A program made the position numbers and the translations under genes. From Sabulicella rubraurantiaca (GTDB taxonomy: Bacteria > Pseudomonadota > Alphaproteobacteria > Acetobacterales > Acetobacteraceae), in contig NZ_JAFEUU010000011.1 in assembly GCF_017355885.1 (NCBI RefSeq), positions 62,001-126,000 on the forward strand: a DNA stretch of 64,000 nucleotides, given 5' to 3'. The notes under the pieces were generated by a model. That model did no database searches. It saw nothing but the letters and a program-made list of their open reading frames with translations, and was not told the DNA's origin. Positions 1 through 64,000 of the stretch are shown piece after piece; position 1 is the stretch's first letter, and every line of letters begins with the position of its first letter.

Positions 1-500
1 ACGGGCTGGATGGCTTGGCCATCGTGCCGGTGATGATCGCGGCCGCCGTGTTTGCGCTGATCGCCTACCTCGTCGGCAACCGCATCTTCGCCGACCACCT
101 CCAGCTGCACGGCGTCCCGGGCGCGGGCGAGCTGGCGGTGATCTGCTCGGCGCTCATCGGCGCCTCGCTCGGCTTCCTGTGGTTCAACGCGCCGCCGGCG
201 GCGGTCTTCATGGGCGACACGGGCTCGCTCTCGCTGGGCGGCGCGCTGGGCGCGGTCGCGGTCGCCACGAAGCACGAGATCGTGCTGGCCATCGTCGGCG
301 GGTTGTTCGTGGTGGAGACTCTCTCCGTCATGATCCAGGTCTTCTGGTTCAAGCGCACCGGGCGGCGTGTCTTCCTGATGGCGCCGCTGCACCACCATTT
401 CGAGAAGAAGGGCTGGGCCGAGCCCACCATCGTGATCCGCTTCTGGATCATCGCCATGGTGCTCGGGCTGGTCGGCCTCTCGACGCTGAAGATCCGATGA
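1..500 (+). CDS. mraY: Phospho-N-acetylmuramoyl-pentapeptide transferase MraY, 3' part only (5' end outside window)
   Basis: MraY is an integral membrane enzyme that transfers phospho-MurNAc-pentapeptide from UDP to undecaprenyl phosphate, giving lipid I. Only the C-terminal part, about 165 residues, is present. The reading frame is open from base 3, so the TTG at 15 is not the real start. Visible family features are the [10 protein letters not shown] segment, the [14 protein letters not shown] histidine-rich motif that forms part of the active site, and a final hydrophobic helix ending in STLKIR. The stop codon overlaps the murD start (ATGA). Identification is secure from the motifs and the murD-ftsW neighbours. 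The gene belongs to the dcw cluster. Confidence 0.97.
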
Positions 501-1822
501 TGCCGTTCGCGGGGCAGCGCGTGGCGGTGGTGGGGCTCGGCAAGGCCGGGCTGCCTGCCGCGCGTCGCCTCGTCGAATGGGGCGCGGAGGTGACGGCCTG
601 GGATGACAGCGAGAAGGCGCGCGAAGAAGCGCGCCGCGTCGGGCTTCGCATCGCTAACCCGGCGGAGCGCTTCGCCTTCGACGTGCTGCTGCTCTCCCCG
701 GGCATCGCCCATCGCCTGCCCCGCCCGCACAAGGCGGCCGAGGCGGCGCAGGCGGCGGGCGCGCCCATCCTGTCCGAGATCGAGTTCCTGTTCCGCGCCG
801 TCCGCCATGCCGGGTCGCGTGCGCGCTTCGCCGGCATCACCGGCACCAACGGCAAGAGCACGACGACGGCGCTGCTGGCGCATATCCTGGAGAGCGCGGG
901 GAGGAAGGTCGCGGTGGGCGGCAATCTCGGCCCGCCCGCTCTCGGCCTGCCTATCCTGAGTGATGACGGCATCTACGTGCTGGAAATGTCCTCCTACGCG
1001 CTGGAGCGGCTGGACCGGACGCATTTCGACGTGGCCTGCCTGCTGAACCTCACGCCCGACCACCTGGACCGGCACGGCGACATGGCGGGCTATCGGGCTG
1101 CCAAGGCGCGCATCTTCGCGCATCACGGGCCGGGCGACGTGGCGGTGCTGGGCCAGGGCGATGTGCTCACTGCCTCGTTCGCGGAGGAAATCCCCTCGCG
1201 CGTCATTCCGCTCGGACCGGGCGGGGTGTGGTGGGAGGGACGCATCCTGCGCGACACGGCGGGCCCAATCACCGACCTCACCGAGTGCTCCACCTTGCCG
1301 GGCGATCACAACGCCCAGAACGCGGCAGCCGCCTGCGCCATGGCGATGGAGCTCGGCGTGCCGCGCGACGCGCTGGCGGTGGGGCTGCGGAGCTATCCCG
1401 GCCTGACGCACCGTCAGGAGGTCGTGGCGGAGCGCGACGGCATCCTGTTCGTGAATGACAGCAAGGCCACCAACGCCGACAGCACCGAGAAGGCCCTGGC
1501 TTCCTACGGGCGCGTCGTCTGGATCGCGGGCGGAGAAGGCAAGGAGGGTGGGATCGCCCCCCTCGCGCCGCTTTTCCCGCGCATCGCCCACGCGCTGCTG
1601 ATCGGGCGCGACGGCCCCGAATTCGCCGCAACCCTCGCATCGCATGGGGTCGCGCATGAGGTGGTGGGCACGCTGGAGGCGGCGGTGCCCCGCGCCATGG
1701 CGCTCGCGAAGCGCGGCGACGTGGTGCTGCTCTCCCCCGCCGCGGCCTCCTGGGACCAGTTCACCGGCTTCGACGCGCGGGGCGACCGCTTCCGCCAACT
1801 CGTGAGGGAGGCACTCGGCTGA
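497..1822 (+). CDS. murD: UDP-N-acetylmuramoyl-L-alanine--D-glutamate ligase MurD
   Basis: Cytoplasmic Mur ligase that adds D-glutamate to UDP-MurNAc-L-Ala at the expense of ATP. The protein is 441 residues, normal for the family. It has an N-terminal Rossmann-like VVGLGKAG segment, the ATP-binding [12 protein letters not shown] loop near residues 113-124, the [12 protein letters not shown] segment, and the C-terminal [12 protein letters not shown] and [12 protein letters not shown] motifs. The start codon is ATG at 497, overlapping the mraY stop; a second ATG follows immediately at 500 and cannot be excluded. The stop overlaps the ftsW start by one base, consistent with translational coupling along the cluster. 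Confidence 0.97.
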
Positions 1823-2961
1823 TGGCCGTCTCGCGCAACGACACTTCCGTGCTAGGCCGCTGGTGGTGGAGCGTGGATCGCTGGACCCTGGCGGCGCTGC
1901 TTTCCCTCGTGGCGATCGGCTACGTGATGATGCTCTCCGCCAGCCCGGCGGTCGCGGAGCGCATCGGCGCCTCCTCCCGCCACATGTTCCTGGCGCGGCA
2001 GGTCATGTACTCGGTCCTCGCCGTGGGGGTGATGGTGGCGGTGTCGCTGCTCTCGCCACGCTGGGTGCTGCGCCTCGCCATGCTGGGCACGGTGGGCGCG
2101 CTGGCGCTGACCGCGATGACGCTGGTCGTGGGCACGGAGATCAAGGGCGCGCGGCGCTGGATCTCCCTGCCCGGCATGTCCTTGCAGCCCTCGGAGTTCC
2201 TGAAGCCCTGCCTCGCCGTGGTGTGTGGATGGCTGATCGCCGAGGGCAAGCGGACGCCGCGCTTCCCGGGCCTCGTGGTGTCCTTCGTGCTGATCGGGAT
2301 CGTGGCGGTGCTGCTGAAGCGCCAGCCCGATATCGGCATGCTGGCGGTGATCGTCGCCGTGTTCCTCGCCCAGGTCTTCGTTTCCGGCATCAACCTGTTC
2401 TGGGTGATGGTGGGCGGCGTCGGCGTCGTCGGGCTGGGCGTGCTCGCCTACACGCTGCACGGGCACGTCCGGATGCGCATCAACCGCTTCCTCTATCCGG
2501 AGGCCCACAGCAACTCCGACGGCGACTTCCAGATCCGCATGTCGCTGGAAGCTTTCGGCAATGGCGGACTGCTCGGGCGCGGCCCAGGCGAGGGACGTGT
2601 GAAGGACGTGCTGCCCGACGCCCATGCGGACTTCGTCTTCCCCGTGGCAGCGGAGGAGTTCGGCCTCGTCGCCTGCCTCGTGATCCTGGGCATCTTCGCC
2701 TTCGTGGTGCTGCGCGGCCTCCTGCGCCTGTGCGAGGAGCGCGACATCTTCGTCTCCCTCGCCGCGGCGGGACTGCTGACCCAGTTCGGGCTGCAGGCCT
2801 TCATCAACATGGGGTCCTCGCTCCGCCTCATCCCGACCAAGGGGATGACGCTGCCCTTCGTGTCCTATGGCGGCTCCTCCGTCGTCGCGCTGGCGCTGGG
2901 CATGGGCTTCCTTCTGGCCCTGACGCGGCGGCGTATCTCGCGGATGGAACCGGGTACATGA
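1822..2961 (+). CDS. ftsW: Septal SEDS-family glycosyltransferase FtsW
   Basis: Polytopic membrane protein of the SEDS family, which polymerises septal peptidoglycan together with its partner transpeptidase (FtsI, expected upstream of the window). The 379-residue sequence has about ten hydrophobic segments. Hallmarks include GARRWISLPGMSLQPSEFLK in the first half, RQPDIGMLAVI, and the late FINMGSSLRLIPTKGMTLPF and SYGGSSVVALALGMG segments. The ATG at 1822 overlaps the murD stop by one base, and the stop overlaps the murG start by four bases. RodA is the alternative paralogue, but the position between murD and murG favours FtsW. Confidence 0.95.
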   Translation: MAVSRNDTSVLGRWWWSVDRWTLAALLSLVAIGYVMMLSASPAVAERIGASSRHMFLARQVMYSVLAVGVMVAVSLLSPRWVLRLAMLGTVGALALTAMTLVVGTEIKGARRWISLPGMSLQPSEFLKPCLAVVCGWLIAEGKRTPRFPGLVVSFVLIGIVAVLLKRQPDIGMLAVIVAVFLAQVFVSGINLFWVMVGGVGVVGLGVLAYTLHGHVRMRINRFLYPEAHSNSDGDFQIRMSLEAFGNGGLLGRGPGEGRVKDVLPDAHADFVFPVAAEEFGLVACLVILGIFAFVVLRGLLRLCEERDIFVSLAAAGLLTQFGLQAFINMGSSLRLIPTKGMTLPFVSYGGSSVVALALGMGFLLALTRRRISRMEPGT

Positions 2962-4055
2962 TCGCCATCGCGGCCGGGGGCACAGGAGGCCACCTCTTCC
3001 CGGCCGAAGCCCTGGCCGCCGAGCTGTCCGCGCGTGGCGAGCGCATCGCGCTCTTCACCGATGCGCGCTCAGCCGCCTTCGACAGCCCTGCCTTCGCCCA
3101 GGCCGAGCGCTTCGTCCTGAAGGGCGGTGGGGTGGCAGGGCGCAGCGCATGGCGCGCCGCCCAGGGCCTCGCCCAGCTTGGCCAGGGGACGATGGTGGCA
3201 CGCGGCCTGCTGCGCCGGTTGGAGGCGCGGGCGGTGGTGGGGTTTGGCGGCTACCCGGCCATCCCGCCGGCCATCGCCGCGTTGACGCTTCGCAGCGCCC
3301 GGCCCGTGCTGGTCATCCACGAGCAGAATGCCGTGCTGGGCCGGGCCAACCGGTTTCTCGCGCCGCGCGCCGATGCCCTCGCCCTCACCTATGGCGAGAC
3401 GGCCAAGGTGCCGGCCGGCGCGAAGCCGCATGTCGTGGGCAATCCGGTGCGACCCGCTCTCGCCGCCCTGGCCGGGCACGGCTACGAGGCGCCGCGCGAG
3501 GGGGCGATCCGGCTGCTCGTCACCGGCGGATCGCTTGGCGCGCGGGTCTTTGCCGACACGGTGCCCGCCGCCATCGCCTCCCTGCCCGAAGCCCTACGCC
3601 ACCGGCTGATCGTCACGCAGCAATGCCGCGCCGAGGACCTCGAGCGGGTGCGCGCCGCCTATGCCGGCACCGGCATCCCGGTCGAATTGTCGCCCTTCTT
3701 TTCCGACATGCCGCGCAGACTGGCGACGGCGCATCTGGTGGTGGCGCGGGCCGGGGCCTCGACCTTGGCGGAACTGGCGTGCGCCGGGCGTCCCGCGCTG
3801 CTGGTTCCCTTGCCCTCGGCCATCGACGACCACCAAGTGGCCAATGCCCGTGCCCTGGCCGGTGCCGGAGCGGCGCGCGTGCTGCCCCAGGCCGAGATGG
3901 ATGCGGGCGCCTTGTCCAGCCTCCTTTCGACATGGCTGCTTGCGCCGGAAAAGCTTGCCGCAGCCGCCCGAGCCGCGTCATCCCTCGCCCGCCCACAGGC
4001 GGCGCGCGACCTCGCCGACCTCGTCCTTGCCCTCCTTCGCCGGAAAGCCTCCTGA
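2958..4055 (+). CDS. murG: UDP-N-acetylglucosamine--undecaprenyl-PP-MurNAc-pentapeptide GlcNAc transferase MurG
   Basis: Membrane-associated GT28 glycosyltransferase that adds GlcNAc to lipid I to form lipid II. It has 365 residues. The N-terminal glycine-rich loop AAGGTGGH lies at residues 5-12, the [11 protein letters not shown] and [12 protein letters not shown] segments follow, the second-domain glycine motif is TGGSLGARV, and the UDP-GlcNAc binding region contains [14 protein letters not shown] from about residue 266. The ATG at 2958 overlaps the ftsW stop (ATGA). A longer open frame extends upstream into ftsW but is a frame shadow. murC follows one base after the stop. Confidence 0.97.
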
Positions 4056-4056
4056 G

Positions 4057-5496
4057 ATGCGCGCATTGCCCCTGTCCATCGGCACGCTCCACTTCGTCGG
4101 CATTGGCGGGATCGGCATGTCCGGCATCGCCGAGGTGCTGCACAACCTCGGCTATTCCGTGCAGGGCTCCGACATCGCGGAGGGCTACAACGTCGCCCGC
4201 CTGCGGGAGCGCGGCATCCCCGTCCATGTCGGCCATCGCGAGGAGAACCTCGGCGACGCGCAGGTGGTGGTCGTTTCCACGGCGGTGAAGAAAGACAACC
4301 CGGAGGTCCAGGCCGCCCGCAAGCGCCTCCTCCCCGTCGTGCGCCGCGCCGAGATGCTGGCCGAGCTGATGCGCCTGAAATGGGGCATCGCGGTGGGCGG
4401 CACCCACGGCAAGACCACCACAACCTCCCTGATCGCCTGCGTGCTGGAGCAGGCGCGGCTCGACCCCACCGTGATCAATGGCGGCATCGTCAACGCCTAT
4501 GGCGGCAACACCCGCATGGGCACGGGCGAGTGGATGGTCGTGGAGGCCGATGAGAGCGACGGCTCCTTCCTGCGCCTGCCCGCCACGGTCGCCGTCGTCA
4601 CCAACATGGATGCCGAGCACCTGGACCACTGGGGCACGGAGGAGGCGATGCGCGACGGCTATGCGCAGTTCGTCGGCAACATCCCCTTCTATGGCTTCGC
4701 CGTTCTCTGCATGGATCACCCAGGCGTGCAGGCGATGATTCCCAAGCTGGACCGGCGCCTCGTGACCTACGGCTTCTCGCCCCAGGCCGATGTGCGGGCG
4801 CAGAAGCTGCTGACCGACCGTGCGGGCGCCACCTTCGAGGTGACGGTGCAGGACCGCGCCACTGGCCGCTCGCGCACCATGAAGCCGTTCCGCCTGCCGA
4901 TGCTCGGCCAGCACAACGTGCAGAACGCGCTGGCCGCCATCGCCGTGGGCGTCGAGATGGAAGTGCCGGAGGACGTGATCCGCCAGGCCCTGGCCGGTTT
5001 CAAGGGCGTGAAGCGTCGCTTCACCCGCGTGGGCGAGGCGGGCGGCATCGCGGTGATCGACGATTACGGCCACCACCCGGTCGAGATCGCGGCCGTGCTG
5101 AAGGCGGCGCGACAGGCCGGGGCGCGCGACGTGATCGCCGTCGTGCAGCCGCACCGCTATTCGCGCCTGAAGCAGCTCTTCCCTGAGTTCTGCACCTGCA
5201 TGAACGATGCGGGCACCGTCATCGTCGCCGATGTCTATGCCGCTGGCGAGGCGCCGCTGGAGGGCATGGACAAGGATGCGCTGGTGGAAGGACTGCGTGC
5301 GCGCGGCCACCGCTCCGTCGTTCCGCTGCCCGAGCCCGACGCCCTGCCCGAAATGATCAACGCCATCGCCAAGCCCGGCGACTTCGTGGTCTGCCTGGGC
5401 GCCGGCAACATCACCACCTGGGCCCATGCCCTGCCGGCACAGCTTTCCGAGTTGCAGGCGAAATCCGGGCGGCTCGTGCCGCTCAAGCGCGCATGA
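4057..5496 (+). CDS. murC: UDP-N-acetylmuramate--L-alanine ligase MurC
   Basis: First of the cytoplasmic Mur ligases, adding L-alanine to UDP-MurNAc with ATP. The protein has 479 residues. The N-terminal nucleotide-sugar loop [14 protein letters not shown] begins at about residue 14, the ATP loop [10 protein letters not shown] lies near residues 115-124, and EADESDGSF, the [12 protein letters not shown] segment and the [13 protein letters not shown] motif follow in the expected order. The start ATG is one base after the murG stop. The stop overlaps the murB ATG by four bases. The open frame upstream of 4057 lies inside murG and is not used. Confidence 0.97.
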
Positions 5497-6389
5497 GTGG
5501 GGTTCTCACCCTTCCGGCACTGCGCGGACGGCTGGACGCGGGCGCACCGCTCGGCCCGCAGACCTGGTTCCGCGTCGGCGGCCCGGCGGAGTTCCTGGCA
5601 AAGCCTGCCGATGCGGAGGACCTGGTCGCGTTGCTGGCCGGGCTCGACCCTGCGACGCCGCTCACGGTGATCGGCGCCGCCTCCAACCTGATCGTGCGCG
5701 ACGGTGGCGTGCCTGGGATGGTGGTCCGCCTGCCGGCACGCGGCTTCGGTGCCATCGCGGCGGAAGCGGACGGTATCGTGGCTGGCGCCGCGGCGCTGGA
5801 CGTGACCCTGGCCGAGCACGCCGCTGCCGCCGGCCTCGCCGGGCTGGAATTTCTGTGCGGCATCCCCGGCAGCGTCGGCGGCGCCGTCGCCATGAATGCC
5901 GGCGCCTACGGCACCGAGGTCAAGGACGTGCTGGATTGGGCCGAGGTCGCGACGGCGCGGGGCGTCGAGCGCCTGCCCGCTTCTGCCTTCCGCTTCGGCT
6001 ATCGCCATGCCGCGCTGCCGGAGCGCGGAGTTGTCACCCGCGCCCGATTCCACGCCGCGCCGGGTGACGCAGCCGCGATCGCCGCCCGCATGGCGGAAAT
6101 CCGCGCGGCGCGAGAGGCCTCACAGCCTGTCCGCGCCCGCACCGGCGGCTCCACCTTCCGCAACCCGGAAGCCGGCAAGGCCTGGGCGCTGATCGACTCG
6201 GCCGGCTGCCGGGGTCTCACGCGCGGGGGCGCGATGGTGAGCGAGAAACACGCGAACTTCCTGGTCAACACGGGCGGCGCCACGGCGGCCGAGATCGAGG
6301 GACTGGGCGAGGAGGTGCGCGAACGAGTGCTTGCCCATTCGGGCGTGGCACTGCATTGGGAAATCCGGCGCATCGGGGTGGCGCAATGA
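5493..6389 (+). CDS. murB: UDP-N-acetylenolpyruvoylglucosamine reductase MurB
   Basis: FAD- and NADPH-dependent reductase that makes UDP-MurNAc, the sugar on which the stem peptide is built. The 298-residue protein shows the FAD-binding pattern [13 protein letters not shown] near residue 60 and [18 protein letters not shown] around residue 125. The catalytic-region motif is [19 protein letters not shown] from about residue 216, followed by [10 protein letters not shown]. This is the shorter MurB type typical of alphaproteobacteria. ATG at 5493 overlaps the murC stop, and the stop overlaps the ddl start, so both junctions are ATGA-type overlaps. Confidence 0.97.
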
Positions 6390-7306
6390 ACACGGTGGCG
6401 GTGCTTTACGGCGGCATCTCGGCGGAGCGCGAGGTGAGCCTTTCTTCTGGTCGGCAGATCGTGGCCGCGCTGCGCGAAGCGGGCTTCGCCGTCGCGCCGA
6501 TCGAGGTCGGGTCAGATCTTTCCGCAACCATCGGCGCGCTCCAGGCGGCGAGGCCGGACGCGGTGTTCAACGCGCTGCATGGGCGCTTCGGCGAGGATGG
6601 CTGCATCCAGGGCGTGCTGGACTGGATGGGGCTGCCCTACACCCATTCCGGTGTCCGCACCTCCGCTGTCGCCATGGACAAGTCGGCCGCCAAGGCAGTG
6701 TTCGAGGCGCATGGCCTGCCTGTCGCCGCGCACAAGGTGGTTTCCCCAGAGGAGTTGGAGGAGGCGGATCCCCTCCCCCTCCCCTATGTGGTGAAGCCGG
6801 TGGATGAGGGCTCCTCCGTCGGCGTGTCCATCCTGCGCGAGGGCGACAACCGGCGCCGCGAGATCGCCCGCGGCTGGCGCTTCGGCCCGCGCATCATGGC
6901 GGAGCGCTTCATCCCGGGGCGGGAGCTGACCGTGGCGGTGATGGGCGACCGTCCCCTCGCCGTGACGGAGATTGCCACCGACAACCAGTTCTACGACTAC
7001 GAGGCAAAGTATGCCGATGGCGGCTCGCGCCATGTCCTGCCCGCCCGGATCCATCCTGAGATCGAGGCGGAGGCGAAGCGCGTGGCGCTCGCGGCGCACC
7101 GGGCGCTGGGCTGCCGCGGCGTGTCCCGTTCCGATTTCCGCTACGACGACACAGAGGGGGAGCCGGGCAAGCTCTTCCTGCTGGAGGTGAACACCCAACC
7201 CGGGATGACGCCCACCTCGCTGCTGCCGGAACAGGCGGCGCATCTGGGCATCCCCTTCCCGTCCTTGTGCCGCTGGATCGTGGAGCAGGCGCGCCATGGC
7301 GCGTGA
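6386..7306 (+). CDS. ddl: D-alanine--D-alanine ligase
   Basis: ATP-grasp enzyme joining two D-alanines, supplying the terminal dipeptide of the murein stem. The protein has 306 residues, the usual DdlB length. The N-terminal AVLYGGISAEREVSLSSG motif, the ATP-grasp lysine in YVVKPVDEGSSVGV (about residue 133) and the metal and substrate segment LEVNTQPGMTPTSLLPEQ (about residue 265) are all present. I chose ATG 6386 because it overlaps the murB stop and starts directly before the conserved N-terminal strand; an in-frame extension to 6356 lies inside murB. The 3' end overlaps ftsQ by 11 bases. Confidence 0.97.
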   Translation: MNTVAVLYGGISAEREVSLSSGRQIVAALREAGFAVAPIEVGSDLSATIGALQAARPDAVFNALHGRFGEDGCIQGVLDWMGLPYTHSGVRTSAVAMDKSAAKAVFEAHGLPVAAHKVVSPEELEEADPLPLPYVVKPVDEGSSVGVSILREGDNRRREIARGWRFGPRIMAERFIPGRELTVAVMGDRPLAVTEIATDNQFYDYEAKYADGGSRHVLPARIHPEIEAEAKRVALAAHRALGCRGVSRSDFRYDDTEGEPGKLFLLEVNTQPGMTPTSLLPEQAAHLGIPFPSLCRWIVEQARHGA

Positions 7307-8210
7307 GCCCAGCGCCGCGCGGCCGCGCCTGGCGGCGGAATCGCGCCAGCGCGCGGCGGCCAAGGCGCCGCAGCGCCCGTCGCGCCTGCGGCTGTGGCTG
7401 CGGCGGCGACGCAACTGGCTGAAGGGCGCGGGCATCGCGACCCTTGCCGTGGGTGGGCTGGGCGCGCTGTCGCTGGGCCTCATCGCCCTGGACCCGGCGG
7501 CGCGGCTGCGCGACGCGGCGCATCACCTCGCGGCGCTGGGGCGCGGTCCGGGCCTGTCGGTGCAGGAGATCCGCATCGAGGGGCGCGAATTCACCCCGCG
7601 CGAGGCGCTGCTCTTCGCGCTGCGGACGCAGCCTGGTGAGCCGATCCTGGATTTCGATCCCCATGCCGCGAAGCAGCGGCTGGAGGAGATCGCTTGGGTG
7701 GACGAGGCGCATGTGGAACGCCGCCTGCCCGGCACCGTGCTGGTTCGCCTCGTCGAGCGGCGCGCCTTCGCCATCTGGCAGAAGGATGGCCGCTTCTCCG
7801 TGATCGACCGCGAAGGCCGCGTGATGGCCTCGGAGCGGCTGGAGGCCTTCGGTCCCCTGCCGCTCGTGGTCGGCAACGGGGCGGAGCGCCACGCCGCAGC
7901 GATGATCGACCTGCTGCGTGGAACGCCCGAGATCGGCGAGCGCGTGCAGGCCATTATCCGCGTCTCCGAGCGGCGCTGGAACCTGCGCCTGCTCAATGGC
8001 GCCGACATCCTGCTGCCCGAGGGGCATGAGGGCGCTGCCCTGACCCGCCTCACCGAGCTGCACGCGCGCGACAAGCTGCTCGACCGGCCGCTCGCCTCGG
8101 TCGATATGCGCCTGCCGGACCGGCTGGTGCTGCGCCCCATGCCGAACGCCGCGCCCACCCCGGCGGCGACAGCAACACCCGCCGCTCCGAGCCGGTCGCC
8201 ACGCGGATGA
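7296..8210 (+). CDS. ftsQ: Cell division protein FtsQ
   Basis: Bitopic inner-membrane divisome scaffold. The 304-residue protein has a basic cytoplasmic N-terminus of about 45 residues rich in Arg, Lys and Ala, one membrane segment at about residues 46-66, a POTRA domain starting at LSVQEIRIEGREF (about residue 86) and a periplasmic FtsQ/DivIB domain. The C-terminus is a proline- and alanine-rich tail. The assignment rests on this architecture plus position between ddl and ftsA, since FtsQ sequences are poorly conserved. It overlaps ddl by 11 bases and ftsA by four. Confidence 0.93.
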   Translation: MAREPSAARPRLAAESRQRAAAKAPQRPSRLRLWLRRRRNWLKGAGIATLAVGGLGALSLGLIALDPAARLRDAAHHLAALGRGPGLSVQEIRIEGREFTPREALLFALRTQPGEPILDFDPHAAKQRLEEIAWVDEAHVERRLPGTVLVRLVERRAFAIWQKDGRFSVIDREGRVMASERLEAFGPLPLVVGNGAERHAAAMIDLLRGTPEIGERVQAIIRVSERRWNLRLLNGADILLPEGHEGAALTRLTELHARDKLLDRPLASVDMRLPDRLVLRPMPNAAPTPAATATPAAPSRSPRG

Positions 8211-9511
8211 AGGATCTCGTTCGCTTTCAGCCCCAGGCGGCCGAGCCGCCTGCGCGCTCTCGCCGCCTCGGCCCCGCGCGCTCCGGACCTTTTGGGGTGC
8301 TGGATATCGGTTCCTCCAAGGTGGTCTGCCTGATCGCGCGCATCGAGGGCGACGGCGTCCCGCGTGCCCTGGGCTTCGGCTGGCAGAAATCGCGCGGCGT
8401 GAAGGCCGGCTCCATCGTGGACATGGAGGCGGCGGAGCAATCCATCCGCGCCGCCGTGGCCCATGCGGAGGAAATGGCCGATCACCTGCTGAACGGGGTG
8501 ATCACCAACCTGTCCTGCGGGCAGCCGGAAAGCCGCGTCCACAACATCCTCTGGCCGGTGGGCGGGCGCGCCGTCACCGATGGCGACCTCCGCTCCATCC
8601 TCGCGGAAGGGGTGCGCCGCACCGCCTCGGAGGGGCGGGAGGCGGTGCATGCCTTCCCTCTCGGCTTCCAGGTGGATGCGACGGCCGGCGTCGAGGATCC
8701 GCGCTCCATGGTGTGCGACACGCTCTCCGCCCGGCTGCACGTGGTGGATGCGGCAAGCCACGCCCTCGCCAATCTCGGCGTGACCCTGCATCGCTGCGAG
8801 CTGGAAGCGGAAGAGATGGTCAGCGCCCCCTTCGCCGCTGGCCTCGCCACTCTCGTCGAGGATGAGCGCGAGATGGGCGCCGTGGTGGTGGAGATGGGCG
8901 CGGGCACGACCAGCCTCGCCGCTTTCGCCGAGGGGCGCCTGACCCATACGGCGCAGCTTCCGGTCGGCGGCTGGCAGGTCACGAACGACCTGGCCCGCGT
9001 GCTGTCCACCCCCATCGCCCATGCCGAGCGGCTGAAGACCATGCACGGCTCCGTCCTCGAATCCGCCGAGGACCGGACGGAGCTGCTCTCCATCCCGCAG
9101 GTGGGCGAGGAAGAGGACCAGATCGCCCGCGTCCCGCGCGAGATGGTGGTGCGCATCATCCGCCCCCGGCTGGAAGAAACTTTCGAGCTGCTGCGCGACC
9201 GGCTGGATGGCTCCGGCCTGCCGCTGGAGCTGCGGCGGCGCATCGTGCTGACCGGCGGCGCGTCGCAGCTGATCGGGGTGCGGGAGCTCGCGGCGCGCAT
9301 CCTGGGCCGCGAGGTGACGGTGCGGCTGGGCCGGCCGCGCATGGTGCGGGGGCTGCCGGAAACCGCATCCGGCGCCGGTTTCTCGGGCGTGGTCGGGCTG
9401 CTGGCATGGGCCGCGGGCGAAGGTCGCCCCTTGTGGGACCTTGCGCCCGGCCCCGTCCCGCGCGATGGGGTGATGGCGCGCCTCGTTCGATGGGTCCGGG
9501 AGCGTTTGTGA
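8207..9511 (+). CDS. ftsA: Cell division protein FtsA
   Basis: Actin-like ATPase that anchors FtsZ filaments to the inner membrane. The 434-residue protein has an N-terminal extension of about 25 residues before the phosphate-1 motif VLDIGSSKVVCLIAR, a second phosphate loop in VVEMGAGTTSLAAF, and the adenosine-region motif IVLTGGASQLIGVREL. The last residues, RLVRWVRERL, form an amphipathic helix of the kind that binds membrane. The ATG at 8207 overlaps the ftsQ stop by four bases. It is separated from ftsZ by 79 bases, the only sizeable gap in the cluster, and that gap can form a hairpin. Confidence 0.96.
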   Translation: MKDLVRFQPQAAEPPARSRRLGPARSGPFGVLDIGSSKVVCLIARIEGDGVPRALGFGWQKSRGVKAGSIVDMEAAEQSIRAAVAHAEEMADHLLNGVITNLSCGQPESRVHNILWPVGGRAVTDGDLRSILAEGVRRTASEGREAVHAFPLGFQVDATAGVEDPRSMVCDTLSARLHVVDAASHALANLGVTLHRCELEAEEMVSAPFAAGLATLVEDEREMGAVVVEMGAGTTSLAAFAEGRLTHTAQLPVGGWQVTNDLARVLSTPIAHAERLKTMHGSVLESAEDRTELLSIPQVGEEEDQIARVPREMVVRIIRPRLEETFELLRDRLDGSGLPLELRRRIVLTGGASQLIGVRELAARILGREVTVRLGRPRMVRGLPETASGAGFSGVVGLLAWAAGEGRPLWDLAPGPVPRDGVMARLVRWVRERL

Positions 9512-9520
9512 TTCTTCCGG

Positions 9521-9553
9521 GGGTCGGGAGTTTCACTAGGGAAGACCCGACTC
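9521..9553 (+). other. Imperfect hairpin between ftsA and ftsZ
   Basis: Bases 9521-9528 (GGGTCGGG) can pair with 9546-9553 (CCCGACTC, including one G-T pair). An inner stem of four pairs (9531-9534 with 9541-9544 after an internal mismatch) closes a six-base loop. There is no T run, so it does not look like an intrinsic terminator. It lies 38 bases before the ftsZ start, so processing or translational control in the ftsZ leader is possible. This is inference only. Confidence 0.35.
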
Positions 9554-9590
9554 GACACAGGTTCTATCCTGGGGGTGAGGAGAGACAGGC

Positions 9591-11042
9591 ATGACGCTGA
9601 ACCTGACGTTGCCCGTGACACAGCACACGGATTTCTCGCCCAGGATCGCCGTCATCGGCGTGGGCGGCGGCGGAACCAACGCCGTCAACAACATGATCGC
9701 CCTTGGCCTGGACGGGGTCGAGTTCATCGTTGCCAACACCGATGCCCAGGCGCTGGTGAACAGCCGCGCCGAACGCCGCGTCCAGCTTGGCCCCCACCTG
9801 ACTCAGGGTCTGGGCGCCGGTGCTAAGCCTGAGATCGGCCGCGCCGCCGCCGAGGAAGCGACGGACGAGCTGGCCCGCCATCTCGAGGGCTGCCACATGG
9901 TGTTCGTCACCGCCGGCATGGGCGGCGGCACCGGCACTGGTGCGGCGCCCGTCATCGCCCGCATGGCGCGCGAGCGCGGCATCCTCACCGTCGGCGTCGT
10001 CACCAAGCCCTTCGACTTCGAGGGCCCGAAGCGCAGGCGCGCCGCCGATGCCGGCCTTGAGGAGCTGCAGCAGTTCGTGGACACGCTGATCGTCGTCCCG
10101 AACCAGAACCTCTTCCGCATGGCGAATGAGCGCACGACCTTCGCCGAGGCGTTCAAGATGGCCGACAACGTCCTCTACATGGGCGTGCGCGGCGTGACCG
10201 ACCTGATGGTCAACCCCGGCATCGTGAACCTGGACTTCGCCGATATCCGCACCGTGATGGCGGAGATGGGCAAGGCCATGATGGGCACGGGCGAGGCCGA
10301 GGGCGACGACCGCGCCGTGAAGGCGGCCGAGGCGGCGATCAGCAACCCGCTGCTGGAGGACACCTCCATGCTCGGCGCCAAGGGTGTGCTGATCAACATC
10401 ACCGGCGGCCTCGACATGACGCTGTTCGAGGTGGACGAGGCGGCGAACCGCATCCGCAAGGAAGTGGACGAGGAAGCCAACATCATCTTCGGCTCCTCCA
10501 TCGACGACACGATGAACGGCCGCATCCGCGTCTCCGTGGTCGCCACGGGCATCGATGTCGCGAGCGCCGCCGCCAGCGCCGGCCCGCGCCTCGCCGTGGT
10601 GAACGCTGCGGCTGCCGCGCCGGCTCCGACGCAGCGCCCCGCCGCGCCGGTGGCACCCGCCGCGCGTCGCCCGGCCCCCGGAATGGCGGGTATGCTTCGC
10701 CAGGCCGCCGCGCCAGTCGCGCAGCCCGTCGCGCAGCCCCTCCCCTATGTGGAGGAGCAGCCGATGCCGCATCCGGTTCCGGTGGCCGCGCCGCCCGTGT
10801 CCATGGAAGCGCCTGCCGCCGCTCCGGCGCCGGAAGTGCCGGCTGCCCTTGGCGGCGGGCTGCGCGGGCTGTTCCGCTCGGTTACCGGCCTTGCGCCCAT
10901 GAAGCGCCCGGTCGAGCCTCAGCCCCAGGCGCCGCGTGCCGAACCGGCAGTGGAGCCGCGCGCCGCCACACCGCGCCCGGTCGCTCAGCCAGATGAGAAC
11001 GGCCTGGACATCCCAGCCTTCCTGCGCCGTCAGAGCAACTGA
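9591..11042 (+). CDS. ftsZ: Cell division GTPase FtsZ
   Basis: Tubulin-like GTPase that forms the Z ring. The 483-residue protein has the [15 protein letters not shown] nucleotide loop, the tubulin signature [10 protein letters not shown] near residue 110, the [14 protein letters not shown]7-loop region that completes the neighbour's active site, then a Pro/Ala/Gln-rich disordered linker from about residue 320. It ends with the conserved C-terminal peptide [11 protein letters not shown] that binds FtsA and other partners. A clear ribosome binding site (GAGGAGAG) precedes the ATG by about seven bases. It is followed by a strong hairpin terminator, marking the end of the dcw transcription unit. 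Confidence 0.98.
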
Positions 11043-11064
11043 ACCGCCATCACGGCGCCTTCGC

Positions 11065-11095
11065 GCGGCCGCCCCGGAGACGGGGCGGCCGTTTG
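11065..11095 (+). terminator. Intrinsic terminator after ftsZ
   Basis: A perfect 10-bp stem (CGGCCGCCCC at 11066-11075 with GGGGCGGCCG at 11082-11091), extendable by one G-C pair to a GAGA tetraloop, is followed by TTTG. It lies 24 bases after the ftsZ stop. The T run is short, as is common in very GC-rich genomes. Confidence 0.75.
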
Positions 11096-11290
11096 CATGT
11101 CGAGGCCAAGGAAATGTGGTCAGAATGGGGCAGTAAAACGCCCGCAATTGGCTTCTGAATCAACGGCTTACATCGAAACATGAAGAAACAACGCTTGACT
11201 GGCCTTCGCGGGTGCGAGGTGCCATCTGAGCGACGTAGCGACACGGCGCGGGGGGCGTCTTGTCACTCATCTAAGGGGATTTCGTATCGC

Positions 11291-12220
11291 ATGGATGGTT
11301 TCGCACAGCTTCCGCTCGGCCGTCGCCGGCGCCTTGCCGCCAGCATCTCGTGCCGTGGCGTGGGCCTGCACAGCGGGGCGTCCATCACCCTGACGCTGCG
11401 CCCAGGCCAGCCCGGCCAGGGCGTCGTGTTTCATCGCACCGACATCGACGTCACCATTCCCGCCCGCCACGACCACGTGGTGGACACGCGGCTCTGCACC
11501 GCCCTCGGCCTGCCCGGCCAGAGCGAGGCCCGCGTGGGCACGGTCGAGCACGTGATGGCCGCCCTGGCCGCTGCCGGCATCGACGATGCGGTGGTGGAGC
11601 TGGACGGTCCGGAAGTGCCGATTCTTGACGGTTCGGCCGAGCCTTTCCTCTTCCTGATCCAGTGCGCCGGCACCACGGAGCAGCCCGGCACGCTTCGCGC
11701 CATTGAGGTGCTGAAGACCGTCCGCGTGCAGGACACGCAGGGCGGCTGGGCCGAGCTGGAGCCGGGCGACGAGCCCTTCTTCGACGCCGCCCTGTCCATT
11801 GAGTTCGCCGGCACAGCCATCGGCACGCAGCGCTTCTCGCTGCGCGTCACCGCTGACAGCTTCCGCGAGGAACTGGCCAATGCGCGTACCTTCACTCTCG
11901 CCGAGGAGGTGAACCACCTCCGCTCGCTTGGCCTGGCCCAGGGCGGTGGGCTGCACAACGCGGTGGTGGTGGACGGGCCGCTGGTGCTGAACCCGGGCGG
12001 TCTGCGCCGCCCCGACGAGTTCGTGCGCCATAAGCTTCTGGACGTGGTGGGCGACCTCGCCCTTGCCGGGCATCCGATCCATGGCCGCTTCACCGGCCAC
12101 CGCTCGGGCCATGCGCTGAACAACCAGCTGCTCCGCGCCCTTTTCGCCGACCGTTCGGCGTGGCGCTTCGCCGGCGCCGCGATCCCGGCGGCCGAGACGC
12201 GGATTCCCGTCGCCGCCTGA
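11291..12220 (+). CDS. lpxC: UDP-3-O-acyl-N-acetylglucosamine deacetylase LpxC
   Basis: Zinc-dependent deacetylase for the committed step of lipid A synthesis. It has 309 residues. Zinc and catalytic histidines appear in VEHVMAAL (about residue 86), FVRHKLLDVVGDLALAGH (about 247) and GHRSGHALNNQLL (about 273), with the ARTFTLAEEV segment between. I chose ATG 11291 because AAGGGGA lies 11 bases upstream and the conserved N-terminus starts here; an in-frame ATG at 11180 would add 37 Ser/Arg-rich residues unlike the family. The 248-base gap after ftsZ holds the terminator and a relatively AT-rich stretch (11095-11200), where a TTGACT hexamer at 11195 is a weak promoter candidate. Confidence 0.96.
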   Translation: MDGFAQLPLGRRRRLAASISCRGVGLHSGASITLTLRPGQPGQGVVFHRTDIDVTIPARHDHVVDTRLCTALGLPGQSEARVGTVEHVMAALAAAGIDDAVVELDGPEVPILDGSAEPFLFLIQCAGTTEQPGTLRAIEVLKTVRVQDTQGGWAELEPGDEPFFDAALSIEFAGTAIGTQRFSLRVTADSFREELANARTFTLAEEVNHLRSLGLAQGGGLHNAVVVDGPLVLNPGGLRRPDEFVRHKLLDVVGDLALAGHPIHGRFTGHRSGHALNNQLLRALFADRSAWRFAGAAIPAAETRIPVAA

Positions 12221-12231
12221 GCGGCGCCGGT

Positions 12232-12255
12232 CGAGGGGGCGGGGCCGCCCCCTCG
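12232..12255 (+). terminator. GC-rich inverted repeat after lpxC, possible weak terminator
   Basis: An 11-bp perfect inverted repeat (CGAGGGGGCGG at 12232-12242 with CCGCCCCCTCG at 12245-12255) lies 11 bases after the lpxC stop. No T run follows, so it may act as a pause, an mRNA 3' stabiliser or a weak terminator. Confidence 0.45.
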
Positions 12256-12296
12256 CGGCGGGCGCGTTCCGTGGTATGCAGCGCCCCGAAGGAGCC

Positions 12297-13160
12297 ATGC
12301 CCGACCTCATGACCATTTCCTCGCGCCCGCTTCTGCTGCTGGCTGTCCTCCTGCCCCTCTCTGGCTGCGGCGTGACGCAGTGGGACGGCTCGATGGGAAG
12401 CTTGTTCCGCGAACGGTCAGCCACCGCCGGCATCGTGGACCGCTCGCCCGAAGGCCTCTACGCCGCGGGGATCGAGGCGCTCCAGGCACAGCGCTATCCC
12501 CAGGCCGTCGAGATCTTCGACACGCTGGAGCGCGAGCATCCCTTCTCTACCTGGGCGACCAACGCGAAGATCATGGGCGCCTATGGCGAGTACATGCGCA
12601 ACCGCTACACCGAGGCAATCGGCGGGCTGGACCGCTTCATCCAGCTTCACCCCTCGCATCGCGACGTGGCCTACGCCCAATACCTGCGCGCCCTCGCCTA
12701 TTATGAGCAGATCTCCGACAGCCAGCGCGACCAGCGCGGAACGGAACTGGCAATGACGGCACTGCAGGAAGTGGTGAACCGCTTCCCCGACACGGCCTAT
12801 GCCCGCGACGCAAGGCTGAAGATCGACCTCGCCCGCGACCACCTCGCCGGCAAGGAGATGAACATTGGCCGCTTCTACCAGCGCCAGGGGCTGTTGAACG
12901 CCGCGATCGGCAGGTTCCGCCGCGTGGTGGAGGACTACCAGACCACCAACCACGTGCCGGAGGCGCTGCACCGCCTGACCGAGATCTACACCGCCCTCGG
13001 CCTGAGGGACGAGGCGCGGCGCACCGCGAGCGTGCTTGGCCACAACTTCCCCGGCTCGACCTGGTATCAGGACAGCTACGCCCTGCTGACGCCGGGCGCC
13101 CTGCCCGCACCGCAGGACCGTCCGGGGATGTTCCGCCGCGCCTGGAACACCATCTTCTGA
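12297..13160 (+). CDS. bamD: Outer membrane assembly lipoprotein BamD
   Basis: Lipoprotein of the BAM complex that inserts beta-barrel proteins into the outer membrane. From the ATG at 12297 it has 287 residues. The signal peptide ends in a lipobox LSGC with the acylated Cys at residue 24, followed by helical TPR-type repeats such as SPEGLYAAGIEALQAQRYPQ and HPSHRDVAYAQYLRALAYYE. The start is uncertain: AAGGAG at 12289-12294 is too close to 12297 and somewhat far from the ATG at 12309, while 12276 is also in frame. Following lpxC is common in alphaproteobacteria. recN follows 30 bases downstream. Confidence 0.93.
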   Translation: MPDLMTISSRPLLLLAVLLPLSGCGVTQWDGSMGSLFRERSATAGIVDRSPEGLYAAGIEALQAQRYPQAVEIFDTLEREHPFSTWATNAKIMGAYGEYMRNRYTEAIGGLDRFIQLHPSHRDVAYAQYLRALAYYEQISDSQRDQRGTELAMTALQEVVNRFPDTAYARDARLKIDLARDHLAGKEMNIGRFYQRQGLLNAAIGRFRRVVEDYQTTNHVPEALHRLTEIYTALGLRDEARRTASVLGHNFPGSTWYQDSYALLTPGALPAPQDRPGMFRRAWNTIF

Positions 13161-13190
13161 GGATGACGCCGCGCCGCAGGGCATAGCCCC

Positions 13191-14872
13191 ATGCTCGCCT
13201 CCCTTTCCATACGCGACGTGGTGCTCATCGAGCGCCTGGACCTGCAATTCGGTCCGGGCCTTTCGGTGCTGACCGGCGAGACCGGCGCCGGCAAGTCCAT
13301 CCTGCTCGACAGCCTCGGCCTTGCGCTGGGGATGCGGGCGGAGGCGGGGCTGGTGCGCGCCGGCCAGTCCCAGGCCAGCGTCGCCGCCGTGTTCCTGCCG
13401 CCCGCCGCCCATCCCGCCCACGCCATCCTGGCCGAGCAGGGCATGGAGGCGGAGGAAGCCCTGGTGCTGCGCCGGGTCGTGCAGGCCGATGGCCGTTCGC
13501 GCGCCTTCATAAATGATCAGCCCGTCGGGGTGGGCCTGCTGCGCCGTATCGCCGCGACGCTGGTGGAAGTCCAGGGCCAGCACGATCAGGTCGGCCTTGC
13601 CGATCCTTCCACCCATGGCGCGCTGCTGGACGCCTTTGGCGGGCTGGAAGCGCAGCGCGGCAAGGTCGCCGCCGCGCACCGCGCCTGGAAATCCGCCGAG
13701 GCGGCGCTGCGCGAGGCGGAGGAGGCCGTGGCCGCCGCCCTGCGCGACGAGGAATGGCTTCGCCACGCCGTGGAGGAGCTTTCCACCCTCGCCCCTGAGG
13801 AGGGCGAGGAGGAGACGCTGAGCCAGGAGCGCACGGCCCTGCAGCAGGGCGAACGCCGCAACGAGGCCATCGCCGCCGCCCTGTCCGAGCTGCAGCCGCG
13901 CGACCGCCGCAGCACCAACCCCGCCGCCGCGCTCCGCAACGCCGCCCGCGCGCTGGAGCGCCTGCCCGGCGCACCGTCGCAGAAGGACACCGCCGAGGCA
14001 GCGCTGGCCGCTCTCGCTACCGCCATGGACGCGTTGGCGGAGGCCGAGCAGCAGCTGGAGCGCCTCGCCGCCGATGCCATGCCGGACCCGCGCCGGCTGG
14101 AGGTGCTGGAGGATCGGCTGTTTTCCCTGCGTGCCGCCGCGCGCAAGCACGCCGTGCCGGTGGTGGAGCTTCCCGCCCTGTTGGAGACGCTGCGCGGGCG
14201 TCTCGCCGCGCTGGATGCGGGAACGGAGCGCGTCTCGGCGCTGGAGGCGGCGCGGCGCGAGGCGCGCGAGGCCTATGCCAGCGCTGCCGGCGCCCTGACC
14301 GCCGCGCGGCACGACGCCGCCCGCAAGCTGGAGAAGGCGCTGGCGCGCGAATTGCCGCCGCTCAAGCTCGACCGCGCGCGCGTGGTGATCGAAATCCTCC
14401 CACGCGAGGAAGCCGCCTGGGGGCCGGACGGTCAGGACCGGGTGACCATGCTGGTGTCTACCAATCCCGGCCAGGCGCCCGGCGCGCTGATGAAGATCGC
14501 CTCGGGCGGCGAGTTGTCGCGGCTGATGCTGGCGCTCAAGGTCGTGCTGGCGCGCGGCTCGCCGGTGCCGACCCTGGTCTTCGACGAGGTGGATGCGGGC
14601 ATTGGTGGCGCCACGGCGGCCGCGGTGGGCGAAAGGCTGCAACGCGTGGCCGAGCGGCTGCAGGTGCTGGTCGTCACCCATTCGCCGCAGGTCGCGGCGC
14701 GCGGGGCGCATCATCTGCGCGTCGCCAAGGCGGTGCGCGGCGAAGCGGCGGAAACTCGAGTCACACCCCTGAAGGCCGAGGACCGACGCGAGGAGATCGC
14801 CCGCATGCTGGCCGGCGAGCGCGTCACGGAGGCTGCCCGCGCCGCCGCCTTGGCGCTGCTGGAAGGCGCGGC

Positions 14873-14876
<4 letters not shown>
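13191..14876 (+). CDS. recN: DNA repair protein RecN
   Basis: SMC-like ATPase acting in double-strand break repair. The 561-residue protein has an N-terminal Walker A GETGAGKSILLDSL near residue 28, a central coiled-coil region rich in Ala, Glu and Arg (about residues 160-370), the ABC signature SGGELSRLMLALK near 437, and Walker B TLVFDEVDAGIGG near 460 followed by the VTHSPQVAA switch. This split ATPase with antiparallel coiled coil and the usual length make the assignment secure. The stop overlaps the next gene by four bases (GTGA). Confidence 0.96.
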
Positions 14877-18179
<3,303 letters not shown>

Positions 18180-18214
18180 GCGCAACCAGTTTCGCCGCCG
18201 CGCGCTCACCCGGC

Positions 18215-18694
18215 ATGCGCGCCCTTCTCCTTCCCTTCCTCCTCCTCGCCCTCCCCGCCGCGGCGGAGGACACGACCCGCATCGGCCGGGTGAACACCGC
18301 CCTGACCAATCTAGGCCTGACGCGGTCGCATCAGGTGGTGGTGGAGCGCTTCGGCGACCCGGCGATTCCCGGCGTGTCCTGCTATGTCTCCCAGGCGCGC
18401 ACCGGGGGGCTGTCGGGCATGGTCGGCCTGGCGGAGGATCCGGCGCGCTTCGCCCTGTCCTGCGTCGCCACCGGCCCCATCACCCTCCCCGAGAATGTCC
18501 GGCGCGGCGAGCGCGGGGAGCAGATCTGGGAAGCCTCGACCAGCCTGTTCTTCAAGGAAACGCGCGTCCACCGCTTCGTGGACGAGGCAAATGGCGCGCT
18601 GGTCTACCTCGCCTGGTCCACCCGGCTGGTGGAGGGGTCACCGCACAACGCCCTGGCGGTGGTCCCCTACCAAACCACCCCGGCCCCCCGCTAG
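18215..18694 (+). CDS. creA: CreA family periplasmic protein
   Basis: A 159-residue protein with an N-terminal signal peptide (MRALLLPFLLLALPAAAEDT, probable cleavage after AAA). The mature part matches the CreA family: IGRVNTALTNLGLTRSHQVV, then FGDPAIPGVSCYVSQARTGG, then a segment with SCVATGPI, and VHRFVDEANGALVYLAWSTR near the end. The molecular function of CreA is not established. An in-frame upstream start at 18161 would place 18 extra residues before the signal peptide and overlap the previous gene, so ATG 18215 is preferred. Confidence 0.9.
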   Translation: MRALLLPFLLLALPAAAEDTTRIGRVNTALTNLGLTRSHQVVVERFGDPAIPGVSCYVSQARTGGLSGMVGLAEDPARFALSCVATGPITLPENVRRGERGEQIWEASTSLFFKETRVHRFVDEANGALVYLAWSTRLVEGSPHNALAVVPYQTTPAPR

Positions 18695-18721
18695 GCTGGG
18701 TGGCTTCTCGAGGAAACCCCC

Positions 18722-19159
18722 ATGGACAAGATCACCCCCCTGTTCACCGCCAAGGCCACCGCACAGGGTGGCCGCAACGGCACGACGCGCGCAGAGGATG
18801 GCACCATCCAGGCGACGCTTTCCGTGCCCAAGGCGATGGGCGGCCCCGGCAAGGAAGGCGCCTCGACGCCTGAGCACCTCTTCGCGGCCGGCTATGCCGC
18901 CTGCTTCGGTGGCGCCATGGATTTCGTCGCCAGCCAGCAGAAGAAGAGCGCCAAGAACGCGAAGGTGACCTGCTCCGTCTCCATCGGCCCGCGCGAGGGC
19001 GGCGGCTTCGGCCTGTCCGTCGTGCTGCATGTGGAGGATCCCTCGATCCCGACGGCCGAGCTGCAGGCCATCGCCAACGAGGCGCACGAGAAGATTTGCC
19101 CCTACAGCCACGCGACCCGCGGCAACGTGGACGTCAAGCTCGAGGTCGTGGGTGGGTGA
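18722..19159 (+). CDS. ohr: Organic hydroperoxide resistance protein Ohr (OsmC superfamily)
   Basis: Thiol peroxidase that reduces organic and fatty acid hydroperoxides. The protein has 145 residues with the two redox cysteines at Cys61 (GYAACFGGAM) and Cys126 (HEKICPYSHATRGN), the C-P-Y-S-x-A-T-R-G-N motif being diagnostic of Ohr rather than OsmC. A ribosome binding site GAGGAAA precedes the ATG. No MarR-type OhrR regulator gene is adjacent, so if regulation follows the usual scheme the regulator is elsewhere. The 3' end overlaps the next gene by eight bases. Confidence 0.93.
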   Translation: MDKITPLFTAKATAQGGRNGTTRAEDGTIQATLSVPKAMGGPGKEGASTPEHLFAAGYAACFGGAMDFVASQQKKSAKNAKVTCSVSIGPREGGGFGLSVVLHVEDPSIPTAELQAIANEAHEKICPYSHATRGNVDVKLEVVGG

Positions 19160-20237
19160 TTCGCCCGGCGGGCTCGCCCCGCCGAATGCGACGCGCCAAG
19201 GCGCCTGGGAAAAGCTGGAGATCGGACGCGAGGGCTTCACCCTCGCCGGCTGGGCGCGGCGGGAGGATGGAACGCCTCCCGTCGCCTTCGAGCTCGGCTG
19301 GGACCGTCATCGGGTGCAGATCCAGCTCCCTCCCCAGGGGCCCGAGGCGCATGGGCGTGCCATCGGCTTCGAGACGCTGATCGGCATGCCCTTCGACCCG
19401 CACGAGGACTGGTCCTCCGCCGCGCTTTCCGCCGTTTGGGCGGATGGCGACCGCCTCCCCCTTCCGCCTACGCCGGCGCTGGAGGAGGCGCTGTTCCGCT
19501 TCTTCCGGTTCGAGGATTTCCAGTCCTTCCAGCTCCTGTTCCAGAACCCGGCCTTCCGGGTGAACGACCCGCTGCTGCAGGCCCACGGCGCCGCCCGGGC
19601 GCTGAGGATTGCCGGGGATGATGTGGATTTCCGCCTCGCCGGCACGATCGTCGCCCTCTACCGCGCCATCGAGGAAGGCAGCTTCCGGCGCGAGGAGGCC
19701 GAACGGCTGATCTCCCTCTGGCAGGAGCAGCAGGCGGGGCTGGGAGCGGAAGCCAAGGGGGCGCGGCTGCGATGGGTGACGTCCACGCACCTCGCGGCCG
19801 GCTATGCCGCGCTGGCCTGGGGCGACCTTTCCCGCGCACGGGCCGAGTTCACTGCGGTGACGGGCTTCGCCGACCGGCTGGAAACCTGGCCGCAATTCCT
19901 CTCCAACCTCGGCATCGCCACGATGATCGCCGCGCTGCTCGCGCATGACGCGGGCGAGCACGCCGAAGCCGCCCGTCTGCTGGAGGATGCGGAGCGCATG
20001 TATCCGCGCGGCGTCGCGCCACTGCAGATCTGGAACTTCCACATGTTCGAGGAGCTGCGGTTCGCGCTGCATGTCTGGCAGCGCTGCTTCGTCCTGAAGA
20101 AGATCCTGGAGCGGGAGGCGGCCGCGCACATCCTCCCGCCCGGTTCGAAGGTCGCGCTCAGCGAGATGTCCGCCACCATGCGGCGCCTCGTCGAGCGGGG
20201 GCTGGTGCGCGACATGGTGGTGGCCGCCCCGGGCTGA
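19152..20237 (+). CDS. Conserved-looking hypothetical protein, helical repeat C-terminal half
   Basis: I do not recognise this 361-residue protein. From the GTG at 19152, which overlaps ohr by eight bases, the first 110 residues look like mixed alpha/beta sequence (LEIGREGFTLAGWARREDG, GWDRHRVQIQLPP). The middle contains aromatic-rich FFRFEDFQSFQLLFQNPAF. The C-terminal 220 residues are strongly helical with TPR-like spacing of Ala, Gly and Leu (AAGYAALAWGDLSRARAEF, ARLLEDAERMYPRG). There is no signal peptide or membrane segment, so it is probably cytoplasmic. The codon bias matches its neighbours and the frame is long and clean, so it is a real gene. Confidence 0.75.
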   Translation: MGDSPGGLAPPNATRQGAWEKLEIGREGFTLAGWARREDGTPPVAFELGWDRHRVQIQLPPQGPEAHGRAIGFETLIGMPFDPHEDWSSAALSAVWADGDRLPLPPTPALEEALFRFFRFEDFQSFQLLFQNPAFRVNDPLLQAHGAARALRIAGDDVDFRLAGTIVALYRAIEEGSFRREEAERLISLWQEQQAGLGAEAKGARLRWVTSTHLAAGYAALAWGDLSRARAEFTAVTGFADRLETWPQFLSNLGIATMIAALLAHDAGEHAEAARLLEDAERMYPRGVAPLQIWNFHMFEELRFALHVWQRCFVLKKILEREAAAHILPPGSKVALSEMSATMRRLVERGLVRDMVVAAPG

Positions 20238-20244
20238 GGACGGC

Positions 20245-22005
20245 TCAGCCCAGCTTCGTGCATTCCTCTTCCAGCCAGGCGCGGTCCGCTTCATCCAGGG
20301 CCGGCCCGACCTCGCGCAGCACCCGCGCCTGGTAGGCATCCACCCAGTCGCGCTCCGCCTCGGTCAGCATGGACGGCACGATGAGGGCGCGCGCATAGGG
20401 TGCGAGGGTCAGCGTCTCGAATTCGAGGAAGTTCTTGCGCTGGTCCGGGCGGCGCGGCGCCTCGCGCGCCAGGAGCAGGTTCTCGATGCGGATGCCATAG
20501 GCGCCGGGCAGGTAGAAGCCGGGCTCGTCGGACAGGATCATGCCGGGGCGCACCGGGATGGGCTTGGCGGCGCGCGAAATGCTGACCGGCCCCTCATGCA
20601 CCGACAGGAAGGCGCCGATGCCATGCCCGGTGCCATGGTCGAAATCGAGGCCCAGATCCCAGATCGGACGTCGCGCGATGGCGTCGATATGCGGCCCGGC
20701 CACGCCTTCCGGGAAGCAAAGCGTCGCCAGGGCGATGTGGCCGCGCAGAACGGCGGTGTAGCGGGCGCGCAATTCCTCCGGTGCCGGGCCAGGGCCGGTC
20801 CAGAGCGTCCGGGTGACGTCGGTCGTCCCTTCCGGGTACTGGCCGCCGCTGTCGATCAGGTAGCACTCGTCCGGCCGGATGACGCGGTCGGTCTCCGGCG
20901 TGGCCCGGTAATGGACGATGGCGCCGTTCTCGCCAGCGCCGCTGATAGCTGGGAAGCTCTCCCCGGCGAAGCCCGGCACGTCCCGCCGGAAGTCGAGGAG
21001 CTGCGCCGCGGCCGCCATCTCCGTCAGGCCGCCCTTCGGCGCCTCACGCGCCATCCAGGCCAGGAAGCGCGACAGGGCCACGGCGTCCTTGCGCTGCGCG
21101 ACCCGGGCGCCTTCCTGCTCCACCTCGTTCTTGCAGGCACGCGGCAGGCGGCAAGGATCGTCCCCCGGCACGAGTTCCGCCCCCGCCTCGCGCAGCAGGT
21201 CGAGGAGTCGCGCCGGGGTGGCGTCGGCATCCACGCGGACGCGCTTCCCGGCGAGGCGGTGCAGCGCCTCGGGCAAGGTGACGCGGTCAGCCACCGAGAC
21301 GCCGTTGCCCAGATGCGCCCGCAGCGCCGCGCCGACGCGCTGGGGGGCGTGGAGGAACAGTCCGGCGCTCGCGTCGTCGCGCAGCAGGGCGAAAGCCAGG
21401 GCCATCGGCGTGTGGGCGAGGTCGCCGCCGCGCAAATTCAACAGCCACGCGACGGAATGGGAGTCGGCGAGCAGCGCCGCATCGGCACCGAGGTCATGCG
21501 CAAGGCGTGCCCTCTTCGCCTCCGCCGCCTCTCCCGCGAACTCCACCCCATGCGCGCGCAGCGGCGCCGAGGGAAGTTCCGGCCGGTCTGTCCAGATCGC
21601 GTCCAGCGGGTTCTCCGGCAGGGGAACCAGGGTGATGCCCGCTTCGACGAAAGGCTTCAGCCCCCCTTCCGAGTGCAGCCAGGGATCGTAGCCGATGCGG
21701 GCGTTTGGCGCCTGAGCCTTCAGCCACTCGGCCGGCGGCTCCTCGGTGAGGTGCCGGCGCTCCCACAGAGCAGGATCGGTCTGGGCGGCGGCCTGGGTGG
21801 TGTAGCGCCCATCGGTGAAGAGCACCGCACGGTCGCGCAGCACGACCGCCATCCCGGCGCTGCCGGTGAAGCCGGAAATCCAGGCCAGACGCTCGCCGGA
21901 GGGCGGGACGTATTCGCCCAGATGCTCGTCGCTGCGCGGGACCAGGAACCCGTCCACCCCCGCCGCTTCCAACCGTGCCCTCAGAGCGTCGAGCCTATGC
22001 TTCAT
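20245..22005 (-). CDS. pepP: Xaa-Pro aminopeptidase (M24B), long PepP/AmpP-type
   Basis: Metallo-aminopeptidase releasing N-terminal residues that precede proline. The 586-residue protein has tandem creatinase-type N-terminal domains (RSDEHLGEYVPPSGERLAWI, FTDGRYTTQAA) and a C-terminal pita-bread domain with the five metal ligands in CYLIDSGGQY, EGTTDVTRTLW, DHGTGHGIGAFL, ILSDEPGFYLPG and YGIRIENLL. This three-domain length of about 590-600 residues matches the eukaryote-like XPNPEP1 type found in alphaproteobacteria. I chose the ATG at 22005 (MKHRLDAL); ATGs at 22020 and 22062 would add a Cys-rich leader. It converges on the preceding gene with a 7-base gap. Confidence 0.92.
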   Translation of the reverse strand: MKHRLDALRARLEAAGVDGFLVPRSDEHLGEYVPPSGERLAWISGFTGSAGMAVVLRDRAVLFTDGRYTTQAAAQTDPALWERRHLTEEPPAEWLKAQAPNARIGYDPWLHSEGGLKPFVEAGITLVPLPENPLDAIWTDRPELPSAPLRAHGVEFAGEAAEAKRARLAHDLGADAALLADSHSVAWLLNLRGGDLAHTPMALAFALLRDDASAGLFLHAPQRVGAALRAHLGNGVSVADRVTLPEALHRLAGKRVRVDADATPARLLDLLREAGAELVPGDDPCRLPRACKNEVEQEGARVAQRKDAVALSRFLAWMAREAPKGGLTEMAAAAQLLDFRRDVPGFAGESFPAISGAGENGAIVHYRATPETDRVIRPDECYLIDSGGQYPEGTTDVTRTLWTGPGPAPEELRARYTAVLRGHIALATLCFPEGVAGPHIDAIARRPIWDLGLDFDHGTGHGIGAFLSVHEGPVSISRAAKPIPVRPGMILSDEPGFYLPGAYGIRIENLLLAREAPRRPDQRKNFLEFETLTLAPYARALIVPSMLTEAERDWVDAYQARVLREVGPALDEADRAWLEEECTKLG

Positions 22006-22014
22006 CTGCGCTTC

Positions 22015-22024
22015 ACACATGTGT
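22015..22024. promoter_or_regulatory. Perfect palindrome ACACATGTGT in divergent promoter region
   Basis: A 10-base perfect palindrome lies 10 bases upstream of the chosen aminopeptidase start and 128 bases upstream of the DUF1127 gene. It could be an operator half shared by the two divergent genes, or chance. No named regulator can be assigned from sequence. Confidence 0.25.
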
Positions 22025-22152
22025 CCACAAGATGACATGCACTCCACGCATAGGAGTCGCATGGGCTTCGCACAACCGCAAGGCCGGGTTCCGCTCTACA
22101 TCTTGCCTGCACCGGCGGCGAGGCCGCTGGGCCAGAAACGAAAGCTAAGACA

Positions 22153-22482
22153 ATGAATTCCCGCATCACCCCAGCCGAAGCCGCGCTGCTGATGCCCGCC
22201 ATCCCCCAGAGCCCGAGCGCACGCCGCATCGAGTTCCTGCTCGCCGACGCGCGCCGCGCCCGCGACGAGGAGCTCGTGCGCCGCATCCTCGGCTTCTTCC
22301 GTGGCCTTGGCCGCATCATCGCCGCGGTCCGCCACCGCCACGAGACGGTGCGGCAGCTTCGCGCCCTGTCCGATCGCGAGCTGGCCGATATCGGCCTGAA
22401 CCGCGGCAATATCGGCGCTGCCGCCGCCCAGGCCGTGCCCCTGCCGGCCAATGACGGCGCCTCGGAGCGTCAGGCGGCCTGA
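22153..22482 (+). CDS. DUF1127 domain small basic protein
   Basis: A 109-residue protein. Its C-terminal half carries the DUF1127 motif RQLRALSDRELADIGLNRGN (about residues 74-93), preceded by a helical segment rich in Arg and His. Short DUF1127 proteins in alphaproteobacteria have been linked to phosphate, RNA and stress adaptation, and some bind RNA; the role of this longer form with an N-terminal helical extension is unknown. It is monocistronic, with a 147-base upstream region and its own terminator, which suggests independent and possibly high-level regulation. Confidence 0.85.
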   Translation: MNSRITPAEAALLMPAIPQSPSARRIEFLLADARRARDEELVRRILGFFRGLGRIIAAVRHRHETVRQLRALSDRELADIGLNRGNIGAAAAQAVPLPANDGASERQAA

Positions 22483-22493
22483 ACTGACACCCG

Positions 22494-22524
22494 CGCCGGG
22501 CGCATGACGCGCCCGGCGTTCTTG
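22494..22524 (+). terminator. Intrinsic terminator after DUF1127 gene
   Basis: A perfect 10-bp stem, CGCCGGGCGC at 22494-22503 with GCGCCCGGCG at 22509-22518, encloses a five-base loop and is followed by TTCTTG. It starts 12 bases after the stop codon. Confidence 0.75.
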
Positions 22525-22564
22525 CGTGTTGCGGGGGGCTCGGGCGTCCCGCAGCATCCTTCCC

Positions 22565-23773
22565 ATGTCGCGCACCGCCCTCTGGGTGGCCATCATCTCG
22601 GCGGCCGCCACCTCCTCCATGGCCATGGGCATCCGGCAGACCTTCGGTCTGCTCCTCTTGCCGCTTTCGGCAGAGCATGATGTCGCGCCCTGGGCCTTCG
22701 GCTTGGCCGTCGCGCTTCACAACCTCGTCTGGGGCCTCGCCCAGCCCGTCTCGGGCGCCATGGCCGACAAGCACGGCGCAGGCCGGGTCATGGCCTATGG
22801 CGGGCTGTTCTACCTCGTGGGCTGCGGCCTGCCGGCGCTGTTCCCTTCCAACACGACGATTCTGATCGGCGTCGGGCTGCTCACTGGCCTCGGCGTCGCG
22901 AGCGCGGGCACGGGCATGGCCCTGGCTGCCATCGGCCGTCTCGCCCCGCCGGAGAAGCGTGGCGAATACATCGGCATCGCCTCGGCGGGCGGCTCGCTCG
23001 GCCAAGCGGCGATGGTGCCGATCGTGTTCAGCGCGATCGGCTGGTTCGGCGCTGCTGGGGCCATGATGACGTTGGCCATCTCCGCCCTCGTCATCATCCC
23101 CATCGCGCGCAACATCGAGTGGCGCCCGGCGCCGCGCGCCCCGGGGGCCGTCGCCCCGGCGGGCCTTGCCGGGCTGCCGGCCTTGGCACGGAACGCCCTG
23201 GCCGACCGCGACTTCGCCCTGCTGACCGGCGGGTTCTTCGCTTGCGGCTTCCAGCTGGCCTTCCTCACCACCCACCTTCCCTCGCACATCGCGCTGTGCG
23301 GCCTGCCGCCCGCCCTGGGCATGACGGCGCTGATGCTGATCGGACTGTTCAACATCCCGGGAAGCTGGTTCTGCGGCTGGCTCTCCTCCCGGGTGAAGCC
23401 GGAGAACGCGCTCGGCTGGATCTACCTGCTCCGCACCGTCTCCATCGCCCTCTTTGCCTTCGCCACGCCGACGGAGTGGGGGACGATGATCTTCGCGGCG
23501 GTGATGGGCTTCGTGTGGCTCGGTACCGTGCCGCTGACCAGCGCGGCCATCGCGCGGCGCTTCGGCGTCAGCAACCTCGGCGCGCTGTATGGGGTGTGCT
23601 TCTTCTCGCACCAGATCGGCGGCTTCCTGGGCGCGGGCGCGGGGGCGGTGCTCTACAGCGCCTCCGGCTCCTATGCCGTGTTCTGGCCGGTCATGGTCGC
23701 GGTCGGGGTGCTGGCCAGCGTCCTGAACTGGATGGCGAAGGCTCCGGGCCAACGCGTGGCCGTCCCCGCCTGA
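22565..23773 (+). CDS. Major facilitator superfamily transporter
   Basis: A 402-residue inner-membrane protein with about 12 hydrophobic segments in two halves. The loop 2-3 motif appears as GAMADKHGAGRVMAYGG, a form of the MFS D-x-x-G-x-R signature, and another conserved stretch is IGIASAGGSLGQAAM. The overall pattern (GIRQTFGLLLLPLSAEH at the first helix, late FFSHQIGGFLGA) resembles the monocarboxylate/oxalate-formate antiporter-like branch, but the substrate cannot be read from sequence. I chose ATG 22565, since the hydrophobic first helix begins directly after it; the upstream extension from 22526 overlaps terminator-proximal DNA. Confidence 0.85.
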   Translation: MSRTALWVAIISAAATSSMAMGIRQTFGLLLLPLSAEHDVAPWAFGLAVALHNLVWGLAQPVSGAMADKHGAGRVMAYGGLFYLVGCGLPALFPSNTTILIGVGLLTGLGVASAGTGMALAAIGRLAPPEKRGEYIGIASAGGSLGQAAMVPIVFSAIGWFGAAGAMMTLAISALVIIPIARNIEWRPAPRAPGAVAPAGLAGLPALARNALADRDFALLTGGFFACGFQLAFLTTHLPSHIALCGLPPALGMTALMLIGLFNIPGSWFCGWLSSRVKPENALGWIYLLRTVSIALFAFATPTEWGTMIFAAVMGFVWLGTVPLTSAAIARRFGVSNLGALYGVCFFSHQIGGFLGAGAGAVLYSASGSYAVFWPVMVAVGVLASVLNWMAKAPGQRVAVPA

Positions 23774-23776
23774 CGC

Positions 23777-24487
23777 CTATTCCTGCCAGAAGGCGACGCG
23801 GTCCGCCTCGAACACCGCGCAGGTGAGCCTGCCGCCGGGATAGACCGCGCCCGTATCCAGGTTGATGCGGTTGGCCAGCACCTCCGGCATGCGGTCGCGC
23901 GTCGGGGTGTGGCCATGCACGATCACGGCGCCGTGATCGGCCGCGCTGTCCAGGAAGGCGCGCCGGATGCAGAGCATGTCCTCGCGTGACTGGGCATCCA
24001 ATGCGACGCCCGGCCGGATCCCCGCATGAACCAGGAAATACGGTCCGACTCGGTGCGACAGCGCAAGCTGCGCCATGAAGTCCCGGTGCCGCTGCGGGAT
24101 GCCGCTGACCCAGCTTTCGCGCGGGGACAGGCTGCTGATGCCCCAGCTGGCCAGCGCCTCACGCCCGCCGGTGTAGAGCCAATCCGTGCAGGCATGCCCG
24201 GCCCCGTCCAACGCCGCATTCGCGGTTTCCTCATGATTGCCCATGAGGTTGATGACCGGACAGGCGGCAAAGCCCATCGCTGCGTCCAGGCAGCCGGCGC
24301 TGTCCGGCCCGCGGTCGATGAAGTCGCCCAGATGCACCAGCACCGCGTCGGCGCAGGGGCGCGCTGCCAGATCCTCCGTGACCCGCGCATGCAGCGCGCG
24401 CAGCCGCGCTGCGCAGCCATGGGAATCGCCGATGGCGTAAAGGCGCCGCCCCGGCTCCAGCCGCGCGGGGGCTTGGAGCCATTCCAT
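23777..24487 (-). CDS. PPP-type metallophosphoesterase (serine/threonine phosphatase-like)
   Basis: A 236-residue cytoplasmic phosphoesterase with the full metal-binding signature in order: GDSHG (about residue 20), GDFIDRGPDS (about 53), GNHE (about 82), the HAG motif in FLVHAGIRPG and VIVHGHTP. This is the bacterial PrpA/ApaH-like group; substrates may be phosphoproteins or dinucleotides. The start ATG overlaps the prfB stop by one base (TGATG), so it is probably translated from the mrcA-prfB transcript. Its 3' end lies 3 bases from the convergent MFS gene. Confidence 0.88.
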   Translation of the reverse strand: MEWLQAPARLEPGRRLYAIGDSHGCAARLRALHARVTEDLAARPCADAVLVHLGDFIDRGPDSAGCLDAAMGFAACPVINLMGNHEETANAALDGAGHACTDWLYTGGREALASWGISSLSPRESWVSGIPQRHRDFMAQLALSHRVGPYFLVHAGIRPGVALDAQSREDMLCIRRAFLDSAADHGAVIVHGHTPTRDRMPEVLANRINLDTGAVYPGGRLTCAVFEADRVAFWQE

Positions 24488-25618
24488 CAGCGGGCGGAGG
24501 CGCTTGCCTCGGAGCGGGTGGCGCCGACGCGCTGCGCCAGGGCGGCGGCCATGAACTCGTCCAGCTCGCCATCCAGCACGGCGGCGGGATTGCCCTTCTC
24601 CACCCCGGTCCGGAGATCCTTCACTAGCTGATAGGGCTGCAGCACGTAGGAGCGGATCTGGTGACCCCAGCCGATATCGGTCTTGCCGGCCTCGGTCGCC
24701 TCGTTGATCGCCTCACGCTTCTTCAGCTCCAGCTCATAGAGCCGGGCCTTCAGCATGTTCATCGCGATCTCGCGGTTGCGGTGCTGCGAGCGATCCTGGG
24801 TGGAGGCGGCGACGATGCCGGTCGGGATATGCGTGAAGCGCACGCCCGATTCCGTCTTGTTGACGTGCTGCCCGCCGGCGCCCGAGGCGCGGAACGTGTC
24901 GGTCTTGAGGTCGGCCGGATTGACCTCGATCTCGATCTTGTCGTCGATCACCGGGTAGCAATAGACCGAGGCGAATGAGGTCTGCCGCCGTGCCGCCGCG
25001 TCGAAGGGGCTGATGCGGACGAGGCGGTGCACGCCGCTCTCCGTCTTCAGCCAGCCATAGGCATTGGGGCCGGTGACCTGGATGGTCGCGCTCTTGATGC
25101 CGGCCTGCTCGCCATCCGACTGCTCGGTGAGCGTCACCTTGTAGCCGCGCGCCTCGGCCCAGCGCATATACATGCGCAGCAGCATCTCGGCCCAGTCCTG
25201 GGCCTCGGTGCCGCCGGCCCCGGCATTCACCTCCAGATAGGCGTCGTTCGGATCGGCCTCGCCGGAGAGCAGGCTCTCGATTTCGCGCCTTTTCGCCTCG
25301 GCGGCGTAGCGATGCAGGTCGGCAATGGCAGCGTCCACCGTCGCCTCGTCGCCCTCGGCCTCCGCCAGCTCGATCAGCTCGAAGGCGTCGGCCACCTCGC
25401 GCTCCAGCTTCTGGACGCCTTCGATCTGGTCGCTCAGCCGGTTGCGCTCGCGCATGACGCGCTGCGCCTCATCGGCCTTGTTCCACAGGTCGGGATCCTC
25501 GGCGCGAGCGTTCAGCTCCGCGAGGCGGGCGGTGGCGGCATCCCAGTCAAAGATGCCTCCTCAGCAGGGACACCGAAGCGGTGATCTGCTCTTGCAGCGA
25601 TTGGGCGTCAGCACGCAT
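24487..25618 (-). CDS. prfB: Peptide chain release factor 2, expressed by programmed +1 frameshift
   Basis: RF2 reads UAA and UGA and triggers peptide release. The first frame runs from ATG at 25618 for 23 codons to an in-frame TGA at 25549-25547. A +1 shift at CTT-TGA-C then enters the main frame, giving 376 residues. The main frame contains the stop-codon recognition tripeptide SPF at residues 203-205 and the catalytic GGQ at 248-250. Without the shift, only an internal ATG at 25455 would be available, losing 54 residues of domain 1. The start lies 9 bases after the mrcA stop, and the stop overlaps the phosphatase start. Confidence 0.95.
25546..25561 (-). promoter_or_regulatory. prfB programmed frameshift site
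   Basis: On the minus strand the sequence reads AGGAGG-CAT-CTT-TGA-C. AGGAGG (25561-25556) is an internal Shine-Dalgarno element, three bases precede the slippery CTT codon (25552-25550), and the UGA stop (25549-25547) is followed by C. This is the same arrangement as the well-known RF2 autoregulatory site, where low RF2 lets ribosomes slip +1 at UGA-C and so restores RF2 synthesis. Confidence 0.95.
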
Positions 25619-25627
25619 GGGACGCGC

Positions 25628-28189
25628 TCAATACAATCCGCCCAATCCGGTGTCCACCTGCTGCGCCGCCGCGGCGCTGCTGGCGGACGGCATCATGCCG
25701 CCGATCGGCGCGCTGGCGCTGTTCTCCGTGCCAGGGCGGAAGGCCTCCATGATGGTGCGGCCACCATCGGTGTTCACGCGCACCAGGGCGACGCCGGGCG
25801 GGGCACGGAAGGGCACGGCCGGGCTGTCGCGCAGCGCCGCCGCCACCACGTCGCGGAAGATCGGCGCGGCGTTGTTGCCGCCCGTCTCCCCGTTGCCCAG
25901 CGAGCGCGGCTCGTCGTAGCCCAGCCAGACGGCCACCACGATATCCGGGGTGAAGCCGACGAACCAATTGTCGCGGTAGTCATCCGTGGTGCCGGTCTTG
26001 CCGGCCACGGGGCGGTTCAGCCCCTGGGCGGCGCGGGTGCCGGTGCCGTGCTGCGCCGCGCCCTGCAGGATGCTCACCATCTGATAGGCGGCGATCGGGT
26101 CGGCGATCTGGCGGCGATTATCGGTGACCCGCGGCGGACCGGCTTCCGGCCCCCTGTCGCAGCCCTCGCAGCCGCGCGCGGCGTTGCGCCACACCACCCG
26201 GCCGCGCTGGTCCTGCACGCTGTCGATGAAGGAAGGCTCGACGCGCCGCCCGCCATTGACGAAGGCGGCATAGGCGGCGGCCTGGCGCAGCACCGTGGTT
26301 TCACCCGCGCCCAGGCTCATGGCGAGGTAGCGCGGCATGTTGTCGATCACGCCGAAGCGGGCCGCCGTCTCGCTCACTTTGTCCATCCCCACCTCCTGCG
26401 CGATGCGCACGGTGACGAGGTTGAGCGAGCGTTCCATCGCGTTGCGGATGGTGACGTAGCCATTGGTGTTGCCGCTGTAGTTGGCCGGGCGCCAGATGCC
26501 CTGCGGCGTCGCCACCTCCACCGGCGCATCCAGGAAGCGCTGGTTGGGCGGAATGCCCGCCTCCAGCGCCGGCAGGTAGACGAAGGGCTTGAAGGAGGAG
26601 CCGGGCTGGCGCAGCGCCTGGGTGGCACGGTTAAACTGCGAACGGTCGAAGCTCCACCCGCCCGACATCGCCAGGACGCGGCCCGTGTTGGGATCCAGCG
26701 CGACGATGGCGCCCTCCACCTCCGGCACCTGGCGCAGGGAGAGGCGCTCCGGACGGGCCGGATTACGACCCTCGGCGGGACGGCCGGGATCGACCTCCAC
26801 CAGCACCACGTCGCCGGGGGCTACGATGTCGCTCATCCGGCGCGGCGCCGGGCCCAGGCGGTGCGGCTCGCCCGGGCGGCCAGGCGTGACCGGCCGCGCC
26901 CAGGCGAGATCGGTGAATGGCAGCGTGCCGGTGCGGGCCTCGGCGGGGGCGCGCGGTCCCGAGCGCTGGACCCAGCCGAGCCGCGCCTCGTTGGGACGCA
27001 CCTCCAGCACCACGGCGCGGCGCCATTCGGGCAGGAGGCCCGGCGTGGGCGGCAACGCGTCCAGCGCCGGCAGCCACTCCGTCGGCCCGTGCGCGATGCG
27101 CGCCACCGGGCCGCGCCAGCCGCCGCGGCGCCGGTCATAGGAAAGCAGCCCCTGGCGCAGCGCATTCTCCGTTGCCGCCTGAAGCACGGGGTCGAGCGAG
27201 GTGCGGACCACGAGTCCCCCGCCCTGCGTCTGCTCCGCGCCGAAGCGCTGGAGGAGTTCGCGCCGCACCTCTTCCGTATAGTGGCCGCCAACGGGCACGA
27301 CCTCGGGGCGGCGCACCGGGCGGGCGATGATGGGCTCGGCCTTGGCCGCCGCCACCTCCTCCGCCGTCAGGATGCCGTCCTCGCCCATGCGGTCCAGCAC
27401 CCAGTCGCGGCGGATGCGCGCGGCGTCGGGGAAGCGTAGCGGGTTGTAGTTGTTCGGTCCCTTCGGCAGGGCGGCGAGGAAGGCCGTCTCGCCCACCGTC
27501 AGCTCGTCCAGGGACTTGTTGAAATAGGCCTGGGCGGCGGCGGCGACGCCATAGGCCTGCGCGCCCAGGAAGATCTCGTTCAGGTAGATCTCGAGGATGC
27601 GGTCCTTGCTCAACGCCTGCTCGATGCGCAGCGCCAGGATCGCTTCGCGCGCCTTGCGGAGCACCGTGCGGTCGCTGCCCACCAGCATGTTCTTCGCGAC
27701 CTGCTGGGTGATGGTGGAAGCACCCTGCATGCGGCGGCCGGAGCCGTAATTCTGCGCGAAGAACAGCCCGGCGCGCATCATGCCCATCGGGTCGATGCCG
27801 CGATGCTCGCGGAAGCGCTGGTCCTCCGCGGAGATGAAGGCCTGCTGGAGGCGCGGCGGGATCGCCTCGATCGGCACGAAGACGCGGCGCTCCGCCGCCA
27901 GCTCGGCCATCAGGCGAGAATCGGCGGTGTAGATGCGGCTCATCTGCGGCGGGTGGTAATCCGCCAGCCAGCGGTAATCCGGCAGGTCAGCCGCGATGGA
28001 GCGGTAGAGGCCGAAGCTCGCCACCCCCGCCCCGACCAGCGCCACCAGCGCCACGACCACGGTGAAGCGGACGAAGCCGCCAAAGAGCCCGACGCTGCGG
28101 CGCTTCGCCTCCGCAGGTTTGGGCGCAGCCTGCCGGGCATGCGGCCGGTCCTCGGGCACGGCGACGGGTTCATTGGGCAGTTTGGACAT
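25628..28189 (-). CDS. mrcA: Class A penicillin-binding protein 1A (transglycosylase/transpeptidase)
   Basis: Bifunctional inner-membrane enzyme that polymerises glycan strands and cross-links peptides. From ATG 28189 it has 853 residues: a basic cytoplasmic tail, a membrane helix at about 38-62, a GT51 domain with catalytic Glu in SAEDQRFREHRGID (about 122) and QGASTITQQVAKN, an OB-like middle domain, and a transpeptidase domain. The transpeptidase domain has the serine motif GSSFKPF near 531, S-x-N in ERSLNLV, and KTGTTDDY near 731. A Cys-x-x-Cys pair (RGCEGCDRG, about 675) sits between the last two. The open frame runs far upstream of 28189 but that part overlaps the divergent gene and is not family-like. 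Confidence 0.96.
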   Translation of the reverse strand: MSKLPNEPVAVPEDRPHARQAAPKPAEAKRRSVGLFGGFVRFTVVVALVALVGAGVASFGLYRSIAADLPDYRWLADYHPPQMSRIYTADSRLMAELAAERRVFVPIEAIPPRLQQAFISAEDQRFREHRGIDPMGMMRAGLFFAQNYGSGRRMQGASTITQQVAKNMLVGSDRTVLRKAREAILALRIEQALSKDRILEIYLNEIFLGAQAYGVAAAAQAYFNKSLDELTVGETAFLAALPKGPNNYNPLRFPDAARIRRDWVLDRMGEDGILTAEEVAAAKAEPIIARPVRRPEVVPVGGHYTEEVRRELLQRFGAEQTQGGGLVVRTSLDPVLQAATENALRQGLLSYDRRRGGWRGPVARIAHGPTEWLPALDALPPTPGLLPEWRRAVVLEVRPNEARLGWVQRSGPRAPAEARTGTLPFTDLAWARPVTPGRPGEPHRLGPAPRRMSDIVAPGDVVLVEVDPGRPAEGRNPARPERLSLRQVPEVEGAIVALDPNTGRVLAMSGGWSFDRSQFNRATQALRQPGSSFKPFVYLPALEAGIPPNQRFLDAPVEVATPQGIWRPANYSGNTNGYVTIRNAMERSLNLVTVRIAQEVGMDKVSETAARFGVIDNMPRYLAMSLGAGETTVLRQAAAYAAFVNGGRRVEPSFIDSVQDQRGRVVWRNAARGCEGCDRGPEAGPPRVTDNRRQIADPIAAYQMVSILQGAAQHGTGTRAAQGLNRPVAGKTGTTDDYRDNWFVGFTPDIVVAVWLGYDEPRSLGNGETGGNNAAPIFRDVVAAALRDSPAVPFRAPPGVALVRVNTDGGRTIMEAFRPGTENSASAPIGGMMPSASSAAAAQQVDTGLGGLY

Positions 28190-28360
28190 GCGGGGGGTTC
28201 TAGCACCTTTTCCCCTGCGGAACGCTGCGCGAATTGAGAAGGTTGTCGCGCATGGGCGGCAAGTCTTCCACTGTGGAGAAGAAATGGCCGACCATCTGGC
28301 GTCGGGACGAACGATGCTGCTATGAGCCGTCGCTTCCGGGGGCTTTCTGGAGAGAAGATA

Positions 28361-29929
28361 ATGGCTTGGAAGGGCGTGGCGCTGGCCTTGGCTGGCGCAA
28401 TCGGGCTTTCGGCGCCGGTGTCGGCGCAATCTCTGACCATGGCAGTCGGCGCGCCGGTGACGTCGCTCGACCCGCATTTCCATCAGCTTTCGCCCAACAA
28501 CGCCGTTGCGGGGATGGTGTTCGACCGACTGGTGAACACAGATGGCCAAGCCCGCCAGGTGCCAGGCCTTGCGGAGAGCTGGTCCACCGTCGCGCCCGAC
28601 ACCTGGGAATTCAAGCTGCGCCGTGGCGTCCGCTTCCACAACGGCAATGAGTTCACCGCCGAGGACGTGGCCTTCACCTTCCGCCGCGTCCCCAACGTGC
28701 CGAACTCGCCCTCCTCCTTCACCGCCTTCGTCCGGCCGATCCGCGAGGTGCAGGTGGTGGACAGCCACACGATCCGCCTGCGGACCGATGGCCCCTACCC
28801 CCTGCTCCCGCAGGACATGACCAACATCTACATCCTCGACCGCGAGACGCACGAGAACGCGACAACTGAGGATTTCAATTCCGGCCGCGCCGCAGTCGGC
28901 ACCGGTCCGTTCCGCGTCGTGACCCATCGCCTTGGCGACCGGATCGAGTTCGAGCGCAACGACGAGTATTTCGGCGACAAGCCGCACTGGCAGCGCGTGA
29001 ACTATCGGATGATCGTCAATGACAGCGCACGCACGGCCGCGCTGCTTGCCGGCGACGTGGAGTTCATCGACCAGGTCCCCACGGCCGACCTCAGCCGCCT
29101 ACGCCGGGATGACCGCGTGCACATGAGCGAGGTGACTGGGCTGCGGATCATCTACCTGTCCCTGGACCATCCGCGCGAGGAGGCCTCGCCCTTCATCACG
29201 GACAACAACGGCCAGCCCCTGCCGCGCAACCCGTTGCGCGACGTGCGGGTGCGCCGCGCCCTGTCCATGGCCATCGACCGCCAGGCCATCGTGGACCGGG
29301 TGATGGAAGGCGCCGCGACGCCGTCGGGCCAGTTCTTCCCGCCCGGCATCTTCTCCTACGTGCCGGACCTCCCGGCGCCGCGCTTCGACGCCGAGGGCGC
29401 CCGCCGCCTGCTGGCCGAGGCCGGCTTCCCGCAGGGCTTCCGCATCACCCTGCACGGCCCGAACGATCGCTACCCCAATGACGGGCGCATCATCCAGGCC
29501 ATCGGCCAGATGTGGACCCGCATCGGCGTGCGCACCGCCGTCGAGGCGCAGCCCTGGACCACCTTCGTCGCCCGCGCCGGGCGGCAGGAGTTCAGCGCCT
29601 TCCTGATCGGCTGGGGCTCGAACCCCGAGGGGTCGCACCCGCTCCGCAACCTCATCGCCACCTTCGACCGCGACCGCGGCTGGGGCGCCTCTAACCGCGG
29701 ACGCTACTCGAATCCGCAGGTAGATGCGCTGCTGACCGAGGCGCTGCGCACCATCAACGATGGGGAGCGGGAGCAGATCCTGATCCGCGGCCAGCGCATG
29801 GCGCTCGAGGATGTCGCGATCATCCCGCTGCATATCCAGACCAATATCTGGGCCATGCGGCGCCACCTTCGCCACGAATCGCGCGCCGATGAGCTGTCGC
29901 GCGCGCAGGATGTGAAGCCCGCACGATGA
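28361..29929 (+). CDS. Family 5 extracellular solute-binding protein of a peptide ABC transporter (DppA/OppA-like)
   Basis: Periplasmic binding protein delivering di- or oligopeptides, or related cargo, to the permease encoded immediately downstream. From ATG 28361 it has 522 residues with a signal peptide (cleavage after SAPVSA, about residue 22) and the SBP family 5 pattern VTSLDPHFHQLSPNNAVAGM, SWSTVAPDTWEFKLRRGVRF and ATTEDFNSGRAAVGTGPF. GGAGAGAAG lies just before the ATG; ATG 28322 would add 13 residues ahead of the signal. The ligand is not readable. A clear paralogue is encoded at 42860-44452 on the opposite strand. Confidence 0.92.
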   Translation: MAWKGVALALAGAIGLSAPVSAQSLTMAVGAPVTSLDPHFHQLSPNNAVAGMVFDRLVNTDGQARQVPGLAESWSTVAPDTWEFKLRRGVRFHNGNEFTAEDVAFTFRRVPNVPNSPSSFTAFVRPIREVQVVDSHTIRLRTDGPYPLLPQDMTNIYILDRETHENATTEDFNSGRAAVGTGPFRVVTHRLGDRIEFERNDEYFGDKPHWQRVNYRMIVNDSARTAALLAGDVEFIDQVPTADLSRLRRDDRVHMSEVTGLRIIYLSLDHPREEASPFITDNNGQPLPRNPLRDVRVRRALSMAIDRQAIVDRVMEGAATPSGQFFPPGIFSYVPDLPAPRFDAEGARRLLAEAGFPQGFRITLHGPNDRYPNDGRIIQAIGQMWTRIGVRTAVEAQPWTTFVARAGRQEFSAFLIGWGSNPEGSHPLRNLIATFDRDRGWGASNRGRYSNPQVDALLTEALRTINDGEREQILIRGQRMALEDVAIIPLHIQTNIWAMRRHLRHESRADELSRAQDVKPAR

Positions 29930-30888
29930 CCGTCTACCTGCTGCGGCGGCTGCTCCAGTCGCTCCTCGTCCTGGTCGCCATGAGCGTGATCGTCTTCGTC
30001 GGCGTCTACGCCGTGGGCGATCCGGTGGAGATCCTCATCTCCCCCGATGCCGACCAGTTCGAGCGGGAGCGCGCGATCCGCGCCCTCGGCCTCGATCTGC
30101 CGCTGTGGCAGCAGTACCTGGTCTTCGTGAAGAACGCCCTCCAGGGCGACCTGGGCCGCTCCTTCGTGTTCAGCGAGCCGGCGCTGCAGCTCATCCTGCA
30201 GAAGATGCCTGCGACCATGGAGCTGGCCTTCGGGGCCATGTTCATCTCCATCCTCATCGGTCTGCCGCTCGGCCTCTATGCCGGGCTGAAGCCCGAAAGC
30301 CCGGGGGCGAAGGTGATCATGGCCGGATCCATCCTCGGCTTCTCCCTGCCCACCTTCTGGGTCGGGCTGATGCTGATCATGGTCTTCGCCGTCCAGCTGG
30401 GCTGGCTACCCTCCACCGGGCGGGGCGAGACGCTGTATGGCTGGTCCTTCCTCACGGCGAATGGCCTGTCCCATTTGCTGCTGCCGGCCATCAACCTCGC
30501 CCTGTTCAAGATCAGCCTCGTCATCCGCCTCACCCGCTCGGGCGTGCGGGAGACGATGCTGATGGATTACGTGAAGTTCGCTCGCGCCAAGGGCCTGTCT
30601 CCGGCGCGCGTGACCTATGTGCACGTGTTCAAGAACATCCTGATCCCGGTCGTCACCGTGGTCGGGCTGGAGCTGGGCTCGACCATCGCCTTCTCCGTCG
30701 TGACGGAGAGCGTCTTCGCCTGGCCGGGCATGGGCAAGCTGATCATCGACAGCATCAACGTGCTCGACCGGCCGGTGATCGTCGCCTACCTGCTGATCAT
30801 CGTCCTCATGTTCATCGTCATCAACCTCGTCGTGGACATCCTCTACTCTGTCCTCGATCCGCGGGTCCGTCTGGAGGGCCAGGCATGA
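29926..30888 (+). CDS. Peptide ABC transporter permease (DppB-like)
   Basis: First inner-membrane permease of the transporter, 320 residues, about six membrane helices. The N-terminus YLLRRLLQSLLVLVAMSVIV is the characteristic first helix of the DppB/OppB subfamily. The cytoplasmic coupling (EAA) loop is in DYVKFARAKGLSPARVTYVH, contacting the ATPases, and the late SVVTESVFAWPGMGKLIID segment is typical. It overlaps the binding-protein stop and the next permease start by four bases each, placing it in a five-gene transport operon that continues into a sixth gene. Confidence 0.94.
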   Translation: MTVYLLRRLLQSLLVLVAMSVIVFVGVYAVGDPVEILISPDADQFERERAIRALGLDLPLWQQYLVFVKNALQGDLGRSFVFSEPALQLILQKMPATMELAFGAMFISILIGLPLGLYAGLKPESPGAKVIMAGSILGFSLPTFWVGLMLIMVFAVQLGWLPSTGRGETLYGWSFLTANGLSHLLLPAINLALFKISLVIRLTRSGVRETMLMDYVKFARAKGLSPARVTYVHVFKNILIPVVTVVGLELGSTIAFSVVTESVFAWPGMGKLIIDSINVLDRPVIVAYLLIIVLMFIVINLVVDILYSVLDPRVRLEGQA

Positions 30889-31799
30889 GCGACGTCACGC
30901 TCGACAAGGCGCCTGTCGCGCCGCGGGAGGAAACTCCCTTCCGCCGCTTCGTTTCCGAGTTCATGTCCAGCAAGATCGCCGTGGGCGGGTTGCTGGTCTT
31001 CCTGGTCATCGTCGTGGTCGCGCTGCTGGCGCCCTGGATCGCGCCACAGAACCCCTATGACCTCGGCCAGATCGACATCATGGACGGGCGGCTGGAGCCC
31101 GGCGAGGTCGGCGCCAGCGGCATCACCCATTGGCTCGGCACGGATGACCAGGGGCGCGACATGCTCTCCGGCATCATGTACGGGCTGCGGATCTCGCTGA
31201 CGGTCGGCGCCGGCTCCGCGCTGATCGCCTGCCTCGTCGGCGCCTCGCTCGGGCTGCTCGCGGCCTATGCGGGCGGGCGCACCGACACCGTGATCATGCG
31301 CCTCGTGGACCTGCAGCTTTCCTTTCCGACCATCCTGGCGGCGCTGATGATCCTGGCCTTTCTGGGCAAGGGTATCATGAACGTCGTCATCGCGCTGGTG
31401 ATCGTGGAATGGGCCTATTACGCCCGCACGGTGCGCGGCTCCGCCCTGGTCGAACGGCGGCGCGAATACATCGAGGCGGCGCAGTGCCTTGCCCTGCCGA
31501 CGCGGCGCATCCTGTTCCGTCACCTCCTGCCCAACTGCCTGCCGCCGCTGATCGTGGTCGGCACGATCCAGGTGGCCCGCGCCATCGCGCTGGAGGCGAC
31601 GCTGTCCTTCCTCGGCCTCGGCGTGCCTATCACTGAGCCCTCGCTCGGCCTGCTGATCGCCAATGGCTACGAGTACATGCTGTCGGGCAAGTACTGGATC
31701 TCCTTCTATCCCGGCGTCGCGCTGCTGGTGACCATCGTCTCCATCAACCTGATGGGCGACCACCTGCGCGACGTGCTGAACCCGAGGCTCAAGAAGTAA
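30885..31799 (+). CDS. Peptide ABC transporter permease (DppC-like)
   Basis: Second permease, 304 residues. DppC-type features are the N-terminal SKIAVGGLLVFLVIVVVALL helix, then a periplasmic loop with HWLGTDDQGRDMLSGIMYGL, which is diagnostic of the subfamily, the EAA loop in RREYIEAAQCLALPTRRILF, and the C-terminal GVALLVTIVSINLMGDHLRD stretch. ATG 30885 overlaps the DppB-like stop (ATGA). A long open frame upstream (from 30105) lies in another frame inside dppB and is a shadow. It is separated from the first ATPase gene by one base. Confidence 0.94.
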   Translation: MSDVTLDKAPVAPREETPFRRFVSEFMSSKIAVGGLLVFLVIVVVALLAPWIAPQNPYDLGQIDIMDGRLEPGEVGASGITHWLGTDDQGRDMLSGIMYGLRISLTVGAGSALIACLVGASLGLLAAYAGGRTDTVIMRLVDLQLSFPTILAALMILAFLGKGIMNVVIALVIVEWAYYARTVRGSALVERRREYIEAAQCLALPTRRILFRHLLPNCLPPLIVVGTIQVARAIALEATLSFLGLGVPITEPSLGLLIANGYEYMLSGKYWISFYPGVALLVTIVSINLMGDHLRDVLNPRLKK

Positions 31800-31800
31800 G

Positions 31801-32774
31801 ATGACCGCCACCCTCGAGGTCTGCGACCTCAAGACCCATTTCTTCACCCGCGCCGGGGTCGTGAAGGCCGTGGACGGGGTGTCCTTCACCGTCGGGCGCG
31901 GCAAGGTGCTCGGCCTCGTCGGCGAATCCGGTTCGGGCAAGTCGGTCACCGGCTTCTCGATCATCGGCCTTGTGGATCCGCCGGGCCGCGTCGTGGGCGG
32001 TCAGATCCTGTTCCAGGGGCGGGACCTGGCGAAGATCAGCGAGGAGGAGATGCGGCAGCTTCGCGGCAACCGCATCGCCATGATCTTCCAGGACCCGATG
32101 ATGACGCTGAACCCGGTCCTGCGCGTGGACACGCAGATGATCGAGACGGTTCTGGCGCACGAGAAGGTGGACCGCGAGTCGGCCCGCCAGCGCGCCCGCG
32201 ACGCGCTGGGCATGGTCGGCATCCCCTCCCCCGAGGAGCGGCTGAAATCCTATCCGCACCAGTTCTCCGGCGGCATGCGCCAGCGCGTCGCCATCGCCAT
32301 CGCGCTGCTGCACCGCCCGGAACTCATCATCGCGGATGAGCCGACCACGGCGCTGGACGTCACCATCCAGGGCCAGATCCTGGCCGAGGTGCAGAAGCTG
32401 GCAGCCAATACCGGCACCTCGCTGATCTGGATCACGCATGACCTCTCGGTCGTCGCCGGCCTCGCCGACGACATCGCGGTCATGTATGCGGGCCGCATCG
32501 TCGAGGAAGGGCAGGTTTCCAACGTGCTCGATGCGCCGCTGCACCCCTACACGGTCGGGCTGATCGGGTCCGTCCCCTCGCGCAACAAGCGCGGGGAGCC
32601 GCTGCGGCAGATCCCGGGCATGACGCCGTCCTTGCTGAACCTGCCGGCCGGCTGCGCCTTCCGCTCCCGCTGCGCCCGTGCGGACGAGGTCTGCCTGAAG
32701 GAGCCGGCGCTGTTCGACCTCCGCCCCGGGCAGCGCGCCCGCTGCTTCCACCCCCATCTGGAGGAGGTCGCGGC

Positions 32775-32778
<4 letters not shown>
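31801..32778 (+). CDS. Peptide ABC transporter ATP-binding protein (DppD-like)
   Basis: One of the two ATPases energising the transporter, 325 residues. Walker A is LVGESGSGKSVTGF (about residue 41), the signature is FSGGMRQRVAIAIAL, Walker B is LIIADEPTTALDVTIQGQI, and the switch His is in ITHDLSV. The C-terminal oligopeptide-transporter extension contains a cysteine cluster, GCAFRSRCARADEVC, of the kind that can hold an iron-sulfur cluster in DppD. It overlaps the following ATPase gene by four bases. Confidence 0.94.
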
Positions 32779-33808
<1,030 letters not shown>

Positions 33809-33812
<4 letters not shown>

Positions 33813-34399
33813 CGCCGCCCTTTTTCGCGCAATGGGAATCCGCCGCGCTGGTGGCGGATTTCCTGGCCGGCTGGGACGCGGCGACCGACCCGCTCTGGGC
33901 AGAATCCGGTGCGGAGAGCGCCGCGGAATACGCCACCTGGGCCTCTCACCTCTGCGGAATGGCCTGCCTGAAGATGGCGCTTGCCGCGCGGGGCGAGGTG
34001 CACCGCATCCACGAGCTGCGCCGCGCGGTGCAGGCGCGCGGTGGCTACGTGGTGGACGGCGAGGCGATCCACGGGCTGATCTATGCCGGCGCCGTCGCCT
34101 TCCTGCAGGAACGGGACATCCCCGCCCGGATCGTGCTCGACGAACCGACGGAGGACATCCCAGCCAAGCTGGCGGGCGGACGGCTCTTCATCGCCTCCGT
34201 CCACGCTTCCATCCGCCGGCCGGATACGGAGCCGCCCCAGCGCGGCGGGCATCTTATCCTGGTCTTCGGATTGGATGAGGCCGGGCGGCTGCGCTTCCAC
34301 AATCCCTCCGGCGACACCGAGGAAACGCGGCGCGACGTGCGGATGGGGATTTCCACATTCTCGCGCTTCCACGCGGAACGGGGCATCCTCATCGGCTGA
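33809..34399 (+). CDS. C39-like (papain-fold) cysteine peptidase-related protein coupled to peptide transporter
   Basis: A 196-residue protein without signal peptide or membrane segment, starting at a GTG that overlaps the DppF-like stop. The sequence has the order expected of the C39 family: Cys49 in SHLCGMACLKMAL, then about 100 residues later His148 in GGHLILVFGLDEAGRL, then Asn165 in RFHNPSGDT, which is consistent with a Cys-His-Asn/Asp triad. I do not see the usual Gln oxyanion residue clearly before Cys49. Its place as last gene of a peptide uptake operon suggests a cytoplasmic peptide hydrolase or transferase. Fold and context support this; the activity is inference. Confidence 0.6.
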
Positions 34400-34424
34400 A
34401 ACGTCCACGGCCGAACGCCCCTCG

Positions 34425-35568
34425 ATGAAACGCCCCGATTTGGCGCTGGTCCTTGCGACGGCGCTGACCCAGACCCTTGGTTGGGGCACGCTGTTCATCC
34501 CTTTCGCCCTGGTGGTGCAGCCGATGGAGGCGGATCTCGGCTGGTCACGCGCGCTTCTGAACGGGGCCTTTACCCTCGGGCTGCTGGTAGCGGGCGCGCT
34601 GGCCATCCCGGTCGGCCGCCACGTCGACCGGAAGGGCGGCAAGCTGCCGCTCGTCGGTGGCGCGCTGCTGGGCGCGGCGGGGCTGGCGCTGTGGTCCATC
34701 GCGACGCATCCAGTCGTGTTCTACCTCGCCTGGGTCGTGATCGGCTGCGCCCATGCCACGGCGCTCTGGACGCCCGCCATGGCGGTGGTGGTGGCGCAGG
34801 CGCGGGAGCCGATGCGCGCCATCACCCTGATCACCTTCCTCACCGGCTTTACCGGCACGCTGTTCATCCCCTTCACTGCCGCTCTGGTCGAGGCGCTGGG
34901 CTGGCGCCATGCGCTGCTGGTCCTCGCGCAGGTGGAATGTCTCTCGGCCGCAGTCGCCTGGTGGCAGTTCCGGGCCGCCCCCGCCCGAGTCGCCTCGCCC
35001 CTGCGGGGCGGCGGGCTGCGCGCGGCGCTGCGTCGCCCGGCCTTCTGGGGCCTCGCCATCTGCTTTGCCTGCCACGCCTTCATCGGCACGGCGATGGGTG
35101 CGCACCTCGTGCCGCTGCTGCGCGAGTCCGGCTTGCCGGAAGCGAGCGTCATCCTGCTCGCCGCGCTGCACGGCCCCTTCCAGGTCGCGGCGAGGATCGG
35201 GCTGTTCCTGCTGGGGACGCGCGCCTCGACGCAGGTGGTGGGGGTGATCGCCACCTGGCTGCTGCCGCTGGGGCTGCTCTGGCTCGCCCTCGCCCCGGCA
35301 GAGTTCACCGCGCTGCTGCCCTTCGTGCTGTTCTGGGCCATGGCGGATGGGCTGCTCACCATCATCCGCTCCGCCGGCACGGCGGAGATCCTGGGGCGCC
35401 AGGGATACGGAGCGGTGACGGGCGCCCTCAGCCTGGTCTCCGTGGGGCCGCGCGTGGCGGCGCCCATCCTGGTCGCGCTGATCTGGGAGGCGCAGGGCGG
35501 CTATGGCGCCGTGCCCTGGCTGCTGGCCGCGACCGGAGCGGCCGCGGCGCTGGCCTTCCTCTACGCCG

Positions 35569-35594
<26 letters not shown>
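34425..35594 (+). CDS. Major facilitator superfamily transporter
   Basis: A 389-residue membrane protein with about 12 hydrophobic segments. The MFS loop motif is PVGRHVDRKGGKLPLVGGAL, and GWSRALLNGAFTLGLLVAGA marks the first pair of helices, similar to the monocarboxylate-type MFS branch. ATG 34425 is chosen since the first helix begins right after it; the frame extends upstream into the previous gene without similarity. The substrate is unknown. Its 3' end overlaps the convergent acyl-CoA synthetase gene by 26 bases. Confidence 0.85.
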
Positions 35595-37178
<1,584 letters not shown>

Positions 37179-37179
<1 letters not shown>

Positions 37180-37949
37180 CAGCGATCCGTCCAGTTGGGG
37201 GCGCGCTTTTCGAGGAAGGCGCCGATGCCCTCCTCGGCATCCGCCGCCATCATGTTCTCCACCATCACCTCCCCCGCCGCCTCATAGGCGGCCGCGAGGT
37301 CGAGGCCGCTTTGCCGGTTGAACCCGGCCTTGCCCATGCGGATAGCGACGCCGCTGCGCCCGGCGATGCGCGACGCCATCTCCAGCGCCGCCGCGCGCGG
37401 ATCGGCCTCCACCCGGTTCACAAGGCCGATCTGCATCGCCTCCTCCGCCGCGACGAAGCGGCCGGTGAACAGCATCTCGAGCGACGCCTTGCGGCCGACG
37501 GAGCGGGACAGCGCGACAGCGGGGGTGGAGCAGAACAGCCCGATCTCCACCCCCGGCGTGCAGAACTTCGCGGTGGGTGCGGCGATGGCCATGTCGCAGG
37601 CCGCGACCAACTGGCAGCCGGCGGCGGTGGCGATCCCCTCCACCGCGGCGATGACGGGGACGGGATGCTCCGTCACCGCCCGCATCACCTCGCCGCACAG
37701 GGCCATGGTGCGGGCGAAGAACTCGCGGCCGCCATCGGGCTGGCCCCGCGCGGCCGTCATCTCGCGCATGTCGTGGCCGGCGCAAAAGGCCGGACCCTCG
37801 GCAGTCAGGACGATGCAGCGCGCATCCTCCGCGTCGCGCAGCGCCGCGCGCAACGCCTCCAGCATGGCGAGGGACAGGGCGTTGCGCTGCGCTGGCCGGT
37901 CCAGCACCAGCAGCGCCACGCCGTCATTGCGCCGTTCCGTGCGGATCAT
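37179..37949 (-). CDS. Enoyl-CoA hydratase/isomerase family protein
   Basis: A 256-residue crotonase-fold protein. The first oxyanion-hole segment is PAFCAGHDMREM (about residue 55) and the second is AVEGIATAAGCQLVAACD. The segment SVGRKASLEMLFTGRFVAAE is the usual helix region and the C-terminus ends in FLEKRAPNWTDR, a common crotonase ending. The Glu usual for hydratases in the second catalytic position is not obvious, so an isomerase or hydrolase role is possible. The start overlaps the prpE stop (ATGA) and the stop overlaps the next gene by one base, so this is a tight operon. Confidence 0.9.
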
Positions 37950-39823
37950 CGCGACAGCACCTCGCTGATCTCGTCGAGGATCAGCGGATCGTCGATCGTG
38001 GGCGGAACGGTGTACTTCTCGCGGTCGGCGATCTTGCGGATCGTTGCGCGCAGGATCTTGCCTGAGCGCGTCTTGGGCAGGCGCGGCACCACCCGTGCCT
38101 CCTTGAAGGCGGCCACCGGCCCGATGCGCTCGCGCACCAGGGCGACGAGTTCGCGCGCCACCTCCGCCTCGCCCCGATGCACGCCGGCCTTCAGCACGAC
38201 GAGGCCGAGCGGCGCCTGACCCTTCAGCGCATCCGACGCACCCACCACCGCGCATTCCGCGACATCGGGATGGGAGGCCAGAACCTCCTCCATCTGCCCG
38301 GTGGAAAGCCGGTGTCCGGCGACGTTGATGATGTCGTCGGTGCGGCCCATGACCCAGACGAAGCCTTCCTCGTCCACGATCCCGGCATCCGAGGTGTCGT
38401 AGAAATGCGGGAAGGTGGAGAGATAGGCTTGGCGATAGCGCTCCTCCGCATTCCAGAGCGTCGGCGCGCAGCCCGGGGGCAGCGGCAGGCGAAGCGCCAG
38501 CGCGCCCTGCTGCCCACGTGGCACCTCATTCCCCTGCGTGTCCAGCGCCGCCACGTCGTAGCCCGGAGAGGGACGGCCGCCCGAGCCGGGGCGCGGCGCG
38601 AAAAGCCCGTATTCGCGGAACCCGGCGGTGATGGGCCAGCCCGTTTCGGTCTGCCACCAGTGATCCACGACCGGCACGCCCAGCTTCTCCGTCGCCCAGA
38701 CAGCGGTGGCCGGGTCGCAGCGCTCGCCGGCCAGGAACAGAGCCTCCAGCCGCGAAAGGTCGTGGCGCTTCATCATCGCGCCGTCCGGATCTTCCTTCTT
38801 GATGGCGCGGAGAGCGGTCGGGGCGGTGAACATCACCTTCACCCCGTGATCGGCGCAGACGCGCCAGAAGGTGCCGGAATTGGGCGTGCCCACGGGCTTG
38901 CCCTCGAACATCACGCTCGTCACGCCCGCAAGCAACGGCGCGTAGACGATGTAGGAATGGCCAACCACCCAGCCCACGTCGCTTGCGGTCCAGAACACGT
39001 CGCCGGGCTTCAAGCCATAGATCATGGAGATGGAGCGGTGCAGCGCGACGGCGTGGCCGCCATTGTCGCGTACGATGCCCTTGGGCTTCCCGGTCGTGCC
39101 ACTGGTGTAGAGGATGTAGAGCGGATCGGTCGCCGCCACCTCCACGGGAGGGTGCGGCCGACCCGAAGCTTCCTCCGCCGCGAAGTCGAAGTCGCGGCCT
39201 TCCTGCATCTCGGCCTGCGCCTGTTCGCGTTGGAGGATGACGCAGAATTCCGGCTTGTGCGGCGAAAGGCCGATCGCCGCATCCAGCAGCGGCTTGTAGG
39301 CGACGACGCGCCCAGGTTCGAGGCCGCAGGAGGCCGCGACCACCGCCTTGGGCGTAGCGTCCTCGATGCGTGCCGCCAGCTCGGCCGCCGCGAAGCCGCC
39401 GAACACCACCGAGTGGATGGCGCCCAGCCGCGCGCAGGCCAGCATGGCGATCGCCGCCTCAGGCACCATGGGCATGTAGATGATGACGCGGTCGCCCCTG
39501 GTGACGCCGCGCGCCGCCAGCGCGCCCGCCAGCTTCGACGTGCGCTCCAGCAGTTCCGCATAGGTGAAGTGCCGCACCTGTCCGGTCATCGGGCTGTCCC
39601 AGATCAGCGCGACCGTGTCGCCGCGCCCTGCCTCGACATGGCGGTCCAGCGCGTTGTGGCAGGTGTTCAGCCGCCCATCGGGGAACCAGCGTCCGAAGGG
39701 GCCCTGGCCGGGGTCGAAGGCGGTCTTGGGGAAGCGTGTCCAGGCGATGCCGCGCGCCGCCTCCATCCACCAGCCCAGCGGATCGCGGCGCCACTCGGCA
39801 TAGGCGTCGTCGTAGCGTGACAT
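37946..39823 (-). CDS. prpE: Propionyl-CoA synthetase (PrpE-like)
   Basis: AMP-forming synthetase for propionate and other short-chain acids, 625 residues, close to the usual 630. PrpE-type features are the N-terminal YAEWRRDPLGWWMEAARGI, LNTCHNALDRHVEAGRGDT, the loop YTSGTTGKPKGIVRDNGG, DVGWVVGHSYIVYAPLL, the DHWWQTETGWPI motif and the acetylatable catalytic Lys in KTRSGKILRATIRKI. An AAGGAGG ribosome binding site is seven bases before the ATG. First gene of the operon with enoyl-CoA hydratase and a second acyl-CoA synthetase. No prpB or prpC is nearby, so this is not a methylcitrate locus. Confidence 0.92.
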   Translation of the reverse strand: MSRYDDAYAEWRRDPLGWWMEAARGIAWTRFPKTAFDPGQGPFGRWFPDGRLNTCHNALDRHVEAGRGDTVALIWDSPMTGQVRHFTYAELLERTSKLAGALAARGVTRGDRVIIYMPMVPEAAIAMLACARLGAIHSVVFGGFAAAELAARIEDATPKAVVAASCGLEPGRVVAYKPLLDAAIGLSPHKPEFCVILQREQAQAEMQEGRDFDFAAEEASGRPHPPVEVAATDPLYILYTSGTTGKPKGIVRDNGGHAVALHRSISMIYGLKPGDVFWTASDVGWVVGHSYIVYAPLLAGVTSVMFEGKPVGTPNSGTFWRVCADHGVKVMFTAPTALRAIKKEDPDGAMMKRHDLSRLEALFLAGERCDPATAVWATEKLGVPVVDHWWQTETGWPITAGFREYGLFAPRPGSGGRPSPGYDVAALDTQGNEVPRGQQGALALRLPLPPGCAPTLWNAEERYRQAYLSTFPHFYDTSDAGIVDEEGFVWVMGRTDDIINVAGHRLSTGQMEEVLASHPDVAECAVVGASDALKGQAPLGLVVLKAGVHRGEAEVARELVALVRERIGPVAAFKEARVVPRLPKTRSGKILRATIRKIADREKYTVPPTIDDPLILDEISEVLSR

Positions 39824-39909
39824 CGGGCGCCTCCTTCGGTCGTTGGAAGCGAGATTAGGCTTCGGGCCATGGGCTTGCCAGCCCTTCGGACGGCGCGGAC
39901 AATCGGCGC

Positions 39910-40785
39910 ATGAGGACGCGCTTTGCCGCCCTGCCGGGCAATCTGCGCGGCGCCATCCTGATGTCGCTGGGCGCCATGGTCTTCGCGGCCGAGGCTCTGT
40001 TCATCCGCTGGATGAGCGATCGCGGCATCCCCACCGCCACCCAGGTCCTGTTCCGCGCCGCCGGGCAACTGGCCTGGGTGACGCCGCTGATCCTCACGCG
40101 CGGGCTTGCGCTGTTCCGGACGGATCGCCTGTTCATGCACCTGCTGCGCGGCATGTCCTCCGTGCTGACCTGGGGGCTCTACTTCATCTCCTTCACCCAG
40201 CTCTCGCTCGCGGCGGCCACGGTGCTGTCCTTCACCAACGTGATGTTCACCACGATTCTGGCGCGGCCCGTGCTGGGCGAACGGGTGGGCGCGGCGCGCT
40301 GGGCCGGCACGTTGCTGGGCCTGCTGGGCGTGGCCGTGATGCTGCGGCCCGGCACCGACCTGCCGCTGGGCGGCGCGCTGGTCGCGCTGGGCGCGGCGCT
40401 GACCTGGTGCGGCATCACCCTCACCTCCCGCATGCTGGCGCGTACGGAGCAAACCGGGACCATCGTGGCCTGGGTCGGGCTGGTGACGACCGCCTTCACC
40501 CTGCCATTCGCTCTTGCCACCTGGCAGCCGCTCGGCGCTGCGGATTTCGCCATCCTCGTCTTCTTCGGCCTGTTCACCCCCGGCATCATCTGGTTGCTGA
40601 CCGAGGCGCTGCGCGTCGGCGAGGCGAGCGCCGTCGCGCCCTTCCAGTATCTGCGCCTCGTCGTCATCGCCGGCTTCGGCTGGGCGGTGTGGGGCGAGGC
40701 GCCGGATGGCTGGACCTGGCTGGGCAGCGCCGTGATCCTGTCCGGCGCGGTTGTGATCACGATCGCGGAGGCGCGGCGGAGGTGA
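39910..40785 (+). CDS. EamA/DMT-family transporter
   Basis: A 291-residue inner-membrane protein with ten predicted helices formed by two EamA repeats. The first repeat includes SLGAMVFAAEALFIRWMSDR and FISFTQLSLAAATVLSFTNV; the second starts near GALVALGAALTWCGITLTSR and ends in AVWGEAPDGWTWLGSAVILS. The family exports amino acids, metabolites or nucleotide-sugar-like molecules; the substrate here is unknown. It is divergent from prpE (86-base gap) and overlaps the next gene by four bases. Confidence 0.88.
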   Translation: MRTRFAALPGNLRGAILMSLGAMVFAAEALFIRWMSDRGIPTATQVLFRAAGQLAWVTPLILTRGLALFRTDRLFMHLLRGMSSVLTWGLYFISFTQLSLAAATVLSFTNVMFTTILARPVLGERVGAARWAGTLLGLLGVAVMLRPGTDLPLGGALVALGAALTWCGITLTSRMLARTEQTGTIVAWVGLVTTAFTLPFALATWQPLGAADFAILVFFGLFTPGIIWLLTEALRVGEASAVAPFQYLRLVVIAGFGWAVWGEAPDGWTWLGSAVILSGAVVITIAEARRR

Positions 40786-42152
40786 CGCTTGCCCTCCAGG
40801 CGCTGCCCCTCGCACTGCTGCTCGTCCTGCTGGGAACGGGGCGCGCCGGACCGGTCGCCGCCTGCCTCGCCGCGCTGGCGGCCAGCCTGCCCGCCCTGGC
40901 CCTGACGCTGGACGGGCCGGTGCTGCCCTTCCTGCTCGCCGAGACGCCGCGCGCCGCCTGGCTCGCCCTGCAACCGCTGGCGATCATGACGGGAGGGCTG
41001 CTCTTCCACGCCGCCGTGGAACGCGAGGGCGATGCGGCGCTACGCACGGCCAGCCCCGCGCGCATCTATGCCGTCACCTTGCCGCTCGGCGCCTTCCTGG
41101 AAAGCGTGACCGGCTTCGCGGTGGGGGCGGTCTTCGCCCTGGCGGCGCTACGCCGAATGGGGCTGCGCGGACCGGTGGCCGTCGCGCTGTCGCTTCACGC
41201 GCTGGTTCTGGTTCCCTGGGGAGGGCTGGGTCCTGGCACAGCGCTCGGCGCGGCGCTGGTTGGCGTTTCCGCACAGGATTCTGCCTCCCTTTCCGCCTGG
41301 CCCAGCGCCGCCTGGGTGGTATCGCTGGCGCCGGTGCTGTGGTCGCTGCAGGCTCGTGCCGCGCAGAAGCCGCCGCCGCGCGAGGCGCTGGTGCAGGCGC
41401 TCGGCCTCCTCGCCATCGGGGCGGGGCTGGTGCTGTGGCATCGCATCCTGCCGTTCGAGGTGGTGGGAATTGCTGCCACCGGGCCCGTCGCGACCTGGGC
41501 GCTGTGGCGCGCCGACCCGCCGCGCGACATCCGGGCGGCGATGGGCGCGGCTTGGCCCTATTTGCTGCTGACCGCCTGCCTCCTCCTGTCACGCGCTATT
41601 CCCGGCGCGCCGACACTGCACCCCTTCCCCGACCTGCCCTCCTTCCCCCTCACCCATGTCGCCGTGGTGCTCTGGGCGGTGTCGCTGGCGCTGCTGCTGG
41701 CGCGCGGGAAGATTGGGCGCCTTGCCGCGGCGCTGGCGCGGGCGCGGCGCCCTGCCCTCACCCTATTGCTCTACGTGGTGTTCGGGCGCTGGCTGGCCGG
41801 GGGCGGGGTGGCGGCGGCGCTGGCCGGGGCATTGGCAGGCGCGGGGGCCGCCTTCGCGGTGGTTCCGATGGGATTCCTGGCGGGCTTCGTCACCGGCAGC
41901 AATGTCGGCTCCAACGCCGCGCTGATGCCGGTCCAGGCGGCGCTGGGCGCGGCGCTGGGCTGGCATCCCCTCGTCGCGCCGGCGCTGCACAACTACGCCG
42001 GCGCTTCGGGCGCCGGCCTCGCCATCGCGGGCACGGCGATGCTTTGCGCCCTGGACGGCGCCGCGCGACCGGGGCAGGTGTGGAAGCTGGCGCTGCCCAT
42101 GGCCGGGCTGGCGCTGTTATGGGGAACCGTCGCGATGCTGGCATGGCGTTGA
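40782..42152 (+). CDS. Short lactate permease (LctP)-family transporter
   Basis: A 456-residue membrane protein of the L-lactate permease family. Family-like segments are FLESVTGFAVGAVFALAALR near residue 105, LVPWGGLGPGTALGAALVGV, and the late GFLAGFVTGSNVGSNAALMP followed by APALHNYAGASGAGLAIAGT. It is shorter than classical LctP (about 530-560), with compressed N-terminal helices. The GTG start at 40782 overlaps the EamA gene stop by four bases (GTGA), so the two transporters are probably cotranslated. Lactate or glycolate is the family substrate; here it is inferred. Confidence 0.82.
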   Translation: MTLALQALPLALLLVLLGTGRAGPVAACLAALAASLPALALTLDGPVLPFLLAETPRAAWLALQPLAIMTGGLLFHAAVEREGDAALRTASPARIYAVTLPLGAFLESVTGFAVGAVFALAALRRMGLRGPVAVALSLHALVLVPWGGLGPGTALGAALVGVSAQDSASLSAWPSAAWVVSLAPVLWSLQARAAQKPPPREALVQALGLLAIGAGLVLWHRILPFEVVGIAATGPVATWALWRADPPRDIRAAMGAAWPYLLLTACLLLSRAIPGAPTLHPFPDLPSFPLTHVAVVLWAVSLALLLARGKIGRLAAALARARRPALTLLLYVVFGRWLAGGGVAAALAGALAGAGAAFAVVPMGFLAGFVTGSNVGSNAALMPVQAALGAALGWHPLVAPALHNYAGASGAGLAIAGTAMLCALDGAARPGQVWKLALPMAGLALLWGTVAMLAWR

Positions 42153-42781
42153 TGTGGGACAAGGCCGAACGCGCGCTGCGCCGCGACCCTTTGCTGAAGC
42201 CGCTGATCAAGCGCATCGGCCCCTGCGCCCTCGTGCCCCAGCAGCGCGAGCCCTACGAGGCGCTGGTGCGCGCCATCGCCCACCAGCAGGTGCATGGGCG
42301 CGCCGCGGAGGCGATGCTGAACCGTTTGCTGGCGCTGCATCCGGGCGAGGCATTTCCGCCCCCGCGCTTCGTGCTCGACCTGCCAGCCGAGGCGCTGCGC
42401 GGCTGCGGCTTCTCCGGATCCAAGGTCGGCGCCATCCGCGACATCGCGGAGAAATCCGTGGGCGGCCTCGTGCCCACGCTGGAGGAGGCCGCGCGCCTAC
42501 CGGACGAGGCGTTGATCGAGCGGCTGGTGGCGATCCGCGGCGTCGGGCGATGGACGGTGGAGATGCTGCTGATCTTCACCCTCGGCCGGCCGGACGTGCT
42601 GCCGGTGGACGATTTCGGCGTGCGCGAAGGGTGGAAGATCCTCACCAAGGCGGAGACGCAGCCGAAGCCGAAGGAGCTTGCTGCGATCGGCGCTGCCTGG
42701 GGGCCATGGCGCTCGATCGCCGCCTGGTATCTGTGGCGCGCGGCGGATGAAGGGAAGAAGGTGAAGGCGCCGTCGCCGTAG
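42143..42781 (+). CDS. DNA-3-methyladenine glycosylase, AlkA-type HhH-GPD protein
   Basis: A 212-residue base-excision glycosylase. The helix-hairpin-helix is in VAIRGVGRWTVEMLLIFTLG and the catalytic aspartate in VLPVDDFGVREGWKIL, the pattern of the AlkA/MAG branch; the AIAHQQVHGRAAEAMLNRLL segment is also typical. It lacks the N-terminal TBP-like domain of E. coli AlkA, as in the short MAG-type enzymes, and has no iron-sulfur cysteine cluster. ATG 42143 overlaps the preceding stop by ten bases; ATG 42152 (one-base overlap) is an equal alternative. Confidence 0.88.
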   Translation: MALMWDKAERALRRDPLLKPLIKRIGPCALVPQQREPYEALVRAIAHQQVHGRAAEAMLNRLLALHPGEAFPPPRFVLDLPAEALRGCGFSGSKVGAIRDIAEKSVGGLVPTLEEAARLPDEALIERLVAIRGVGRWTVEMLLIFTLGRPDVLPVDDFGVREGWKILTKAETQPKPKELAAIGAAWGPWRSIAAWYLWRAADEGKKVKAPSP

Positions 42782-42827
42782 CGCACCGCCCCGTCAACAG
42801 GACGGTCGTGATGGAACGCGCAGGGAA

Positions 42828-42852
42828 AGGGGGCGAGCACCGCCCGCCCCCT
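42828..42852. terminator. Bidirectional hairpin terminator between convergent genes
   Basis: AGGGGGCG at 42828-42835 pairs with CGCCCCCT at 42845-42852 around a nine-base loop. On the minus strand the stem is followed by TTCCC just past the binding-protein stop codon; on the plus strand there is no T run. It sits in the 78-base gap between the glycosylase and binding-protein genes. Confidence 0.55.
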
Positions 42853-42859
42853 CGGCGTC

Positions 42860-44452
42860 TCAGCCCCGCGCGGGCTTCACGCCCATGGCCACCGTGCGCT
42901 CATCCATGCGTGCCTGGTAGGCCAGGCCGCGCCGGGTCGCCCAGGTGTGATTGAGCTGCACCAGCGGCATGATCGGCACTTCGCGCTCCGCCCAGCGCAC
43001 GCAGTCCTGCAGGGCGCGCTCACGCTGCTCGTCGTCAATGATGGCGATCGCCTCCGACACCTTGCGGTCCAGCTCGGGCGAAGAGAAGCGGCCGGAGTTG
43101 GAGGCGCCGGTGCGGCGCTGCGCGTCGTAGGTCATCATGATGTTGGTGAGCATGTAGCCCGCCTCCGCCGTCACCGAGCCCCAGCTCGTCAGTCGCATCG
43201 CGAATTCCTGGCGTGCGGAGCGGGCGGAGAAGGAAGCCCAGGGCAGCGCGTCCACCTGGGTCTGCACGCCGATGCGCGTCCAGAACTGCGCCACCGCCTG
43301 CGCGATGCGGCTGTCATTCGGGAAGCGGTCATTCGGCGAGTGCAGCGTCAGGCGAAAGCCTTGCGGGAAGCCGGCCTCGGCCAGCAGGCGGCGGGCGCCC
43401 TCGATATCCTGCTGCACCACGCGCACGTCGTCGGCATAGGAGAAGACGCCGGGCGGCAGCCACTGGCTCGTCGCGGTGGCCTGCCCCTCCATCACGCGCT
43501 CGGCGATGGCCTGGCGGTTGATCGCCATGTTCAGCGCCTGACGCACGCGCACGTCGTGGAACGGATTGCGGGCCAACGGCTGGCCGTTGTTGTCCGTCAC
43601 GCCCGGAGGGCTCTCCTGCCGGGAGAAGTCAGCCATCAGGTAGACGACGCGCAGCCCCACCGTCTCGCTCACCGCCACGCGCGGCTCGCGCTTCAGCCGC
43701 GCGAGGTCGGAGGAGGAGACCTGATCCACCATGTCGAAGTCGCCGGCCAGCAGAGCGGCGGTGCGCGCCGCGTCATTGGCGACGAAGCGGTAGGAGACGC
43801 GGGCCCAGGGCTCCTTCTCGCCCCAGAACTCCTCGTTGCGGACCAGCTCCGTACGGTCGCCGGGGCGGTAGGAGGAAAGCCGGTAGGCGCCCGTGCCGAT
43901 TGCGGCGCGGCCGGTGTTGTAGTCCTCGGTCGAGGCGCCCTCACCCACATGCTTCGAGATGATGAAAATCGAGGCCATCTCGGTGGGCAGGATTGGGTTC
44001 GGATAGTGGGTGCGGAAGCGGATCGTGTGCCGGTCCACCACTTCCGTCCGCTCGATGGAGCGGAGGAAGCCGCCGAAGCCGCCCGGGGAATTGGGCACGT
44101 TCGGCGCGCGCGTCACGGTGAAGGCGACGTCCTCCGCCGTGAAGTCGCGGCCATCGTGCCACTTCACGCCCTCGCGCAGCTTGAACTCCCAAAGCTGCGG
44201 CTCCACCGCGCGCCAGGAGGTGGCGAGGCCGGGAACGAGCTTCGCGTCGTGGGTGCGCTCGACCAGCGTGCCGAAGATGTGCAGGGCGAGGGAGGAGTTG
44301 GGCGCCGCGTTGAAGAAATGCGGATCCACGGAGGTGATGGAGCCGCCGGTCGCGATGGTGAGGTTCTGGCCACCAGCTTGCGCCAGGACCAGGGACGGCG
44401 CGGCAAGGGCGCCCGCGGCACCAAGGCCGAGGGCGCGGCGCGAAACGTGCAT
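42860..44452 (-). CDS. Orphan family 5 peptide-type solute-binding protein
   Basis: A 530-residue periplasmic binding protein with a twin-arginine-like signal (VSRRALGLGAAGALAAPSLV, cleavage near LAQA). It is clearly paralogous to the DppA-like protein at 28361-29929: shared blocks include SVDPHFFNAAPNSSLALHIF against SLDPHFHQLSPNNAVAGMVF, and TAALLAGDFDMVDQVSSSDL against TAALLAGDVEFIDQVPTADL. No permease or ATPase gene is adjacent, so it may use the Dpp-like permease or another one. The start at ATG 44452 is chosen for the signal; the frame is open to 44485. Confidence 0.9.
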   Translation of the reverse strand: MHVSRRALGLGAAGALAAPSLVLAQAGGQNLTIATGGSITSVDPHFFNAAPNSSLALHIFGTLVERTHDAKLVPGLATSWRAVEPQLWEFKLREGVKWHDGRDFTAEDVAFTVTRAPNVPNSPGGFGGFLRSIERTEVVDRHTIRFRTHYPNPILPTEMASIFIISKHVGEGASTEDYNTGRAAIGTGAYRLSSYRPGDRTELVRNEEFWGEKEPWARVSYRFVANDAARTAALLAGDFDMVDQVSSSDLARLKREPRVAVSETVGLRVVYLMADFSRQESPPGVTDNNGQPLARNPFHDVRVRQALNMAINRQAIAERVMEGQATATSQWLPPGVFSYADDVRVVQQDIEGARRLLAEAGFPQGFRLTLHSPNDRFPNDSRIAQAVAQFWTRIGVQTQVDALPWASFSARSARQEFAMRLTSWGSVTAEAGYMLTNIMMTYDAQRRTGASNSGRFSSPELDRKVSEAIAIIDDEQRERALQDCVRWAEREVPIMPLVQLNHTWATRRGLAYQARMDERTVAMGVKPARG

Positions 44453-44513
44453 GCTCAATGGACTATCCTTCCCGGAACGAAACATGGAGCGGTTGTTAGC
44501 CGCTCCCGCCCCG

Positions 44514-45293
44514 TCAGGCCAGGGTGCGGCGGCCGATGAAGGCGTTCACCGCCTCGGCCAGCGAAGCGGCGACGCGGGCGCGGTGGTCGTCGCGGCGTAG
44601 GGCCGCCTCGTCCCCCGCGTTGGACAGGAAGCCGCACTCCACCAGCGCCGCTGGCACGTCGGGCGCCTTGAGCACGACGAAGCTCGCGCGGCGCAGGGGC
44701 TGGTTCAGCAGTGGCACGCCGCCATCCAACGCATTCACCGTGAGCCGCGCAAGGCGCTCCGACCCCGCCCGCGTTTCCTGGCGCATGAGGGAAAGCAGGA
44801 TGCGCTGCACTTCCGGCGTGACGGAGGGCAGACGCAGCCCCCCGGCGCGGTCGGCCAAATTCTCCCGCCGCGCCAGCGCCGCCGCCAGCGGATCGGTTGC
44901 CGTCTCGCTCAGCACGTAGACGGAGGCACCGCGCACCGAAGGCTGGCCGGGCGGCAGCGAGTCGGCATGGATGGAAAGCAGCAGCGCCGCGTCCCGCTCG
45001 CGCGCGAACTCGACGCGCTGGCGCAACGAGACGAAGACGTCGCGCGAGCGCGTCATCGCCACACGCACCCGGCCCTGCGCCTCCAGCTGGCGGCGCAGTT
45101 GCTGCGCGATGGCCAGCGTGATGCGCTTTTCCTGCGTGCCGGCGCGGCCGATGGCGCCGGGGTCGGAGCCGCCATGGCCGGGATCGAGCACGACCAGGGG
45201 CAGGCGCGCACGGGATGAGGATTGTGCCGACGCCAGAGACGGCGTCGCAAGAAAAGCGAGAAGAAGGCTCCGGCGTCGCAGCAAGGTCACCAT
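44514..45293 (-). CDS. amiC: N-acetylmuramoyl-L-alanine amidase (amidase_3)
   Basis: Zinc amidase that cuts the bond between MurNAc and the stem peptide, used in septal splitting. From ATG 45293 it has 259 residues with a signal peptide (LLLAFLATPSLASAQ) and the amidase_3 motifs: VLDPGHGGSDPGA with the first zinc His, LLLSIHADSLPPGQ with another, and ALVECGFLSNAGDE with the catalytic Glu. It lacks an AMIN targeting domain, so it is a short form. The frame runs open upstream to 45605, but that part overlaps the divergent glycosyltransferase gene. In many alphaproteobacteria this gene lies beside rne and mrcA. Confidence 0.93.
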   Translation of the reverse strand: MVTLLRRRSLLLAFLATPSLASAQSSSRARLPLVVLDPGHGGSDPGAIGRAGTQEKRITLAIAQQLRRQLEAQGRVRVAMTRSRDVFVSLRQRVEFARERDAALLLSIHADSLPPGQPSVRGASVYVLSETATDPLAAALARRENLADRAGGLRLPSVTPEVQRILLSLMRQETRAGSERLARLTVNALDGGVPLLNQPLRRASFVVLKAPDVPAALVECGFLSNAGDEAALRRDDHRARVAASLAEAVNAFIGRRTLA

Positions 45294-45434
45294 TCCGCGT
45301 ACCCCCCCGAGCTCGCGAGCTGTCGCTTCTACCGCTCGGGGCGTTGTGAATCCAGTCATACGGATGGATGCCAGGAATGACGAAACGGGAGGGTTTGCGA
45401 CGCGTTGCATCGCCTCGAACCAAGGGGTGAATGA

Positions 45435-46751
45435 ATGCTTCAGGGAATGGCGACCAAGCTGGATGCGTTGAGCCGGAAGCTGCGCGGGCAGGCGCGCCTG
45501 CTGCGGCGAGATCCACAGGCCTTCGCCTCGAACCTGATGCAGTACACCCACCCGGCGCTGTTCGAGGAGCGCCTGGTGGACATCATGAACCCGGTCCCCC
45601 TGCATGTGCGCGTGGACCCGTCGCTGACCGGGAAGCGGCTGAACGTGCTGAACCCCACCCTCAGCGAGCAGGGGATGACCGGGGGGCCGAACACGATCCT
45701 AAACCTGGCCGTCCGAATTGCGCGCCGAGGCATTCCCGTGCGCTTCGTCACGACCATCCCCGGGGGGCGGGGCGTCAGCGAGGAATGGCTGCGCGCGCAT
45801 GCGGAGGCACTGGTGGGTGGGGAAGTGCCGCCGATCGCGCTTGCCCCGGCAACCGACCCAGCTTCTCCCCTCGCCGTGGGTCCGGACGAGATCTTCATGG
45901 CCACGCATTGGACGACGGCGCAGCAACTGAAGCCGGTGCTGCCGCAGATGCGGTCCCGGCAATTCCTCTACATGCTCCAGGAATTCGAGGCGGGGTTCTA
46001 TCCGTGGTCCAGCAATCACGCCCTCGCCCTCGAGACCTACACGATGGATTTCTGGCCGGTGGTGAATGAGGGGCTGCTGGCTGAGTATTTCTTCGAGCAC
46101 CGCGTCGGCCGCTTCGCCGAGCCGGGCTTCCGCGAGCGCGTCACCACCTTCGAGCCAGCCATCGAGCGGCGCGTCTTCCACCCGCCCGAGGCTCCGGAGG
46201 GGAACCGGCCGCGACGGCTCCTCTTCTACGCACGGCCCAGCAATCACCGGAACCTGTTCGGGCTGGGGCTGGAGGCGCTCCGTCGCGCCTCGGCCGATCC
46301 GGCCCTGGCGGGCTGGGAGATACTGGCCATCGGCGGACGGGGCGGGGTGCCGACCCTGCCGCTGTCCGGTGGGCATTCGCTGGTCCCGACGCCCTGGCGC
46401 GGCTACCTGGCCTATGGCGACCAGTTGCGGGAGGCGGACGTGCTGCTGGCGCCCATGCTCTCGCCCCACACCGGCTACCCGGCGCTGGAGATGGCGGCGA
46501 CGGGCGGAATCGCGGTCACCAATGCCTTTGCCGGCAAGACGGTGGGCGTGCTGGAAGCGCTCTCCCCCAATATCGTGGCGACGGAGGCCACGGTGGAGGG
46601 ACTCGCGGAGGGCTTGGTCCGCGCCGCGCGGCGTTCCCAGGCGGGGCGCGGGCGGAACCAGGCGATCAACCTCCCAGAGGATTGGGCCGAGACGCTCGAC
46701 CCTGCCGCGGAGCGCCTCGTGGGCATCCTTCACCGGCTGGGGAAGGACTGA
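45435..46751 (+). CDS. Glycosyltransferase, WsaF/rhamnosyltransferase-like (GT4 fold)
   Basis: A 438-residue GT-B type glycosyltransferase. The segments LNVLNPTLSEQGMTGGPNTI, FLYMLQEFEAGFYPWSSNHA and the C-terminal LAPMLSPHTGYPALEMAATG match the WsaF-type rhamnosyltransferase family; the last contains the usual E-M/A sugar-nucleotide pocket. Donor and acceptor are unknown, but surface polysaccharide or S-layer glycan is the family theme. An AAGGGG site is seven bases before ATG 45435. It is divergent from the amidase (141-base gap) and followed by the rne leader. Confidence 0.75.
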   Translation: MLQGMATKLDALSRKLRGQARLLRRDPQAFASNLMQYTHPALFEERLVDIMNPVPLHVRVDPSLTGKRLNVLNPTLSEQGMTGGPNTILNLAVRIARRGIPVRFVTTIPGGRGVSEEWLRAHAEALVGGEVPPIALAPATDPASPLAVGPDEIFMATHWTTAQQLKPVLPQMRSRQFLYMLQEFEAGFYPWSSNHALALETYTMDFWPVVNEGLLAEYFFEHRVGRFAEPGFRERVTTFEPAIERRVFHPPEAPEGNRPRRLLFYARPSNHRNLFGLGLEALRRASADPALAGWEILAIGGRGGVPTLPLSGGHSLVPTPWRGYLAYGDQLREADVLLAPMLSPHTGYPALEMAATGGIAVTNAFAGKTVGVLEALSPNIVATEATVEGLAEGLVRAARRSQAGRGRNQAINLPEDWAETLDPAAERLVGILHRLGKD

Positions 46752-47166
46752 ACGGGCGCGCCTTGCCCTCCCGGGCGCTGGTGCTATGGTAAAGCGCCCC
46801 AGCGACCGGTGCTGCGGCAAGGCATGGAGCCTCGCGCGTGGAAGCCGCCTGGACGCGGCGCACCGCTGGCCCGCCTTGCCCCCGTGCCCGCGGTGCAGTG
46901 CCGCTCCCCTGGCTCGTCCCGGTTCCGGCTTGCCGCAGGTCGCCCGCCCCTAGGAGGGCGCGCATTCGCGGGGGTTCGCCATTGGGCGCGCCGCCCCGCC
47001 GCCTGCGATTGCAGGGACACGCGGCGGCCGCGCCCCCGGAACGAGGAAAGTCGCTGCGTGTCTCAGACATCGCCGCCGATCGGCCCCCGCCCGGACTCCC
47101 TCTCCTTCCCTTTCCGCCGCCGGCCGATGCGCCTTCCGCCCCGCCGCGGCGTGGAGTTCCCCTTCC
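46752..47166 (+). other. Long untranslated leader of rne
   Basis: No gene is convincing in this 415-base stretch; open frames here are Arg/Pro-rich shadows. It contains a promoter-like pair at 46763-46790 and GC-rich elements capable of folding. One is an imperfect hairpin at 46997-47026 (CGCCG-CCTGC paired with GCAGG and, after a six-base bulge, CGGCG, with loop GATT). In E. coli rne has a structured 5' untranslated region of about 360 bases that mediates feedback control by RNase E; a comparable length here suggests similar autoregulation, which is inference. Confidence 0.5.
46763..46790 (+). promoter_or_regulatory. rne: Candidate sigma-70 promoter for rne
   Basis: TTGCCC at 46763-46768 and TATGGT at 46785-46790 are separated by 16 bases, each matching four of six consensus positions. 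It begins 12 bases after the glycosyltransferase stop and would give a leader of about 370 bases before the rne ATG at 47167. Confidence 0.45.
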
Positions 47167-49878
47167 ATGACCAAGCGCATGCTGATCGACGCGGCACACC
47201 CGGAGGAGACCCGGGTTGTCGTGATGGACAATTCCCGCGTCGATGAATTCGACCTCGAGGCCGCGAACCGCCTCCCGCTGAAGGGCAACATCTACCTGGC
47301 CCGCGTGGTCCGGGTGGAGCCTTCCCTCCAGGCTGCCTTCGTCGAGTATGGCGGCAACCGCCACGGCTTCCTCGCCTTCGGCGAGATCCACCCCGACTAT
47401 TACCAGATCCCCGTCGCCGATCGGCAGCGGCTGATCGAAATGCAGGAGGCCGAGGCCCGCGAGGAGGCCGAGGCCGAGGCCCGCGAGGAGGAGCGCCGCT
47501 CCCAGCGTGAGGCCGCCGCCGCCGAGGCCCGCGCCGCCCGCCGCGCAGCGGCCGAGGCCGTGACGGGGAACGACGCCGCGCCGGCCGCGGAAGACGACAC
47601 GCCCGCCCTGCCCGGCCCCGACGCCGCCTTCCCCGCCGAGGAAGCGGCCCCCGACACCGAAGCGCTTTCCGCCGAGCTGGACGCCGAGGCCGCGAGCCGC
47701 GCCGTGGGCGATGTGGAAGCGGGCGATGCCGAATCCGACGAGAATGGCCGCGTCGAGCTCCTCCCCTCCGAGGACTCCCCGCCCCCCGAGACGATCGGCG
47801 AGGAAACGAACGGCGAGAACGGGGAGAGCAGCGAGGGTTCCGACGAGGAGTCCCGCCCCCGCCGCCGCGAGGCGCCGCGCTTCCTGCGTAACTACAAGAT
47901 CCAGGAAGTGATCCGCCGTCGGCAGATCCTCCTCGTCCAAGTCGTGAAGGAGGAGCGTGGCAACAAGGGCGCCGCGCTCACCACTTACATCTCTCTGGCC
48001 GGCCGCTTCTCCGTGCTGATGCCGAACTCGCCGCGCGGCGGCGGAGTGTCGCGCAAGATCACCTCCTCCACCGACCGGCGCCGCCTGCGCGAGGTGATCG
48101 AGGAGCTGGAGATGCCACGGGGCATGTCCCTGATCGTCCGCACGGCGGGCGCCCAGCGCCCCAAGGCGGAGATCCGGCGCGACTGCGAGTACCTGCTGCA
48201 GCTCTGGGACAACATCCGCACCCGCACCCTCGCCTCCACGGCGCCGGCGCTGATCTACGAGGAAGCGGACCTCATCAAGCGCGCCATCCGCGACGGCTAT
48301 GCCCGCGACATGGACGAGATCCTGGTGGAAGGCGACGAGGCCTACATCCAGGCGCGCGAGTTCATGCGGATGCTCATGCCGGAGCACCTGCGCAAGATCC
48401 AACCCTACCGCGACGGCACGGTGCCGCTCTTCGCCCGCTACTCGGTCGAGACTCAGCTGGATGCGATGCACGAGCCGACGGTGCAGCTGCGCTCTGGCGG
48501 CTACATCGTCATCAACCAGACCGAGGCGCTGGTCGCCATTGACGTGAACTCGGGCCGCGCGACGCGCGAGCGCAACATCGAGGACACGGCCCTCAAGACC
48601 AATCTGGAAGCGGCGGAGGAGATCGCCCGCCAGCTTCGCCTGCGCGACCTCGCGGGGCTGATCGTCGTCGACTTCATCGACATGGACAGCAACCGCCACA
48701 ACGCGATGGTGGAGAAGCGGATGAAGGAGGCGCTGCGCCACGACCGCGCGCGCATCCAGGTCGGTCGCATCAGCCATTTCGGCCTGCTGGAGATGTCCCG
48801 CCAGCGCCTGCGCCCCTCACTGAACGAGACGGCCTTCATCACCTGCCCGCATTGCCTCGGCCGGGGCACGGTGCGTGGGCTGGAAAGCAGCGCGGTCGCC
48901 GTGCTGCGCGCGGTGGAGGAGGAATGCGCCCGCCGCCGCGCCGCCGAGGTCACGGTGCATGTCCGCAGCGCCGTCGCCCTTTACCTTCTGAACAAGAAGC
49001 GTGAACGACTGAACGACATCGAGGCGCGCTGGGGCGTTTCCGTCATCTTCGAATGCGACGACACGCTGCACGGCGCCGAGACGCGCATCGAGCGCTCCCG
49101 CGCTCCGGCCGCGCCACCGCGTGAGGAGGAACGTCCTGCCGCGATCCGCATGGACTATGCCGCCGATGCCGAGGAAGGCGAAGATGAGGCGGAGGAAGCA
49201 GGCGAGCGCGAGACGTCCGAGGCGGGCGATTCCGAGGAGCGCTCCCGCCGCCGCCGCCGCCGCCGCCGGGGCCGCCGCGAGGGCGGCGAGGCCCAGCCTT
49301 CCAACGAGCGGGAAGGCCAGGCCTCCGAGGAGCAACCGGCCGAGGCAGGGGACGTTCAGCCCGAGCAACCGGAAGGGCAGGACGTGGCCGAGGAACCGAC
49401 CACAACGGAAACCGAAGAAGAGCGGTCGCGCCGCCGCCGTGGACGCCGGGGCGGACGCCGCCGGCGCGAGGACGGTGCACCGCCCGAGGCACAGGCCGAA
49501 GCCGTGCAGGCCATGGAGGTCGTGCATCGCTCCTATTCCGGCCCCACCCCCGCCGATCCCTTCGCCGGGCATGAGGACCACCTGATCGCTGCGATGGAGG
49601 CCGCCGAGGCCGCTGCTGCCGAGGCCCTGACCCCACGCCAGCCGGAACCGGTGGTGATGCCGGAGAACGCAGCCTCGCCCGCGCCGGAGGAACCGAAGGC
49701 CAGCGAGACCCCGGCCAAGGCCGCCGCGCCGGAACCGCAGCCTGCGCCCTCGCCCGTCCCTGCCGCCGAGGCCGCGGAGCCGGCAAAGGCCGAGGTGACG
49801 ATCGGCCCGGCCATCCAGCCAAAATCCGTGGAGGAGCTGGCCACTTCGCCCCGCCGGGGCGGCTGGTGGAAGCGCTGA
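47167..49878 (+). CDS. rne: Ribonuclease E
   Basis: Essential endoribonuclease and degradosome scaffold, 903 residues. The S1 RNA-binding domain is split by a long acidic insertion (about residues 94-238, rich in Glu, Ala and Asp) before it resumes at FLRNYKIQEVIRRRQILLVQ. The catalytic DNase I-like domain contains the metal aspartates in ALVAIDVNSGRATRERNIED and LIVVDFIDMDSNRHN. The zinc-link is FITCPHCLGRGTVRG. The C-terminal half is disordered with two Arg-rich RNA-binding blocks (near 693 and 757) and ends in SPRRGGWWKR, a typical alphaproteobacterial terminus. It has its own promoter-like upstream region and overlaps no gene. Confidence 0.97.
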   Translation: MTKRMLIDAAHPEETRVVVMDNSRVDEFDLEAANRLPLKGNIYLARVVRVEPSLQAAFVEYGGNRHGFLAFGEIHPDYYQIPVADRQRLIEMQEAEAREEAEAEAREEERRSQREAAAAEARAARRAAAEAVTGNDAAPAAEDDTPALPGPDAAFPAEEAAPDTEALSAELDAEAASRAVGDVEAGDAESDENGRVELLPSEDSPPPETIGEETNGENGESSEGSDEESRPRRREAPRFLRNYKIQEVIRRRQILLVQVVKEERGNKGAALTTYISLAGRFSVLMPNSPRGGGVSRKITSSTDRRRLREVIEELEMPRGMSLIVRTAGAQRPKAEIRRDCEYLLQLWDNIRTRTLASTAPALIYEEADLIKRAIRDGYARDMDEILVEGDEAYIQAREFMRMLMPEHLRKIQPYRDGTVPLFARYSVETQLDAMHEPTVQLRSGGYIVINQTEALVAIDVNSGRATRERNIEDTALKTNLEAAEEIARQLRLRDLAGLIVVDFIDMDSNRHNAMVEKRMKEALRHDRARIQVGRISHFGLLEMSRQRLRPSLNETAFITCPHCLGRGTVRGLESSAVAVLRAVEEECARRRAAEVTVHVRSAVALYLLNKKRERLNDIEARWGVSVIFECDDTLHGAETRIERSRAPAAPPREEERPAAIRMDYAADAEEGEDEAEEAGERETSEAGDSEERSRRRRRRRRGRREGGEAQPSNEREGQASEEQPAEAGDVQPEQPEGQDVAEEPTTTETEEERSRRRRGRRGGRRRREDGAPPEAQAEAVQAMEVVHRSYSGPTPADPFAGHEDHLIAAMEAAEAAAAEALTPRQPEPVVMPENAASPAPEEPKASETPAKAAAPEPQPAPSPVPAAEAAEPAKAEVTIGPAIQPKSVEELATSPRRGGWWKR

Positions 49879-49879
49879 G

Positions 49880-50653
49880 GTGACGGAGGAGCCGCCGGTC
49901 CTTATCTCGCGAGAGGGTCCGGTCGTCCATGTCACCCTGAACCGCCCCGCCCGCCGCAACGCCATTGGCGGCGGGATGGGCGAGGCGCTCGACGCGCTGA
50001 TCGAGGAGCTTCGCGGCGACAGCACCGCCCGCGCGGTGGTGCTGCGCGGCGCGGGCGGTCATTTCTGCGCCGGGCTCGACCTCACGGAGGTCGCGGCCTC
50101 GCCGGAAGCGCAGCAGGCGCGCAACCGCGCCATCGGAACGCGCTACCTGGCCTTGTCGGAGTTGCCACAGGTGGTGATCGCGGCAGTGGAGGGCGCGGCG
50201 CATGCGGGCGGGCTCGGCTTCGTCTGCGCGGCCGACATCGCATTCGCCGCTGCCGATGCTCGTTTCGCCGCGCCCGAGGCCCGGCGCGGCTTGGTCCCGG
50301 CCCAGATCCTGCCCTGGCTGGTCCGCCGGATGGGGCGGCCGCAAGCGGCGCGGCTGGTGCTGGAGGGCTCGGTGATCGACGCCCCTGCCGCCTTCCGCAT
50401 GGGGCTGGTGCATGAGATCGCGCCGGACCGTGCCGGGCTGGACTCGCTGGTCGCCACCTCCCTGCGCGAGGTGACGCAGGGCGCCCCCATCGCCCTAGCG
50501 GAGACCAAGGCCCTGCTGCGGGCCCTCGGCCCCGTCTCGCCGGAAGGCTATGCAGAGGCCGGCGCCGCCGCCTTCGGCCGCACGGCCAATGGTCCCGAGG
50601 CGCGCGAGGGCATCGCCGCCTTCCGCGAGAAGCGGAAGCCGAACTGGGCCTGA
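49880..50653 (+). CDS. Enoyl-CoA hydratase/isomerase family protein
   Basis: A 257-residue crotonase superfamily member. Oxyanion-hole segments are RGAGGHFCAGLDLTEVA (about residue 55) and AVEGAAHAGGLGFVCAADIA. The C-terminus ends in FREKRKPNW, usual for crotonases. The Glu residues of hydratases are not clearly in place, so the reaction is uncertain. GTG 49880 is one base after the rne stop, preceded only by the end of rne, so it may be expressed from the rne transcript, unusual company for such a gene. Confidence 0.87.
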   Translation: MTEEPPVLISREGPVVHVTLNRPARRNAIGGGMGEALDALIEELRGDSTARAVVLRGAGGHFCAGLDLTEVAASPEAQQARNRAIGTRYLALSELPQVVIAAVEGAAHAGGLGFVCAADIAFAAADARFAAPEARRGLVPAQILPWLVRRMGRPQAARLVLEGSVIDAPAAFRMGLVHEIAPDRAGLDSLVATSLREVTQGAPIALAETKALLRALGPVSPEGYAEAGAAAFGRTANGPEAREGIAAFREKRKPNWA

Positions 50654-50720
50654 TCCGCCGGTTTTCCTCGCCTTTCCGCGCAGCATCGCCCTAGCCTCCC
50701 CAAACCAGGGAGGAAATGGA

Positions 50721-51650
50721 ATGCGCTTGCTGACGCTCGTCTTGACGCTGGCCGCCCTCGCCGTGCCGGCGCGGGCTCAGGCGCCCATCACCCTTGTGGT
50801 GAATTTCGTCGCCGGCGGGCCGTCCGACCTGATGGCGCGGCTGATGGCGCCCGAGCTGTCGCAGCATCTCGGCGTCCCGGTGGTGGTGAAGAACTCCGTC
50901 GGCGCAGCAGGCACCATCGGCGCGGCGGAGGTGGCCCGCGCCCGGCCGGATGGGCAGACCCTGCTGCTTTCGCCCGTGGGCGCCATGGCCGTGCAGCCGC
51001 ATTTCCGGCGCGACCTGCCCTACCGCCCCACGGACCTCGTCGGCATCTGTCAGGTCGCCGACACGCCGGTGGTGGTGATGGCCGCGCCCAATGGCCCTGC
51101 CACGCTGCGGGAAGCGCTGGCCCGCGCGCGGGAGGCAGGGGCCGGGTTCAACTACGCCTCGACCGGGCCGGGTTCCATCCCCCACATCGCCACGGCCGAC
51201 ATCGCCCGGCGCGCCGGAATCGGCATGACGCACATCCCCTTCCGCGGCAATGCGGAGGCGGTGATGGCGCTGCTTCGCGGCGACGTGACGCTCTTCGCCG
51301 ACCAGCCGGGCACGATCCGAGCCAATGGGCTGCGCGCCCTCGCTGTCATGGCCCCCGCCCGCTCCCCCGAATTCCCGGACGCGCCGACCATGCGGGAGGA
51401 AGGGCTGCCCCTGGTCTATTCCATCTGGTCTGGGCTCTTCGCCCCCGCCGGCACGCCCGATGCCTTCCTGGCTCGCGCCGAGACGGCGTGCCAGCGCGCC
51501 ATGGCGGCCCCCGCGGTGGTGGAGGGCTTCGCGCGCCTCGCCACACCCATCACCTTCCGCGGCCGCGAGGCCTTTTCGCGCTTCTGGGCAGAAGAGCTGG
51601 ATAAGTTCCGCGGGATTGTGGAAAGCGCAGGTCTGCGTCCGGGCGATTGA
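50721..51650 (+). CDS. Bug-type tripartite tricarboxylate transporter substrate-binding protein
   Basis: A 309-residue periplasmic binding protein with a signal peptide (LLTLVLTLAALAVPARAQAP). It matches the Bug/TctC family: ITLVVNFVAGGPSDLMARLM with the ligand-binding first loop, RPDGQTLLLSPVGAMAVQP, and YASTGPGSIPHIATADIARR. GGGAGGAA lies five bases before ATG 50721. No tctA or tctB membrane subunit is adjacent, which is common for this expanded family in Rhodospirillales and Burkholderiales. The ligand is unknown. Confidence 0.93.
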   Translation: MRLLTLVLTLAALAVPARAQAPITLVVNFVAGGPSDLMARLMAPELSQHLGVPVVVKNSVGAAGTIGAAEVARARPDGQTLLLSPVGAMAVQPHFRRDLPYRPTDLVGICQVADTPVVVMAAPNGPATLREALARAREAGAGFNYASTGPGSIPHIATADIARRAGIGMTHIPFRGNAEAVMALLRGDVTLFADQPGTIRANGLRALAVMAPARSPEFPDAPTMREEGLPLVYSIWSGLFAPAGTPDAFLARAETACQRAMAAPAVVEGFARLATPITFRGREAFSRFWAEELDKFRGIVESAGLRPGD

Positions 51651-51681
51651 AGCGGGGGCCCGGCGGGGTGATATTGGGGTT

Positions 51682-52482
51682 GTGAATCAACGCCCGCGCC
51701 GCCCGCAATTCTTCTACACCACGACGCCCCTGCCCTGCCCCTATTTGCCCGGGCGGACGGAGCGGAAGATCGTGACCGAGCTGACCGGCACGGACAGCGA
51801 GGCGCTGCACGACCGCCTGTCGCGCGCCGGGTTCCGCCGCTCGCACAACATTGCCTATTCGCCGGTCTGCCCCGGCTGCCGGGCCTGCGTCCCGATCCGC
51901 GTCGTGGCGGCGGAGTTCGAACCGAACCGGACCCAGCGCCGGATCGCGCGCCGCAATTCCGACCTCCTGGCCCGCGCCGTGCCCGCCCGCGCCTCGGCCG
52001 AGCAATTCGCGCTGTTCCAACACTACCAGCAATCGCGCCACGGCGGCGGCGACATGGCCGCGATGGGGTTCTACGACTACCGCGCCATGGTGGAGGACAC
52101 GCCCATCACCACCGGCCTCGTCGAGTTCCGCGACCGCGACGCGCGGCTGCTCGGCGCCTGCCTCACCGACTGGCTCACGGATGGGCTTTCGGCCGTCTAT
52201 TCCTTCTTCGCGCCGGAGGAGGAGCGCCGCTCCCTCGGGACCTATGCCGTGATGTGGTTGGTGGAGGAGGCGCGCCGCCTTGGCCTTCCCTATGTCTATC
52301 TCGGCTATTGGGTGCCGGAGAGCCGGAAGATGGCCTACAAATCGGCCTTCCGCCCGGCCGAGGTGCTGCGTCAGGGAAGCTGGCGCCGCCTGGATGAACC
52401 TGCCACCGAAGGTCCGCCGGAGCCGCGCGAGGCGGCGCTGGGCCTCGCTCCGCTCGAGACGGTGCGGCTGAGTTCCGGTTGA
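51682..52482 (+). CDS. bpt: Aspartate/glutamate leucyl(arginyl)-tRNA-protein transferase (Bpt/Ate family)
   Basis: Adds Leu (bacterial Bpt) or Arg to N-terminal acidic residues of proteins, feeding them to the N-degron pathway. The 266-residue protein has an N-terminal cysteine in LPCPYLPGRTERKIVTE and the CPGCRACVPIR motif, the conserved cysteine set of the family, followed by the RRIARRNSDL block and the acetyltransferase-like core (DRDARLLGACLTDWLTDGLS, GLPYVYLGYWVPESRKMAYK). GTG 51682 fits the family N-terminus; there is no strong ribosome binding site. The stop overlaps the next gene (TTGA). Confidence 0.92.
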   Translation: MNQRPRRPQFFYTTTPLPCPYLPGRTERKIVTELTGTDSEALHDRLSRAGFRRSHNIAYSPVCPGCRACVPIRVVAAEFEPNRTQRRIARRNSDLLARAVPARASAEQFALFQHYQQSRHGGGDMAAMGFYDYRAMVEDTPITTGLVEFRDRDARLLGACLTDWLTDGLSAVYSFFAPEEERRSLGTYAVMWLVEEARRLGLPYVYLGYWVPESRKMAYKSAFRPAEVLRQGSWRRLDEPATEGPPEPREAALGLAPLETVRLSSG

Positions 52483-54200
52483 GCGAGGCAGCGCCGCGCG
52501 TGAACGCATCCGCATCCCTGGTCGAGGCCCAGGCCTTCCTCGAGGCCAGCCGCACCCTGATTCTCTTCGGCCGCGACGCCGCCGGGATTCCGGCGGGGCG
52601 GTTCGAGGGCGCGCTGCACGGCAATCTGGGCCGCATCGCCCTTCCGGTGCAGGGCCTGCCGCTGCGCGGCGGCGACCGCTTCGCGGCCCTGCTGCAATTG
52701 CCGCCGATGCCGGCGCAGCAGATCCGTGCGCTGGAGGTGGCGCCGGAGCGGCTCATTCCCTTCGCCCCCTCCTGCCGTGCCCTTCCGCCCGAGGAAGGCC
52801 TGGAACGCGCCCGCCGCGCCTTGCGGGAGGCCCCGGCCGATGCGCGGACGGCGGCGGAGCCCCTGCTGCCGCGCCGCAGCTTCTCGGGCACGGACACGTT
52901 GCCGCGCCTCGCGGCCTCCGCCGTGCACCTCGCCGTAGACCGGGCCCTTCGGCTGGGGGGCAAGGGAATGCTGCTGACGGGGTGGCTGCTAGACCCGGGG
53001 AAGCAGCTGGCCGCGCTGCGCGTCTGCACGGAGGCGGAGTCGCATCCGGTGGACCTCTCTGCCGCCGCCGTCATTCCCCGTCCTGACGTGCGCGAGGCGG
53101 CGGGGGTGGCCTTCGCCCTGGACCATGACGATTGGGGCTTCTCTGCCTTCGTTCCGCTTTGCCCGGCCCCGGACGAGACATGCTGGATCGAGGTGGAACT
53201 TCGCGATGGCGAGGTCGGGCAGCGCGCCCTGGCACCGGTGGAGGGGGCGGGGCTTGCGGTCATCCGGCAGGTCCTGGCCACGCCGCGTGCCGCGCCCTCG
53301 CGCCTCGCCGCCGTGATGTCGGGGACGATCGGCCCGGCGGTGGAGGCGCTGAACGAGGCCCGCCTCCAGCGGCCGCGCGATGCGACGGAGATCACCTACG
53401 GCACCCTGCCCGAGGCGCCGCGCGTCAGCGTCGTCGTGCCGCTGCATGGGCGGGTGGATTTCATGGAGTTCCAGCTGGCGCTGTTCTCCGCCGCCCCCGA
53501 CCCGGAGGCAGAGCTGATCTATGTGCTGGACGACCCGCGCCGCCGCGCGGAGACGGAGGCACTGGCCCTTTCGGCCCATGCGCGTTTCGGCCTGCCTTTC
53601 CGCCTTGTCCTTCTGGAGGAGAATTGGGGCTTCGCCCCCGCCTGCAACGAGGGCGCGCGCCGGGCCCGCGGGCGGCATCTCTGCATGCTCAACTCGGATG
53701 TCTTTCCACAGCTTGGCGAGGGGATGGGCTTTCTCGCCGCGCTTTCCGCGCGGCTCGATGCCGACCCGACCCTGGGCGCCGTCGCGCCGCTGCTGCTGTT
53801 CGAGGACGGGACGGTGCAGCACCAGGGGATGCGCTTCGAGGCGGTGCGCGGCCTGCCGCCCTGGCCCTTCCCCATCCATGAACGCAAGGCGCATCCCGCG
53901 CCGGAGGGGGCGGGGCTGATCGCCGCGCCGGCCCTCACCGGCGCCTGCCTCGTGCTGCGCCGCGAGGATTGGGACGTGCTGGGCGGCTTCGACGAAGGCT
54001 TCGTGATCGGCGATTTCGAGGATGCCGATCTGTGCCTGCGCCTGCGCGAACGCGGGCTGGGCTGCGCCGTGGACCCGGCGCCGCGCCTGTTTCACCTCGA
54101 GCGCCAATCTCAAGAGGAGGGCGCGGGATGGCGCTTCCACGCGACGCTGTTCAACGCATGGCGACACGACCGGCGATGGGGCGCAAAACTCGCGTCGTGA
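52479..54200 (+). CDS. GT2-family glycosyltransferase with uncharacterised N-terminal domain
   Basis: A 573-residue protein. Residues from about 315 form a GT2 domain: RVSVVVPLHGRVDFMEFQLA, the aspartate motif in GRHLCMLNSDVFPQLGEG, then ALTGACLVLRREDWDVLGGF and the DFEDADLCLRLRERG catalytic-base region. The first 300 residues do not match a domain I recognise; they contain GMLLTGWLLDPGKQLAALRV-type beta-rich segments that recall polysaccharide-associated accessory domains. The TTG start overlaps the bpt stop; GTG 52500 is an alternative. It is followed by a GT4 enzyme overlapped by four bases, so both probably build one glycan. Confidence 0.82.
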   Translation: MSEAAPRVNASASLVEAQAFLEASRTLILFGRDAAGIPAGRFEGALHGNLGRIALPVQGLPLRGGDRFAALLQLPPMPAQQIRALEVAPERLIPFAPSCRALPPEEGLERARRALREAPADARTAAEPLLPRRSFSGTDTLPRLAASAVHLAVDRALRLGGKGMLLTGWLLDPGKQLAALRVCTEAESHPVDLSAAAVIPRPDVREAAGVAFALDHDDWGFSAFVPLCPAPDETCWIEVELRDGEVGQRALAPVEGAGLAVIRQVLATPRAAPSRLAAVMSGTIGPAVEALNEARLQRPRDATEITYGTLPEAPRVSVVVPLHGRVDFMEFQLALFSAAPDPEAELIYVLDDPRRRAETEALALSAHARFGLPFRLVLLEENWGFAPACNEGARRARGRHLCMLNSDVFPQLGEGMGFLAALSARLDADPTLGAVAPLLLFEDGTVQHQGMRFEAVRGLPPWPFPIHERKAHPAPEGAGLIAAPALTGACLVLRREDWDVLGGFDEGFVIGDFEDADLCLRLRERGLGCAVDPAPRLFHLERQSQEEGAGWRFHATLFNAWRHDRRWGAKLAS

Positions 54201-55444
54201 GCGCGCCCGCTCCGCGCGAGCGGCGCGTGCTCGTGGTCAGCCACACCCATCCGCGCCTGACGCGCGGGGGCGCTGAGATCGCGGCCTATGAGCAGTTCCG
54301 CCGGCTGAAGGAAACGCCGGGGGTTCGAGCCTTCTTCCTGTCGGGTAATGCAGGCTGGCACGCGCGGCGCACCGGGGTGGTGATCCAGCGCCCCTGGGGC
54401 GAGGACGAGTTCCTCGCCGAGGCGCCGGGCTACGACCATTTCCGCCACGCCAACTCCTCGCCCGCGCTGGCGCGCGAATTCGGCGAGCTGCTGGAGGAGC
54501 TGCGGCCCGACGTGGTGCACGTCCACCACTATCTCGGCCTAGGGGTGGAGCTGTTCCAGGCGGTGCGGCGCCACGTGCCGGGGGCGCGGCTGGTGCTGAC
54601 GCTCCATGAGTTCCTGCTGATCTGCAACCATTTCGGCCAGATGGTGACGCGGCCAGACCTCGTGCTCTGCACCCATGCCAGCCCGCAGCGCTGCCATCGC
54701 TGCTACCCGGAGCACGAGCCGCGCGCCTTCTTCCTGCGGGAGCTGTGGCTGAAGCGCTTCCTGGCCGAGGTGGATCTCTTTATCGCTCCCTCGCACTTCC
54801 TCATGGAACGCCACGTTGCCTGGGGCCTGCCGCGCGAGCGGTTCCGCGTGCTGGAGAACCACCTGCCGCCACACGACCCGGGCCCCGAGCTGCCGCGCCG
54901 GGGCGGGCCATTCCGCGCCGGGTTCTTCGGCCAGATGTCGAAGCTCAAGGGCATCGACGTGCTGGTGCGTGCCGCCGAGCTGCTGGAGGAGCGCGGCGCC
55001 GACGCGGTGATCGAACTTCACGGCTCCGCCGAGAACCAGCCCACCTCCTTCCGCGAGCACGTGGCGAAGGTCCTAGCCTCGCCGCCGCGCCACTTCATCC
55101 ATCGCGGTCCCTACCGCAACGCGGAGGTGACGGAGCTGATGCGCGGCGTGGACGCGGTGATCGTGCCGTCCATCTGGTGGGAGAACTCGCCCCTCATCAT
55201 CCGCGAGGCGGCACGGGCGGGGCGGCCACTGATCGGTTCCGGCATTGGAGGCATTGCGGAGAAGCTGGAGGAGCTGCCCGGCAGCATGACCTTCCGCGCC
55301 GGCGACGCGATGGACCTCGCCGACCGCATCATCGAGATGGCGGCCCTGCCGCCCGAGGCGCGCACCCCGGCGCCGGAACTCGAAGGCCCGGGGATCGAGG
55401 CGCTGCTCGCCCTCTACGACGAGGCGGCCGCGCTGCCGCGCTGA
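54197..55444 (+). CDS. GT4-family glycosyltransferase
   Basis: A 415-residue GT-B glycosyltransferase with an N-terminal [20 protein letters not shown] acceptor-domain loop, [16 protein letters not shown] and a Cys/His cluster [19 protein letters not shown] in the middle. The C-terminal donor domain is [20 protein letters not shown] followed by [20 protein letters not shown] with the E-x7-E-type retaining motif. GTG 54197 overlaps the previous stop (GTGA); in-frame ATGs at 54158 and 54176 are alternatives. It ends 31 bases inside the convergent kdsB gene. Confidence 0.88.
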
Positions 55445-56169
55445 GCCATCATCGCCCGCGCCCGCTCGAGGTCGGCGGGCGTGTCCACGCCGAGCGGCAC
55501 ATCCTCCACCGCCTGCGCGTCCACGCGCATCCCGGCTTCCAGCGCGCGCAGCTGCTCCAGCTTCTCGCGCAGCTCGAGCGGGCTGGGCGGCAGACTGACG
55601 AAGCGGCGCAGCGCGTCGCGCCGCCATGCATAGAGGCCGATATGGTGCCAGAGCTGCCCCTCGCCCCAGGGCGCGGTGGCGCGGGTGAAGTAGAGGCAGC
55701 GGAAGCGGCCGGGCTTCCATTCGCTGCCGACCATCTTCACCACCTGGCTGGCCTCACGGTCCTCCTCGCGCTCGATGGGCGCGACCAGCGTGCCGAGCGC
55801 GACCGCCTTCTCCTCCATCACCGCCAGCACGGCGCGGATAGCCCCGGGCGCGATGGTGGGCAGGTCGCCCTGCACGTTCACCACCACATCCTGCCGTCCC
55901 TCCGGATCCAGCGCCTCGATCGCCTCGTGGATGCGGTCGCTGCCCGAGGGGTGGTCGGCGCGCGTCATCACCGCGCGACCGCCATGCGCGCGCACCGCCG
56001 CCGCGATCTCCTCCGCGTCGGTGGCCACCACCACCTCGCCGATATCGGCTTCCTCGGCCCGGCGCATGACCTGCACGATCATGGGCAGGCCGGCGATCTC
56101 GGCCAGCGGCTTGTCCGGCAGGCGCGTCGCGCGCATCCGCGCCGGGATGAGGACGAGGGCGCGGCTCAC
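55414..56169 (-). CDS. kdsB: 3-deoxy-manno-octulosonate cytidylyltransferase KdsB
   Basis: Activates Kdo to CMP-Kdo for lipopolysaccharide inner-core synthesis. The 251-residue protein has the N-terminal nucleotide loop [54 protein letters not shown] and the [19 protein letters not shown] segment. GTG 56169 overlaps the kdsA stop by four bases (GTGA), so it is the last gene of the kdsD-kdsA-kdsB operon. Its last 31 bases overlap the end of the convergent glycosyltransferase gene. Confidence 0.96.
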
Positions 56170-56984
56170 GACTTCGCCAGCGCGTCGAACGCCTTGAGGC
56201 GGGCGATGAGCGCAGGCATCTCGCGCAGCGGGATCATGTTGGGCCCGTCGCTCGGCGCCTTGTCCGGATCGGGGTGGCACTCGATGAACACCGCCGCCAC
56301 CCCCACCGCCACGGCGGCGCGGGCCAGGACAGGGGCGAATTCGCGCTGGCCGCCGCTGCTGCTGCCCTGGCCGCCGGGCTGCTGCACGGAATGCGTGGCG
56401 TCGAACACCACCGGGTAGCCGGTGCGGGCCATGATGGGCAGGGCGCGCATGTCGCTGACCAGCGTGTTGTAGCCAAAGGATGCGCCGCGCTCGCACAGCA
56501 TGATGCGCTCATTGCCGGTGCTGGCGATCTTGGCCGCGACATTCGCCATGTCCCACGGCGCCAGGAACTGGCCCTTTTTCACGTTGATTGCCGCCCCCGT
56601 CTCCCCGGCCGCCAGCAGCAGGTCGGTCTGGCGCGACAGGAAGGCTGGGATCTGCAGCACGTCCACCGCCTCCGCGGCCGGGGCGCATTGCTCGGCGGTG
56701 TGCACGTCGGTCAGCGTCGGCAGTCCGGTGCGCTCCCGCACCTCGGCGAGGATGGCGAGGCCGTCCTCAAGCCCGATGCCGCGCGCCGCGCTCACGCTGG
56801 TGCGGTTCGCCTTGTCGAAGGAGGATTTGTAGACCATCCCCACCCCCGCCTCGCGCGCCATCGCGGCAAGCGCGTCCGCCATCTCCAGCGCGTGGGCGCG
56901 GCTTTCGATCTGGCAGGGGCCGCTGAGGAAGACGAGGGGCTGATCGTTGCCGACGCGAAGGTCGCGGATGGATACAGTGGTCAT
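56166..56984 (-). CDS. kdsA: 3-deoxy-8-phosphooctulonate synthase KdsA, metal-dependent type
   Basis: Condenses arabinose-5-phosphate with phosphoenolpyruvate to Kdo-8-phosphate. The 272-residue protein carries [10 protein letters not shown] with Cys24 in the position that is Cys in metal-dependent KdsA (Asn in the E. coli enzyme), plus the remaining metal-ligand segments [28 protein letters not shown] and the [11 protein letters not shown] substrate loop. It should therefore need a divalent metal. It lies 18 bases after kdsD and overlaps kdsB. I see no kdsC phosphatase in the cluster. Confidence 0.96.
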
Positions 56985-57002
56985 CTCGTGGGGTCCCTCG
57001 GC

Positions 57003-57989
57003 TCAGGCGACGCCGGCGCGCAGGAGGTCATGGACGTGGAGGATGCCGACCGGCGCGCCCGCCGCGTCCACGACGAAGAGCGCGGTCACCTTGTTGTCGT
57101 TCATCAGGCGCAGCGCCTCGGCGGCCAGCGCGTCCGGCCGCACGGTGCGGGGCGAGCCAGACATGACCTCGCCTGCCTCCAGCGACAGCAAGGCGCCCGA
57201 GCGCGCCTCCAGCGTGCGGCGCAGATCGCCGTCGGTGATGACGCCGGCGAGGCGCCCGTCCCGCACCACGCCGACGCAGCCGAAGCGGCCGCCCGTCATG
57301 GTGATGAGCGCCTGGTCCATTCGTGTCTCCGGCGCGACCAGCGGCAGCTCCGATGCGGGGTGCATCAGCTCATGCACGTGGGAAAGCTGGGCGCCCAGCC
57401 GCCCACCCGGATGGAAGACGCCGAAATCCGCCGCGGTGAAGCCGCGCCGGTGCAGCAGCGCCACGGCCAGCGCATCGCCCAGCGCCAGCTGCATGGTGGT
57501 GGAGGTGGTGGGAGCGAGGCCCATCGGGCAGGCCTCCTTCACCGGCGGCAGCAGCAGCGCCACGTCGGCGGCGCGCGCCAGGGCGGATCCCGCGCCGGAG
57601 GTGATGGCGATCAGCGGGATGGCGAAGCGGCGCGTATGCGCGACCAGGGCCGACAGCTCGGCCGTGTTGCCGGAGTTGGAAAGCGCCAGCACCGCGTCGC
57701 CGCGCACGATCATGCCGAGGTCGCCATGGCTCGCCTCGCCCGGGTGGACGAAATGCGAGGGCGTGCCGGTGGAGGCGAAGGTGGCGGCGATCTTGCGCCC
57801 GACATGGCCGGACTTGCCCATGCCGGAAACGATGACGCGGCCGGAAACCTCGGCCAGCAGCGAAAGGGCTTGGCCAAAGGAGGCATCGAGGGAGGCAGCC
57901 AGCGCCGCGAGCCCCTCCGCCTCCGTCAGGATGACCTGACGGCCCAGCTCCTCGGGCACGTCATCCCGGACCGCACGCGCGCTGCTCAT
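57003..57989 (-). CDS. kdsD: Arabinose-5-phosphate isomerase KdsD (SIS + CBS domains)
   Basis: Interconverts ribulose-5-phosphate and arabinose-5-phosphate, the first committed step to Kdo. The 328-residue protein has an SIS domain (VIVSGMGKSGHVGRKIAATF, ASTGTPSHFVHPGEASHGDL) and two C-terminal CBS repeats (the second ending GAPVGILHVHDLLRAGVA). A ribosome binding site AGGAA precedes ATG 57989; the upstream open frame to 58082 is a shadow. First gene of the Kdo operon; the 125-base gap to the divergent nth gene should hold its promoter. Confidence 0.94.
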   Translation of the reverse strand: MSSARAVRDDVPEELGRQVILTEAEGLAALAASLDASFGQALSLLAEVSGRVIVSGMGKSGHVGRKIAATFASTGTPSHFVHPGEASHGDLGMIVRGDAVLALSNSGNTAELSALVAHTRRFAIPLIAITSGAGSALARAADVALLLPPVKEACPMGLAPTTSTTMQLALGDALAVALLHRRGFTAADFGVFHPGGRLGAQLSHVHELMHPASELPLVAPETRMDQALITMTGGRFGCVGVVRDGRLAGVITDGDLRRTLEARSGALLSLEAGEVMSGSPRTVRPDALAAEALRLMNDNKVTALFVVDAAGAPVGILHVHDLLRAGVA

Positions 57990-58114
57990 CGCCAGTTCCT
58001 GCTTCCCGTGGAGCCGCGCCGCCGCAGCGTGACATCCGGCCAATCCAGCGGCCCCATATACCCCCGCGGGCAGAGGGAGCAAACCGAGGGGCGCCCCCCA
58101 GGCGTTGACCCGCC

Positions 58115-58789
58115 ATGTCCGCCGCCGCCAAGCAGCCCTTCGACTTCGACGAGGCCTTCCGACGCCTGCGCGAGGCCGTGGCGGGCGTGCCCAAGGCCGC
58201 CATGTTCGAGATGCGCGACCGTGGCTACAGCTCCCTGTTCGAGCAGCTTGTCGCCAGCCTGATCTCCGCCCGCACCCGCGACGAGACGACCATCCCGGTC
58301 TCGCTTCGCCTCTTCGAGGCCGCCCGCACGCCGGAGGCGATGGCGGCGCTGGACGAGGCGACGATCACCCGCCTGTTGTTCGGCGCCACCTTCCCCGAGC
58401 CCAAGGCGCGCGACATCCTCACCCTGTCGCGCCGCATCGTGGAGGAGCATGGCGGCGTTGTGCCCGACACGCCGGAAGGGCTGATGTCGTTTCGTGGCGT
58501 CGGGTCGAAGATCGCTTCGCTCGCGCTCGGCGTCGCGCTGAACCGGCCGCTGATTGCCGTGGACATCCACGTCCATCGCATCACCAATCGCTGGGGCATT
58601 GTCGCCACCTCCACCCCCGAGCGCACCCAGGCCGCGCTGGAGAAGGTGCTGCCCGAGCGCTACTGGGTGGAGATCAATGAGAGGCTGGTTCCCTTCGGGA
58701 AGCATGTCTGCACTGGGGAGCGCCCGCGCTGCTCCACCTGCCCGCTGGTCGCCATGTGCCAGCAGGTGGGCGTCACCACGCATCGCTGA
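58115..58789 (+). CDS. nth: Endonuclease III (bifunctional DNA glycosylase/AP lyase)
   Basis: Removes oxidised pyrimidines and cleaves at abasic sites. The 224-residue protein has the HhH motif FRGVGSKIASLALG with the catalytic Lys, the catalytic Asp in IAVDIHVHRITNRWG, and a C-terminal 4Fe-4S cluster Cys199-X6-Cys206-X2-Cys209-X5-Cys215. This spacing is that of Nth rather than the shorter AlkA-like enzymes; the family also includes MutY, but the MutY-specific C-terminal domain is absent. Confidence 0.94.
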   Translation: MSAAAKQPFDFDEAFRRLREAVAGVPKAAMFEMRDRGYSSLFEQLVASLISARTRDETTIPVSLRLFEAARTPEAMAALDEATITRLLFGATFPEPKARDILTLSRRIVEEHGGVVPDTPEGLMSFRGVGSKIASLALGVALNRPLIAVDIHVHRITNRWGIVATSTPERTQAALEKVLPERYWVEINERLVPFGKHVCTGERPRCSTCPLVAMCQQVGVTTHR

Positions 58790-58799
58790 GGGGGCGGAG

Positions 58800-59678
58800 T
58801 CACAGGCTAAAGGCGACGCGACCCAGTTCCTCCACCGCATAGCCGCCCATGCGAGCCGCCCGCACCGCGAAGCTCTGGCCCCGCGCGAAGCCAAGCAGCG
58901 TCTGAATGGAGGGGGCGAAAAAATGGCGGTGCGCCATCACCAGGTCGAAGCGCTCTCGCACCAGCGGCACGAATTCGAGGCCGCGCGCCGAGGCTTCCGC
59001 ACGGATGCCGAAGCCCGCGTCGGCGCGGCCCTCGGCGACGGCGGCGGCTACCTCGTCCTCGGCCAGGGCGGGGTCGGGGAGGAAACCGACCTGATCGAGC
59101 CGGACTCCCGCCTCCGTCAGCAAGTGGGTCAGCAGCACGTGGCTGCCGGCCCGGTTCTGGCGCCCCATCACCCGCGTTCCCGGCCGGGCGAGATCCGCCG
59201 CCGTGGCGAGGCTGAGGGGATTGCCGGGCGGCAGGATCAGCCCCTGCTCCCGCCAGGCCCAGGTGATGCCGACCACGCCGCGCCCCGGCATCGCCTCGCG
59301 AACGGCCGGTTCGTTCCAGGCGCCGGTATCGGGATCGGGCAGGTGCATCGCAGTGGCCATCGCCTCGCCCGCAGCCAGGGCCGCGATGCCGCCCAGGCTG
59401 CCCACCGACCGCAAGGCCAAGCCGCACCCCGATTGCCGCACCGCCCAGTCCAGCAGCGGATCATGGCTTCCCGCCAGGATCGGAGGTGGTTCCCTGACGA
59501 GCACTCCCGGCCACTCGGCCTGCGCGCTCAGCCACTGGGCCAGGAGGTCACGCGGAAAGAGCCACTTGCCCCCTAGTTGAACCGAAGGCACGCGGCGGCG
59601 ACGCGCGAGGTCATACAGCGCGCGCTCGGACAGGCGCAGGAACGCGGCAGCCTCGCGCAGTGTCAGGACATCCGGCAT
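58800..59678 (-). CDS. Regulator with excisionase-type HTH and periplasmic-binding-like sensor domain (tup regulator)
   Basis: A 292-residue cytoplasmic protein (no signal peptide). Residues 1-52 form a helix-turn-helix of the excisionase/MerR type: LTLREAAAFLRLSERALYDL and VPSVQLGGKWLFPRDLLAQW. From about residue 70 it has a PBP-like substrate-binding domain (ILAGSHDPLLDWAVRQSG, SVGSLGGIAALAAGEAMATA, GRQNRAGSHVLLTHLLTEAG), as in PF12727-type sensor proteins. It is divergent from the tungstate transporter, with an inverted repeat between. I infer that it binds tungstate or molybdate and controls tup. Confidence 0.8.
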   Translation of the reverse strand: MPDVLTLREAAAFLRLSERALYDLARRRRVPSVQLGGKWLFPRDLLAQWLSAQAEWPGVLVREPPPILAGSHDPLLDWAVRQSGCGLALRSVGSLGGIAALAAGEAMATAMHLPDPDTGAWNEPAVREAMPGRGVVGITWAWREQGLILPPGNPLSLATAADLARPGTRVMGRQNRAGSHVLLTHLLTEAGVRLDQVGFLPDPALAEDEVAAAVAEGRADAGFGIRAEASARGLEFVPLVRERFDLVMAHRHFFAPSIQTLLGFARGQSFAVRAARMGGYAVEELGRVAFSL

Positions 59679-59706
59679 GGACCGGCAAAATCCGGCAGAT
59701 GCTGGA

Positions 59707-59738
59707 AGAGGGTCAAGCCGCTTTCCGATTGACCCTCT
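59707..59738. promoter_or_regulatory. Perfect inverted repeat, probable operator of the tup locus
   Basis: AGAGGGTCAA at 59707-59716 and its exact reverse complement TTGACCCTCT at 59729-59738 are separated by 12 bases, 32 bases in all, with centres 22 bases apart (about two helical turns). Each arm also offers a TTGACC hexamer reading outward, towards tupB on the plus strand and towards the regulator on the minus strand, so it could double as two divergent -35 boxes. The -10 elements are poor on both sides. Confidence 0.75.
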
Positions 59739-59781
59739 CCGCCCGAGCGGCGACATCAATTCCGCAACGAAGGATACTTTC

Positions 59782-60486
59782 TTGGGCGACCTGCATGCCG
59801 CCAGCACCGCCGCGCTTGGGCTGATCCTTGCCGCCGATCCGGCGGTGATGGGCATCGTGGGACTGAGCCTGCAGGTGAGCCTGACGGCCGTGCTGCTGGC
59901 AGCGCTGGTCGGCTTGCCGCTCGGCGCGTTGCTGGCGGTTACGCGCTTCCCCGGGCGCCAGAGCGTGATCGTGGCGCTGAACGCGCTGATGGGGCTGCCG
60001 CCGGTCGTTGCCGGGCTTCTCATCTACCTGCTGCTGTCGCGCTCTGGTCCGCTCGGGCCGCTCGGCCTGCTGTTCACGCCGTCCGCCATGGTCATCGCCC
60101 AGGCCGTGCTGATCGCCCCCATCCTCGCCGCGCTAACGCGCGAGACGCTATCCGGGCTTTGGGAAGAATACGCGGAACAGCTTCGCTCCTTCGGCGCTGG
60201 GCCGCTGCGCGCGGTCCCCACCCTGCTCTGGGACGGGCGCTTCGCCCTGCTCACCGTGCTGCTCGCGGGCTTCGGCCGGGCGAGCGCGGAGGTGGGAGCG
60301 GTGATGATCGTCGGCGGCAACATCGAGGGCTTCACCCGCGTCATGACCACGGCCATCGCGCTGGAAACCAGCAAGGGCGACCTGCCGCTGGCCCTGGCGC
60401 TGGGCCTGGTGCTGATGGGAATCGTCCTCGCGGTGAACGTCCTGGCCCAGGTTCTGCGGAGCGCGGCGTCGCGCTGGGCCGGGTGA
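59782..60486 (+). CDS. tupB: Tungstate ABC transporter permease TupB
   Basis: Inner-membrane permease, 234 residues from TTG 59782, with about five membrane helices. It has the inner-membrane coupling loop LWEEYAEQLRSFGAGPLRAV and a late EVGAVMIVGGNIEGFTRVMT segment typical of TupB/WtpB-like permeases. An ATG at 59677 opens the same frame, but that stretch contains the inverted repeat and no membrane segment, while GAAGGA lies seven bases before the TTG, so I prefer the TTG. It overlaps tupC by one base (TGATG). Confidence 0.88.
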   Translation: MGDLHAASTAALGLILAADPAVMGIVGLSLQVSLTAVLLAALVGLPLGALLAVTRFPGRQSVIVALNALMGLPPVVAGLLIYLLLSRSGPLGPLGLLFTPSAMVIAQAVLIAPILAALTRETLSGLWEEYAEQLRSFGAGPLRAVPTLLWDGRFALLTVLLAGFGRASAEVGAVMIVGGNIEGFTRVMTTAIALETSKGDLPLALALGLVLMGIVLAVNVLAQVLRSAASRWAG

Positions 60487-61208
60487 TGCGGGCGCCGGAC
60501 ACCATCCTGCCGCTCTGCGTGGAAGCGCTGCGCTTTGCGGCGGGCGGCGTGGAGATCCTGCATGGCGTGTCCTTCACGCTCGAGGCCGGACCGCCGACCG
60601 TGGTGATCGGGCCGAACGGCGCCGGCAAGTCGGTGCTGTTGCGCCTGCTGCACGGGCTTCTCCCGCCCGGTGGCGGCGCGGTGCGCTGGGCCACGGCGCC
60701 GGATCGCAGCGCGCCGCGACAGGCCATGGTGTTCCAGCGCCCCGTGCTGCTGCGCCGCTCCGTCATGGCGAATGTCGCCTATCCGCTTGCCCTGGCCGGG
60801 ATCGGTCCGCGGGAACGTGCCCGGCGCGCCGAGGAGGCGCTGGATCTGGTCGGGCTGTCCGCGCTGGCGGACCGTCCGGCGCGCCGCCTTTCGGGAGGGG
60901 AGCAGCAACGCCTCGCCCTGGCGCGCGCCGCAGCGCTGGGGCCGGAGGTGCTGTTCCTGGACGAGCCCTGCGCCAGCCTCGACCCCTCCGCGACGCGGGC
61001 GGTGGAGGAGATCGTCGCCGCCCTGGCGCGGCGGGGCACCAAGATCGTCATGACCACGCACGATATTGGCCAGGCACGGCGCCTCGCCGGGGACGTGATC
61101 TTCCTGCACCGCGGCCGCGTGGTGGAGCGCGCACCGGCCGCGCGCTTCTTCGTCGCGCCCGAGACGCCCGAAGCCGCCGCCTTCCTTCAAGGAGAACTCG
61201 TATGGTGA
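60486..61208 (+). CDS. tupC: Tungstate ABC transporter ATPase TupC
   Basis: The energising ATPase, 240 residues. Walker A VVIGPNGAGKSVLLRLLHGL (about residue 37), Q-loop MVFQRPVLL, signature LSGGEQQRLALARA, Walker B VLFLDEPCASLDPSATRAVE and switch MTTHDIGQARRLAGDVIFL. The TupC-type MVFQRPVLLRRSV Q-loop region is characteristic of tungstate/molybdate-like ATPases, and the C-terminus lacks the TOBE domain found in ModC. Its 3' end overlaps tupA by seven bases. Confidence 0.93.
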   Translation: MRAPDTILPLCVEALRFAAGGVEILHGVSFTLEAGPPTVVIGPNGAGKSVLLRLLHGLLPPGGGAVRWATAPDRSAPRQAMVFQRPVLLRRSVMANVAYPLALAGIGPRERARRAEEALDLVGLSALADRPARRLSGGEQQRLALARAAALGPEVLFLDEPCASLDPSATRAVEEIVAALARRGTKIVMTTHDIGQARRLAGDVIFLHRGRVVERAPAARFFVAPETPEAAAFLQGELVW

Positions 61209-62041
61209 CCCTTCGCCGAGGCCTCCTGGCCATGGTTCCGGCGATGGCCGCCCGCGCCGCCTCCGCTCAAGAGCGCACGATCACCGTCGCCAGCACGACG
61301 AGCACGGAGCAGTCGGGTCTCTTCGGCCACATCCTGCCGCTCTTCACGCGCGAGACGGGCATCGTGGTGCGCGTGGTGGCGCTCGGCACCGGACAGGCGC
61401 TCGACGTGGGGCGGCGCGGCGATGCCGACGTGGTCTTCGTCCATGACCGCGAGGCGGAGGAGCGCTTCGTGGCCGAAGGCTTCGGCGGGCCGCGCCACCA
61501 CGTGATGTACAACGACTTCGTGCTGATTGGCCCTGCCGCCGATCCGGCGCGCATCGCCGGGCTTCGCAACATCACCGAGGCGATGCGCCGCATCGCCGAG
61601 GCCCGCGCGCGCTTCGTGAGCCGTGGCGACCGCAGCGGCACGCATGCGGCCGAGCTGCGCCTGTGGCAGCTGGCTGGCGTGGACCCGACGCAAGGTCGTG
61701 GGCAGTGGAACCGTGAGGTGGGCCAGGGCATGGGCCCGACGCTGAATGCCGCCGCCGCGCAGGGCGCCTATGTACTGGCCGATCGCGGCACCTGGCTCTC
61801 CTTCCGCAACCGGCAGGATCTGCGCATCCTGGCCGAGGGCGATGAGCGCCTGTTCAACCAGTATGGCGTCATGGTGGTGAGCGCGGCGCGCCACCCGCAC
61901 GTGAAGGCCGCCGAGGCGCGGCGCTTCGTGGAGTGGCTCACCTCGCCCACCGGGCAGACGGCGATTGCCGGCTACAGGGTCAAGGGCGAGCAACTCTTCT
62001 TCCCGAATGCCGACAGGCCGGAACCGGCGCGCCCCTCCTGA
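61202..62041 (+). CDS. tupA: Tungstate-binding periplasmic protein TupA
   Basis: Solute-binding protein, 279 residues, with a short basic signal (VTLRRGLLAMVPAMAARAAS, cleavage near ASA). The TupA hallmark VASTTSTEQSGLFGHILPLF sits right at the mature N-terminus, followed by DVVFVHDREAEERFVAEGFG, VMYNDFVLIGPAADPARI and VSRGDRSGTHAAELRLWQLA. ModA has a different N-terminal pattern, so tungstate rather than molybdate is the family ligand. Gene order here is tupB-tupC-tupA, with the binding protein last. Confidence 0.93.
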   Translation: MVTLRRGLLAMVPAMAARAASAQERTITVASTTSTEQSGLFGHILPLFTRETGIVVRVVALGTGQALDVGRRGDADVVFVHDREAEERFVAEGFGGPRHHVMYNDFVLIGPAADPARIAGLRNITEAMRRIAEARARFVSRGDRSGTHAAELRLWQLAGVDPTQGRGQWNREVGQGMGPTLNAAAAQGAYVLADRGTWLSFRNRQDLRILAEGDERLFNQYGVMVVSAARHPHVKAAEARRFVEWLTSPTGQTAIAGYRVKGEQLFFPNADRPEPARPS

Positions 62042-62057
62042 ACCAGGCGCGCCGCGC

Positions 62058-63077
62058 TCAGGTGCCGAATCCCTCCAGCACCACCTTGCCGCGTGACTTG
62101 CCGCTTTCCAGCGCGGCATGGGCGCGGCGCAGATTGGCCGCGTTGATCGCGCCGAAATGCTCGCCCAGCGTCGTCCGCAGGCTCCCTTCGTCCAGCATGC
62201 GGCTGACCTCCGCGAGGAGGCGATGCTGCTCCTCCATGTCCGGCGTCGCGTTCATGGGTCGGACGAACATGAATTCCCAGTGTAAGGAGGCCGCCTTGGT
62301 CTTCAGCATTCGCACGTCGGGTGCCTGCTTCGGGTCGTCGATCAGGCAGACGCCGCCCTGCGGCGCGACGATCTCGCAGACCGCGTTCCAATGCGCCTCG
62401 GTCTGGGTGGTCACAAAGACATAGGGCACCCTCACGCCCAGCCCCTTCACCTGGGCGACGAGGTCGCCGCCATGGTCCAGCACGTCGTGCGCGCCCATCT
62501 GGTGCACCCATTCCCGGGTTTCCGGGCGGCCCGCCGTGGCGAGGACGCGCAGCCCAGTCAGGCGCCGCGCCAGCTGCACAGCGATGGAGCCGACGCCGCC
62601 CGCGCCGCCGATGATCAGCACCGCGTCATCCCGCTCCCTGGTGTGACGGGGAATGCGGAGCCGGTCGAACATCGCCTCCCAGGCCGTGATGGCGGTGAGC
62701 GGCACGGCCGCCGCCTCGGCGAAGGACAGGCGCCGGGGCTTGGGCCCGACGATTCGCTCATCCACCAGATGCAGCGCGGAGTTGGTGCCGGGGCGGGAGA
62801 TGTCGCCGGCGTAGAACACCGCGTCGCCGGGCCGGAAATGCCGCACGCCGAGTCCCACCGCGCGGACGATCCCGGCCGCGTCGTAGCCCAGCACCTTCGG
62901 CGTGCCGCCCGGGTCGGCGCGCATCCGCACCTTGGTGTCCACCGGGTTCACCGAGACCGCCCGCACCTCGACCAAAAGATCGTGGCCCCGGGGCTCGGGC
63001 GGGTCCGGCAAGGTGACGTCCTCCAGGGACTCGAACTCGGTGATCGGCAGGCTCTTGGTGTAGGCGACGGCCTTCAT
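62058..63077 (-). CDS. Zinc-less alcohol dehydrogenase-like (quinone oxidoreductase family) protein
   Basis: A 339-residue MDR-superfamily reductase. N-terminal GroES-like part: LVEVRAVSVNPVDTKVRMRA and VLGYDAAGIVRAVGLGVRHF; the NADPH fold has IIGGAGGVGSIAVQLARRLT. The catalytic-zinc ligands of true alcohol dehydrogenases are missing, so it belongs with the zeta-crystallin/QOR relatives, and the sequence resembles the small 'zinc-binding alcohol dehydrogenase family' (adh_fam_1) group. AGAAGGAGCC precedes the ATG. The 195-base gap to the tRNA gene holds no other clear feature. Confidence 0.88.
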   Translation of the reverse strand: MKAVAYTKSLPITEFESLEDVTLPDPPEPRGHDLLVEVRAVSVNPVDTKVRMRADPGGTPKVLGYDAAGIVRAVGLGVRHFRPGDAVFYAGDISRPGTNSALHLVDERIVGPKPRRLSFAEAAAVPLTAITAWEAMFDRLRIPRHTRERDDAVLIIGGAGGVGSIAVQLARRLTGLRVLATAGRPETREWVHQMGAHDVLDHGGDLVAQVKGLGVRVPYVFVTTQTEAHWNAVCEIVAPQGGVCLIDDPKQAPDVRMLKTKAASLHWEFMFVRPMNATPDMEEQHRLLAEVSRMLDEGSLRTTLGEHFGAINAANLRRAHAALESGKSRGKVVLEGFGT

Positions 63078-63272
63078 CGTCTGGCTCCTTCTGCCTCAAC
63101 GGAAGAAGGATGCACCGTCCGGATCCGTTTTGTCGTCCCTGTCAGCGTTTCGTGCGCACGGATTGCATATCGCGTTCCTGTCGCCGCGACGGCTGACGGA
63201 GCGCATGATCGCGCCTCGGCATGGCTGTGCCGTGCGAAACATTCTGCGATTGAAGAAGATTTGGGGATCGGC

Positions 63273-63347
<75 letters not shown>

Positions 63348-63428
63348 CCGCTCCGTGGGCGAGCATGTGCCACAGCCTCGCAGGGCTGGCAACCCGCCCC
63401 CCGGGGCAGGTGCGGAAATTTCTCACCG

Positions 63429-64000
63429 TCAGGGCGCTTCCCACAGAAAGGTCAGCTCATGCTTGTTGTGCGTGCCGTGGAACAGGCGCGCGCCAGGAAG
63501 TGCGGCGAATTGCTCCGCCGTCTCATGGTCCGTCGCGCCCTGAAACTTCACCGTGCACAGCATGCGCCGCGTGAAGCCCTGCCAGCGCTGGACGAGGCCC
63601 AGCAGCCGGGCCGGGTAGCAGATCACGTCGCTGAATAGCCAATCCACCTTCTCGGGCGCGAGGCCGAAGGCGCTTTCCTGGCGCAAGGTGACGTTGGGCA
63701 AGGCGGCGACACGCGGGTCGAGCGGCGCCTTGTCCACCGCCACCACCTCGCAGCCCAGCTGGGCCAGCGCCCAGCTCCAGCCCCCCGGCGAAGCGCCGAG
63801 GTCGAGCGCGACCTCGCCCGGCCCGGGCCATTGCCCGAAGCGCGTCAGCCCCTCCCACAGCTTCAGATAGGCGCGGGAGGGCGGGCCCTCACGGTCCTCC
63901 TCGAATCGCACCGCGCCGCGCGGAAAGGGCGAGGACTTGGTCGGTGAAGCCAACAGCAAGTCGGGGCTCAGCAGCGTCCAGCCGCCCAGGTGACCCGTCG
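63429..64000 (-). CDS. RlmM-like ribose 2'-O-methyltransferase, C-terminal part (5' end outside window)
   Basis: SAM-dependent methyltransferase of the FtsJ/RlmM type, which in other bacteria methylates 23S rRNA at C2498. The frame is open through the window edge; the only candidate start inside it, the TTG at 63959, is preceded in frame by a conserved-looking GGWTLLSPD stretch, so the gene continues upstream. Motif I is VALDLGASPGGWSWALAQLG, motif II ends in VVAVDKAPLD and a catalytic-Lys region is CTVKFQGATDHET. The resemblance to RlmM is clear in these blocks but the N-terminal domain is not visible, so I do not assign the gene symbol. Confidence 0.7.
   Translation of the reverse strand, partial: TGHLGGWTLLSPDLLLASPTKSSPFPRGAVRFEEDREGPPSRAYLKLWEGLTRFGQWPGPGEVALDLGASPGGWSWALAQLGCEVVAVDKAPLDPRVAALPNVTLRQESAFGLAPEKVDWLFSDVICYPARLLGLVQRWQGFTRRMLCTVKFQGATDHETAEQFAALPGARLFHGTHNKHELTFLWEAP

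Follow-up and report, generated by a model that had tools for sequence, protein, structure and literature searches.

A tandem direct repeat at 59684-59703, and not the perfect inverted repeat beside it, is probably the operator of the HTH-PBP regulator encoded at this locus, acting by the mechanism proposed below. All positions refer to the window, the whole stretch of 64,000 nucleotides that was analysed. As the preliminary description of this DNA had stated, the regulator gene lies on the minus strand and diverges from tupB, tupC and tupA:

58800-59678, minus strand: TaoR-type regulator of 292 aa, with a winged HTH at residues 4-53 (PF12728) and a PBP-like domain at residues 81-265 (PF12727)
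59782-60486, plus strand: tupB, tungstate ABC transporter permease, TTG start, NF038017 above its cut-off
60486-61208, plus strand: tupC, ABC transporter ATPase, from PF00005 and gene order
61202-62041, plus strand: tupA, tungstate-binding protein, from PF12849, with NF041772 (TupA) at 1.6e-63, under its cut-off

The gap between the regulator and tupB measures 103 bp (59679-59781). The start codon of the regulator is the complement of 59676-59678, and the TTG of tupB at 59782 is preceded by AAGGA at 59770-59774. The tupB frame is open further upstream, to an ATG at 59677 that overlaps the regulator start (59677-60486, plus strand); the TTG with its AAGGA is the likelier start. The tupB product also matches NF041773 (TupB) at 1.7e-47, under the cut-off, and gave no match in Pfam. 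Two neighbouring genes, for a SIS-CBS protein (57003-57989, minus strand) and an HhH-GPD endonuclease III-like protein (58115-58789, plus strand), have no evident link to tungsten. Among the seven genomes listed for the same genus, the regulator and tupB are both matched in three (G000, G248, G278) and both missing from four (G044, G124, G175, G216), and were perhaps gained or lost together.

The regulator has the excisionase-type HTH and PBP-like domain first ascribed to it. The HTH_17 domain (PF12728) scores 47.6 bits and the PBP-like domain (PF12727) 184.4 bits, each against a cut-off of 27, and both are found in 64 of 64 members of the regulator alignment; the PF12727 match is the only one found in this 5.02-Mb genome. 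By fold, the winged HTH belongs with BldC, RdfS and Xis, its best matches, and the PBP-like domain resembles ModA and PstS, and also LysR effector domains. The closest named relatives are mostly Acetobacteraceae records, and of the 47 nonredundant close loci, 45 have a divergent-strand tup gene within 2.5 kb of the regulator. On these domains and this linkage we class the regulator as TaoR-type. The TaoR family has in common with this locus the HTH_17 and PBP-like domains, linkage to tup and, as a prediction here, regulation of tungstate uptake; unlike TaoR, which regulates a tungsten aldehyde oxidoreductase, the regulator here sits in a genome in which no match to that enzyme's AFOR_C domain (PF01314) was found, despite the tungstate transporter. 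We take TaoR to be DVU3193 of Desulfovibrio vulgaris, where it was reportedly footprinted. No Desulfovibrio locus is among the 80 named relative loci that were kept. TaoR is described as a characterised regulator of tungsten aldehyde oxidoreductase with HTH and PBP-like domains (PMC11980592), and a second source gives DVU3193 as tupR, citing the same study (Rajeev et al. 2019) as for TaoR (PMC10102598). The earlier remark knew of no characterised operator for this class. The class itself is characterised in these two sources, and the open-access PMC literature consulted yielded no description of its operator, which may well be in print.

The gap between the two start codons holds the following elements:

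59684-59693, plus strand: candidate operator unit 1 (GGCAAAATCC), from conservation of the GGCA pair and aligned columns
59688-59693, minus strand: putative regulator -10 region, GGATTT, at a 17-bp spacer, inside operator unit 1, from column counts
59694-59703, plus strand: candidate operator unit 2 (GGCAGATGCT), from conservation of the GGCA pair and aligned columns
59704-59713, plus strand: candidate degenerate third unit (GGAAGAGGGT), intact in relatives such as L009, L010, L025 and L032
59707-59738, without strand: perfect 10-bp dyad; of the 22 loci that have both cores, this genome's alone shows the full arms, outer five pairs included
59711-59716, minus strand: -35 box of the regulator promoter, TTGACC, on the inner side of the left arm of the dyad, from its fixed distance to the start codon
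59729-59734, plus strand: -35 box of the tup promoter, TTGACC, on the inner side of the right arm of the dyad, from 27 aligned loci and from TTGAC remaining in 16 of 19 genomes that lack the regulator
59752-59757, plus strand: putative tup -10 region, GACATC, which matches weakly in this genome

The inverted repeat described earlier is exactly where it had been placed: AGAGGGTCAA (59707-59716), 12 bp, then TTGACCCTCT (59729-59738), a motif found at one place in the genome. When the gap was shuffled by dinucleotides, an equal or better perfect inverted repeat (arms of at least 10 bp, spacer 0-30) arose in 11 of 3000 shuffles, and 11 inverted repeats with such arms and spacers exist in the 64-kb window. 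The dyad is unusual for its gap, yet not exotic for the surrounding DNA. Because the inner TTGAC boxes are promoter elements, only the outer five pairs need explaining, and arithmetic from base composition puts these at roughly 1 in 600 by chance.

The earlier proposal had set conservation beside orthologous regulators as the check on the dyad, and in 47 close loci it is not conserved. Of 299 family genomes, 35, that of the window included, have a strong match to the regulator (E < 1e-114). Family genomes and named records with regulators at least 60% identical gave 55 usable upstream regions, of which 47, mutually less than 85% identical, form the nonredundant close set. Over the comparisons as a whole, one locus with an empty gap (L115) and three that were too short (L062, L149, L172) were left out. 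GTCAA facing TTGAC is present in 22 of the 47, with the right half alone in 10, the left alone in 4 and neither in 11. Among the 22, 13 loci have a spacing of 12 and seven a spacing of 13; single loci have 5 and 2. The five positions outside the core are complementary in 27% of cases, the window's own locus excluded, and about 28% is expected from base composition; in an alignment of close loci the columns of the outer arms are almost devoid of information. In the nearest relative, with a regulator 89% identical, the arms measure 6 bp; counted alike, L026 has a perfect arm of 9 bp. The halves are lost separately: tupB is divergent in 10 of 10 loci with only the right half and in none of the four with only the left (L011, L014, L016, L023), two of which have a divergent tupA and TTGCA or TTGCC in place of TTGAC, while no divergent tup gene was found at the remaining two. 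The dyad is real and its outer half, as far as relatives tell, incidental; the two halves behave as divergent -35 boxes.

The tandem repeat between the dyad and the regulator start (GGCAaAatCC GGCAaAtgct), in contrast, recurs. GGCA is exactly repeated at a spacing of 10 in 41 of the 47 close loci (shuffles: mean 0.37, maximum 3 of 47); spacing 20 occurs in 8, and every other spacing from 4 to 19 in 0-2 loci. The GGCA columns carry 1.45-2.39 bits, a range inflated by anchoring the alignment on GGCA, which is circular for these columns; the autocorrelation and pair counts are independent of the anchoring. In the motif-anchored alignment the first unit lies 5 nt from the regulator start codon in 34 of 47 loci, and two units 10 bp apart are also visible when the gaps are aligned from the regulator start. 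The motif-free autocorrelation peaks at lag 10; for the Halomonas locus, L174, a 60-nt stretch was picked by hand, and without it the lag-10 peak is seen in 7 loci. From the second unit to the left -35 core, the columns of the close loci are little conserved.

Beyond the close set, two [TG]GCA units stand 10 bp apart in 10 of 23 nonredundant distant gaps, where regulators are less than 60% identical (0.60 expected), and further pairs occur there at spacings 20 (8) and 21 (7). Three of these loci (L037, L134, L136) have three units in period. At 59 loci with no divergent tup gene within 450 bp, the pair is found in 3 (0.79 expected); upstream of tupB at loci without a divergent tup gene, it is found in 5 of 12 usable regions, against 0.15 expected for the 15 given, L151, L159 and L162 being out. 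Five loci of the same phylum and another class (L181, L183, L184, L185, L186) contain TGCAT...TTTCA...TGCA-like elements of irregular spacing that were uncounted as pairs and are possibly a variant operator.

Both promoters can be placed relative to this array, and the idea that the outward-facing TTGACC boxes are divergent -35 elements is borne out by fixed-distance and column data on either side. In 23 loci with a repeat pair and GTCAA, the distance to the regulator start codon is fixed, the -10 position falls within the first unit, and the ATG follows about 10 nt beyond; the regulator transcript may, on these distances, be nearly leaderless. For tup, 27 loci aligned on TTGAC give TTGAC(G/C), a 17-bp spacer and a -10 with C at position 1 in 24, A at position 2 in 24 and T at position 5 in 21. 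In the nonredundant close set, tup is divergent at 45 loci; 40 of these have the repeat pair, with an exact TTGAC downstream in 27 and none in 13. In 27 of 27 testable loci the array lies 35, 45 or 55 (+/-1) bp upstream of the tup -35 (35, 36, 44, 45, 46, 55), although, because the loci are related sequences, the independent evidence amounts to a handful of 10-bp steps. The window's array begins 45 bp upstream, at roughly -80 to -61 of the putative tup start. In distant gaps with both pair and TTGAC, the distances are 44/34/24 in L037, L134 and L136, and 37/27/17 in L187 and L188.

The array also follows the regulator. Of the 34 other genomes of the family that have the regulator, 25 were scanned with a strict array pattern, which matched 29 times (reversed control: 5) and at least once in 20 of the 25; 11 matches lie at the regulator start and 18 elsewhere. 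Ten of the latter were retrieved, and three of them precede tup genes on a contig other than the regulator's: tupBCA in G095, tupBC in G166 and a lone tupA in G072. A fourth such array, in G186, was reached through its tupB (L265). At these four promoters the array stands 45, 55, 44 and 35 bp from TTGAC, and GTCAA is found between the two in none. The converse case is supplied by 19 genomes of the family in which tupB is 74-83% identical to the one here and the regulator has no match with an E-value of 1e-30 or lower; within 200 nt upstream of tupB, 0 of 19 have GGCA paired at spacing 10, and 16 have TTGAC. We read the array as the part that would depend on the regulator, the right dyad core as the basal tup promoter and the left core as the regulator promoter.

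Beside the array-bearing tup operon of G095 lies a regulator-like remnant (C26:35160-35267), 58% identical over residues 198-233 and containing a stop, the intact regulator being on C8; this array may be left over from a divergent arrangement. Two tupB genes in regulator-bearing genomes are array-less, the second copy in G015 (L266) and that of G104 (L267), where the array sits between the regulator and tupC instead. With the remnant, these two genes slightly lower our confidence in the array, which we still hold to be the probable operator.

Comparative sequence establishes an array of 10-bp period that is tied to the presence of the regulator and in register with the tup -35, and also the fold class of the HTH; we infer binding itself, head-to-tail multimers, autorepression, the direction of control over tup and the ligand. 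Two or three winged-HTH domains of the regulator would dock head-to-tail, one per 10-bp helical turn, like BldC. Bound to the array, the regulator would repress its own gene, as is expected from the overlap of the array with the putative -10 of the regulator promoter. From the same site, in fixed helical phase upstream of the tup -35 and at what looks to be an activator-like position, it would tune tupBCA transcription, as set by an oxyanion, presumably tungstate, held in the ModA-like domain. The preliminary description had suggested that one element may set both promoters; a shared local site is indeed likely, and it would be the array and not the dyad.

Known systems share parts of this scheme. 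BldC of Streptomyces has the same winged-HTH fold class; it is described as a protein of 68 residues without a sensor domain, whereas the window's regulator has 292 aa and a PBP-like domain, and its repeats are of 9 bp, AATTXXXX(C), in contrast to the 10-bp period of an array whose binding is predicted from sequence (PMC5859096). The HTH sequence search gave no BldC chain at E <= 1, an absent match that is not evidence against kinship. Xis and RdfS, described as Group 17 HTH proteins that form head-to-tail assemblies, share the HTH class with the regulator, for which assembly is predicted; unlike it, they serve recombination and are without a ligand domain (PMC11963761). ModE is likewise a cytoplasmic, molybdate/tungstate-responsive regulator of oxyanion transport, a ligand response being predicted here; its HTH and sensor (TOBE) domains differ from those of the regulator (PMC11980592), and its operator consensus is given as near-palindromic (PMC2700814), unlike the direct-repeat array.

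The same array could instead serve repression throughout, with a tungstate-bound multimer that blocks the regulator's own promoter and spreads to the tup -35, a reading we consider possible but rather unlikely. It would suit TaoR itself, which Rajeev 2019 is reported to have found to repress tup in D. vulgaris. The array lies within 50 nt of the tupB start in L165, L167 and L170, and spreading would have a precedent in BldC, which makes extending filaments (PMC5859096), and in Xis, described likewise (PMC11963761). A position fixed at 35/45/55 bp from the tup -35, in helical phase, is however more typical of activation, and the stretch from the second unit to the left -35 core is little conserved in close loci.

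Two further readings fare far worse. An array that is a basal promoter element (an extended -10 or upstream element) and no regulator site would fit its overlap with the putative -10 of the regulator, but is very improbable given its absence upstream of tupB in all 19 regulator-less genomes, 16 of which keep TTGAC, and its presence at four tup promoters on contigs other than the regulator's. The dimer operator first proposed, with the perfect dyad governing both promoters, now seems scarcely credible. Symmetry of this quality was matched in just 11 of 3000 shuffles, and L026 has its 9-bp perfect arm; yet beyond GTCAA/TTGAC the arms are complementary at chance level, the spacing is 12, 13, 5 or 2, and the halves are lost separately, the right being retained in 16 of 19 regulator-less genomes and the left absent at four of four array-bearing tup promoters on other contigs.

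Across this genome, with one mismatch permitted, the array pattern matched 86 times (reversed control: 51), and exact matches besides the array occur at two places, C47:77272 and C63:165281. The latter is a triple 10-bp GGCAAA-type repeat (G000 C63:165281-165306; L068, about 1501-1526) directly upstream of a ParD/ParE-like toxin-antitoxin pair. It is perhaps that system's own operator, and we read it as unrelated to the regulon.

The tandem repeat that we favour as the operator gives a class of tungstate regulators a concrete candidate site and promoter architecture, and corrects an attractive but misleading palindrome. More broadly, we lean towards the view that TaoR-type oxyanion sensors read 10-bp tandem repeats as BldC/Xis-like head-to-tail multimers, with a ModA-like ligand domain coupled to a nucleoprotein array phased to the tup promoter within lineages; this would make them a one-component metal-oxyanion switch with cooperative recognition of direct repeats, not palindromes, across Alphaproteobacteria and at least one Halomonas. 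The prediction is that an excisionase-type HTH joined to a ligand sensor recognises direct repeats in DNA in head-to-tail fashion. The array may also be used to find tup genes under the control of a regulator encoded elsewhere, and the strict scan picked up such candidates in three genomes.
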